Source: a virus
IMG/VR virus record: IMGVR_UViG_3300045972_000299
Location: 1 to 33,709 of that record
DNA: 33,709 nt
Strand: one strand, 5' to 3'
The position numbers and the translations under genes were made by a program. The notes beneath the pieces were generated by a model. It had not been told where the DNA came from. It made no database searches and saw only the letters and a list, made by a program, of their open reading frames with translations. Shown piece after piece: positions 1 to 33,709 of the stretch. How positions within the stretch are numbered: position 1 is the stretch's first letter; the number at the start of each line of letters is the position of its first letter.

Positions 1-102
1 AAACGAGTCTCCATGCGTGAAACCATATATAGTGGCCATAATCGATGAGTTCATAAACGCATCGGTCATTGTTGCTTTTATTGTTGTTACTGTACGTGCC
101 AT
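1..102 (-). CDS. N-terminal fragment of a tail/baseplate protein (baseplate J-like candidate)
   Basis: Only the first 34 codons are present; the reading frame starts with ATG at 102 and runs off the window edge, so the protein is truncated by the window and not by mutation. The peptide begins MARTVTTIKATMTDAFMNSS. It lies directly downstream of LysM-like, gp25-like and spike-like genes, where Mu-like phages place the baseplate J (Mu gp47) protein. An N-terminus rich in Thr, Met and Ala with an 'IKxxMTxAFM' pattern is what I remember for J-like proteins of Bacteroidota prophages, but 34 residues are too few to be sure. It belongs to the minus-strand late operon. Confidence 0.45.
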   Translation of the reverse strand, partial: MARTVTTIKATMTDAFMNSSIMATIYGFTHGDSF

Positions 103-134
103 GTTATTAGTATAATTCGTTTTAATTCGTTGAA

Positions 135-731
135 TTAGCTGACAATAAAATCAACTTCAATTGCCCAATATCCTATACCTTGTTCGCCTGTTGGAGTTTC
201 ACCACCTCCACCAGTTCCACCTGAAATCGTTGAGCCGGTAGCCGGTTGAAGGCCTTTTGTTTTGTAATAGCTCTGAATCTTTGTATTCACCACAGCAGGC
301 TTCTTTAGCTTAGTTCCGGCGGTAATCTCTGCCGACACGCTCATTTCATTCAGCAGTGCGAAGTCATACGCAGCATCCGCAGAACCGCAGTATATCACTG
401 CTAAATCAAAGAAATCCTGATTGTCCATTACAATCACCTCATCACTCTGAACGATTGAATCATAACTAATATAGTGATCAACTGTCGAAGCAACCAATTC
501 AGCAAGTACCGTTATGGCTGTTGCCGGTTGCAGGCCTTTGTTTTTGTAATAAGCCGCTACATCAGCATTCAGTACAGACGCTTGGTTAAGCGTCTCACCA
601 GTCACCAAATCATCAGTCACACTCAATCCATTCATAACAGCCAACTCATAAGCCGCTTCCACTGAACCGCATTCTTGAATAGCGATATCGAATAAGGATT
701 GATGTTCTTTAACTTTAATATCCAGCATCAA
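135..731 (-). CDS. Tail protein with two LysM/gpX-like repeats
   Basis: This 198-residue protein is built of two homologous units of about 70 residues. Each starts with a strand and a helix ('SLFDIAIQECGS' near 12-23; 'DFFDLAVIYCGS' near 107-118) and closes with a YYKxKGLQPAT segment (61-71 and 155-165), giving a period of 94 residues. The units resemble the LysM-like folds of phage tail protein X and T4 gp53, which staple baseplate or tube parts together. The C-terminus (170-187) is a glycine-rich linker followed by a short hydrophobic strand. It overlaps the upstream gene by 17 bases; Met2 (728) is an equally possible start. The role is inferred from position in the baseplate cluster and from the repeat pattern. 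Confidence 0.55.
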   Translation of the reverse strand: MMLDIKVKEHQSLFDIAIQECGSVEAAYELAVMNGLSVTDDLVTGETLNQASVLNADVAAYYKNKGLQPATAITVLAELVASTVDHYISYDSIVQSDEVIVMDNQDFFDLAVIYCGSADAAYDFALLNEMSVSAEITAGTKLKKPAVVNTKIQSYYKTKGLQPATGSTISGGTGGGGETPTGEQGIGYWAIEVDFIVS

Positions 732-1035
732 TTATAAGTTTTCCAGTTATATTAAATACACAAGTCTTAATAGTTTGATCATCATTACAAAGATTTTCAT
801 TTATTTCTGCAAGCAAATCTAAAGGATTATCATCATCAAGGAAAGAAGCAATACCAACTCCCATAGTAGGAACTTCTTTTATTTCTCCTTTTTCTGCCAA
901 TAAGATAATTTTTTGATTCTGCCGTGTAATGTCACCAAACGTTAAGCCCGAAGTGATAAGTCCATTTGAATCCCTAACTACATTTATTTGAAGTTCAAAA
1001 TTATCATCCAACAATATGCCTTTCCCTATTCCCAT
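715..1035 (-). CDS. Baseplate wedge-like protein (gp25/gp46-type candidate)
   Basis: A 106-residue protein with an N-terminal hairpin (GKGILLDDNFELQINVV), a central segment 'DITRQNQKIILLAEKGEIKEVPTMGVGIASFLDDD' spread over residues 34-70, and a C-terminal part ending in a strand-rich region. The pattern of a conserved loop before 'P..G.Gi..' followed by helices resembles small gp25/Mu gp46-like wedge proteins, which sit between the spike and J-like proteins in contractile tails. Its ATG overlaps the stop of the preceding gene by one base (TAATG), implying translational coupling. Gene order (spike-like, this gene, LysM-like, J-like) supports a baseplate role; family membership is an inference. 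Confidence 0.5.
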   Translation of the reverse strand: MGIGKGILLDDNFELQINVVRDSNGLITSGLTFGDITRQNQKIILLAEKGEIKEVPTMGVGIASFLDDDNPLDLLAEINENLCNDDQTIKTCVFNITGKLIIDAGY

Positions 1036-1556
1036 TAGTGCTTAATTTTCGTATTCTCAATTTCTGAAAAGTCACCTAATTGTTTCCCTGTTATTGCTCC
1101 TTTTAATGCCGTTTGCAATGCACTAGGTGAACCGCTACCAGGTTCTGGTATTAGAGTTCCCGAAAGAACCGTTACGATTGCCTGAAGTAATTCATTATTC
1201 TTATTTAGTTCCTGGACTAATTTTGGTGTAATAGTCAATCCGCCATTTTCACCACCATCAAATACGACACTTTCAACTTCAGAGAACATCTCAACAAATA
1301 ACTCATCACTTTCACCTATACGGCTAACGATAACCGAAGAACCTGAAGTCGGTGTAATTACTATTCCTTTTTTTGAATCATCATCCGTTCCCAGTGAAGC
1401 TCTCTTTCTGACATCAGGGTAAAGTGTATCGGATAAATCTTTTACATCAATGTAATCCTTATCCGGATAATTATTTTCAACTATTGCCAGGAATGTTTTG
1501 TCATTACCATTTCCAAGCCTTCGTATGCTTTCTAATATTTTTTGTTCATTCGTCAT
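1035..1556 (-). CDS. Baseplate spike/assembly protein V-like (gp45-like candidate)
   Basis: A 173-residue protein. The N-terminal 50 residues are polar and helical. Residues 60-110 are strand-rich ('GIVITPTSGSSVIV', 'ELFVEMFSEVESVVFDGG'), and 'NGGLTITPKLVQELN' leads to a C-terminal helix and a Gly/Ser/Pro tail. Short OB-like or beta-helical spike proteins of Mu-like phages have this 'SxVIVxxIxxxDxxFVxxFSExExV..GG..GGL' layout. The gene follows the gpD-like hub gene with a 4-base ATGA overlap and precedes the wedge-like gene. This is the usual order D-like, spike, wedge. The call depends on that order and pattern; no metal-binding tip motif is visible, so a hub-associated chaperone or adaptor is also possible. 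Confidence 0.5.
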   Translation of the reverse strand: MTNEQKILESIRRLGNGNDKTFLAIVENNYPDKDYIDVKDLSDTLYPDVRKRASLGTDDDSKKGIVITPTSGSSVIVSRIGESDELFVEMFSEVESVVFDGGENGGLTITPKLVQELNKNNELLQAIVTVLSGTLIPEPGSGSPSALQTALKGAITGKQLGDFSEIENTKIKH

Positions 1557-2548
1557 AGTAACTTAACTGTTATTTCAATCATTCTACGACCGCCATTCTT
1601 GTCAGCTTTGACTTTAGTTTTAGTAATATAATAAGTACCTCCACGTTCGTCATATTTTGGGTCAATTAGGGATGCTTTCATACATGGTTGAGCAAATGGT
1701 TGTAAAAATGTTGTGATACTACCTTCATAGCCGGAATATTTGTACTTTTTTATTTCTTCAGTTGCTAGTTTTTTAAGTTCAGCAGTACTCGACACATCAT
1801 AAAAAAACAATGTCCGTTGGCTTCCTTCTTTATCACCTACCTCAGCTTCTACCTTTGTATTATTTGGCTTTATCCAAATTGCTTTTACCTTCAGACTTAC
1901 ATCATCAGCACTTCTATATTTAAGGTCATCGGCTTTTATGGTATTATATCCAAGTTTATATTTTACAGTTCCGCGATCAATAACATAGGCTAATCCGGCG
2001 TAAAGCGTTTTACCCATAAAAAATACAGTCACTCCATATTTTTCTTTCAGCAATTGTAAAACTTCAAGTTTGGTCATATTAGCCGGGATAATAAACTTAG
2101 TGAAGTTTATATCCGGGATATTGTCAGTTAAAACAATTTCAGTTCCTGAAATCAAATACTGAAGTACGGTTTTCATTGTTGTAGACTTCCATGTTATTGT
2201 TTCGCATGGCCTTCGCAGTTGAAATTCGTAACCTTCGCATTCAATTTCTAAGGGTGTTTTATAATTCAATCTGAAAATAAAACCTTCAAATTCTAAGCGC
2301 AAATCATTGTTGTATCCCAACCAGACACTTATTTTATCACCACGGGCAAACTGTGTGGCTGTCTGAACGCTTTCTCCAACCTTCTTGTCTTTATAAACCA
2401 ACCGGGATGATGTTGGTATTTGAATCTTACATGATTGATTAATTTTGTGTATATCAAGTTCTATATCCACAGAATGAAAAGCATCAAATGACAACTTTTT
2501 TCCATCTGCCCGATTTATTTCGACATGTCCTTTAAGCTTGACGTACAT
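1553..2548 (-). CDS. Baseplate hub protein, gpD/late-control-like
   Basis: A 331-residue protein with the layout of hub proteins (P2 gpD, Mu gp44, T4 gp27). It has N-terminal beta strands with 'SVDIELDIHKINQSCKIQIP', a 'GDKISVWLGYNNDLRLEFEGFIF' motif near 90-112 typical of 'xGxxVxVxxGYxxxLxxxFxGxI', and later alternating strand and helix regions with 'FIIPANMTKLEVLQLLKEKYGVTVFF'. It forms the ring that links tail tube and spike. It is flanked by the DUF6046-like gene upstream (one-base overlap) and the spike-like gene downstream (ATGA overlap), so it is translated as part of a tightly coupled tail operon. Confidence 0.65.
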   Translation of the reverse strand: MYVKLKGHVEINRADGKKLSFDAFHSVDIELDIHKINQSCKIQIPTSSRLVYKDKKVGESVQTATQFARGDKISVWLGYNNDLRLEFEGFIFRLNYKTPLEIECEGYEFQLRRPCETITWKSTTMKTVLQYLISGTEIVLTDNIPDINFTKFIIPANMTKLEVLQLLKEKYGVTVFFMGKTLYAGLAYVIDRGTVKYKLGYNTIKADDLKYRSADDVSLKVKAIWIKPNNTKVEAEVGDKEGSQRTLFFYDVSSTAELKKLATEEIKKYKYSGYEGSITTFLQPFAQPCMKASLIDPKYDERGGTYYITKTKVKADKNGGRRMIEITVKLL

Positions 2549-3183
2549 TATGAAATTATTAGTTGAAATTCAATATCGCTTACCAAATCACATTCAAAGG
2601 CTTGTACATTTTTCATCCCCTTCAGTTCCGGTAACTTTAAATTTTTGATTACTACTTTTTCATTACCTTCAAAAAGCAATGAAGTACGAGCGTTTTGAAT
2701 ACCCAGTGATTCAGCAGACTTATAAATCTCTTTTAAATCAAACACCTGTTGGTCTGGATAATCACCATCTGGTGAAACAATAATTCCTTTTACAGCTATG
2801 TCCCAATCATCCATTGATATTTCCTCTTTTACATTTCCTTGGGCATTGACAAGTTGTGTTTCTACAATTGTTTTTTTGCTTACAATGGATGATACCGTAT
2901 TTTGAAGCATAAACTTTGTGCCATCAGCACGAATCAACCAAATAGGCAAAAACACCTCATTCCCATTGTTATTCAAGCCATAAAAAGGAGTTCCTTTGAT
3001 ATTGTATTCACGCCGTTCCGAAGGTGTTGCGAAGGAAAAATCCGAATTATCCGAAGCTTTACCAAATAGTTTGTTTTCAACTGTATTTTGCAATGAAAAT
3101 AATAGTGGAGGTGCGGTGTATCCCCAAACACTTTTGAAGATTTGTCCTAAATCAAATTCATTAAACTGATAGTTATTTGACAT
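2548..3183 (-). CDS. Tail protein of the DUF6046-like kind
   Basis: A 211-residue protein placed between the tape measure and the hub protein. In other contractile systems that slot holds a LysM-containing tube-hub connector or tail completion protein. It contains a helical N-terminus (residues 5-40), a region rich in aromatic residues and Asn ('TPFYGLNNNGNEVFLPIWLI', 66-85) and a strand-rich second half ('SMDDWDIAVKGIIVSPDGDYP'). I remember similar proteins in Bacteroidota prophages filed under a domain of unknown function, but cannot confirm the number. Start at 3183 is two bases from the tape measure stop, so expression is coupled. Its function is inferred from position only. Confidence 0.5.
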   Translation of the reverse strand: MSNNYQFNEFDLGQIFKSVWGYTAPPLLFSLQNTVENKLFGKASDNSDFSFATPSERREYNIKGTPFYGLNNNGNEVFLPIWLIRADGTKFMLQNTVSSIVSKKTIVETQLVNAQGNVKEEISMDDWDIAVKGIIVSPDGDYPDQQVFDLKEIYKSAESLGIQNARTSLLFEGNEKVVIKNLKLPELKGMKNVQAFECDLVSDIEFQLIIS

Positions 3184-3184
3184 G

Positions 3185-4867
3185 TCATTCGGTTGCTATT
3201 CTATTTGCACTATTCAATACCTGAGCTAAAGTTTCCATTACCAGTTTTTTCATGTCATCAACGCCTTCTTTTACTGAAGTAGCATGTACAATAAATTGTC
3301 CGATCATTTCCTTATTTAAATTCACAGTAACATGTGTTATTTTACTACCACCACCGGCAATATCTTTAATTTTATCTTCAGGTGTAGTTCCACCTGTTGT
3401 ATCTAATCCACTTGTCAAAGAACTTGCATCAACACCATTCTTTTTATCAGCTTCACTTTTGGCAAAACTTTTAAGTCCTTTGTTATACCCTTTAGCCCAT
3501 GTTTCACCGGCCTTTGAACCGTTGTCGATAGCAGCTTTGACAATGCCACCACCGGCAAAACTATTTACATAGCCTGTACCAACTTGTTTTGCTCCATCCT
3601 TTATTTTTCCCCAGTCACGGTGAAAAATTCCATCAATGATTTTACCTAGTCCAAGAAACATATCAACTAGCCCTTTCACTGTATTCATTACAGCATCTTT
3701 CAGGAAGTTAACGAATAATTTAAACGTGTCCCAAAGTCCGAAAACAATACCTCTGAACCATGAAAACTTATTCCAGGCAACAACTATCATAGCAATCAAA
3801 GCAGCAATAGCAATCACAACTAATCCCACCGGATTAAGAGCCATAGTACCGTTTAGAATTGCTTGAGCAATTGTCCAAAGCTTAATACCCCATGTAATCA
3901 GTTTAAAGGCTGCATAAGCACCTAAAGCAACGCCTGTAAGTTGTAATAGCATGTCAGCATTCTTAGCTATCCAATCAACCATTGGCATAAGGAAATTCAT
4001 CAAGCTATTGGCATAAGGTAAAAGCTTCAATCCAATTTCAGCACCTGTTTGTTTCAGAGTTCCTACCATTGTAGAGAACTTACCGGAAGTAGTCTGGCTC
4101 ATTTTATCCATCATGCCAAAGAAAAGACCGCCTTTGCTTGTTGCATGTTCAAAAGCCTTTTCAATCAAAGCTGATGATAATTTTCCCTTTTCCATTTCAG
4201 ATCGCAAAGTACCCATGCTTTTTCCGGTCATCTTTACGAGTTCCTGGAGTGGATTAAATCCGGCATTGACCATCTGAAGCAAGTCCTGACCTTGCAGTTT
4301 TCCGGCACTCGACATTTGAGCATAAGCCAATGTCAACGACTGCATTTTATTGGTATCTCCCATACCAATATCACCAAGCATTTTCAGGGTTGGCAAAATC
4401 TTTTCTGCTGAAGTACCAAACGAAAGCAATAACTTAGCCTGGTCAATCAATGGCTTGTTTTCGTAGGGCGTTTCGTTGGCAAATTTATTTAAGCCGGCCA
4501 ACATGATTTGAGCCTTTTGAGCACTCCCTAGTAATACGTCAAAACTAATTTTAGATTGCTCCAAATCAGCACCCATTTTGACAATGGTTTTTATACCTTC
4601 AAGAACTGCAAGCGTACCGACAATCCTTTTAATTCCACTCGCTAAATCGTTTGTTTCATTATTCGATTCACGAACTTTATTGATATAATTTTCCCATGAT
4701 TTAGAAGCACGGCTGACACTTTTTTCAGCTTGAACCATCGCCTTTTCAGTTGACTTACCTACACCGTCGACGCTTTTTGATACATTGTCAGCAGCTTTCG
4801 AAGCATTCTTCAAAACACCGCTCAATAAATCGCGCGCTCGTAATATGTATTCAACACCTGGTCCCAT
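3185..4867 (-). CDS. Tail tape measure protein
   Basis: This 560-residue protein is rich in Ala, Lys and Ser helices at the N-terminus ('AADNVSKSVDGVGKSTEKAM'). A tape-measure core follows (residues 85-270: 'LEQSKISFDVLLGSAQKAQ', 'GKLQGQDLLQMVNAGFNPL'), typical of the tape_meas_nterm family. A hydrophobic region at about 310-365 has two to three membrane-like segments, and the C-terminus is polar. It is short for the family; by the usual relation of length to residues it suggests a short tail of roughly 80-90 nm. It lies directly after the frameshifted tail chaperone pair, with its ATG overlapping the chaperone extension stop (TAATG), exactly as in lambda- and Mu-type tails. Confidence 0.88.
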   Translation of the reverse strand: MGPGVEYILRARDLLSGVLKNASKAADNVSKSVDGVGKSTEKAMVQAEKSVSRASKSWENYINKVRESNNETNDLASGIKRIVGTLAVLEGIKTIVKMGADLEQSKISFDVLLGSAQKAQIMLAGLNKFANETPYENKPLIDQAKLLLSFGTSAEKILPTLKMLGDIGMGDTNKMQSLTLAYAQMSSAGKLQGQDLLQMVNAGFNPLQELVKMTGKSMGTLRSEMEKGKLSSALIEKAFEHATSKGGLFFGMMDKMSQTTSGKFSTMVGTLKQTGAEIGLKLLPYANSLMNFLMPMVDWIAKNADMLLQLTGVALGAYAAFKLITWGIKLWTIAQAILNGTMALNPVGLVVIAIAALIAMIVVAWNKFSWFRGIVFGLWDTFKLFVNFLKDAVMNTVKGLVDMFLGLGKIIDGIFHRDWGKIKDGAKQVGTGYVNSFAGGGIVKAAIDNGSKAGETWAKGYNKGLKSFAKSEADKKNGVDASSLTSGLDTTGGTTPEDKIKDIAGGGSKITHVTVNLNKEMIGQFIVHATSVKEGVDDMKKLVMETLAQVLNSANRIATE

Positions 4868-5399
4868 TATTGCTTATTTGATTCAGCTTCTATTTTTCGT
4901 ACAATGTGAAGTTGAGCAACCTTCAGCGCCCATTGTTCATCCGTAAGGTGCGAGACATCATAGCCTAGGTAGTATTCTAATTGGGTCGACATTAAGCCGA
5001 CCCAATCATTCTCACCCCACTGTTCAGCCTCGCTTAAAAGTTTTTTAGCTCAGTCTCCTTGAACTCTATCAATTCACCGGCTTTTACACAGGCATTGAAC
5101 CAAAGCGTTTCATCCTTTTTAATTTCTTCACTACCGCCAAGCCAGCAGTTATTCAATACAGCTTCACCGGTTTTCATCAGTTTACCCATATTCATCTCAA
5201 TATCGCTAGAATCGTTTTCACCTTTCGACATTTTGAACGACATCTGACTGAGTGCGTAACTGGTAGTATTTCGGTCAATTTTGCGAACATAAGCAATATG
5301 ACCATCTACAATTACACCTGTAACTTTGCCGTATTTGGCTTTCCACTCTGCAATTTGTTCGGGCGTCACTTCGCCCACAAGGGTTGTTTCTTTTTTCAT
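4867..5399 (-). CDS. Tail assembly chaperone GT-like fusion made by -1 frameshift
   Basis: This is the predicted long product of the tail chaperone gene. Ribosomes that slip back one base at A AAA AAC (5046-5040) read on in a second frame, open from the slip site to a TAA at 4869-4867. They add 57 residues (KKLLSEAEQWGENDWVGLMS at its start, ending AESNKQ) after residue 120. The 177-residue product matches the G/GT arrangement of lambda and the equivalent pair of Mu-type phages, where both forms bind the tape measure during tail assembly. The extension has no good start of its own, its stop overlaps the tape measure ATG, and the position between tube and tape measure is the expected one. Seen: heptamer, frame and coupling. 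Inferred: that slippage happens. Confidence 0.75.
5034..5399 (-). CDS. Tail assembly chaperone G-like (short product)
   Basis: This is the 121-residue zero-frame product, ending ETELKNF at 5034. It has a mixed strand and helix N-terminus ('GVIVDGHIAYVRKIDRNTTS') and a helical C-terminal half ('NMGKLMKTGEAVLNNCWLGG'), as in small tail chaperones of Bacteroidota phages. It coats the tape measure until the tube polymerises, together with the rarer frameshifted form. The slippery heptamer lies at the very end of its frame, five bases before the stop. It sits after the tube gene (gap of 2 bases) and before the tape measure. The start at 5399 gives MKKETTLVG, with an A-rich leader and no competing upstream ATG. 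Confidence 0.75.
   Translation of the reverse strand: MKKETTLVGEVTPEQIAEWKAKYGKVTGVIVDGHIAYVRKIDRNTTSYALSQMSFKMSKGENDSSDIEMNMGKLMKTGEAVLNNCWLGGSEEIKKDETLWFNACVKAGELIEFKETELKNF
5040..5046 (-). promoter_or_regulatory. -1 ribosomal frameshift site A AAA AAC (tail chaperone)
   Basis: On the coding strand the zero-frame codons read CTA AAA AAC TTT TAA. The last base of CTA plus the next two codons form the canonical X XXY YYZ heptamer A AAA AAC. A slip of one base backwards leads into AAA AAA CTT TTA AGC and a 57-codon open extension. The location just before the stop of the G-like gene and upstream of the tape measure is the classic site for this kind of recoding. Confidence 0.78.
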
Positions 5400-5401
5400 A
5401 A

Positions 5402-5818
5402 TTAATAGGGTGATGTTGTGTTGTATTTAATTTTCTTGACAAACGTAGGGGTGTTAATTTCCATGAATTTTGCACCCTGTTCCATGGCTTTCTCAATTTC
5501 GGTAAACTGGCAACCTTCGCAAATGTCGGTCACTATTTTAGCACCTACACTATTTAGCGGAATATAAGAATGCACAATCGTAAATGGAGGAATTTTGAAA
5601 GGGTCACCACCACCTGCTGAAATAATAGCTTCAAGTTCATTCTGAAGCAACTTGATTTCATTGCTATATTTTTTATTGCCATAACCAACATCAACAGGTT
5701 CATCACCTTCACCGTAGATAGCTTCGATTTCGCGCTCAGCTTTATACTTAAACCCACGAATCCCGATTATAAACCGACCGCCCATAAAACAGCGGTATTC
5801 TGACCAACTATATGCCAT
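5402..5818 (-). CDS. Tail tube protein
   Basis: A 138-residue protein between sheath and tail chaperones, the position of the tube protein in contractile-tailed phages. It has alternating strands ('RFIIGIRGFKYKAEREIEAIYGEG', 'KIPPFTIVHSYIPLNSVGAKIV') and a helix at 52-66, compatible with the beta-barrel fold of tube proteins. A Cys pair (about 102 and 105, 'DICEGCQF') stands out. The 'GxxGFxYxxERExxxxYGxGxxP' stretch near 18-41 resembles the family in Bacteroidota Mu-like prophages ('xxGFKYKxExExExIYGAGxxP'). It lies 13 bases from the sheath gene and is in the same minus-strand operon. Confidence 0.7.
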   Translation of the reverse strand: MAYSWSEYRCFMGGRFIIGIRGFKYKAEREIEAIYGEGDEPVDVGYGNKKYSNEIKLLQNELEAIISAGGGDPFKIPPFTIVHSYIPLNSVGAKIVTDICEGCQFTEIEKAMEQGAKFMEINTPTFVKKIKYNTTSPY

Positions 5819-5831
5819 AATATTTAATTTA

Positions 5832-6989
5832 TTAAGCGTTTACAAAACTCAATACCACTTCAATTGGGTTTAAATAACCCTTAGGAGTGATGTTCAGATA
5901 CATTTTTTGAGCGTTACCGGCAAGAATATCAATCGTAGTATCAATTTGAGCCGTAAATTTGGATATTTCACCTTTCATTGCATCCTTCACCTGCTTTTCG
6001 ATGCTTTCTTTCAGGTAAGCAGCTACAGCGACATTCAAAGTACCATCGTCGTTTACTTCCACATCATCGTCAAGCTCTTCCACGTAAGTGTTATAAGCTA
6101 TTTTCAACGCTTTGTCGATAGTTCTGATACGTGCAATTGTATTCAGGTCATCCGTTAGCGAAGTGGCTGTGAAGTCACCATTAAAGAAGTAACCTGATTT
6201 GTTCGGGAACTGGCGCAACACGATATAACCTTTGTCGCTGATTGTACCTAAATCTTCACGCCCTTTTACTGCAACGCCATCGCTCAAGTAAGCAGTATCA
6301 ATAGGCAAAGCACCGTTCTTTATACGCGATATTTTGCGCTGAACCGGTATAGAAGCAATAGAACCCAATATCAACCCAATGGAGGCAGAACCTCCGGTAA
6401 TAGTTGAGCACAAACCTACTGAAGTGCGATATTTAGTTTCAGTATGCAAATCAAGCAATGAAGCTGAATCGGTCATTTTACGACCTTCGATAATCAACAC
6501 GAACGGCATAATTTTGCCCAGGTACTCCATAGCCAATAATTGACCTTTTGTCCGGGTTGTTGATACCTCAGTATCCAACCCGTCTAGGGTAGTTCCGGCA
6601 TCCGCACTAACGGCAGTTCCCAACGCCATAATTTCACCGTTGGCTCTATTCAACAGAATTTTTGCCGGGCAAACTTCCAAATCTTTATCAACCGTTTCCG
6701 ACAACTTTACAGTTGCAGCCACTACGATAATCCAAAGCTTTGAACCTGTAGGAGCTACAGAGTAAAATTCAGAAATATGACGGTAAGCAACCGTATTTGT
6801 TCCTGTCACATCAATGCCAAGGGCTTTTGCTCCATCGGTACTATAAATAGCATAAGGAGTATTCAGAACCAACTTATCAGCAACGGCAACACCGGGCAAA
6901 ATAAAGCCCACTGTGTTATCGTTGGTTTCGGCTACTAAACCCAGTCCGTTACGGACGAGGCTAATTACTACATTTGGTAATCCGGTCAT
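5832..6989 (-). CDS. Tail sheath protein (DUF2586-like)
   Basis: This 385-residue protein starts MTGLPNVVISLVRNGLGLVA, with 'PNVxIxxxxGxLG' at the N-terminus as in DUF2586 sheath proteins. The central region carries sheath-like segments ('GIDVTGTNTVAYRHISEFYSV', 'FVLIIEGRKM', 'LGTISDKGYIVLRQFPNKSGYFF'). The C-terminal domain holds a helical part ('RIRTIDKALKIAYNTYVEEL') and an ending strand-rich segment ('MYLNITPKGYLNPIEVVLSFV'), which would connect subunits. Sheath subunits form the contractile cylinder around the tube. It is the strongest evidence for a myovirus-type particle. The length is typical for this group. The gene lies between the repeat protein and the tube gene. Confidence 0.85.
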   Translation of the reverse strand: MTGLPNVVISLVRNGLGLVAETNDNTVGFILPGVAVADKLVLNTPYAIYSTDGAKALGIDVTGTNTVAYRHISEFYSVAPTGSKLWIIVVAATVKLSETVDKDLEVCPAKILLNRANGEIMALGTAVSADAGTTLDGLDTEVSTTRTKGQLLAMEYLGKIMPFVLIIEGRKMTDSASLLDLHTETKYRTSVGLCSTITGGSASIGLILGSIASIPVQRKISRIKNGALPIDTAYLSDGVAVKGREDLGTISDKGYIVLRQFPNKSGYFFNGDFTATSLTDDLNTIARIRTIDKALKIAYNTYVEELDDDVEVNDDGTLNVAVAAYLKESIEKQVKDAMKGEISKFTAQIDTTIDILAGNAQKMYLNITPKGYLNPIEVVLSFVNA

Positions 6990-6992
6990 GGT

Positions 6993-7508
6993 TTACAGTT
7001 TATAATGTTCCGGACTTTTGTCCACTTTCTTTGAGTGATCTAAAGCGTTTTCTGCTTTAGTGAACCAATATCCTTTGATAGGACAACGCCAAATTTCTTT
7101 TACATTTTGCGAAGCCATAAGCGTTTCAGCTTCGGTTTGAAAATCTGGATCCACTTTTTCTTCAGCTTCAGTTACTGTTTCAGTTACCACATCTTCGGTA
7201 GTTTCTGTTTCAGTTACTTCAGGCACTGTTTCAGTTACAACATCTTCGGTAGTTGTTGCTTCAGTTCCTTCGGGGACTATTTCAGTTACCACATCTTCGG
7301 TAGTTGTTGTCTCAGTTCCTTCGGGTGCTGTTTCAATTACAGTGGCTTCGGTAGTTTCTGTTTCAGTTACTTCAGGCACTGTTTCAGTTACAACATCTTC
7401 GGTAGTTGCTGTTTCAGTTGTTTCTAGTGCTGTTTCAGTTACAGCAGCTTCGGTAGTTGTTTCCACTTTTGCAGTTTCATCAACTGGGGTATTGCTAGTT
7501 TTCGCCAT
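6993..7508 (-). CDS. Acidic Thr/Glu-rich repeat protein, late operon
   Basis: A 171-residue protein of unknown function. Residues 18-119 are six tandem 17-residue units of the type TTEDVVTETVPEVTETE, extremely acidic and probably extended or disordered. The remaining C-terminal 52 residues form a compact conserved-looking piece with 'IWRCPIKGYWFTKAENALDHSKK' spread over residues 139-161, which resembles the short proteins placed before the sheath gene in related prophages. It may be a virion decoration or adaptor with an added low-complexity arm. The 51-bp DNA unit is well conserved between copies, so copy number should change easily by slippage. It sits three bases upstream of the sheath gene and one base downstream of the spanin-like gene. 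Confidence 0.6.
   Translation of the reverse strand: MAKTSNTPVDETAKVETTTEAAVTETALETTETATTEDVVTETVPEVTETETTEATVIETAPEGTETTTTEDVVTEIVPEGTEATTTEDVVTETVPEVTETETTEDVVTETVTEAEEKVDPDFQTEAETLMASQNVKEIWRCPIKGYWFTKAENALDHSKKVDKSPEHYKL
7152..7457 (-). repeat. Six tandem 51-bp coding repeats
   Basis: Six in-frame 51-bp units encode 17-residue blocks: TTEAAVTETALETTETA, TTEDVVTETVPEVTETE, TTEATVIETAPEGTETT, TTEDVVTEIVPEGTEAT, TTEDVVTETVPEVTETE and TTEDVVTETVTEAEEKV. Units 2 and 5 have the same protein sequence. The first unit and the end of the last have drifted most, the usual picture for a tandem array that grows and shrinks in the middle. Confidence 0.9.
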
Positions 7509-7509
7509 G

Positions 7510-8127
7510 TTATTTTATAATATTAAAGCGTTTTAGAATTCGATATGTAATGAATGATAAAAGTCCAATCAACCCAATAATAACTACATAAACCCAACCT
7601 GGTGTTTTTGATTCAATAGTTTGTTTTGATGCTGTTTTAGTAGCTGTTTGTACTTTACCTTTATTTTTAAGCGATGCATTAGCTTTTAGCTTCGATTTAT
7701 CTTCATTAATAGCCTTAGTAGTTGCACCACTTTTTGAGCCTGCATTTGCAGTTGAGTTCTTATTCTCACCACGTTTGATATTTCGTTTAGTGGTAGTGGT
7801 TTCAGTCGGATATTGCTTACCGGTACTATCCGGTGGAGACAATTTTGTGTTGGTAGTTGTTTCTTCAACCGTTTCGGAAGTAGTTCCTTTGTCGGTTGTA
7901 TTCAATGAACCGGAAGTCGATTGACTAGTTTCAATTGAATTCTTTACATCTAGGTTTGAATCGGTTGAAGTATTGGTTATTGAAGTTAATGAAGTATTAC
8001 TTTTTACATCAGAACTGTTGGTTTGTTTAAGGGTTTTACAACCCGAATAAACAAAAACTGAAACGAACACAATACAAAGAAGTACAATACGTTCAACCAA
8101 TGCTTTATTGAAATTTTTAGTTCTCAT
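7510..8127 (-). CDS. Probable u-spanin (lipoprotein with C-terminal membrane anchor)
   Basis: A 205-residue protein with an N-terminal hydrophobic segment ending in a lipobox-like VYSGC (Cys30), a long Ser/Thr/Asn/Lys-rich extended middle (32-172), and a C-terminal transmembrane helix near 177-197 ('WVYVVIIGLIGLLSFITYRI') followed by Arg/Lys. This is the architecture of unimolecular spanins such as phage T1 gp11, where the lipid tail sits in the outer membrane and the C-terminal helix in the inner membrane, so that the protein fuses the two at lysis. The gene directly follows endolysin and holin genes and overlaps the holin by 11 bases, which supports a lysis role. A structural lipoprotein cannot be excluded. 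Confidence 0.62.
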   Translation of the reverse strand: MRTKNFNKALVERIVLLCIVFVSVFVYSGCKTLKQTNSSDVKSNTSLTSITNTSTDSNLDVKNSIETSQSTSGSLNTTDKGTTSETVEETTTNTKLSPPDSTGKQYPTETTTTKRNIKRGENKNSTANAGSKSGATTKAINEDKSKLKANASLKNKGKVQTATKTASKQTIESKTPGWVYVVIIGLIGLLSFITYRILKRFNIIK

Positions 8128-8665
8128 TTTTCTTTGGTTTAATGGAGTTTATTAAGTTTAGCCATCCACCTGAAATAGCCTCTATAATAGCCGTTTTTTC
8201 CTTTCCTTTCAATACTGATACATTCTCAAGTATTGAGGTAACATACTCAACTAAAAACCCAGTCAAACAGACTATGAATGTAAAATTGAAAAAGTTTTCA
8301 GCTGCTATATCTATCCAGTTCTTAGAGTTTTCAAATTCCTTTTGGAATGCATGAATGATATAAAGGATTGCAAGCCATATAAGTATTTTTATCACACAGC
8401 GTGAGAACCTGAACGATTCAAATTTTTTACCAAGTCTTTTTGAAGCCCTTATTCCAGTTATTACTTCAATTACTATTGCTACAAACATAGCAATTGCCAA
8501 AGCCGGTGTAACACCAAATAGATAATTAACCAATCCGGAAAGAACTGAAAGAGTCAGTACGGCACCATGCAACTGGTATTTATAACTTGGAAATATCGAC
8601 AACGCAAATTCTTCAAATGAATTCCAGTCGTATACTGCCAGGAACTTGATAAAATAATTCTTCAT
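8117..8665 (-). CDS. Phage holin (holin_4/toxin secretion-lysis family candidate)
   Basis: A 182-residue membrane protein with about four hydrophobic segments: 33-50, 52-70 ('TPALAIAMFVAIVIEVITGI'), 88-104 and 124-143. The 'IxxEVITGIxAS' element after the second segment and the basic 'KRLGKKFESF' loop are typical of holins of the phage_holin_4 type, which in Bacteroidota are about 130-180 residues. The C-terminus is charged (KPKKNEN). Holins open the inner membrane and time lysis. It is placed between a GH24 endolysin and a spanin-like gene, so the three form a lysis cassette inside the late operon between capsid and sheath genes. Confidence 0.78.
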   Translation of the reverse strand: MKNYFIKFLAVYDWNSFEEFALSIFPSYKYQLHGAVLTLSVLSGLVNYLFGVTPALAIAMFVAIVIEVITGIRASKRLGKKFESFRFSRCVIKILIWLAILYIIHAFQKEFENSKNWIDIAAENFFNFTFIVCLTGFLVEYVTSILENVSVLKGKEKTAIIEAISGGWLNLINSIKPKKNEN

Positions 8666-8671
8666 GTAATC

Positions 8672-9145
8672 CTATTTTTTGAAATATAAATCAGCATCAG
8701 CTTTACGCCTTTTTACTAGCCCTGGCAATACAACTCCACCACCTTTGTTCCATTTTGCAAACTCATTCGCAATGGTTGGGTCATTCGGATTAGCCAATAC
8801 CTTTTTCAAAAGCGTACTATCACCCAATCCTTCAGGAGTTGTATCAATGTCAATATCAGAACCGCAATTATAAGCGAAGTCAACTAATGCATCAAACATG
8901 TTTTGTGTCAGTACTACCGACTTTGTAAGCATAGTTACATCCGCTTCAAAGGCGTGTAAATCCCACAAAAGCATCTCATCAGCTTTAGCCTGAGTTATGG
9001 CAGGATCTTTCATTGATACCCGGACACCATTTGGATAACGGGTACTACCCCAACCAATGGTAGGAATACCGGCTGGACACAAATACGGTTTCAGTTTGCA
9101 ACCCTCAAATTGCCTAACTATAAGAATAGTTCTTAGTGATTTCAT
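8672..9145 (-). CDS. Endolysin, GH24 lysozyme
   Basis: A 157-residue T4/P21-type muramidase that hydrolyses the MurNAc-GlcNAc bond of peptidoglycan. The catalytic triad pattern E-8aa-C/D-5aa-T is complete as Glu14, Cys23 and Thr29 in 'FEGCKLKPYLCPAGIPTIGW'. The Asp-to-Cys exchange at the second position is common in this subfamily. Further family elements are 'LTQNMFDALVDFAYNCG' (about 80-96) and the C-terminal 'LVKRRKADADLY' (143-154), the usual 'GLxxRRxxExxLF' motif. No clear signal peptide is present, so export would depend on the holin. It overlaps the upstream gene by four bases and lies six bases from the holin gene. Confidence 0.92.
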   Translation of the reverse strand: MKSLRTILIVRQFEGCKLKPYLCPAGIPTIGWGSTRYPNGVRVSMKDPAITQAKADEMLLWDLHAFEADVTMLTKSVVLTQNMFDALVDFAYNCGSDIDIDTTPEGLGDSTLLKKVLANPNDPTIANEFAKWNKGGGVVLPGLVKRRKADADLYFKK

Positions 9146-9642
9146 GACTTGAATTTATATATCGTAGCAATATCCGGTTCCGGTTTAGCCACTGTGTTAC
9201 GTTCAATTACTTTCTGATCATCCACCGCGGTGCTAAAGTCAACCCTGAAAAGGATATACTTTTTGCCATATTGCGGTTTGTATTCTGCCAATCTGTTTAG
9301 CGGGGTAAGCTTATCAATGGATAAGCCTTCAAAGGCTTGATAGATATCATCAAATTTGTCCAGGATATCTAAGCTTGTATTTTCACTGGTGGAAGTACTG
9401 AAGGTGTCAGAACCCGAATTGACATATAGGTAAAGACTTACAATACCGTCACCAATTTGCGCGCTTTCGCCCAGGTTACTAAAACGGAAATCTCCAAGTT
9501 CGATAAACAAAGCCGGAAGCGGAACGGGGTAATTTTGTACCTCATTTTGCATTTGACCTTTTTGCAAATCCACAAATTTGAGATACTCCAGTTCGGACTT
9601 AGCCCGGTCGCGTAAGGCTTTGTATATATCGCTTCTTTTCAT
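9142..9642 (-). CDS. Head-tail joining / tail terminator-like protein
   Basis: A 166-residue protein with an N-terminal helix ('MKRSDIYKALRDRAKSELEY'), a strand pair containing 'YPVPLPALFIELGDFRFSNLG', then 'GDGIVSLYLYVNSG' and a C-terminal strand 'KYILFRVDFSTAVDD'. The order helix, 'P..P.lfIe', 'g...v.lyv' resembles tail terminator proteins (lambda gpU or HK97 gp10 folds; Mu gp37-like), which cap the tail tube. It stands after the capsid gene, separated by a terminator-like hairpin, and before endolysin (ATGA overlap). The role is an inference from pattern and place. Confidence 0.5.
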   Translation of the reverse strand: MKRSDIYKALRDRAKSELEYLKFVDLQKGQMQNEVQNYPVPLPALFIELGDFRFSNLGESAQIGDGIVSLYLYVNSGSDTFSTSTSENTSLDILDKFDDIYQAFEGLSIDKLTPLNRLAEYKPQYGKKYILFRVDFSTAVDDQKVIERNTVAKPEPDIATIYKFKS

Positions 9643-9655
9643 TTCGTTTTATTTA

Positions 9656-9689
9656 AACCACTTCAACTCATCACTGAGTCGAAGTGGTT
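9656..9689 (-). terminator. Hairpin after the capsid gene
   Basis: AACCACTTCAACTCA and TGAGTCGAAGTGGTT form a 15-bp stem with one mismatch and a TCAC loop in the 78-bp gap between the capsid gene and the joining protein. On the minus strand it is followed by TTTAAATAAAAC, a weak T-run, so it may be a partial terminator or an RNA-processing hairpin that leaves more capsid message than downstream message. Confidence 0.6.
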
Positions 9690-9720
9690 ATCCAACCTAT
9701 GAAAAAACTAACCCTGTAAT

Positions 9721-10743
9721 TTATACACCTGCAACGTCCTGATAAATCATTGCTGAATATCGTTGAGCATCTTTAGTGAAATCCGATTTTGAGCGGTGGG
9801 CAAAACCAAACTCAGTGGCACGACCCTCAGTATTCTGAGATTTGTTTTTCAGGAACATTTCGAACGCTCCACCGGCATAGAATACTTCAGTATTACAAAA
9901 TACAAATCCGGCAGGAACAACATCACCTGTAATAACAGCACCTTGAGCAGCTTTAGCAGCACCCGAAATGTCGTAGGAAACCAAACTGTTATTAGTTGCT
10001 TTATGAATCATAAATCCATAATAATTCACCACATTCGGATTAATGACACCTGTTTGTTGTTGGAATCCTAATTGAGCTTTTAAAACATCATTGTTCACAA
10101 CCAAATCCCACCACATATCTGATGGTAAAACTAAATGTCTACCTTCAGGGAACTGATAATTATCCAATATCCTAGCTAATGATACAATGTCATCCAGTTT
10201 CAACATTTTCAATCCATTTCGAGTCGGACCGGTTGTTGGGATAATGATTCGTTTATTACCGGCAGTACTAGGAGCAAAAGTATAAGCAGCATCAGCAACC
10301 TCTTTTAATAAAATGGCATCAGCTGATTTCTTAGTGTAATACTGAATTTTGTCGAATGGTAATGCATGCATGTTGATATTACGCATTTTATAATTCTGCG
10401 AGTCGTAATAATCCAATGATACATCGTAAGTAGTTTCGGATGGTTCTACGCTATCTACGTCGGTTGTCCGGTTTTTGTAAACTACTGGCCTTGCACCCGC
10501 TTCAGGGAAACGCAACGTCTGTCCATCAGCCACAAACGAACTTAAATCCTGAGCTTCTTTCAACCAGGTATCTATCTTTACATACTCTTCTTGTAAAGAG
10601 CGCATAAATACAATTTGCTGGGTTGACAACACAACCGGTCCGGTAGCAATTACCGTCCCCAAAACTTGAGGAGCATAAGCCGCTCCAAAAATGGTAGCTA
10701 CGCAAACAAGCAGCAAACCAAATACGCTTAAAATTCTTTTCAT
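9721..10743 (-). CDS. Major capsid protein
   Basis: This 340-residue protein occupies the capsid slot, after the protease/scaffold gene and before the head-tail joining gene. Capsid-like features include an N-terminal helical part ('QQIVFMRSLQEEYVKIDTWL'), 'FPEAGARPVVYKN', a central region with 'ILLKEVADAAYTF' and 'GRHLVLPSDMWWDLVVN' (the 'rxlvlsp...l' strand of HK97-like coats), and 'FMIHKATNNSLVSYD' before the C-terminal domain. The first 24 residues (MKRILSVFGLLLVCVATIFG) look like a secretory signal peptide, which is odd for a coat protein. The segment may be removed by the prohead protease, or the true start may be Met47 (10605). The leader upstream of 10743 is rich in AAAG repeats. Confidence 0.75.
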   Translation of the reverse strand: MKRILSVFGLLLVCVATIFGAAYAPQVLGTVIATGPVVLSTQQIVFMRSLQEEYVKIDTWLKEAQDLSSFVADGQTLRFPEAGARPVVYKNRTTDVDSVEPSETTYDVSLDYYDSQNYKMRNINMHALPFDKIQYYTKKSADAILLKEVADAAYTFAPSTAGNKRIIIPTTGPTRNGLKMLKLDDIVSLARILDNYQFPEGRHLVLPSDMWWDLVVNNDVLKAQLGFQQQTGVINPNVVNYYGFMIHKATNNSLVSYDISGAAKAAQGAVITGDVVPAGFVFCNTEVFYAGGAFEMFLKNKSQNTEGRATEFGFAHRSKSDFTKDAQRYSAMIYQDVAGV

Positions 10744-10820
10744 CTTTCTTTCTTTGTTTTTATTAAACTAATACCTATTTAAAATACTTCGCAATACGTT
10801 TCGCAGGCTTCGCAATCGAT

Positions 10821-11399
10821 TTACGCCTCTACAGTGGTGGAAATGCCTAACTTCTCACTTTCTTTTAAAAAATCGCCCTCTAATTTCTTGAACTTATCAG
10901 GGTCATTTTTCATCATCAACGATAATGCTTCCTGGTCTTTTTTGTAATAGTCCAGATAAGTCCATTCTGCACGCTCATCTTTACCCTTATCAGAACCAGT
11001 TCCGGCTCCCATACCTTGCACAAAAGTTTGAAGTCCGTCAGTGCCTTTTTTAGCTTCAAGTACTTTTTTAGTACCATCATAATCCAACGTAGCTGCCGAT
11101 TTGAAAACCAATTTTTCAGGTTCGCTGATAGCTCCACGATTAAAATGCAACGATACCAATGCATCCGCTTTCGTTTCCGCATTTTCAGTATTAGCCGGTG
11201 CTTCATGTTTTACACGTGCATCTAGCATTTTACTAACTGTGTCGTAACTGTGTAAAGCCAACTCTTTCAGGCCTTCAATTTCGCCATCCTGTAACACGCC
11301 TCGTTCTTTGTGACGTAGCACCAAATTATCAGCGTTCAATTTTTTTGAGGCTGTCAGTTCTGCCTGAAGTTGCTCAACTGTTTTTTCTACTTTATCCAT
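10821..11399 (-). CDS. Candidate nested scaffold protein (in-frame internal start, Mu gpZ-like)
   Basis: An in-frame ATG at 11399 (start MDKVEKTVEQLQAEL) lies exactly at the border between protease and scaffold halves and would give a separate 192-residue, charged, helical scaffold. Mu (I/Z) and lambda (C/Nu3) produce scaffold this way, from an internal start in the protease gene. The leader before this ATG is A/T-rich (AAAACTCCAATT), like other starts in this phage. Independent translation is inferred; protein data are needed. Confidence 0.45.
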   Translation of the reverse strand: MDKVEKTVEQLQAELTASKKLNADNLVLRHKERGVLQDGEIEGLKELALHSYDTVSKMLDARVKHEAPANTENAETKADALVSLHFNRGAISEPEKLVFKSAATLDYDGTKKVLEAKKGTDGLQTFVQGMGAGTGSDKGKDERAEWTYLDYYKKDQEALSLMMKNDPDKFKKLEGDFLKESEKLGISTTVEA

Positions 11400-11891
11400 A
11401 ATTGGAGTTTTAGAGATTAAATTTAATTTATAAGCTTTCCCATCCGGGGTACATAATTTTACAGCATTTTTGTTTCCTGGTAATGTGACCAACGACACTT
11501 CAAGCAATTCCGATTTTGTGATTGTTGGGCTCGTTTGTCCCGGAAGCAACATCTTTACATCCTCTGTATCTTCTTTCGGAATAATTTGAAGGCTTACTGC
11601 ACTCATAAAGCCATCGGCATACTTCCAATAAAGCTTCACAGCATCTTCGTCATTACGGTCAAATTCAACAGAACCTTTCAACTGGCCAGCTTCAATTCGT
11701 AAATTGAACCACTTACCTACGGGTGCCATATACGTGGAGTGTTGCAAACAACAAATCGGATTCTTTAAAAATCCTTCCATATCTATACCTTCAATCAGCA
11801 AGCGCCAACCGTAACGATTGACTGTATTGTCACAGATAACGAAATCTTGTGTCAACTTTCCTTCAGGTAGTTTTCGTGTATTTTCGGCCAT
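10821..11891 (-). CDS. Prohead protease fused to scaffold (Mu gpI-like)
   Basis: This gene encodes a 356-residue protein from ATG 11891 (MAENTRKLPEGKL); an ATG at 11924 would add 11 residues. The N-terminal 150 residues look like an S78/Mu gpI-type assembly protease: a His in 'CLQHSTYMAPVG', a Ser in 'GFMSAVSLQIIP', and the family end 'SELLEVSLVTLPGNKNAV'. The C-terminal half is highly charged and helical from 'MDKVEKTVEQLQAELTASKK' onwards, as expected for a scaffold. The protease matures the prohead by removing the scaffold. It is the first gene of the minus-strand late arm, transcribed from the divergent region at 11.9-12.1 kb, and lies just before the capsid gene. Confidence 0.75.
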   Translation of the reverse strand: MAENTRKLPEGKLTQDFVICDNTVNRYGWRLLIEGIDMEGFLKNPICCLQHSTYMAPVGKWFNLRIEAGQLKGSVEFDRNDEDAVKLYWKYADGFMSAVSLQIIPKEDTEDVKMLLPGQTSPTITKSELLEVSLVTLPGNKNAVKLCTPDGKAYKLNLISKTPIMDKVEKTVEQLQAELTASKKLNADNLVLRHKERGVLQDGEIEGLKELALHSYDTVSKMLDARVKHEAPANTENAETKADALVSLHFNRGAISEPEKLVFKSAATLDYDGTKKVLEAKKGTDGLQTFVQGMGAGTGSDKGKDERAEWTYLDYYKKDQEALSLMMKNDPDKFKKLEGDFLKESEKLGISTTVEA

Positions 11892-11910
11892 TTTGGTTCT
11901 AAATTTTGAG

Positions 11911-12043
11911 CAAAGTAAAAGCAAAAAAAAACACTAAAAAAACGCTTGATTTATAGTTGACCGGTTTTCAAACAACTACTGTCGGAAATCCATACAACTA
12001 TAAATCAAGCGTTTTATTAACCACAAAAAAAGTAAAACCTTTG
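11911..12043. promoter_or_regulatory. Divergent late promoter region
   Basis: This is the only gap between the two late arms. Two TTTG elements face outward: minus strand TTACTTTG (ending at 11911) and plus strand AACCTTTG (ending at 12043). Each ends exactly 28 bases from the outer edge of a perfect inverted repeat (11939-11959 and 11995-12015). Bacteroidota promoters use a TAnnTTTG -7 element, so both could be -7 boxes, with the repeat arms covering the -33 region and serving as activator sites. The symmetry suggests one activator switches both arms on together. Confidence 0.6.
11939..12015. repeat. Perfect 21-bp inverted repeat in the late promoter region
   Basis: The left arm AAAACGCTTGATTTATAGTTG (21 bases, 11939-11959) has its exact reverse complement at 11995-12015, with a 35-base spacer. 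It does not look like a terminator, because the arms are far apart and no coding region ends here. Binding of a dimeric regulator to each arm is the simplest reading. Confidence 0.85.
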
Positions 12044-12082
12044 TAATGAAAATAGACAACTAAACGACTAAAAAGCATGTAA

Positions 12083-12568
12083 ATGGCACAATTCACCAAA
12101 GCCGAACGCGAACTTAAAATTGAACAAGCCCGGCGAATGTATTGCAAAGGCTTCGACTCTCAAACCATTGCCGATATTATGGGCGATGTTACCAAACGGA
12201 CGCTTGACGGTTGGATACGCGACTATGATTTTGACCGAAGCAAAAAGAGTCAAATCATTGCACTTTCCGAAATCCGTAACTCCATACTCGAAAGTTATGC
12301 CGATTTGCTCGATGGTAAAAAGCCAAAGATTACACCTGACCAGGCTGCAAAGTACGCCAATGCTTTTGAGAAATTCAGCAGCAAAAAACAAGTGCTTTCG
12401 TATATGCACGAAGCTTTTGAGATGCTTAGCGAAGAGTTTATGAATGACATTCAAAAGGCTGAAACGCCAAAACAAAAAGACAACCTGTTGAACGATTTAC
12501 GCGGGGTACGTTCAAAAATGGAAAATGTATTAACCCGCCTAACAAATGAAGTATTAGGCAATGAGTAA
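12083..12568 (+). CDS. Terminase small subunit (HTH, DUF1804-like)
   Basis: This 161-residue protein starts MAQFTKAERELKIEQARRMY. The N-terminal 50 residues form a helix-turn-helix of the terminase small subunit/DUF1804 type ('RRMYCKGFDSQTIADIMGDVTKRTLDGWIR' spread over 17-46), used to bind the packaging start of the phage DNA. Residues 60-160 are helical and would oligomerise and contact the large subunit. It is the first gene of the plus-strand late arm and overlaps the next gene by eight bases. Mu-type phages package by headful from the integrated left end, so this subunit would recognise that end; that part is inference. Confidence 0.75.
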   Translation: MAQFTKAERELKIEQARRMYCKGFDSQTIADIMGDVTKRTLDGWIRDYDFDRSKKSQIIALSEIRNSILESYADLLDGKKPKITPDQAAKYANAFEKFSSKKQVLSYMHEAFEMLSEEFMNDIQKAETPKQKDNLLNDLRGVRSKMENVLTRLTNEVLGNE

Positions 12569-12824
12569 ACTTAAGATTGAATTCCTTAAATGGATTGCAG
12601 AACTGAATGAGTATCGTATCGGGTATAAAATCAAACGCCTGAAGCGTAAAGCGGATAAGTATCGCGAAGTATACGGTTCACAGATGTTTGTGCTAAAACA
12701 CGAAGGCCGTATCCGTATGATTAGCAAGCGATGGTTTAAATATCAACGCCAATTAGGAAACTTTCCGAAAACAATGACATCGGATGATTTAAAAAAGATT
12801 GCATTTTACTACACACGCGGATAA
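12561..12824 (+). CDS. Small basic protein between terminase subunits
   Basis: An 87-residue, strongly basic protein (many Lys/Arg, 'YKIKRLKRKADKYREVYGSQ', 'RMISKRWFKYQRQLGNFPKT') with helical N- and C-termini. It has no recognised domain. Its place between terminase small and large subunits, with an eight-base overlap upstream and no gap downstream (the terminase ATG follows the TAA directly), means it is translated with them. Nucleic acid binding is plausible from the charge. Similar small genes occur at this place in related prophages, to my memory; its function is not known. Confidence 0.6.
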   Translation: MSKLKIEFLKWIAELNEYRIGYKIKRLKRKADKYREVYGSQMFVLKHEGRIRMISKRWFKYQRQLGNFPKTMTSDDLKKIAFYYTRG

Positions 12825-14462
12825 ATGACTAAGAAGGAATATAAAGAACTACTCGACCGGTTTCGTGAAAAAACGGCTTTTATCAATAAAGCCACGATTG
12901 ATAACATCATCGAAGAAACACCGGAACAACAGGAAGCGCGTATTAAAATGCTGCTGAAGCCGGAGAACTACGGCCAGTTCTTTAATTACTACTTTGGCAA
13001 AGGTACAACCATACCAATGGCTGACAGTGATTGTGCCTGGTATCATACTTCTATTTATAAAGACTTATACAACAACGACTTTATAACGCTGTTTAATCTC
13101 ATTTTTCGCGGTGGAGCAAAGTCTACTCATGCCAATATGGGTTACGCTTTCGGGCTTAAACAGACTCAAAAAGCCATGTTCCAACTGGTTGTTGGAGCTA
13201 ATGAGGTTCGCGCTGCTATGTTGCTTCAGGACTTGCAAGTTCAATTTGAATCAAACAACCGAATCATTAAAGACTTCGGTATGCAAAAAAGCTATGGCAA
13301 TTGGGCCGATGGACAATTCGAGACAACCGACCGTTGCACATTCATGGCATTAGGTATTGATCAACCGTTTCGTGGACTTCGCCAAAATGGTGTAAGACTT
13401 GAATATGTGTCGCTTGATGATATTGAGGACAAAAAGAAATCAATGAATAAATCATTGGTTCATGAATATGCTGATAAAGTAACCGGTGATATACAGGGTG
13501 CATTTTCAAAGAACTCTGAACGAACCATTATCAACAACAACTATTTTACCGAAAAGGGATTTGTAGCCACTTTGGCCGAACGTAAAGGTTTCGACCTTAA
13601 AAAGATTGATACTAAAAACAACCAAATCCGTAAGGAAAAGTACGCGACATTGTACCTGGTTAACCTTACAACGAAGTACTACGATCAGCTTAATAGTTCT
13701 AGCGACTGGAAACCCAGCTGGGAAGAAAGATACACCAAGGCTGATTGTTTACGCAAAGTTGATCAATACGAGCATGACCTTGCAACGCTTTCGGGTGAGT
13801 TCTATAACACGCCTATAAACGTTGGCAAGCGTATCAAAAAAGAATGGATACGCATGGTGAAGCCGAAGTCGTTTGATGCTTACCTTGTAATTGTGGGTAA
13901 CTGGGATTTTGCCTATTCTGATAAAGCATGTTACAAAGCATTTGCCACAATTGGAGTTCGTGACTTGCACATGACTGTTATCGACATTTATTGCCGGCAA
14001 ACGGCTGACATCGAAACTGCCCTAGAATATCATTATACACAGGCTAAAAAGATACTGAGCATCAATGGCTCAACGATATACTATTTTGATGGTTCGGTTT
14101 CGCAGGAAGTAATCTATTATCCTATTCTTATCAGGGCTGCACAAAAATACAAGTCTATCAGTATCCCAATTTCGCAAAAGAGCGTAACCGATAAATACAC
14201 AAAAATAGATACTACGCTTGTGAGTGTATTGAGCACCGGTATTTTGGACTTCAGCGAAGAGTTAGAAGAAAACCCGGACTGGGAAGAGGCTAAAGCGCAA
14301 ATGCTCAATTTTGAGAAAGGCGGTAGTTATCCTGTCGATTTTCCGGACTCCCTGACTGATGCAATTCTCAAAGCCCAGGAATACCTGAACGGAGATTCCG
14401 AAGAGAACGATGAGACTGATAATAAACCGATAATTGGTAAACGTGAACGTGGTGGATACTAA
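12825..14462 (+). CDS. Terminase large subunit
   Basis: This 545-residue packaging motor combines an ATPase and a nuclease. The ATPase part has a deviant Walker A 'FRGGAKST' (residues 94-101), as often in Mu-like terminases, and Walker B 'YVSLDDIED' with Asp198/Asp199 and Glu201. The RNase H-like nuclease part has 'VGNWDFAYSDKACYKAFATI' near 345-364 carrying the first catalytic Asp, then 'YYFDGSVSQEVIY' and a C-terminal acidic 'FPDSLTDAILKAQEYL'. It translocates DNA into the prohead through the portal and cuts it. The length is typical for Mu gp28-like proteins. Acidic C-terminal residues would contact the portal. Confidence 0.9.
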   Translation: MTKKEYKELLDRFREKTAFINKATIDNIIEETPEQQEARIKMLLKPENYGQFFNYYFGKGTTIPMADSDCAWYHTSIYKDLYNNDFITLFNLIFRGGAKSTHANMGYAFGLKQTQKAMFQLVVGANEVRAAMLLQDLQVQFESNNRIIKDFGMQKSYGNWADGQFETTDRCTFMALGIDQPFRGLRQNGVRLEYVSLDDIEDKKKSMNKSLVHEYADKVTGDIQGAFSKNSERTIINNNYFTEKGFVATLAERKGFDLKKIDTKNNQIRKEKYATLYLVNLTTKYYDQLNSSSDWKPSWEERYTKADCLRKVDQYEHDLATLSGEFYNTPINVGKRIKKEWIRMVKPKSFDAYLVIVGNWDFAYSDKACYKAFATIGVRDLHMTVIDIYCRQTADIETALEYHYTQAKKILSINGSTIYYFDGSVSQEVIYYPILIRAAQKYKSISIPISQKSVTDKYTKIDTTLVSVLSTGILDFSEELEENPDWEEAKAQMLNFEKGGSYPVDFPDSLTDAILKAQEYLNGDSEENDETDNKPIIGKRERGGY

Positions 14463-14480
14463 TATAAATAACTTACTAAC

Positions 14481-14909
14481 ATGGCATTTCTAACTAAAGC
14501 AGAGCTTAAAACCGTCGGTGATTTGAATCTCATTGACATTCTTACCGGTGTGGATGATACAATTATAACCGACATTATCGATGAAAGTATTGATAAAATG
14601 AAAGGCTATTTAAGCCGCTACTACGACATTGATACAATTTTCAATGCCGAAGGTACTGCACGTAAAAAGTCTATCGTAAAACGCCTGAAGGATATTGTAA
14701 TTTACGAGATATACGAACGCCACACACGCGATACAAATGCCGTTGCAGCCCGACGCTATGCCGAAACAATAGACTGGCTAGAAAAGTCGTACACAGGTGA
14801 ACTGGGAGACAGAACACTCCCTCCAAAACCAGCCGAAACAACCGATACCGAAGGAACTACCGGCGATGTCCGTTTTGGTGGAAATACACGTTACAATTCA
14901 GCTTATTAA
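14481..14909 (+). CDS. Mu gp36-like protein (DUF1320)
   Basis: A 142-residue protein with the DUF1320 pattern: N-terminal 'MAFLTKAELKTVGD', then a helical segment 'ITDIIDESIDKMKGYLSRYYD' (40-60) and 'KRLKDIVIYEIYERHTRD' (about 77-94), ending in a disordered Thr/Gly-rich tail. In Mu the homologue gp36 is part of the head-tail connector region. Here it sits before the portal gene instead of after the capsid gene, a rearranged order. It follows terminase with an 18-base gap. Confidence 0.75.
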   Translation: MAFLTKAELKTVGDLNLIDILTGVDDTIITDIIDESIDKMKGYLSRYYDIDTIFNAEGTARKKSIVKRLKDIVIYEIYERHTRDTNAVAARRYAETIDWLEKSYTGELGDRTLPPKPAETTDTEGTTGDVRFGGNTRYNSAY

Positions 14910-14918
14910 TTCATAGAT

Positions 14919-16187
14919 ATGAAAAAGCAAAAAGACTTCAATAAATTAGCATTGGCAGCAAAGCCAACTAACGTACAACCAACTGGACGCAACGCAAAGA
15001 AACCACCCATAACAGATACACGCGGTTCTGATACTATGGAAATAGACTATTTCCGGTTGTATGAATCCATGTACCGGAAGGAAGTAACCGATTGGCAAAA
15101 CGCACGTTTCGCACGCTATGACCCTTTTCATCCGGTAACGTACCTGATACAACAGCTGTACAAAGATGCTATGTTGGACAATCACCTTCAGGGAGCTATC
15201 CAACAACGTATTTTGCGGGTGGTAAATAAAATTGCCGTATTCAAAGATACTGAAGGTAAACAGGATGATGAGCGTTCAAAACAAATCAATAAAAAGTGGT
15301 TTCGTCATGCTATCCGTAAAGCAATGGAGTCAAAGTTCTATGAATACAGCATGTTCCTAATATCAGACTTCACTTCGGGAAGTATTCGCAAACTCGTTGA
15401 TATACCTCGCGAAAACATTATTCCTGAGAAAGGACTGCTTTTGAAAGAAGCCCATAACCCTACCGGTGTTGCTATCCGGTACGAAGATTTTTCAAACTTT
15501 CTTATCTATGTTCAACTATCACCCGACAAAGGCGGTATCCTGGAGCGCATTGCGCCAATGACCATCTATAAAAGACATTCATGGGCTTCGTGGGATGAGT
15601 TTGAACAAATATTTGGTGTGCCTATCCGTATTGCAAAAACAATGATCAATACCAAAAAGCACAAAGATGAGCTTCAGGAGTGGTTGCAAATGATGGGGAC
15701 TTCCAGTTATGGAATCTTTGACAAACAGACTGAAATTGAAATCAAAGAGAATCAGAAAACAGATTCTTTCAATGTTTTCGATAAAAAGATTGAGCGTATC
15801 AACAAAGAAATGTCCAAAGGTATTGTAGGGCAAACCATGACCATGGACGATGGTTCTAGCAAATCACAAGCCGACGTTCACCTTCAAATGTTCCAGGATA
15901 TAACCGATGCTGATATTGCGGATGTTCAGGACTGGATTAATGATGATTTCGTTCCTGTTTTGCGCAACCTTGGTTTTGATATACCGGAAGGCTACACCGT
16001 GGAGCTTCAGGCTAAAAAGAACGTGAAGCCCAGCGAAAAGATTAAGGAAGACAGTGAGTTGCTTAAATACGGCTATAACCTTACAACCGAATACATCGAA
16101 AGTACTTACGGTGTAATGCTTGACAAAGAGAACCCTAAAACACAACCGGCGAAAGCCAGTAACCAGTCACTCAGTTTTTTCGATTAG
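14919..16187 (+). CDS. Portal protein (DUF935, Mu gp29-like)
   Basis: A 422-residue portal of the DUF935 family, the dodecameric ring at the head vertex through which DNA enters and leaves. Seen are a basic, disordered N-terminus, 'YMxxxVTDWQNARFARYDPF', the conserved 'LQGAIQQRILRVVNK' helix (86-104), 'FEQIFGVPIRIAKTMINTKK' (wing/stem) and 'GQTMTMDDGSSKSQADVHLQMF' (clip region) spread over residues 306-327. The C-terminus reads SLSFFD before TAG. The last codons TTT TTC with the preceding T make a T TTT TTC slippery heptamer. Slippage would fuse the portal to the downstream MuF frame, giving an 860-residue product. Confidence 0.88.
   Translation: MKKQKDFNKLALAAKPTNVQPTGRNAKKPPITDTRGSDTMEIDYFRLYESMYRKEVTDWQNARFARYDPFHPVTYLIQQLYKDAMLDNHLQGAIQQRILRVVNKIAVFKDTEGKQDDERSKQINKKWFRHAIRKAMESKFYEYSMFLISDFTSGSIRKLVDIPRENIIPEKGLLLKEAHNPTGVAIRYEDFSNFLIYVQLSPDKGGILERIAPMTIYKRHSWASWDEFEQIFGVPIRIAKTMINTKKHKDELQEWLQMMGTSSYGIFDKQTEIEIKENQKTDSFNVFDKKIERINKEMSKGIVGQTMTMDDGSSKSQADVHLQMFQDITDADIADVQDWINDDFVPVLRNLGFDIPEGYTVELQAKKNVKPSEKIKEDSELLKYGYNLTTEYIESTYGVMLDKENPKTQPAKASNQSLSFFD
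16175..16181 (+). promoter_or_regulatory. Candidate -1 frameshift site T TTT TTC (portal to MuF)
   Basis: The portal frame reads AGT TTT TTC GAT TAG. The heptamer T TTT TTC fits X XXY YYZ exactly. One base back gives TTT TTT CGA TTA GCC, a frame open for 439 more residues. That frame contains no ATG or GTG upstream of the MuF domain, so recoding or a 1-bp homopolymer change is needed to explain how MuF is made. Confidence 0.55.
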
Positions 16188-17500
16188 CCCCATCTGCTGA
16201 AAAACTAAACTTTTCCAAAGTTCTAAACTTTGGAAAAGTTGTATTAGAAGATGGGGAATTCGACACCGACAAACTTTATTTCAACAATGATTTAGAAACG
16301 CGCCAGTTGGCTATTTCTGAATATCCAAGCTTACAGCTGGCCAACCGTCAAACGGATTTAAATAGTGCTGTAGAACAAATATGGCAGGGAAAAGGCAGTG
16401 AACTTATTCGGCCTATTTTCGACACCTACAATGACGATTTACATCGTGCCGTTGCATCTGATAACGAAGAGACTGCGAAGCTATTTAAAAACAATGTCAG
16501 CCGGTTAGCAGCTGCAAAGGCTAATTATACCATTCAATTACTAGAAGCCTGTAAAGCGGATATAAACGGTGTTGAGCGAAGCAAAGAAGAGTATCAAAAA
16601 GCTGCAAAAGTAGTTATTGGTAGAGCCAACCGCGCCCAGGCATCTGAATACAACACTACTTCGCACCGGTGTCGTGTGGCCAAACAATGGGCGCAATTCA
16701 CACAGGAAAAACGCCTATTCCCAAACATTGAATGGTTGAGAACTCGTTCAGCTTCACCGCGTGAACTTCACCTGACATACGTTGGCCGTATTTGGTCAAT
16801 GGATGACAAGTTCTTAGCAAACAATACACCTGGTTGCATATATAATTGTAAATGTGATTGGAAAAACACCGACAAAGCAGTTACTGACAATACCGACATT
16901 AAACCGGTTCCTATTTCTCCCGGACTCGAAGGTAATCCCTATTACACCGATCAGATATTTACGGACAAACATCCGTACTTCAGTCGTGTCAACAAACACA
17001 TCCCTGACGTTGGAGTACTATATAATCCGGACGATGTTGCTTATATGAACAAAGTAACAGTTTCAGGCGTGAAATACAAAGAACATTTCCTTTGTCTAAA
17101 AGAGCCTGAAACGGTTGAAAATGCAAAGATTATAGAAGCATTGGTAAAAAACAAAGTGGTAAAAGAAGCTACTTTATTGCCACGCATTCACCAGTCTGAA
17201 GTTGAATTGAGATCGCGTTATTATGGAAAAGCGTATCAGGAAATGCATAAAACAAAATGTCCTGATTGTCTGGGAGATGGAAATTTACTTGAATTTAAGC
17301 TTACAGATGCAAACCATTTGAGCAAAAATGTATTAAAAGCTTCACAACAGGCAGATATCGCAGTAATAAAATGTACCGACGTTGTTTCAAAATCGTATCT
17401 GGAACGCTTTGCAAAATGGCAATTTAGTTTGAATGACAGGTCTAACCTTGAGAAAATCATTGTTATGACCGGGGAAGATGTTCACGTATTCGTAAAATGA
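16181..17500 (+). CDS. MuF head morphogenesis protein with C-terminal nuclease-toxin-like domain
   Basis: This frame is open from 16163 to 17500 and has no ATG or GTG before the MuF domain; the first usable codon is TTG 16307, giving 397 residues. Coding character extends upstream of that TTG ('EFDTDKLYFNNDLETRQ'), so a start by -1 frameshift from the portal is likely. Numbered from the TTG, residues 90-190 are the phage Mu F domain, with its hallmark 'SPRELHLTYVGRIWSMDD' and the Cys motif 'PGCIYNCKCDW' near 175-185. MuF is a minor head protein injected or packaged with DNA. Residues about 255-397 are not head-like: they hold 'CPDCLGDGNLLEFKLT' (Asp320, Glu329-x-Lys331) and 'IAVIKCTDVVSKSYLERFAK', like polymorphic-toxin nuclease domains of PD-(D/E)xK or BECR type. 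Confidence 0.72.
   Translation, partial: RLAPSAEKLNFSKVLNFGKVVLEDGEFDTDKLYFNNDLETRQLAISEYPSLQLANRQTDLNSAVEQIWQGKGSELIRPIFDTYNDDLHRAVASDNEETAKLFKNNVSRLAAAKANYTIQLLEACKADINGVERSKEEYQKAAKVVIGRANRAQASEYNTTSHRCRVAKQWAQFTQEKRLFPNIEWLRTRSASPRELHLTYVGRIWSMDDKFLANNTPGCIYNCKCDWKNTDKAVTDNTDIKPVPISPGLEGNPYYTDQIFTDKHPYFSRVNKHIPDVGVLYNPDDVAYMNKVTVSGVKYKEHFLCLKEPETVENAKIIEALVKNKVVKEATLLPRIHQSEVELRSRYYGKAYQEMHKTKCPDCLGDGNLLEFKLTDANHLSKNVLKASQQADIAVIKCTDVVSKSYLERFAKWQFSLNDRSNLEKIIVMTGEDVHVFVK
16208..16240 (+). other. RNA hairpin 26 bases after the portal slippery site
   Basis: AACTTTTCCAAAG and CTTTGGAAAAGTT form a perfect 13-bp stem with a 7-base loop (TTCTAAA). It lies inside the MuF frame, 26 bases after the T TTT TTC heptamer. 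It could stimulate frameshifting, although the usual spacer is shorter, or attenuate transcription or translation. No U-run follows, so it is not a standard terminator. Confidence 0.6.
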
Positions 17501-17615
17501 ACCAAGGCGAACAAGTGATAAATCACATATTCGCCTTGGGTAGCGTCAGAGCACGCAGCTCCGACACGACAAAAGTACAATATATTTTGAATAATTGTAC
17601 TCATTAGCTGATATT
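17501..17615 (+). other. Highly structured non-coding stretch (three hairpins) between MuF and gpG
   Basis: Three successive inverted repeats fill this gap. The first is CCAAGGCGAA/TTCGCCTTGG (17502-17511, 17530-17539) with an inner GTGAT/ATCAC. The second is GTCAGAGC/GCTCCGAC (17545-17552, 17558-17565), with one A-C mismatch. The third is AGTACAAT/ATTGTACT (17574-17581, 17594-17601). None is followed by a strong T-run, and no reading frame is present. It could be a processed small RNA or a regulatory leader for the next gene. Confidence 0.55.
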
Positions 17616-17628
17616 TAATACAAAATTT

Positions 17629-18093
17629 ATGGATGGAGATCAATTTGCAAGTCATTTACTAAACATGTCAGAAGAGGCCAGACGGTTTATCGATGACGAT
17701 GCACCCATTATCATGGGTAAAAACGCCAGGGATGTTTTTACTGAGAACTTCCAGAACGAAGGCTTTATGGATAATCAAAATGAATCGTGGGAAGAGGTAA
17801 AACGTAGGCTAAATCCAAAGGTAACCGGGGCAAAAGCAACCCGAAAGATTCTAACCGGTGATACTGGAGATTTGGGTATGAGTATTGAGTACAAAAACGC
17901 TGCTAACGCCGAAGTTCACATCGTTTCCGATAAAGAGTACTCCAAAGCACAAAACGAGGGCACAACGAACGCCGGACGCAATCACAACGTTACTATTCCG
18001 GCTCGTAAGTTTATTGGTGATTCTGCTGAAGTGGATAAGCGGAACATCGAAGCTTTTGAAATAAAACTGAATGATTTAGACAAACAGCCCTGA
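17629..18093 (+). CDS. Virion morphogenesis protein (Mu gpG-like)
   Basis: A 154-residue protein of the phage virion morphogenesis (Mu gpG/P2 gpS) kind. It has an N-terminal helical part, then 'ARDVFTENFQNEGFMDNQNESWEEVKRR' (36-63) with the family 'v.vxxxFxxegF.d...xxW.xxkrr' pattern, 'ILTGDTGDLGMSIEYK' (the 'iLtxtGxLxxSI' motif) and 'IPARKFIGDS' (the 'iPaRpFlG' motif). It acts in tail completion or head-tail joining. It is the last gene of the plus-strand late arm; its stop lies inside the stem of a strong bidirectional terminator. An ATG at 17629 fits the alignment to family members. Confidence 0.85.
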   Translation: MDGDQFASHLLNMSEEARRFIDDDAPIIMGKNARDVFTENFQNEGFMDNQNESWEEVKRRLNPKVTGAKATRKILTGDTGDLGMSIEYKNAANAEVHIVSDKEYSKAQNEGTTNAGRNHNVTIPARKFIGDSAEVDKRNIEAFEIKLNDLDKQP

Positions 18094-18121
18094 GCAGAAT
18101 CGCTCAGGGCTGTTTGTCTAA
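18076..18121. terminator. Bidirectional terminator between convergent late and early arms
   Basis: A perfect 20-bp stem: TTAGACAAACAGCCCTGAGC (18076-18095) pairs with its exact reverse complement (18102-18121) around the loop AGAATC. It separates the convergent gpG-like gene (plus) and the early operon end (minus). It is the strongest hairpin in the window and should stop transcription from both sides. Confidence 0.92.
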
Positions 18122-18334
18122 CTATAATCCATTTTTTAATGCGTCTTCAACATGTGGAAGACAATCTTTCATTTCTTCAATTGTAGTATCAAATCTATTA
18201 GCAAAATCTAGCATTGAATCTCCAACTTTTGGTGGTTTACTTGGTCTACCATCTGTATAATCATATTTTAAAATACAATTCTTTTCATAAGCTAATCTTG
18301 CATTAAAAGCACGATTATATTTTTCATTTTCCAT
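18122..18334 (-). CDS. Small hypothetical protein
   Basis: A 70-residue protein (MENEKYNRAFNARLAYEKNC...) with 'DGRPSKPPKVGDSMLDFANRF' in the middle and a helical C-terminus 'TTIEEMKDCLPHVEDALKNG'. The second half, 'DSMLDFANRFDTTIEEMKDCLP', has the spacing of a small helix-turn-helix or a helical hairpin. I do not recognise a family. It is the last gene of the minus-strand early/middle operon, 12 bases after the secreted protein gene, with its stop abutting the bidirectional terminator. Two Cys are present, but no zinc motif. Confidence 0.6.
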   Translation of the reverse strand: MENEKYNRAFNARLAYEKNCILKYDYTDGRPSKPPKVGDSMLDFANRFDTTIEEMKDCLPHVEDALKNGL

Positions 18335-18346
18335 AATGATAGATGT

Positions 18347-18811
18347 TTAATAATTATTCAATGATATACTCCAGTTTTCACCACTTTTACTAATCAGATA
18401 AGTCATATTATCCCGTTTGATATACGTAACGCCTTTAGCTTGCAACGCTTCCATATTTTCGCCTGGATTGATAAACTTACTCCAGAATGGGAAAAGGTCT
18501 AAGAAACGCCCCGAAACAGACTCAAAACGATATTCAGGAACTCCTTTAATTTCCAAGTCTTTATTCTCGCCTTTCTTTATAATCCGAAATAGAACATATA
18601 ACCGGTCTAAGTCATCTACGGTATTTACATACTCATATTTAAAAGCATACTCGCTACTTTTTTCCGATTTGAATATATAGTGTCTTTTTGCATTGGACAC
18701 CAGACTATCACTCAGGGCACGCATATCATCCTTATTTGTTGATATAAACTTGACTTGTGAACTGGCAAATACCGAAGCTAAAAGGAAAATTGATAATATT
18801 AGTTTTTTCAT
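18347..18811 (-). CDS. Secreted protein (signal peptide), possible lysogenic conversion gene
   Basis: Starting at ATG 18811 the protein is 154 residues and begins MKKLILSIFLLASVFASSQV, a classic Sec signal peptide with cleavage likely near 'ASS-Q'. An upstream ATG (18859) would add 16 polar residues and spoil the signal peptide, so the shorter form is preferred. The mature part is a mixed alpha/beta domain ('YAFKYEYVNTVDDLDRLYVLF', 'YRFESVSGRFLDLFPFWSKFI') without a recognised family. No lipobox is present. Exported small proteins in the accessory part of temperate phages often alter the host envelope (superinfection exclusion) or fitness; that is inference. It precedes the 70-residue gene by 12 bases. 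Confidence 0.65.
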   Translation of the reverse strand: MKKLILSIFLLASVFASSQVKFISTNKDDMRALSDSLVSNAKRHYIFKSEKSSEYAFKYEYVNTVDDLDRLYVLFRIIKKGENKDLEIKGVPEYRFESVSGRFLDLFPFWSKFINPGENMEALQAKGVTYIKRDNMTYLISKSGENWSISLNNY

Positions 18812-18836
18812 GGCTGTATTTTTTTTGCAAATATAG

Positions 18837-19037
18837 TTATTTGATTTTAAATGGTTCAACTGTTATCACTGTTATTTTACTTACTAATACCCGTCCACTG
18901 CTTTCGCACGTTGTGCAGGTTATTGCAATTGGTTCTTGATGTAACATATCGTATTTGTCGTAAACATACATTATTCCAGTGCCTTCACAGTCCCGACAAA
19001 GTTCAATCGTTGGGTGCATGTATCGTTTGTGAGTCAT
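18837..19037 (-). CDS. Small double-CxxC zinc-ribbon-like protein
   Basis: A 66-residue protein with two CxxC pairs: 'CRDCEGTG' (Cys14, Cys17) and 'CTTCESSGRV' (Cys41, Cys44). Both are followed by Gly, the CxxCxGxG pattern of DnaJ-type zinc fingers. Four cysteines would bind one zinc. Such stand-alone fingers are common in phage early regions and may contact nucleic acid or protein. The ATG overlaps the stop of the upstream gene by four bases, and the gene lies 25 bases upstream of the secreted protein gene. Confidence 0.65.
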   Translation of the reverse strand: MTHKRYMHPTIELCRDCEGTGIMYVYDKYDMLHQEPIAITCTTCESSGRVLVSKITVITVEPFKIK

Positions 19038-19573
19038 TTTTTTAGTTTCTTTTCTAAATCATTAAAATACTTGGTCATTGTGGCCGATGTTATGTTATCC
19101 CATTTATCACAAATCCCACTGTTACGGCTATTGTATTCAGCAATTTCACATAGTTCGTCAAAGTATAGCTGAAAGATTTTAAGCACTTTTGGAACGTCCA
19201 TGCTTTCATACATGCTACCAAATTCACCGTGTTTTATCTTTCTGAATATCACATGCACATCGGCAATAGTTAGCATGTAATAGGTTGATAATACCTCTTT
19301 AGCAATATATTCAATTTGCGGTTCTGTCAGTGGACGCTTCAGGTTTACGAGTTCTGTTATTTCAATCAGGTAAAGCTTTATAATTGCCTCTATTTTATCA
19401 CTTCCGAACTCTTTGCGAAGCTTTGCCAAACTTGGAACTTTATTATACACAGCCAATGCATCGCTGGTTGTCTTTACGGTTGCAAGCGATTGTTGCACTA
19501 TATTAGGCGAGTAAATCGTCAATGACTCTTTGCTTATAGTCTTCGGTAACTGCTGTTGATTGTTGTTTTCCAT
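19034..19573 (-). CDS. Conserved phage hypothetical protein, possible replication accessory
   Basis: A 179-residue, mainly helical protein. Residues 1-45 are Gln/Asn/Ser-rich and linker-like; 46-179 form a helical domain ('KVPSLAKLRKEFGSDKIEAI', 'LTEPQIEYIAKEVLSTYYML', 'VPKVLKIFQLYFDELCEIAE'). I recall similar proteins in Bacteroides phages under a domain of unknown function. The layout (a linker, then helices with 'YYMLTIADVHVIFRKIKHGEFG') resembles helicase-loader-like proteins, but no motif proves it. It overlaps the upstream gene by 71 bases, in a different frame, which is long for this phage. It is immediately before the zinc-ribbon gene. Confidence 0.6.
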   Translation of the reverse strand: MENNNQQQLPKTISKESLTIYSPNIVQQSLATVKTTSDALAVYNKVPSLAKLRKEFGSDKIEAIIKLYLIEITELVNLKRPLTEPQIEYIAKEVLSTYYMLTIADVHVIFRKIKHGEFGSMYESMDVPKVLKIFQLYFDELCEIAEYNSRNSGICDKWDNITSATMTKYFNDLEKKLKK

Positions 19574-19964
19574 TCTTTTTAATTGCTGAAACTATCTCAT
19601 TAAACTTGCTGTCAATCACTGAAAGGCTGAATCCGTTCTGTCTATACCAATCTGGAAGCCTCTGAATAGTCACTTTGAAAGCATTAATTATAATCTGATC
19701 ATCCAACGGGTTATCCACTATTTTTTCAATTTTCTTAAGCAAGTTTGCCAACGATTTGCCATCTTTAGCCCCAAATGAATAACGTATACCGCTATACTTC
19801 GTGTACTCTTCGCAAAAGAAGTCCCGGCAAACAGTAAAGGCCGTTACTTGTTTTTTGTATTTTTCTTTATATGGAACTCCAACTGCGAAGGCTAATGCTT
19901 CGCGAAGTTCTTCTTTAGTCGATGTCCTATTATTCAGGATGTTTTTTGCTGTTACTAAGTCCAT
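19503..19964 (-). CDS. Conserved hypothetical early protein
   Basis: A 153-residue protein, basic and mostly helical, with 'GVPYKEKYKKQVTAFTVCRDF', 'SFGAKDGKSLANLLKKIEKI' (63-82) and 'FKVTIQRLPDWYRQNGFSLS' (97-116). The 'S.....LK.il......i......f..fl..lp.wy..n.......n.kfn.ii..i' layout is like replication-related proteins in Bacteroidota phages that carry a winged-helix part; I cannot name a family. It starts after AAACTAATAATATG, the same leader as two other genes here, and shares 71 bases with the next gene. Confidence 0.6.
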   Translation of the reverse strand: MDLVTAKNILNNRTSTKEELREALAFAVGVPYKEKYKKQVTAFTVCRDFFCEEYTKYSGIRYSFGAKDGKSLANLLKKIEKIVDNPLDDQIIINAFKVTIQRLPDWYRQNGFSLSVIDSKFNEIVSAIKKNGKQQSTAVTEDYKQRVIDDLLA

Positions 19965-19977
19965 ATTATTAGTTTCT

Positions 19978-20238
19978 TTATATTAGTTCACATAGTATTT
20001 TTACAACATTCTTATCAATATCATCATCAAATATTATTTTAAGGCCTAAAATCGTTATATATCCTTTATATGTTCCAAAAGGCATAGTTTCGTTTGGCGA
20101 ATAGCATATGTGTTTCTTCACTAAACATATATAATCTGAACTTATAAGCACACGTGACATTTTATAATTACTTCCGTACCATTGTATTCGTTTATGCTCA
20201 TCCATAACAGCGTCAACCAGTTGATTTATTGTCATCAT
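19978..20238 (-). CDS. Small hypothetical early protein
   Basis: An 86-residue protein if started at ATG 20238 (MMTINQLVDAVMDEHKR). The frame is open up to ATG 20286, but that start would overlap the upstream gene. The leader AAAACTAATAATATG at 20238 matches the leader of the gene at 19964, so the shorter form is chosen. It has an N-terminal helix, 'RIQWYGSNYKMSRVLISSDYI' and a C-terminal strand pair. No domain is recognised. Confidence 0.55.
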   Translation of the reverse strand: MMTINQLVDAVMDEHKRIQWYGSNYKMSRVLISSDYICLVKKHICYSPNETMPFGTYKGYITILGLKIIFDDDIDKNVVKILCELI

Positions 20239-20248
20239 ATTATTAGTT

Positions 20249-20566
20249 TTATGTGAAATAAAATGTTTTGCCACTTCCAGTTCCAAATCGCTGTTGTTTT
20301 ATAGTTGCTAAAAATGGAAAATCTTGTTTTTGAACCTTATCCAAAGCCTCTTTAATAGGAGCTGCATTGGTAAAAAATTTCCGTTCTATATTTTCATATC
20401 GTACTTTCACAATATATCTTCCTGGACCATGTTTAGTCTTTACATTAGCTTCAAAATCCAACACTACTATTTCGCAGTTAGTTACCTCTTCTATTGATAT
20501 AATAGGCACTGCAAATATGTTTTTATCTTCATTTGTTTTTATTCCGAAATCAGAGAACTTTTTCAT
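20249..20566 (-). CDS. Small hypothetical protein downstream of the DGR reverse transcriptase
   Basis: A 105-residue protein, mainly strands ('IFAVPIISIEEVTNCEIVVLDF', 'GRYIVKVRYENIERKFFT') with one helix ('PIKEALDKVQKQDFPFLATI') and a C-terminus 'RFGTGSGKTFYFT'. The strands could form an OB-like or ssDNA-binding-like fold, but no family is certain. The 'GTGSGKT' is not a credible Walker A because it is ten residues from the end with no preceding strand-loop context. It overlaps the end of the reverse transcriptase gene by 17 bases, so it is expressed with the DGR. It does not resemble the helical Avd accessory protein of DGRs. Confidence 0.6.
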   Translation of the reverse strand: MKKFSDFGIKTNEDKNIFAVPIISIEEVTNCEIVVLDFEANVKTKHGPGRYIVKVRYENIERKFFTNAAPIKEALDKVQKQDFPFLATIKQQRFGTGSGKTFYFT

Positions 20567-21536
20567 TTATTACTTTTTTTAATAGGTTTTTTGAATTGCA
20601 ATGCTTAGCCCAACCGAGCCAAGGAGCTATTTTAATTTTATATTCTTTGTCTGTTATTTGCTTCATTTTATTGAGCTTTGCAGCTTTCCGACAAAGGCGT
20701 TTCTTTATCGTTTTACGCATTAAAACATGTGAGTGGTAAAAAACATAACCAACGAAGTCAATACCGCGAGAATCGACCGGGAACACTTGATAGTTACCCT
20801 TTAGTTTTAGCTTTAGATTAGTCACAAAATAAGTGTCTATATCTTTTAGTAATTCATGCAAATACTGTTTATTTCCGCTTAAAATTACGATGTCATCTGC
20901 ATATCTGTAATAGTATTTTATTTGCTTTTCTTCCTTCAACCAGTGGTCAAAGTAAGATAAATATAGATTTGCAAAGAACTGAGACAAGTAGTTTCCTATT
21001 GGGACACCGGGAGCACTATCAATAATTTCATCTAATAAGTTAAGTAGCTTATTATCTTTCAATTTTCGCCGTATAATAGCTTTTAATACTTCATGATCAA
21101 TCGTTGGATAGAACTTCTTTATGTCTAGTTTAAGACAATATGTTGTATTTTCAATATCTTTCAAGTCCTGTTTTAAATCTTTCAACATAGCATGTATTCC
21201 ACGGCCTTTTATGCATGAATAAGTGTGGTGAATAAATACGGATGTCCATATAGGTTCAAGTATATTCATGATCGCATGATGAACGACACGGTCTCTGAAT
21301 GGTAATCTGAATATTTCACGTTCTTTCGGTTCATATATTTTAAACACGCTATATTCAGAGGTTTTATATGCACCTGTTATCAGTTCATTGTACAACTGAT
21401 CAATGTTGTTTTCAACATTTCTTTCAAAAATCTTGACACCATATTGCCCGGACTTTCCTTTCCGGGCTTTTTGGTATGCAAGTATCAAATTGTCTTTTGT
21501 GACTACTTTGTCAAATAAATTATTTATTCTTTTCAT
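20550..21536 (-). CDS. DGR reverse transcriptase
   Basis: A 328-residue reverse transcriptase from ATG 21536 (MKRINNLFDKVVTKDNL, the usual beginning of DGR RTs); an ATG at 21581 would add 15 residues. The catalytic domain shows 'RLPFRDRVVHHAI', 'LDIKKFYPTID' (first Asp at 138), 'YRYADDIVIL' (YADD 212-215) and 'GIDFVGYVFYHSH'. The motif IGNYLSQ (180-186) in place of the QGxxxSP of group II intron RTs is a hallmark of DGR enzymes. There is no maturase or endonuclease domain. It makes adenine-mutagenised cDNA from the template repeat lying 100 bases upstream, for transfer into two target genes. The order targets, template, RT on one strand is canonical. Confidence 0.95.
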   Translation of the reverse strand: MKRINNLFDKVVTKDNLILAYQKARKGKSGQYGVKIFERNVENNIDQLYNELITGAYKTSEYSVFKIYEPKEREIFRLPFRDRVVHHAIMNILEPIWTSVFIHHTYSCIKGRGIHAMLKDLKQDLKDIENTTYCLKLDIKKFYPTIDHEVLKAIIRRKLKDNKLLNLLDEIIDSAPGVPIGNYLSQFFANLYLSYFDHWLKEEKQIKYYYRYADDIVILSGNKQYLHELLKDIDTYFVTNLKLKLKGNYQVFPVDSRGIDFVGYVFYHSHVLMRKTIKKRLCRKAAKLNKMKQITDKEYKIKIAPWLGWAKHCNSKNLLKKVINEKVL

Positions 21537-21636
21537 AAGCCTGGCTTTCAAAAATGGAGCTTTCTCATTTGATACTAACACCGTTGAAAGATTAGTCGTT
21601 TTTTGCTAAGAAGCAAGGTTTTTGCCTTTTCATTTA

Positions 21637-21716
21637 CCAGTTGGGAACTGGAACCTGCATTCGAATTCGTATTAGCGTTATTCGTATTGTTCAAACCGAA
21701 CGCTGAAGCAGAACCA
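21637..21716 (-). repeat. DGR template repeat (TR)
   Basis: An 80-bp sequence between the second target gene and the RT, non-coding here. Read on the minus strand it resembles the variable ends of both targets, but at the variable sites it has asparagine codons (AAC/AAT, seven within 33 bases). Over 80 aligned positions it differs from VR2 at 15, and over 75 from VR1 at 14. Every difference lies at a minus-strand adenine. This asymmetry is diagnostic for the template of a DGR. Confidence 0.95.
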
Positions 21717-21740
21717 GCGAAGACAAACAACCTAAATTTA

Positions 21741-22112
21741 TTATCCTAATTGAACTCCCTTCCAAACATCGACAAATTGTTTTGCTGAATACTCAGCAGT
21801 TTCTTCGTCAATATTTTGCAGGCGGGAACCGGAACCCGCAGCCGAACGCGTAATAGCGTTACACGTATCGCTCAAACCGAACGCCGAAGCAGACATTACA
21901 AACCAGGGACGCCATTTTAATTCATTTCGATTGTCCCAATTCGGCTTTTTACCACCGTTTAAAGCTTCAGTAACTACAACTGCATTATATTGGCTTTCAA
22001 AATACTCTCTTAAATCTTCAGGAACATTTGAAAAGTCAACTTGTGGTCTACCTGTAGCCTTAAATGCATCTTCTACAGTTTTAATTTTCTTTAAATTTGG
22101 ATTTTTTTTCAT
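21741..22112 (-). CDS. DGR target protein 1 (variable protein)
   Basis: A 123-residue protein whose residues 74-98 are the variable repeat. It is related to target 2: shared 'FSNVPEDLREYFESQYNAVV' (27-46), 'ALN.GK' (50-55) and 'SASAFGL' (74-80) before the variable window, and 'GSGSRL' (93-98) after it. Template asparagines at 81, 82, 84, 85, 87, 89 and 91 have become Ser, Asp, Cys, Asn, Ile, Arg and Ala. The short conserved tail 'AEYSAKQF' follows. Proteins of this kind, with a W/Y-rich 'KWRPWF' core and ending GSRL, occur in many Bacteroidota phages. No signal peptide, membrane segment or tail-fibre domain is visible. It lies 24 bases from the template repeat and 23 bases downstream of target 2. 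Confidence 0.88.
   Translation of the reverse strand: MKKNPNLKKIKTVEDAFKATGRPQVDFSNVPEDLREYFESQYNAVVVTEALNGGKKPNWDNRNELKWRPWFVMSASAFGLSDTCNAITRSAAGSGSRLQNIDEETAEYSAKQFVDVWKGVQLG
21819..21893 (-). repeat. DGR variable repeat VR1
   Basis: 75 bp aligned without gaps to the template at 21638-21712. There are 14 mismatches, all at template adenines (minus strand), of 21 such adenines; the other 54 positions are identical. The 22-base end (21819-21840) is identical to VR2 but differs from the template, which marks the initiation site (IMH) of mutagenic homing. Confidence 0.95.
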
Positions 22113-22135
22113 GTTGGTAATTTTTTAATTGATTA

Positions 22136-22615
22136 TTAAAGTGATAACATATCTCTGAATTCATTTTTGAATTTTTCACCGGCAATCTTAGCTATTTTAC
22201 TATCTAAAAAAGCCAGGCGGGAACCGGAACCCGCATCCGAAATCGCAGCAGCGCCATGCGTAAAGTTCAAACCGAACGCCGAAGCAGAACCATTATTTCT
22301 GAAGTAAGGATAATGACGATAATTAGACTCATTGTATATATCAAATCTTTTGCCTTCATTCAAAGCTTCAGCAATCACTACACATTTGTAGGTTGATTGA
22401 AAAAATGGGCGTAAATCTTCAGGAACACAACTAAAGTCAGGTACTGAAGGACGGCCTGTTTCTGATAGTGCATCCTCAAGTGAATTAATACGATCTTCCA
22501 CTGATTCATTGAAAAACTCTTTACCGAAAGTATCTTCCAGTATTTCTTTAATTTCAGGAGATGCCGATTTGTATCGGCTACGAGCCTTTGTCTCGTCAAA
22601 TTGAAGTTGTTTCAT
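22136..22615 (-). CDS. DGR target protein 2 (variable protein)
   Basis: A 159-residue protein, the longer of the two targets. It has an extra N-terminal helical region (1-45, 'ARSRYKSASPEIKEILEDTF') that target 1 lacks, then the shared module 'VPEDLRPFFQSTYKCVVIAE' (64-83), 'YRHYPYFRNNGSASAFGL' and the variable window at about 117-128. The window is followed by 'GSGSRLAFLDSKIAKIAGEKF'. At the template asparagine sites it carries Asn, Phe, His, Gly, Ala, Ile and Asp, so it is a different sampling from target 1. It is first in the cassette, separated by 90 bases from the ATPase gene upstream. The variable residues would form a binding surface; the ligand is unknown. Confidence 0.88.
   Translation of the reverse strand: MKQLQFDETKARSRYKSASPEIKEILEDTFGKEFFNESVEDRINSLEDALSETGRPSVPDFSCVPEDLRPFFQSTYKCVVIAEALNEGKRFDIYNESNYRHYPYFRNNGSASAFGLNFTHGAAAISDAGSGSRLAFLDSKIAKIAGEKFKNEFRDMLSL
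22213..22292 (-). repeat. DGR variable repeat VR2
   Basis: 80 bp aligned without gaps to the template at 21637-21716. There are 15 mismatches, all at minus-strand adenines of the template (21 available), and none at the other 59 positions. Substitutions include A to G, T and C on the coding strand, as expected for error-prone copying of adenine. Confidence 0.95.
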
Positions 22616-22705
22616 AAATTTGTTTTTAATTGTTTAATAATACCGGCCAACGCTTTGGTTATCGGATTGCATCTATGCAGGCGATCAAACCTACATAGCT
22701 TACTT

Positions 22706-23332
22706 TTAAAATAATGTTGGATGTTGATTTGCTGATTTATTAGGCAGAAATAATTGGTGTTCTACCGGTGCATCCAAATAGCGACTTATTGAGTACACAC
22801 GACCATTTTTAAAGTACATCTTGATATCAGATGCATGCAATAAGTCTTTACCACTATCAGGACTACCTTTCGAGCTTCCAAAATCGACCAGACAAATACA
22901 TAATAACCGATTTGAGAAGCGTTTGCGAAGTTCGCGAAGTTGATTAAACGTAAATCCCATATACTTCACCGAGTCGATAATAACAAGCCTGTAATAGTTC
23001 TTTTCAATGGCCGTACACATTTCGTCAAAAGTCATTGCATCAGCCACAAAAAGCTTTTGAGCATCAATGTTGAAATTGTTTATTCGGTTCTGAATAGTTT
23101 GATTTGCACCCTCTTCGTGCGAGTTATAGAGCGATTTTCCAAATGTTTTTGCAAAGTAGTTTGAAAACTGCATAAGGAAAACCGATTTCCCTGAGCCGCT
23201 TTCACCATAGCACATCATAGTGAATTTGCGTTCAGGTTTACCCATGAGTTTAGCGTAGAACTCATCAAATTCAAGCGTATGAAATTTCTTTTCTTTCATA
23301 CTTTTTACGCTGTAAATTTTCTTTTTTGCCAT
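22706..23332 (-). CDS. P-loop ATPase (RecA/RadA-like core)
   Basis: This 208-residue ATPase has Walker A 'YGESGSGKS' (42-50), preceded by the strand 'KFTMMC', and Walker B-like 'YRLVIIDSVKYMG' near 113-125. 'NSHEEGANQTIQNRINNF' resembles the loop after the first strand of RecA/DnaB-like folds. A further strand 'NRLLCICLVDFGSSKGSPDS' (near 142-161) has the polar end of a sensor motif. It lacks helicase N- or C-domains, so it is smaller than DnaB or RecA. It may serve DNA replication or repair after transposition, or recombination with the DGR cassette next door. It is expressed with the early operon. Confidence 0.65.
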   Translation of the reverse strand: MAKKKIYSVKSMKEKKFHTLEFDEFYAKLMGKPERKFTMMCYGESGSGKSVFLMQFSNYFAKTFGKSLYNSHEEGANQTIQNRINNFNIDAQKLFVADAMTFDEMCTAIEKNYYRLVIIDSVKYMGFTFNQLRELRKRFSNRLLCICLVDFGSSKGSPDSGKDLLHASDIKMYFKNGRVYSISRYLDAPVEHQLFLPNKSANQHPTLF

Positions 23333-23353
23333 AAGTTGGTTGGTGTGGTGTAT

Positions 23354-23548
23354 TTAATTGGTTTGTTTATTCGTAGCCTTCATAATCTTGTTTATCGCAC
23401 TGACCGAAACGCCATACTTCAGGATTATTTTCTCTTCAATGATATCGTAGCGTAGACCTGCATCCCATAGCTTATTGAATTCATTTCTAATGTTTTCATC
23501 CCTATTACGTTTTCCCTGTAGTACGCGTTCGTCAATGATTTTAGGCAT
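23354..23548 (-). CDS. Small HTH-like protein
   Basis: A 64-residue basic protein with 'IRNEFNKLWDAGLRYDIIEE' and 'YGVSVSAINKIMKAT'. The second part has helix-turn-helix spacing (a 'GVSxSxIxKI' recognition helix), as in small transposase-type or terminase HTH proteins. It could regulate the operon, but no partner is visible. It lies 21 bases downstream of the preceding gene in transcription order. Confidence 0.6.
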   Translation of the reverse strand: MPKIIDERVLQGKRNRDENIRNEFNKLWDAGLRYDIIEEKIILKYGVSVSAINKIMKATNKQTN

Positions 23549-23571
23549 ACGCGTTTGATTTAGTTTGTTTA

Positions 23572-23841
23572 TTATTTCTTATCTGGTTTTTCTCTCCATT
23601 TAGTAACAATTGCAATTTTCTCCTGAAGCTCTTCTTTTGTCATATTGTCAATTTGAACTCCCCAATGTTTAAGACAATAAGCATTTATATTTATTAAATC
23701 AGGAAGCTTCTTATTTTCGTGATAACGAAACTCATGATATTTACTTTCTGCAAATGCATACCTTAGTCTCCAGCGCATTCTATTCATTGCCTGTTCAAGC
23801 AATTCGTCTGCTTTTTCGGGTGTTACATTTATACTATTCAT
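23572..23841 (-). CDS. Small early protein of unknown function
   Basis: An 89-residue, basic helical protein ('MRWRLRYAFAESKYHEFRYH', 'LININAYCLKHWGVQIDNMT', 'KEELQEKIAIVTKW'). The C-terminal half, with 'NAYCLKHWG' and 'MTKEELQEKI', is similar in spacing to the C-terminal part of GemA/gp16-type regulators of Mu-like phages, but it lacks the rest, so I leave it unnamed. It follows the MuB-like gene by two bases, which argues for a role in transposition or early regulation. Confidence 0.55.
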   Translation of the reverse strand: MNSINVTPEKADELLEQAMNRMRWRLRYAFAESKYHEFRYHENKKLPDLININAYCLKHWGVQIDNMTKEELQEKIAIVTKWREKPDKK

Positions 23842-23843
23842 AG

Positions 23844-24815
23844 TTACAGTATTTCAAACTCTTCAGCAGTAATTTTACCTAAATCAATACCCATGCGTTC
23901 AGCGCGTTTAATGGCTTTATCAGCCTCTTCATAGTTCCACCATCGAGAACCTGCTAATGCCAATACTTTATTGTTAGATATGCCTTTTTGTGTGCAAAAT
24001 CCAGCAATATCATCTGTACTTATGTTGTCAATTCGGAATACCGAAATACGACGGGCAAAAGTGCTGTATATGTTGCTGTTTTCGCGGGTTGGATACCATT
24101 TATAGCTGTAACCTGTTGAAGTTTCATAGGCTTTATATTCAAGTCCGGCCATTTTTCCAATTCGAGTTATAACCTCGCTAATTCCTACTATGGAAATAGC
24201 CAACAAACCTTCGGTAGCAGTTCGGAAGTTTTTCAAGTCCTTGAAAAATGAGTTTTTAGCTACCTCACTTTCGTCAATAATAAGCATTGGATTGCTATCT
24301 GCTTTTTCTTCAACTAGGAGAATGATTTTATCCATCAGGTAAGAGGTTGAAAAACGAAGGCGTTTGCGGTCTAACCGGATACCCATTTCTGTAGCTACTT
24401 GCATTAAAAAGCGGTTCCAGGTCATTTCTTTTCGGTCAATCTTAATGTACCAACAGCATTCGTTTTCTTCAGCAAACTTTTTGAATACGATTGATTTTCC
24501 AATGCCAGTATTGCCGGCAATAAGGCGCATATCGCTCATTTTCTTGCAAGCAGTGGCAATGTTCCACATCTTATTGAATTGTCGTGTAGAAACAAGCGTT
24601 TCATCGCCAAGGTAATCCTTCAGACTGTCATAGATCACATTCAATAATTTGTCAGAAAATGACTTCTTGTCTCTCAAAAGTTCGGAAATAGTACCTTCCG
24701 AACGGCCTGTTATACGTGCAATTTCAGCAGGTTTCAATGCTTTTTTGTCCATCAACACTACCAACTTATCACGCAAAGCGGATTGTTTAGGACTGATTTC
24801 AATTTTGTTACTCAT
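23844..24815 (-). CDS. MuB-like transposition ATPase with HTH domain
   Basis: This 323-residue protein has an N-terminal Cro-type helix-turn-helix (residues 27-50, 'LKPAEIARITGRSEGTISEL') and an AAA+ ATPase. The ATPase has Walker A 'GNTGIGKS' (101-108), Walker B 'NPMLIIDESE' (Asp181-Glu182) and a sensor region 'LLAISIVGISEVI'. MuB binds target DNA, picks the integration site and activates MuA; the HTH-AAA layout matches MuB/AAA_22-type target selectors. It lies just after the MuA-like gene (23 bases), as in Mu. 'TAEGLLAISIVGISEVITRI' corresponds to the ATPase sensor-1 region. Confidence 0.87.
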   Translation of the reverse strand: MSNKIEISPKQSALRDKLVVLMDKKALKPAEIARITGRSEGTISELLRDKKSFSDKLLNVIYDSLKDYLGDETLVSTRQFNKMWNIATACKKMSDMRLIAGNTGIGKSIVFKKFAEENECCWYIKIDRKEMTWNRFLMQVATEMGIRLDRKRLRFSTSYLMDKIILLVEEKADSNPMLIIDESEVAKNSFFKDLKNFRTATEGLLAISIVGISEVITRIGKMAGLEYKAYETSTGYSYKWYPTRENSNIYSTFARRISVFRIDNISTDDIAGFCTQKGISNNKVLALAGSRWWNYEEADKAIKRAERMGIDLGKITAEEFEIL

Positions 24816-24838
24816 AGGGTGTATTTTTAAAGGGTTTA

Positions 24839-27010
24839 TTAGTTTAATTCGATTCTATGAATTTCACCTGTATCAGGGTCAACAATTTCTTTGTATCGTG
24901 GAGCCTCTTTAGCTTCAATTTCATCAAGCAGCAAAGCACTTTTATCATATCTACCTTCAATCCGTTTTTCAAAGTCCACATATGTACGGCGTTTTCCTGT
25001 CAACATTTCATTACCGAGCTCTTCTATGCGTTCATAATCGGGGTGCATGCTTACCTGTTGTTTAATATCTGCATTTATCGCTTTAGCCGTTTCCTGTACG
25101 CGGTACTGAAGAGCCATAATGTTACTCAGTACTTTCTTTTCTTCTTTGGTTTCGGCTATGTATGCTGTATTTACTTTCAGTCCCCAAATTCCAAGATATT
25201 TGCCGTCGTGACTAAACACCGGTGCGGGGTCTCCACCCTTCAGAATGTATATTTTAAGCTTATTGGCCGTACTAGCATCCATTGGAGTGTAAGTGAATAT
25301 ACGGTCAGCAAAAGCGCGTTGATCAGGCGTTTCAATGCTAGGGAAATAGCAATAATCTTTACCATCGTGACCGACTTCTAAACCGGTGATGGTTAGTTTC
25401 CTTTCATGAAGCGTTCCACACATCATGCATAATTGGGAATAACTCAATTTAGGTACGTAGCTTTCCTTTTCATCCCACATCTCGAAAGGTGTTTTGTTGC
25501 AAGGCTTTTTCTCCAGCGTTTCAATTACGCGTTCATTCCAGGACTTCATACCTTCGGTTTTTGCCCACTCCATAGCTATGGATGCACTCCTGGCAGCATG
25601 TTTGCCTTTTGTTTCACGGCTATCGGATGGTTTTGAATTGATAGAACCCGTTGCAGTACGGTTCATACCGCTAAATCCTTTCATGAACTTGGTAATATCA
25701 TTGTCGAACATGTTGAAAAGTGACTCAATAGTTTTTGCACGGGCGTTACCGGTACGAGAAGCATACAATCTAATCTCATTTTGTTCGCACCAACGTTCCA
25801 GTTCTTTGTAACTCGGACCGTGGTCACAATGTATAATAGCCGGTTTGTATCCGGTTTCAATAATTCCCATCATTATGGCTTCTTTCACCGCGTAGAACGG
25901 TTCTTTTACACCTATCAATGTTGATACTCCAACCATGCGAAGCGTGGACACATCAGCCACTTTAATAGCGTAAATATGTTGGCGTACTTTGCCTTTAAAC
26001 TCAACGTTTTCGTTCTGAGCAGTACCATCAATAACCCATACATGGTTTTTCTTGGTTGGTAGGTCGCGCGTAGCCGTTGGAACTGTATTTAGGTAATAAT
26101 CCATACCGTCTGTTTTTTCCAATCGGTTAGGATTCTTTAGCGGGGCAAGAAGTTGATATAACCTGGCTTCGGTTGGCGGATTATACTTTCCGTTTTCATC
26201 CATCCACCAGCCGTTTTCCTGACCATATTGCTTCCATTTCTTGTATAAGTTGGCAATGCTCATGTTCACACCGTTTATATGCCAAAATGCAGCTATTCTG
26301 AATTGTTCATCAGTCACTTTAGATGCATTTTCATTACTCATACGCTTTGGCTGGATAATATCTTGTGGGCGTTTGCCTTTATCCATTGCAGTAAGCACAT
26401 CATCAAACCATTTATTGAAACGTGTTTCGCTCCGGGGTATCTTTACCTCAAATTCTATCTTACTGATAGATGTTAGCAAGTTCATCCGGAAACTTCGCAC
26501 CAACACTTCGCAACGCTTCATATCCACTTCGCTAGTTTGTATTTTGCTTACAAAATCAAACATCCATTGTACCAAAGCGCATTGTTTTGCATAACCTTTT
26601 ACCGAGTTAGAATGTAATCCAAGGTCTAGATAAGAAGCTGTATAAAGCGTGTAGTGGGTACTCATATAGCTTTCAATGGTCGAGCGTATAAAAGGCTCAT
26701 TGATCTGAAGTGACTCAGCGGTGAACTCAACCGCCATTGGGGCGCAATCTTCACCGGCATTGGTAGCCGTGCGAAGCAACTGCGAATACTCATTTTTCAG
26801 GTTTGCAAACTTTTCAATAACCTTTGCTTTGGTAACACTGGTTAAGCTATCCACAAATACATAGCGTCCATTCTCCATCTTCACATCCTCCAAACGCCCT
26901 TTGCTCTTTTGGTTTCTATACGATACTTCAGTATAGATACCTTTCAAAAGCAAATGCTGTTTAGAAATCATCAATCTACCTTGTGGGTCAATAAAAAGTT
27001 CTTGTTGCAT
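24839..27010 (-). CDS. MuA-like DDE transposase
   Basis: A 723-residue transposase of the Mu/Tn552 rve type. Catalytic residues are Asp328 in 'HVWVIDGTAQNENVEF', Asp396 in 'PAIIHCDHGPSYKE' and Glu429 in 'GNARAKTIESLFNMFDNDIT', a DDE triad with 67- and 32-residue spacings. Upstream lie helical DNA-binding domains (about 60-310) and downstream a Mu-transposase C-type region ('KTPFEMWDEKESYVPKLSY', 'TITGLEVGHDGKDYCYF', with the beta-barrel). It joins phage ends to target DNA in integration and replicative transposition. Length and order (Cro-like, DUF3164, A, B) fit Mu-like phages of Bacteroidota. Confidence 0.93.
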   Translation of the reverse strand: MQQELFIDPQGRLMISKQHLLLKGIYTEVSYRNQKSKGRLEDVKMENGRYVFVDSLTSVTKAKVIEKFANLKNEYSQLLRTATNAGEDCAPMAVEFTAESLQINEPFIRSTIESYMSTHYTLYTASYLDLGLHSNSVKGYAKQCALVQWMFDFVSKIQTSEVDMKRCEVLVRSFRMNLLTSISKIEFEVKIPRSETRFNKWFDDVLTAMDKGKRPQDIIQPKRMSNENASKVTDEQFRIAAFWHINGVNMSIANLYKKWKQYGQENGWWMDENGKYNPPTEARLYQLLAPLKNPNRLEKTDGMDYYLNTVPTATRDLPTKKNHVWVIDGTAQNENVEFKGKVRQHIYAIKVADVSTLRMVGVSTLIGVKEPFYAVKEAIMMGIIETGYKPAIIHCDHGPSYKELERWCEQNEIRLYASRTGNARAKTIESLFNMFDNDITKFMKGFSGMNRTATGSINSKPSDSRETKGKHAARSASIAMEWAKTEGMKSWNERVIETLEKKPCNKTPFEMWDEKESYVPKLSYSQLCMMCGTLHERKLTITGLEVGHDGKDYCYFPSIETPDQRAFADRIFTYTPMDASTANKLKIYILKGGDPAPVFSHDGKYLGIWGLKVNTAYIAETKEEKKVLSNIMALQYRVQETAKAINADIKQQVSMHPDYERIEELGNEMLTGKRRTYVDFEKRIEGRYDKSALLLDEIEAKEAPRYKEIVDPDTGEIHRIELN

Positions 27011-27038
27011 AACTTGATAATTTATTTTTTTGAACCCT

Positions 27039-27059
27039 ACCGCGGAAACGAACCGCGGT
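27039..27059. other. GC-rich hairpin upstream of the transposase gene
   Basis: ACCGCGG and CCGCGGT form a 7-bp GC-only stem (except its outer A-T pair) with a 7-base loop (AAACGAA) in the 64-bp gap before the transposase start. It stands out because the surrounding DNA is AT-rich. No T-run follows in the minus direction, so it may be a translational or RNA-stability element rather than a terminator. Confidence 0.5.
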
Positions 27060-27074
27060 TAATTCCAAATAGGG

Positions 27075-27341
27075 CTATTGTAAAAGCGTTACTTTAATAT
27101 CTGTGAAAACCATGCTAACACAGTTATTTTTTCGTTCGTCAGGAACAATGCTAAGTAACATTTCATTCAACTGCTGACTTATCACTTCAGTCACTTCGTC
27201 CATTTCAATCACTTTATTTACTTTATCTACATTTCCTAAAATTAGAAACTCAAGCATCTCATCATGACTAATTTCAATCTGTTTAGCCATTCTTACTTCC
27301 GTTTCAATCACTGAATTAAAAGATATTACAACTTGTTCCAT
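27075..27341 (-). CDS. Small early protein of unknown function
   Basis: An 88-residue acidic, helical protein ('SHDEMLEFLILGNVDKVNKV', 'VTEVISQQLNEMLLSIVPDE') that ends with a strand 'VSMVFTDIKVTLL'. No domain is recognised. It lies between DUF3164 (two bases) and the transposase gene, so it belongs to the early operon. Confidence 0.55.
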   Translation of the reverse strand: MEQVVISFNSVIETEVRMAKQIEISHDEMLEFLILGNVDKVNKVIEMDEVTEVISQQLNEMLLSIVPDERKNNCVSMVFTDIKVTLLQ

Positions 27342-27343
27342 AA

Positions 27344-28000
27344 TTATAGGCTTGATAGGTTAAGTACAATTGGCTCCCATTTTTGTGATACCTCAGATCG
27401 TTTATAAAACTCCAGTCTCATTTTACTATCAACCGGTCTAAAACTTTCTTTGAATAATCGGATAGCTTCTACCCAACGAGGGTCTGTAAATGTTGATTCC
27501 TGTGCATAAAGAGCTTGAATCCTACTTAATTCCAACTTACCTTCCTTATTTTTTTCAATAAGTCCCATAATTACTTGAAATAATTCCTTATCGCGTTTCT
27601 TAACTACATCTCCCAAGAAGTCCTTTAGTAACTCTTCGGCTTTAACCGCTCTCTCATCCCAATCGCACGTTGTTGAATACCTGTACACCAGTTTGTACTG
27701 ACCATCATCTGTTTTCAAGTGAAAACCACCTTTAGAGTTTGCGCGAATCGCACCGTATTCGTTTAGTTTTTCACGCATTTCTTCAAGAGTCTTAGTTGAA
27801 TTCTCAAAGAATGTTGTCAGAATATTATTCAGTTTAATGGCTTTGCGAACCAACCGAGAAGTATTGGTTTCAATGTACTTTTCGTACTCATTACGGTTCT
27901 TATTCAATTGAGCCATCTCATCTTTTCGCCGTTCAGCCAAATAGGCTTGTAACTCTTCGGTTGTCATCTGATCAACCGTTTTTGCTTCTTTGTTTTCCAT
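27344..28000 (-). CDS. DUF3164 family early protein
   Basis: A 218-residue protein of the DUF3164 kind found in the early operon of Mu-like phages. It starts with 'MTTEELQAYLAERRKDEMAQ', then a coiled helix, and the central 'YGAIRANSKGGFHLKTDDGQYKLVYRYSTT' (86-115, with a G-rich turn followed by strands), 'WDERAVKAEELLKDFL' and 'LSRIQALYAQESTFTDPRWVEAIRLFKES' (158-186). Its function is unknown; it is often next to the transposition genes and may serve replication or host control. It is two bases from the next gene. Confidence 0.82.
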   Translation of the reverse strand: MENKEAKTVDQMTTEELQAYLAERRKDEMAQLNKNRNEYEKYIETNTSRLVRKAIKLNNILTTFFENSTKTLEEMREKLNEYGAIRANSKGGFHLKTDDGQYKLVYRYSTTCDWDERAVKAEELLKDFLGDVVKKRDKELFQVIMGLIEKNKEGKLELSRIQALYAQESTFTDPRWVEAIRLFKESFRPVDSKMRLEFYKRSEVSQKWEPIVLNLSSL

Positions 28001-28012
28001 ATTTCTTTTATT

Positions 28013-28369
28013 TTAATTATGTATTTTTACTTGATTTCTAAAGAGTAATCGGGTCAGACGTTCCGATTCAATTTCAGGATATACAATTTCCACCCATTCA
28101 CCTTGCTGATGAATAATCACGTCCATATTCAGCATACCAATACGCTCCTGAACACGGTGAAATGAATTAATGTGAACTGTAATTTTTTTGCGGGGAGTTT
28201 CGCGCATGTAATCGCGATACATAGATAGAGTTAGTATGGCCATGCCAAAACTAATTGCGTACAAATGATAACCATTAATTATAATAGCAGCTATCAAACT
28301 ACAAATACTAAACATTGATGTAATACACATCAATATAATTGAGCAGATTGGAAAGAATTGTTTAGTCAT
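28013..28369 (-). CDS. Small membrane protein
   Basis: A 118-residue protein with two N-terminal hydrophobic segments (7-31, 'FPICSIILMCITSMFSICSL', and 36-49) and a soluble C-terminal domain (60-118, 'ITVHINSFHRVQERIGMLNM', 'IIHQQGEWVEIVYPEIESER'). The soluble part would face the cytoplasm. The family is unknown. It is coupled to the upstream 32-codon gene by an ATGA overlap. Host membrane modification or superinfection exclusion is possible but not shown. Confidence 0.6.
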   Translation of the reverse strand: MTKQFFPICSIILMCITSMFSICSLIAAIIINGYHLYAISFGMAILTLSMYRDYMRETPRKKITVHINSFHRVQERIGMLNMDVIIHQQGEWVEIVYPEIESERLTRLLFRNQVKIHN

Positions 28370-28464
28370 GATGCTTTAAATACAATGATTAACAACACAA
28401 TAAATCCAATCACAATAGCCACTAAAGCTATAAACTTGACAATTGAAATAATTTTTCTTTTCAT
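28366..28464 (-). CDS. 32-residue single-span membrane peptide
   Basis: ATG 28464 to TGA 28368-28366 encodes MKRKIISIVKFIALVAIVIG and then FIVLLIIVFKAS, 32 residues in all: a basic N-terminus and one hydrophobic helix of about 24 residues. It is too short for ordinary gene finders. The stop overlaps the start of the next membrane protein gene (ATGA), typical of translational coupling in this operon. The leader is AT-rich (AAATTATATATATG). It could be a small accessory subunit to that neighbour. Confidence 0.65.
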   Translation of the reverse strand: MKRKIISIVKFIALVAIVIGFIVLLIIVFKAS

Positions 28465-28483
28465 ATATATAATTTTTAAAGGG

Positions 28484-28681
28484 TTATTTAATCATGTTGT
28501 AATACTTTATCGCAGCCTCTTCAACAATAGGTTTTAGAGTTCTTGTCCCATTAAGCATCTGTCTTACTGAAGTTTCTTTATACTCTTTTATACCTCTTTC
28601 GACAGCCATCTTATTCGCAATTTGCATAATTCGCAACGTGTCTCCATGTTGTTTTTTCTGTTGTAATTCTTGCAGATTCAT
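28484..28681 (-). CDS. Cro/Ner-like small regulator (first early gene)
   Basis: A 65-residue protein that starts the leftward early operon and stands head to head with the repressor gene. It has helices 'GDTLRIMQIANKMAVERGIK', 'ETSVRQMLNGTRTLKPIVEE' (the segment 'KETSVRQMLNGTR' fits an HTH recognition helix) and 'AAIKYYNMIK'. The position is that of Ner in Mu or Cro in lambdoid phages: it would lower early transcription and repressor expression. The family was assigned by position and helical pattern. Confidence 0.6.
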   Translation of the reverse strand: MNLQELQQKKQHGDTLRIMQIANKMAVERGIKEYKETSVRQMLNGTRTLKPIVEEAAIKYYNMIK

Positions 28682-28712
28682 ATTTTTGTGTATTTTTGTG
28701 CTGTAATTCGGT

Positions 28713-28721
28713 GCAAATATC
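28713..28721 (-). promoter_or_regulatory. Candidate early promoter -7 element
   Basis: On the minus strand GATATTTGC resembles the Bacteroidota -7 box (TAnnTTTG, five of six fixed positions). It would start transcription about 30 bases upstream of the Cro/Ner-like ATG. Its upstream -33 region falls inside the first putative operator, so repressor binding would block it. Confidence 0.45.
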
Positions 28722-28726
28722 GCAAC

Positions 28727-28779
28727 AAGTTTCGATTAAAACAAACAAAAACGAAACTTTTTTCGATTATTAGTCGAAA
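28727..28779. promoter_or_regulatory. Putative repressor operators (TTTCG half-sites)
   Basis: Two inverted repeats of the same half-site lie in the 110-bp gap between the divergent Cro/Ner-like and repressor genes. AAGTTTCG (28727-28734) pairs with CGAAACTT (28752-28759), and TTTCGA (28761-28766) pairs with TCGAAA (28774-28779). The shared TTTCG core and dyad symmetry suit a dimeric HTH repressor that controls both the early and its own promoter. Confidence 0.6.
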
Positions 28780-28791
28780 TAAATTACGAAT

Positions 28792-29520
28792 ATGGATGCA
28801 ATAACGGATATTTCAAACAGAATTAGCGACTTAGTAGTGCATTTTGCTGAAGGCAAGAACACTAAGTTTGCTGAGCTTGTGGGAACAAGTGAAGCTAATA
28901 TCCGTAATTATAGAGGTGGAAAAATGCCTAAGTTCGATTTTATATACAAAGTTTGCGAGAAACTCGAAATTAGTTACGACTGGTTTATCTTGGGAAAAGG
29001 CTCAATGATGGATAAGCAATCATCGCATGAGGTAGAAAGCAGAAATATATTAGTGCTAAATGATAAATCATCATCTTATAAGACACTTGAGAAACAAACA
29101 ATACCAATATATAACCTAAAAGCAGCTGCCGGGTTAGTATCATTATTTCAGTCTCCAAGTTCATTTATACCGGTTGATTATATATCTCTTCCAAACCTTG
29201 GAAAGGTAGATGGTGGACTATATGCTGTAGGTGATAGCATGTACCCGCTAATTAAATCCGGTGATATAGTTGTATATCGACAAATACATGATATGATCAA
29301 CAATATATTTTGGGGTGAGATGTATTTATTATCGTACGATCTGGAAGGTGAAGAGTATATTGTTATCAAATATATTCATGCATCTGATATACCAGGTTGC
29401 ATTAAGTTGGTAAGTCAAAATCAACACCATTCACCAAAAGAAATTCAACTATCTAATGTCAGAGCATTGGCACAAATAAAAGCAAGTGTTCGTTTCAATG
29501 CTATCAGACCAAATAGCTAA
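28792..29520 (+). CDS. Prophage repressor, LexA/S24-type
   Basis: This 242-residue repressor has an N-terminal helix-turn-helix (about 20-55, 'NTKFAELVGTSEANIRNYRG') and a C-terminal S24 peptidase domain. The catalytic Ser149 lies in 'VGDSMYPLIKSGD' and Lys193 in 'EYIVIKYIH'. The Ala-Gly cleavage site is probably in 'KAAAGLV' (113-114). Self-cleavage stimulated by RecA filaments would induce the phage after DNA damage. That differs from Mu, whose repressor is destroyed by ClpXP. It is transcribed away from the early operon over putative operators and is followed by a PH-like gene. Confidence 0.9.
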   Translation: MDAITDISNRISDLVVHFAEGKNTKFAELVGTSEANIRNYRGGKMPKFDFIYKVCEKLEISYDWFILGKGSMMDKQSSHEVESRNILVLNDKSSSYKTLEKQTIPIYNLKAAAGLVSLFQSPSSFIPVDYISLPNLGKVDGGLYAVGDSMYPLIKSGDIVVYRQIHDMINNIFWGEMYLLSYDLEGEEYIVIKYIHASDIPGCIKLVSQNQHHSPKEIQLSNVRALAQIKASVRFNAIRPNS

Positions 29521-29537
29521 TTAAATCTACATATTCA

Positions 29538-29909
29538 ATGGAACTAAATGAATTAATAAATAATGATATATTTATTGGCAAATCAATAAGTTTATCTAAG
29601 AAATCCATAAATCTAATGCTTGAATCATTGTCAAAAGATGAAAAACCAATTATTGTAACTAATTGCAATATGAATGACAAGCCAGGAGTTATAACTATTA
29701 CGAATAAAAGGCTTATTTTTTCATCAGTAGTACTATTTAATTATATAAAGAAAGAGTTTGATTTAAAACACATTACAAGTCTCAGTTATGAAAGTTCATT
29801 TATGAATAAACTCACAATTACATCTTATAGTGAGAAACTAATAATAAGTGCAATAAAAAAAGAAGCCGGAAATAAAATAATTGACAAATTTAATGATATG
29901 AAAGATTAA
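29538..29909 (+). CDS. PH/GRAM-like domain protein, lysogenic gene
   Basis: A 123-residue protein, 17 bases after the repressor, probably co-expressed during lysogeny. After a helical N-terminus (to about 36), residues 37-120 follow the bacterial PH-like pattern: 'KPIIVTNCNM.DKPGVITITNKRLIFSSVVLF', the 'G.l.lTnkRLiF' core, then 'KKEFDLKHITSLSYESSFMN' and a C-terminal helix 'IIDKFNDMKD'. PH-like folds in bacteria often sense membranes or envelope stress. A role in superinfection exclusion or lysogen fitness is possible. No membrane segment is present. Confidence 0.6.
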   Translation: MELNELINNDIFIGKSISLSKKSINLMLESLSKDEKPIIVTNCNMNDKPGVITITNKRLIFSSVVLFNYIKKEFDLKHITSLSYESSFMNKLTITSYSEKLIISAIKKEAGNKIIDKFNDMKD

Positions 29910-29961
29910 ATTTTATATCTTTGTGTCGGTGTATTTAATACGGTTGTGGTTATCCGTAGCT

Positions 29962-29990
29962 AAAGGCGAAAGGTTAAACTTTCGCCTTTT
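29962..29990 (+). terminator. Rho-independent terminator after the lysogenic genes
   Basis: AAAGGCGAAAG and CTTTCGCCTTT form an 11-bp stem with a 6-base loop (GTTAAA), ending in a TTTT run. It lies 53 bases after the PH-like gene stop and ends the repressor operon before the phage end. Confidence 0.85.
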
Positions 29991-30005
29991 GTAATTTTTA
30001 ACCTA

Positions 30006-30078
30006 GTAACCGTGGTTACATTTTACGGTTACAATAATGTAACCTTAGCGGTTACATTCTGATTCTTAAAGGTTACAT
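30006..30078. repeat. Cluster of GGTTACA repeats, probable phage end with transposase sites
   Basis: Four direct copies of GGTTACA start at 30014, 30027, 30050 and 30071. Two inverted copies lie at 30006-30011 (GTAACC) and 30038-30044 (TGTAACC). Spacings of 13, 23 and 21 bases recall the repeated MuA sites at Mu ends. The end of the outermost copy (TGTAACC, read inward) would fit the terminal TG...CA of Mu-type elements, so the phage left end may lie at about 30077. A further inverted pair is seen at 30279-30291 (GTTACGTGTAACC), so the exact border is not fixed. Confidence 0.5.
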
Positions 30079-30344
30079 TTGAGCATAAAAAAAGAACTTA
30101 CCGAAGTAAATCCTTATATAATTAATTGTTTTGCTCATTCATTTTACCCCATTGTTCACGGGCACTTTGCAGTTTTTGCGGCATTTTCTTTCATTTTACG
30201 TGATAATGCATTCATACGCATTCATTTTTTCTCACTCCATTTTAGTCTCATTGTGTTCATTCTTTTGTTTTACTGTTAGTTACGTGTAACCGTTTGCGCT
30301 TTTTTGTTCGCTATTGGTTTTTTGCCCTTTATTAGATATATAAA
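30078..30344. other. Gene-free AT-rich stretch at the prophage border
   Basis: I see no convincing gene in this 267-bp region. A 66-codon frame (30079-30279) is low-complexity and Phe-rich and is probably not coding. The region contains imperfect repeats of CATTCATTTT (for example TTCATTTTACC, TTCATTTTACG, GCATTCATTTTTTC) and a GTTAC-GT-GTAAC palindrome at 30279-30290. It likely contains the junction of phage and chromosome and the promoter of the next gene. Confidence 0.5.
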
Positions 30345-32117
30345 ATGAAAAAAGCGATAATACATATTTCAGATCTCCATATAACTGAACACAGAAATGA
30401 TGACGGTGAGCTTATTACCACTTCATGGTTCACGACTCATGAGCTGCCTTTTCATAATAGCATAGTTGATTTAGTCAAGTCAGAAAAAGAAAGATTAAAT
30501 ATTGAAACGTTTTACTTAATTGTTTCAGGTGATTTATCAAATACTTCAACAGTTGAAGAATATAAAAAAACAAAAAAGTTTCTTGAAAAATTCATTAAAG
30601 ATTTAAAGATAGAAAAGGAGAATGTTATAATTGTTCCTGGAAATCATGATATCAATTGGTATGAAAATAAAAAGGCAGTAGAAGAGCATAAACTTACGAG
30701 TACATCTTTGAAAAAAGCGAGGGAATTTAACTCTGAAAAATTCGCTCATTATAAAAACTTTTTTGATGATTTCTTTAGTGACAAATCTTTAAAATTCCTA
30801 ACAGATAAAATCATTGTTCAAACAGTTCCATTAAATGAATTAAAAATAGTTTTAATTGGGGTGAATTCGGTTTTAATGTCATCACACATTGAAGTTCAAT
30901 TTGGAGACATTGAAATTGAAAAGTTAGATGAAGAGTTACAAGAAATACATAGTAAATATAGTGAATACGAAAAATTATGCATATTTCATCACAATCCAAA
31001 AATTAGTACAATTGATGGTAAAGCAACTCTTAAAAATTGGTCTGAAAAAGTTAGTATTTTCAATCGTCACAACATTAAAACTTTCTTGTTTGGTCATGAA
31101 CATACCTATGGTTCATATAAAGATGATAAAGATTTCTGTAATTACATAGCTACAGGTTCATTAGGAATAAATAAAAAAGATATTCATAATTATATCAATA
31201 TAATTGAAATCATTGAGACTGATTCTAATGTAAAACTAAAAACAAACTTTTTTAAACTTGAGAAAGAAGGTAAGCCAGAACATCTTGAATTTGGATTTTG
31301 GAATTTGCTAAATGATTCCGCAAATTCGAAAGAGTTATTAATAGTTGAAAAGCCAAAAATTACTTCAAATTCTAATATTTCATTGTTTCCAAATGTTATT
31401 GAATCAACGACATTTGAGGAAACTACCACAAAATCTACAGTTGATACAATTGAAAGTGTAGTTGAATTTGATTATTCTGATTTTCTTGTTGACTATATAA
31501 AAAAAAATAAAGCATTTAAATCTGGTCATTTCCATTGGAATGAAACTGCGAAATCGCATAATTGGTTAGATATTTCAACACTTCTAAAATCTAGAGAAAT
31601 GGTTTTGATGTGCCAGAAAGCAATTTTTGAAATAATAAAGAAAGACATTTTAAAAACAGATTTAATAATTGGGGTTGGGATGGAAGGAAGTTTTATAGGT
31701 TCATCAATATCTTTGTTGATGAATAGTCCCTTTACTTTTTTACCGTATGAATATAGATATAAAGATCATGAAGAACATGAAAAAAAATTGAATTTTCTTC
31801 CAAATGCTAATGTCACAATCATATTTGATGTTGTCCATTCAGGTTCAACAATCAAAAGTCTTTTAGAAAGTCATAAAGATTTTTTTAAGACATCAGAAAG
31901 CATAAATTTAATATCACTATTTTACACAGGGAAAAAAGAGTATTCTGTTGATTTATTTAAAGAAACAATAGACAAAAGACTAGCATTCTATAATGTTTGC
32001 TCCAAAATTAAAGTTGAATCATGTCCATATGGTACAGATTACAAAGAAAAATGTACTGTATATGCAAAGAAGTTAGATACTATTTATGAATTCTATAATA
32101 ATGCAAGAAAAAATTAA
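30345..32117 (+). CDS. Metallophosphoesterase-phosphoribosyltransferase fusion protein
   Basis: A 590-residue two-domain protein outside the phage core. Residues 1-300 form a calcineurin-like phosphoesterase with the full metal set: Asp10-x-His12 (SDLH), Asp63 (SGDLSN), Asn100-His101 (PGNHD), His215/216 (FHHNP) and GHEH 250-253. After a linker rich in Thr and Ser (330-375), residues 376-590 resemble orotate phosphoribosyltransferase: 'FKSGHFHWNETAKSHNWLDI' at the start and the PRPP-binding loop 'TIIFDVVHSGSTIKS' (491-505). The usual second acidic residue of this loop is Val496. The combination suggests a nucleotide- or PRPP-linked enzyme; PRTase and phosphoesterase domains are known in bacterial conflict systems. 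The DNA is markedly AT-rich. Confidence 0.8.
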   Translation: MKKAIIHISDLHITEHRNDDGELITTSWFTTHELPFHNSIVDLVKSEKERLNIETFYLIVSGDLSNTSTVEEYKKTKKFLEKFIKDLKIEKENVIIVPGNHDINWYENKKAVEEHKLTSTSLKKAREFNSEKFAHYKNFFDDFFSDKSLKFLTDKIIVQTVPLNELKIVLIGVNSVLMSSHIEVQFGDIEIEKLDEELQEIHSKYSEYEKLCIFHHNPKISTIDGKATLKNWSEKVSIFNRHNIKTFLFGHEHTYGSYKDDKDFCNYIATGSLGINKKDIHNYINIIEIIETDSNVKLKTNFFKLEKEGKPEHLEFGFWNLLNDSANSKELLIVEKPKITSNSNISLFPNVIESTTFEETTTKSTVDTIESVVEFDYSDFLVDYIKKNKAFKSGHFHWNETAKSHNWLDISTLLKSREMVLMCQKAIFEIIKKDILKTDLIIGVGMEGSFIGSSISLLMNSPFTFLPYEYRYKDHEEHEKKLNFLPNANVTIIFDVVHSGSTIKSLLESHKDFFKTSESINLISLFYTGKKEYSVDLFKETIDKRLAFYNVCSKIKVESCPYGTDYKEKCTVYAKKLDTIYEFYNNARKN

Positions 32118-32152
32118 AATCCCAAAGAGAGAATTCTTTCCCTGCTCCATCT

Positions 32153-32171
32153 CGATTGTATCGTGTGGGAA
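32153..32171. repeat. Intergenic repeat CGATTGTATCGxGTGGGAA, copy 1
   Basis: CGATTGTATCGTGTGGGAA in the gap after the phosphoesterase gene. A second copy with one difference lies 764 bases on. It contains the palindrome-like CGATTGTATCG. Such short dispersed intergenic repeats are a chromosomal feature and are absent from the phage part of the window. Confidence 0.6.
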
Positions 32172-32354
32172 TTTGGCAAAATTAGTCTGAATCAGAATTT
32201 ACAGAATTAGGGAATTCTTGGCAAGCCAAGCGGCAGAGCCGAGCGTACAGAATAAGAAAAATAAGAAGAATAGTTATTGTTGGTAAGGATTAGAATCCGA
32301 GCAAGCGGGCATAGATTAAAACTAAATGAAATGATCAACTTAAAACAAAATATT

Positions 32355-32900
32355 ATGAGTTTTATAAGAAAAATTCCTTACATGTTATTTCTGACAGCAA
32401 TTTTATTGATTTTTTATAGTGCAAAATTACCACCTACAGAAAATGGAAATGAAATTGTTGTTATTGCAAACTACAAATGGATTGCGAAATTAGGCAAAAT
32501 GACTATTTCAGAAGGTCCGGCTAAACCAGTTTTGAAAAGTTTGGAAACAGGAGAAAAATTTACACCCAAATACTTTGATAAAAGTTATGCATACTTCTAT
32601 AATTTAAAGTTAGGTGACTATATACTTGATGACATTTTACTTGATGCTGGAAACATGAAATTGCACTTAAAGACAGTCAATAAAGTACGAATCTTTAGAA
32701 TTGAAAAACCTGGTGTGCTTTTTATAGGAGGTATGGATATTGTTGACTATCAAACAAAAATGAAGTTTATTATTCATGATAGTATTCAAGTAAAAAAAGA
32801 TATTGTTGACATACGAAAACATTTTTCAAATAGAAAAAATGGATTAGAAGAAAGAAGCATAATAGTACTTGACAGCCTATTAATTCAAAATAAATGGTAA
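32355..32900 (+). CDS. Hypothetical protein with N-terminal membrane anchor or signal
   Basis: Starting at ATG 32355 the protein has 181 residues and begins MSFIRKIPYMLFLTAILLIF, a membrane anchor or uncleaved signal. The frame is open to ATG 32277, but the added 26 residues are basic and unlike a leader, so the shorter form is preferred. The remainder looks strand-rich ('NEIVVIANYKWIAKLGKMTI', 'NKVRIFRIEKPGVLFIGGMD') and exported. No lipobox or family is recognised. It is flanked on both sides by the CGATTGTATCG repeats, so it is probably a stand-alone chromosomal gene. Confidence 0.6.
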   Translation: MSFIRKIPYMLFLTAILLIFYSAKLPPTENGNEIVVIANYKWIAKLGKMTISEGPAKPVLKSLETGEKFTPKYFDKSYAYFYNLKLGDYILDDILLDAGNMKLHLKTVNKVRIFRIEKPGVLFIGGMDIVDYQTKMKFIIHDSIQVKKDIVDIRKHFSNRKNGLEERSIIVLDSLLIQNKW

Positions 32901-32916
32901 GAACTTACTCCCTCGC

Positions 32917-32935
32917 GATTGTATCGGGTGGGAAA
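32917..32935. repeat. Intergenic repeat CGATTGTATCGxGTGGGAA, copy 2
   Basis: CGATTGTATCGGGTGGGAA in the 143-bp gap after the hypothetical gene; 18 of 19 bases match copy 1. Both copies lie a few tens of bases after a stop codon and in the same orientation. They could be spread by a non-autonomous mobile repeat or be part of mRNA 3' ends. Confidence 0.6.
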
Positions 32936-33043
32936 ATAAAGTGAGGTCTGATGAAAAATAAGAAAGTTGATTTAAAATGAGGAATAAATAAACTACATGG
33001 TGCAATTGTGCGGCATATGGTTATTACCACCAATTAAAAAAAA

Positions 33044-33709
33044 ATGAAGACATACATTGTAGATGCTTTTACTAAAATTCCATATGCTGGAAATCCAGCA
33101 GGAGTTTGCATTTTAGATTACGAATTACCAGATAATTTAATGGCAAAGATTGCCGGGGAAATAAATCATTCTGAGACAGCATTCTTACTTAAAATAGATA
33201 ATGTTTATAGCCTGAGATGGTTCACGCCAAAAACTGAGGTTAGTTTGTGCGGACACGCAACTCTTGCTACTGCCCACATTTTATATGAGACAGGATTTCT
33301 AAAGAGTAATGAGCAGATAAAGTTTGATACTAAAAGTGGGGTTTTGACGGCAAGGATTACTAATGATATGATTGAATTAGATTTTCCTCAGATGTTTGTG
33401 GACGAATGTGAAAGTAACGAGATTATTGAAAAGGCATTTGATATTAAACCTGTTTACGTAGGGAGAAATGATAAAAGATATTTGATTGAAATAGACAGTA
33501 TAGAAAGATTAAAAACAATAGAACCTGACTTTCAGTTGTTGCAAAAGTCAGACAGAGGAGGGTTTATAATAACTGCAAAATCAGATGTCAAATATGATTT
33601 TTATTCGAGATTTTTTGCTCCAGGTGTTGGAATAAATGAAGATCCAGTAACAGGTTCTGCTCACTGTTATCTTGCTCCATATTGGTCAAAGAAATTAAAT
33701 AAATCAAAG
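33044..33709 (+). CDS. PhzF family isomerase/epimerase, 3'-truncated by window
   Basis: 222 codons are present from ATG 33044; the frame is open to the window edge. Residues 1-60 carry the PhzF hallmark: 'VDAFTKIPYAGNPAGVCIL' and then 'NHSETAFLL', with the catalytic Glu at 44, and 'WFTPKTEVSLCGHATLATAHIL' (63-84). 'FFAPGVGINEDPVTGSAHCYLAPYW' in the second half is the second conserved motif. Proteins of this family use a diaminopimelate epimerase fold and catalyse proton shifts in small acids; the substrate is unknown. It is a normal chromosomal metabolic gene and confirms that the phage has ended before it. Confidence 0.92.
   Translation, partial: MKTYIVDAFTKIPYAGNPAGVCILDYELPDNLMAKIAGEINHSETAFLLKIDNVYSLRWFTPKTEVSLCGHATLATAHILYETGFLKSNEQIKFDTKSGVLTARITNDMIELDFPQMFVDECESNEIIEKAFDIKPVYVGRNDKRYLIEIDSIERLKTIEPDFQLLQKSDRGGFIITAKSDVKYDFYSRFFAPGVGINEDPVTGSAHCYLAPYWSKKLNKSK

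Follow-up and report, generated by a model that had tools for sequence, protein, structure and literature searches.

Bacteriophage diversity-generating retroelements (DGRs) have been understood as systems that change receptor-binding tails. The mechanism of the DGR of BPP-1, which consists of brt, the template repeat (TR), avd and mtd, is well established. The targets of phage DGRs are mostly tail proteins, with C-terminal variable repeats (VRs) located in C-type-lectin folds (PMC8144416). Isolated gut phages had nevertheless hinted at a non-structural second target. The second DGR target of Quimbyvirus was proposed to be non-structural and related to conflict (Benler 2021, PMC8008677), and four gut prophages were reported to carry second VRs close to counter-defence genes (PMC12629997). 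DGRs with two targets have also been reported for tentaclins, which are C-lec/Ig-like proteins (PMC10743442). In the literature consulted we found no description of a DGR lineage with small targets only or of an RT-linked protein of 105 aa; supplementary tables and subscription papers lay outside this scope, and an earlier mention is possible.

In this study, we report a DGR that is likely to be complete and recently active, and whose targets would be two small, probably cytoplasmic early proteins and not tail fibres.

Organization of the DGR Cassette

The cassette is found on the minus strand of the virus record IMGVR_UViG_3300045972_000299, which was analyzed over its 33,709 nt (the window). 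It is transcribed in the order target 2 (T2), target 1 (T1), TR, reverse transcriptase (RT) and a 105-aa gene, all of them on the minus strand. The initial annotation had described two paralogous targets, an 80-nt TR and an RT with IGNYLSQ and YADD motifs on that strand, all of which were confirmed to the base; it had overlooked the 105-aa gene (20249 to 20566), and the cassette is thus larger than described.

The RT gene (20550 to 21533) encodes 327 aa and its product matched the Pfam model RVT_1 (E = 9e-19) and the PHROG RT profile (1e-131), being 36% identical to brt of BPP-1. A GTG start at 21581 is unlikely because alignment with the relatives begins at residue 1 of the 327-aa ATG form. 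The 105-aa gene, an accessory candidate assigned to phrog_19665, overlaps the 3' end of the RT gene by 17 nt. The TR (21637 to 21716) has 21 adenines, 16 mutagenic and five corresponding to fixed end differences, and contains no ORF of at least 60 aa on its own strand. Its 3' end (21637 to 21656) is of the IMH* type, with adenines at 21656, 21649, 21642 and 21641 facing fixed G or C in the VRs. T1 (21741 to 22112; 123 aa) carries an internal VR followed by a conserved helical C-terminus; in TR register VR1 extends from 21818 to 21897, with a mismatch-clean core at 21819-21893. T2 (22136 to 22615; 159 aa) has an N-terminal helical extension and contains VR2 (22213 to 22292). Besides VR1 and VR2, no further copies of the TR were found in the 33.7-kb record, which ends inside the tail module and lacks the distal tail genes, where a tail VR of this phage might lie.

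The target genes are located in the early transposition region. The next gene upstream of the cassette, on the same strand, encodes a RadA/KaiC-type ATPase with weak similarity to Sak4 (22706 to 23332), and it is accompanied on the minus strand by genes for a MuB-like DNA transposition ATPase (23844 to 24815) and a MuA-like transposase with an rve core (24839 to 27010), whose rve match of 27.4 bits is below the Pfam cut-off of 32.6. A CI-like repressor gene (28792 to 29520, plus strand) is divergent from this early operon. The Mu-like character of the phage proposed initially is borne out by a Mu-type portal (Portal_Mu, 3e-70) and by MuB (phrog_296, 3e-20). Its designation as a prophage is likely and unproven, the right end being host-like and the left end cut within tail genes. 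The right end (30345 to 33709) looks like host DNA or cargo and includes a metallophosphoesterase-phosphoribosyltransferase fusion and a PhzF-like gene. The fusion showed sub-threshold similarity to the anti-phage phosphoesterase model DS9_1, and a tblastn search for it in the relative G001 gave no match. The host is presumed, from the relatives, to be of Bacteroidales type: two relative MAG contigs are labelled Tannerellaceae and Bacteroidales, and within one such order a target homologue was found in 11 of 295 genomes.

Comparison of the Template and Variable Repeats

Realignment reproduced exactly the mismatch counts given in the initial annotation. VR1 differs from the TR at 14 of 21 TR adenines and at 0 of 54 other positions, and VR2 at 15 of 21 and 0 of 59, respectively. 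The probability that every mismatch falls on an adenine by chance is 2e-10 for VR1 and 8e-12 for VR2. The adenine-only pattern therefore stands, but the 14 and 15 changes are not all products of mutagenesis, five of them being end differences fixed throughout the family.

The TR adenines at 21704, 21656, 21649, 21642 and 21641 are altered in both VRs. When 72 TR/VR pairs of the family were aligned on the SRL codons, two kinds of adenine emerged. Four of the five positions of shared change are never unchanged across the family, three having G and 21641 having C or T, while 21649 (position −3) has G in 61 of 65 pairs. The VR base is never A at positions −58, −10, +4, +5, and +8, where it is G at the first, second and third of these, C or T at +5, and almost always T at +8. 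In the mutagenic stretch from −45 to −14 (plus −6/−5 where present), all four bases occur at most sites and 16-65% of pairs are unchanged. The change at −10 (GCA to GCG) is silent, and protein selection is thus no explanation for it. An IMH/IMH* difference is present at the 3' ends of VR and TR, with −10, +4, +5, and +8 fixed. Judging from this alignment, the five end-position differences are fixed ones of IMH/IMH* type and not products of recent mutagenesis. Genuine mutagenesis consequently amounts to 9 of the 16 adenines of the mutagenic window in VR1 (P ~1.8e-7) and 10 of 16 in VR2 (P ~1e-8). A VR hairpin (GCGGG-8nt-CCCGC), perfect in 34% of the VRs and broken in the TRs, was discarded given that its stability did not exceed that of shuffled sequences and no covariation was seen.

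The Target Proteins

Both T1 and T2 match the profile of phrog_11581, a family of unknown function. Target sizes range between 123 and 159 aa, and the VR is internal and followed by about 25 conserved residues; the C-terminal VR of C-type-lectin DGR targets was found in neither T1 nor T2. Alignment of 69 target sequences revealed an N-terminal helical region, the VR, an invariant SRL and a conserved helical C-terminus. The variable segment, of about 25 residues, lies between the N-terminal helix and the C-terminal helix pair. The TR encodes seven Asn (AAY) and two Thr (ACG) codons, which gives approximately 2.7e9 possible protein variants. Outside the VR, dN/dS was 0.06-0.18 for both targets, which indicates that purifying selection acts on them.

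The AlphaFold models reached a pLDDT of 83 overall and were weak over the VR (54-60 in T1 and 58-68 in T2). Comparison of both models, with this weakness over the VR, to the PDB gave no fold match, and a BFVD fold search with T1 alone returned uncharacterized phage proteins. Profile searches of the targets against PDB and Pfam yielded nothing convincing. Comparison of the small-target and tail-target profiles confined the similarity to the VR (34 columns, 90% probability). Judged by these comparisons, T1 and T2 are not recognizable tail proteins.

Activity of the System in Relatives

When IMG/VR was scanned with the RT, 327 relatives were confirmed; the best 80 of them were retained, and most of these loci share the cassette layout. 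The restriction of TR/VR mismatches to TR adenines also holds across the family. Seven informative pairs of near-identical relatives, not all of them independent and with totals summed by hand, differed at 65 of 242 adenine-templated VR sites, 0 of 639 other VR sites, 0 of 571 TR sites and 114 of 12,092 sites in genes and flanks (~0.9%). In one pair (L029/L030), 1,897 flanking sites, 80 TR sites and 112 other VR sites were identical while six VR adenine sites differed. Near-identical relatives thus vary in their VRs only at template adenines, which argues that the system is active. The initial proposal of an intact DGR that is or was active gains support from the intact ORFs and from this VR turnover, and its expectation of VR differences at TR adenines only agrees with the counts in relatives. 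The opposite outcomes, changes at non-adenine sites or a TR changing as fast as the VRs, were sought in these pairs and were absent.

The number of targets per cassette ranges from one to three. In L006 (5453-6896) one TR serves three tandem small targets, and in L069 (2756-4394) a segmental duplication of target and TR (617-nt offset, 392 nt near-identical) has produced two TRs and three VRs. A Tannerellaceae MAG contig (L115:610-2723) carries two phrog_11581-type targets and a TR of 77 nt with 13 of 23 adenines changed. No RT match was found in that contig, where a helicase/N6-N4 methylase followed by a C5 methylase occupies the place of the RT, which may have been lost, replaced or be acting from elsewhere.

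The RT-Linked 105-aa Protein

Nearly all small-target loci have the 105-aa gene after the RT, and in most of them the tblastn overlap is the same, 13 nt. Homology to its product was found in the C-terminal domain of the annotated RTs of Hankyphage (L117:10744-12048; E = 6e-29) and BT-TP2 (E = 7e-14). Profile searches of the protein against PDB and Pfam gave nothing convincing; its sequence pattern, examined by eye, resembles an OB fold. The bAvd model PF22296, which detects BPP-1 at 2e-37 as a positive control, had no match in the cassette record, in eight relatives or in the other DGR phages tried, a search that a divergent Avd could escape. An Avd is marked in Hankyphage by PMC12135933. A search with PF05635 was uninformative, since it found no match and also missed BPP-1. 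The 138-aa gene that follows tail-type RTs was considered as a homologue and rejected, its initial resemblance lacking profile support. The 105-aa protein is probably an RT accessory that replaces Avd or acts alongside it, and it is a testable candidate for a new cofactor of DGR reverse transcription.

A Probable Lineage with Small Targets Only

Eight relatives (contigs of 34-58 kb) have a TR and two VRs each, both VRs being in small genes, and no VR was found in a tail gene of these contigs. In the RT tree, which was midpoint-rooted and in which some long branches are badly placed, the RT of the cassette belongs to a supported clade of 27 rows, 22 of them typed as small-target and none as tail. 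Tail-type RTs group elsewhere, and the labels need five changes compared with 13.6 in shuffles. The TR of this lineage, of about 80 nt, corresponds to the portion common to both targets in dual-target phages. Two relatives (G003 and G008) have only the cassette proteins in common with this phage, and a third (G011) the cassette plus a weak tape-measure match. As these phages are otherwise unrelated, the T2-T1-TR-RT-105-aa unit, which recurs among them, appears to move as a whole. By these comparisons, the DGRs of this lineage appear specialized for targets other than tail proteins.

Phages with One TR and Two Targets

A tblastn search of T1 against named phages gave no match, a divergent family member being needed as query. 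Target homologues were then found in BI-TP1, PV4-TP1, LoVEphage, Versailles, BT-TP2 and Dulem virus 41. Versailles and BI-TP1 each have one TR with two matches, one to the C-terminal VR of a tail protein and the other to a phrog_11581 gene located far away. The single TR of BT-TP2 likewise matches a distant phrog_11581-type gene, its near target being a very large ORF without annotation next to the RT. Five tail-type viral contigs of 48-68 kb contain a phrog_11581-type gene, located at least 30 kb from the RT, that is matched by the 77-83 nt at the 3' end of the TR, with adenine mismatches of 16/22, 14/22, 18/23, 12/21, and 17/26 and other mismatches of 0, 1, 0, 0, and 0, respectively. The whole 116-nt TR missed this second VR in tail-type phages when used as query, only the 3' portion matching. 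The TR region of the crAss-like cr52_1 has a 65-nt match to a small phrog_11581-type gene, with 14 of 20 adenines and none of the other positions mismatched.

These homologues adjoin RecT and a metallo-hydrolase, NinB, YqaJ or methyltransferases, and nearness to counter-defence genes was seen in some relatives only. The neighborhood in BI-TP1 is of the Quimbyvirus type described in PMC8008677, with methyltransferases and a tRNA ligase, and its phrog_11581 gene may well be the non-structural Quimbyvirus target of that work. One gene of Versailles (L089:6001-6582) is annotated as a tail protein and yet belongs to phrog_11581. Its tail match spans only the VR segment, and VR sharing seems therefore to be a cause of mis-annotation of DGR targets.

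Possible Role of the Diversified Proteins

The initial annotation, correct as to the target genes themselves, was silent on their products being non-tail proteins. Given that the targets are early-region, non-tail proteins, the phage may diversify something that works inside the infected cell; gene position and the lack of tail similarity outside the VR point to a non-virion role. According to known DGR biology, the RT would copy TR RNA with errors at adenines and the cDNA would replace the VR up to the IMH boundary, which here would be inside the coding region. The 105-aa protein would probably help the RT, taking the place of Avd. The early product would most likely bind a variable intracellular partner, for example a host defence or competitor factor, and its function is perhaps counter-defence. 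We tentatively propose, as a possibility that we hold with some reserve, that this lineage without tail targets is a portable cassette for small intracellular early binders, that is, hypervariable proteins inhibiting competing phages or host defence, and that it has an Avd substitute of its own and a retrohoming signal in the coding region.

Hypervariable proteins might instead serve superinfection immunity or prophage competition by recognizing early proteins of other phages. The early region is close to the repressor, and paralogues would hold several specificities at once, with up to three targets in a cassette; the same facts fit counter-defence equally, and we place this explanation on the unlikely side. 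It is distinctly unlikely that the small targets serve as minor components of the virion or in receptor binding, for example as tail-tip adaptors, in an ordinary tropism switch with unusual proteins and gene order. Such a role would agree with the predominance of tail proteins among phage DGR targets (PMC8144416) and with the alignment of the VR segment to tail-target VRs, but the genes are in the early region by MuB/Sak4/RecT-type genes and outside the tail module, the similarity to tail targets is limited to the 34 VR columns, phages with two targets already possess another VR in a tail gene, and the tail label of the Versailles gene seems due to the VR alone.

The repeated neighborhood with RecT, YqaJ, NinB and Sak4-like genes would suit targets that tune phage recombination or transposition as partners of the neighboring recombinase, with variation as a by-product. 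However, random diversification against a fixed partner is hard to square with the adenine-rich Asn codons kept in the TR, and we consider this quite improbable. That the cassette is a decayed, inactive remnant is hardly credible: sets of TR and targets without RT do exist (L115), but intact ORFs, purifying selection and VR turnover in near-identical relatives already contradict it for the family. If the small proteins do act intracellularly, as we favor, targeted hypermutation would be used in intracellular conflict between phage and host or between phages, and the partner could be sought with the natural VR variants, which would already form a panel of binders.

Relationship to Described DGRs

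In the present data one target family links the second-target cases, and in one clade phrog_11581 is the only target found. The cassette agrees with the DGR of BPP-1 in an RT homologous over its length (36%), a TR just 5' of the RT, adenine-only TR/VR differences and 3'-end differences as for IMH/IMH*. It differs in that the target of BPP-1 is a tail tropism determinant with a C-terminal VR, whereas here the VR is internal to small early-region proteins, and in the 105-aa gene downstream of the RT, no bAvd gene having been found. Hankyphage (Bacteroides phage p00) is a Bacteroides phage that is likewise Mu-like, and the C-terminal domain of its RT resembles the 105-aa protein; unlike the cassette, it has a 116-nt TR and a single target in a very large ORF of the tail region, and the two RTs are far apart in the tree. 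Tentaclin DGRs (PMC10743442) also use one TR for two structurally different proteins, one VR not being C-terminal, but tentaclins are C-lec/Ig-like proteins. With the Quimbyvirus type, the cassette shares its target family, phrog_11581 being the distal DGR target of BI-TP1, whose neighborhood is of that type. There, however, one DGR serves a tail gene and a distal gene, whereas the cassette has neither a tail target nor the tail-specific TR portion, the length of the TR tracking the absence of the tail target, and carries one to three small targets beside the RT in a portable unit.
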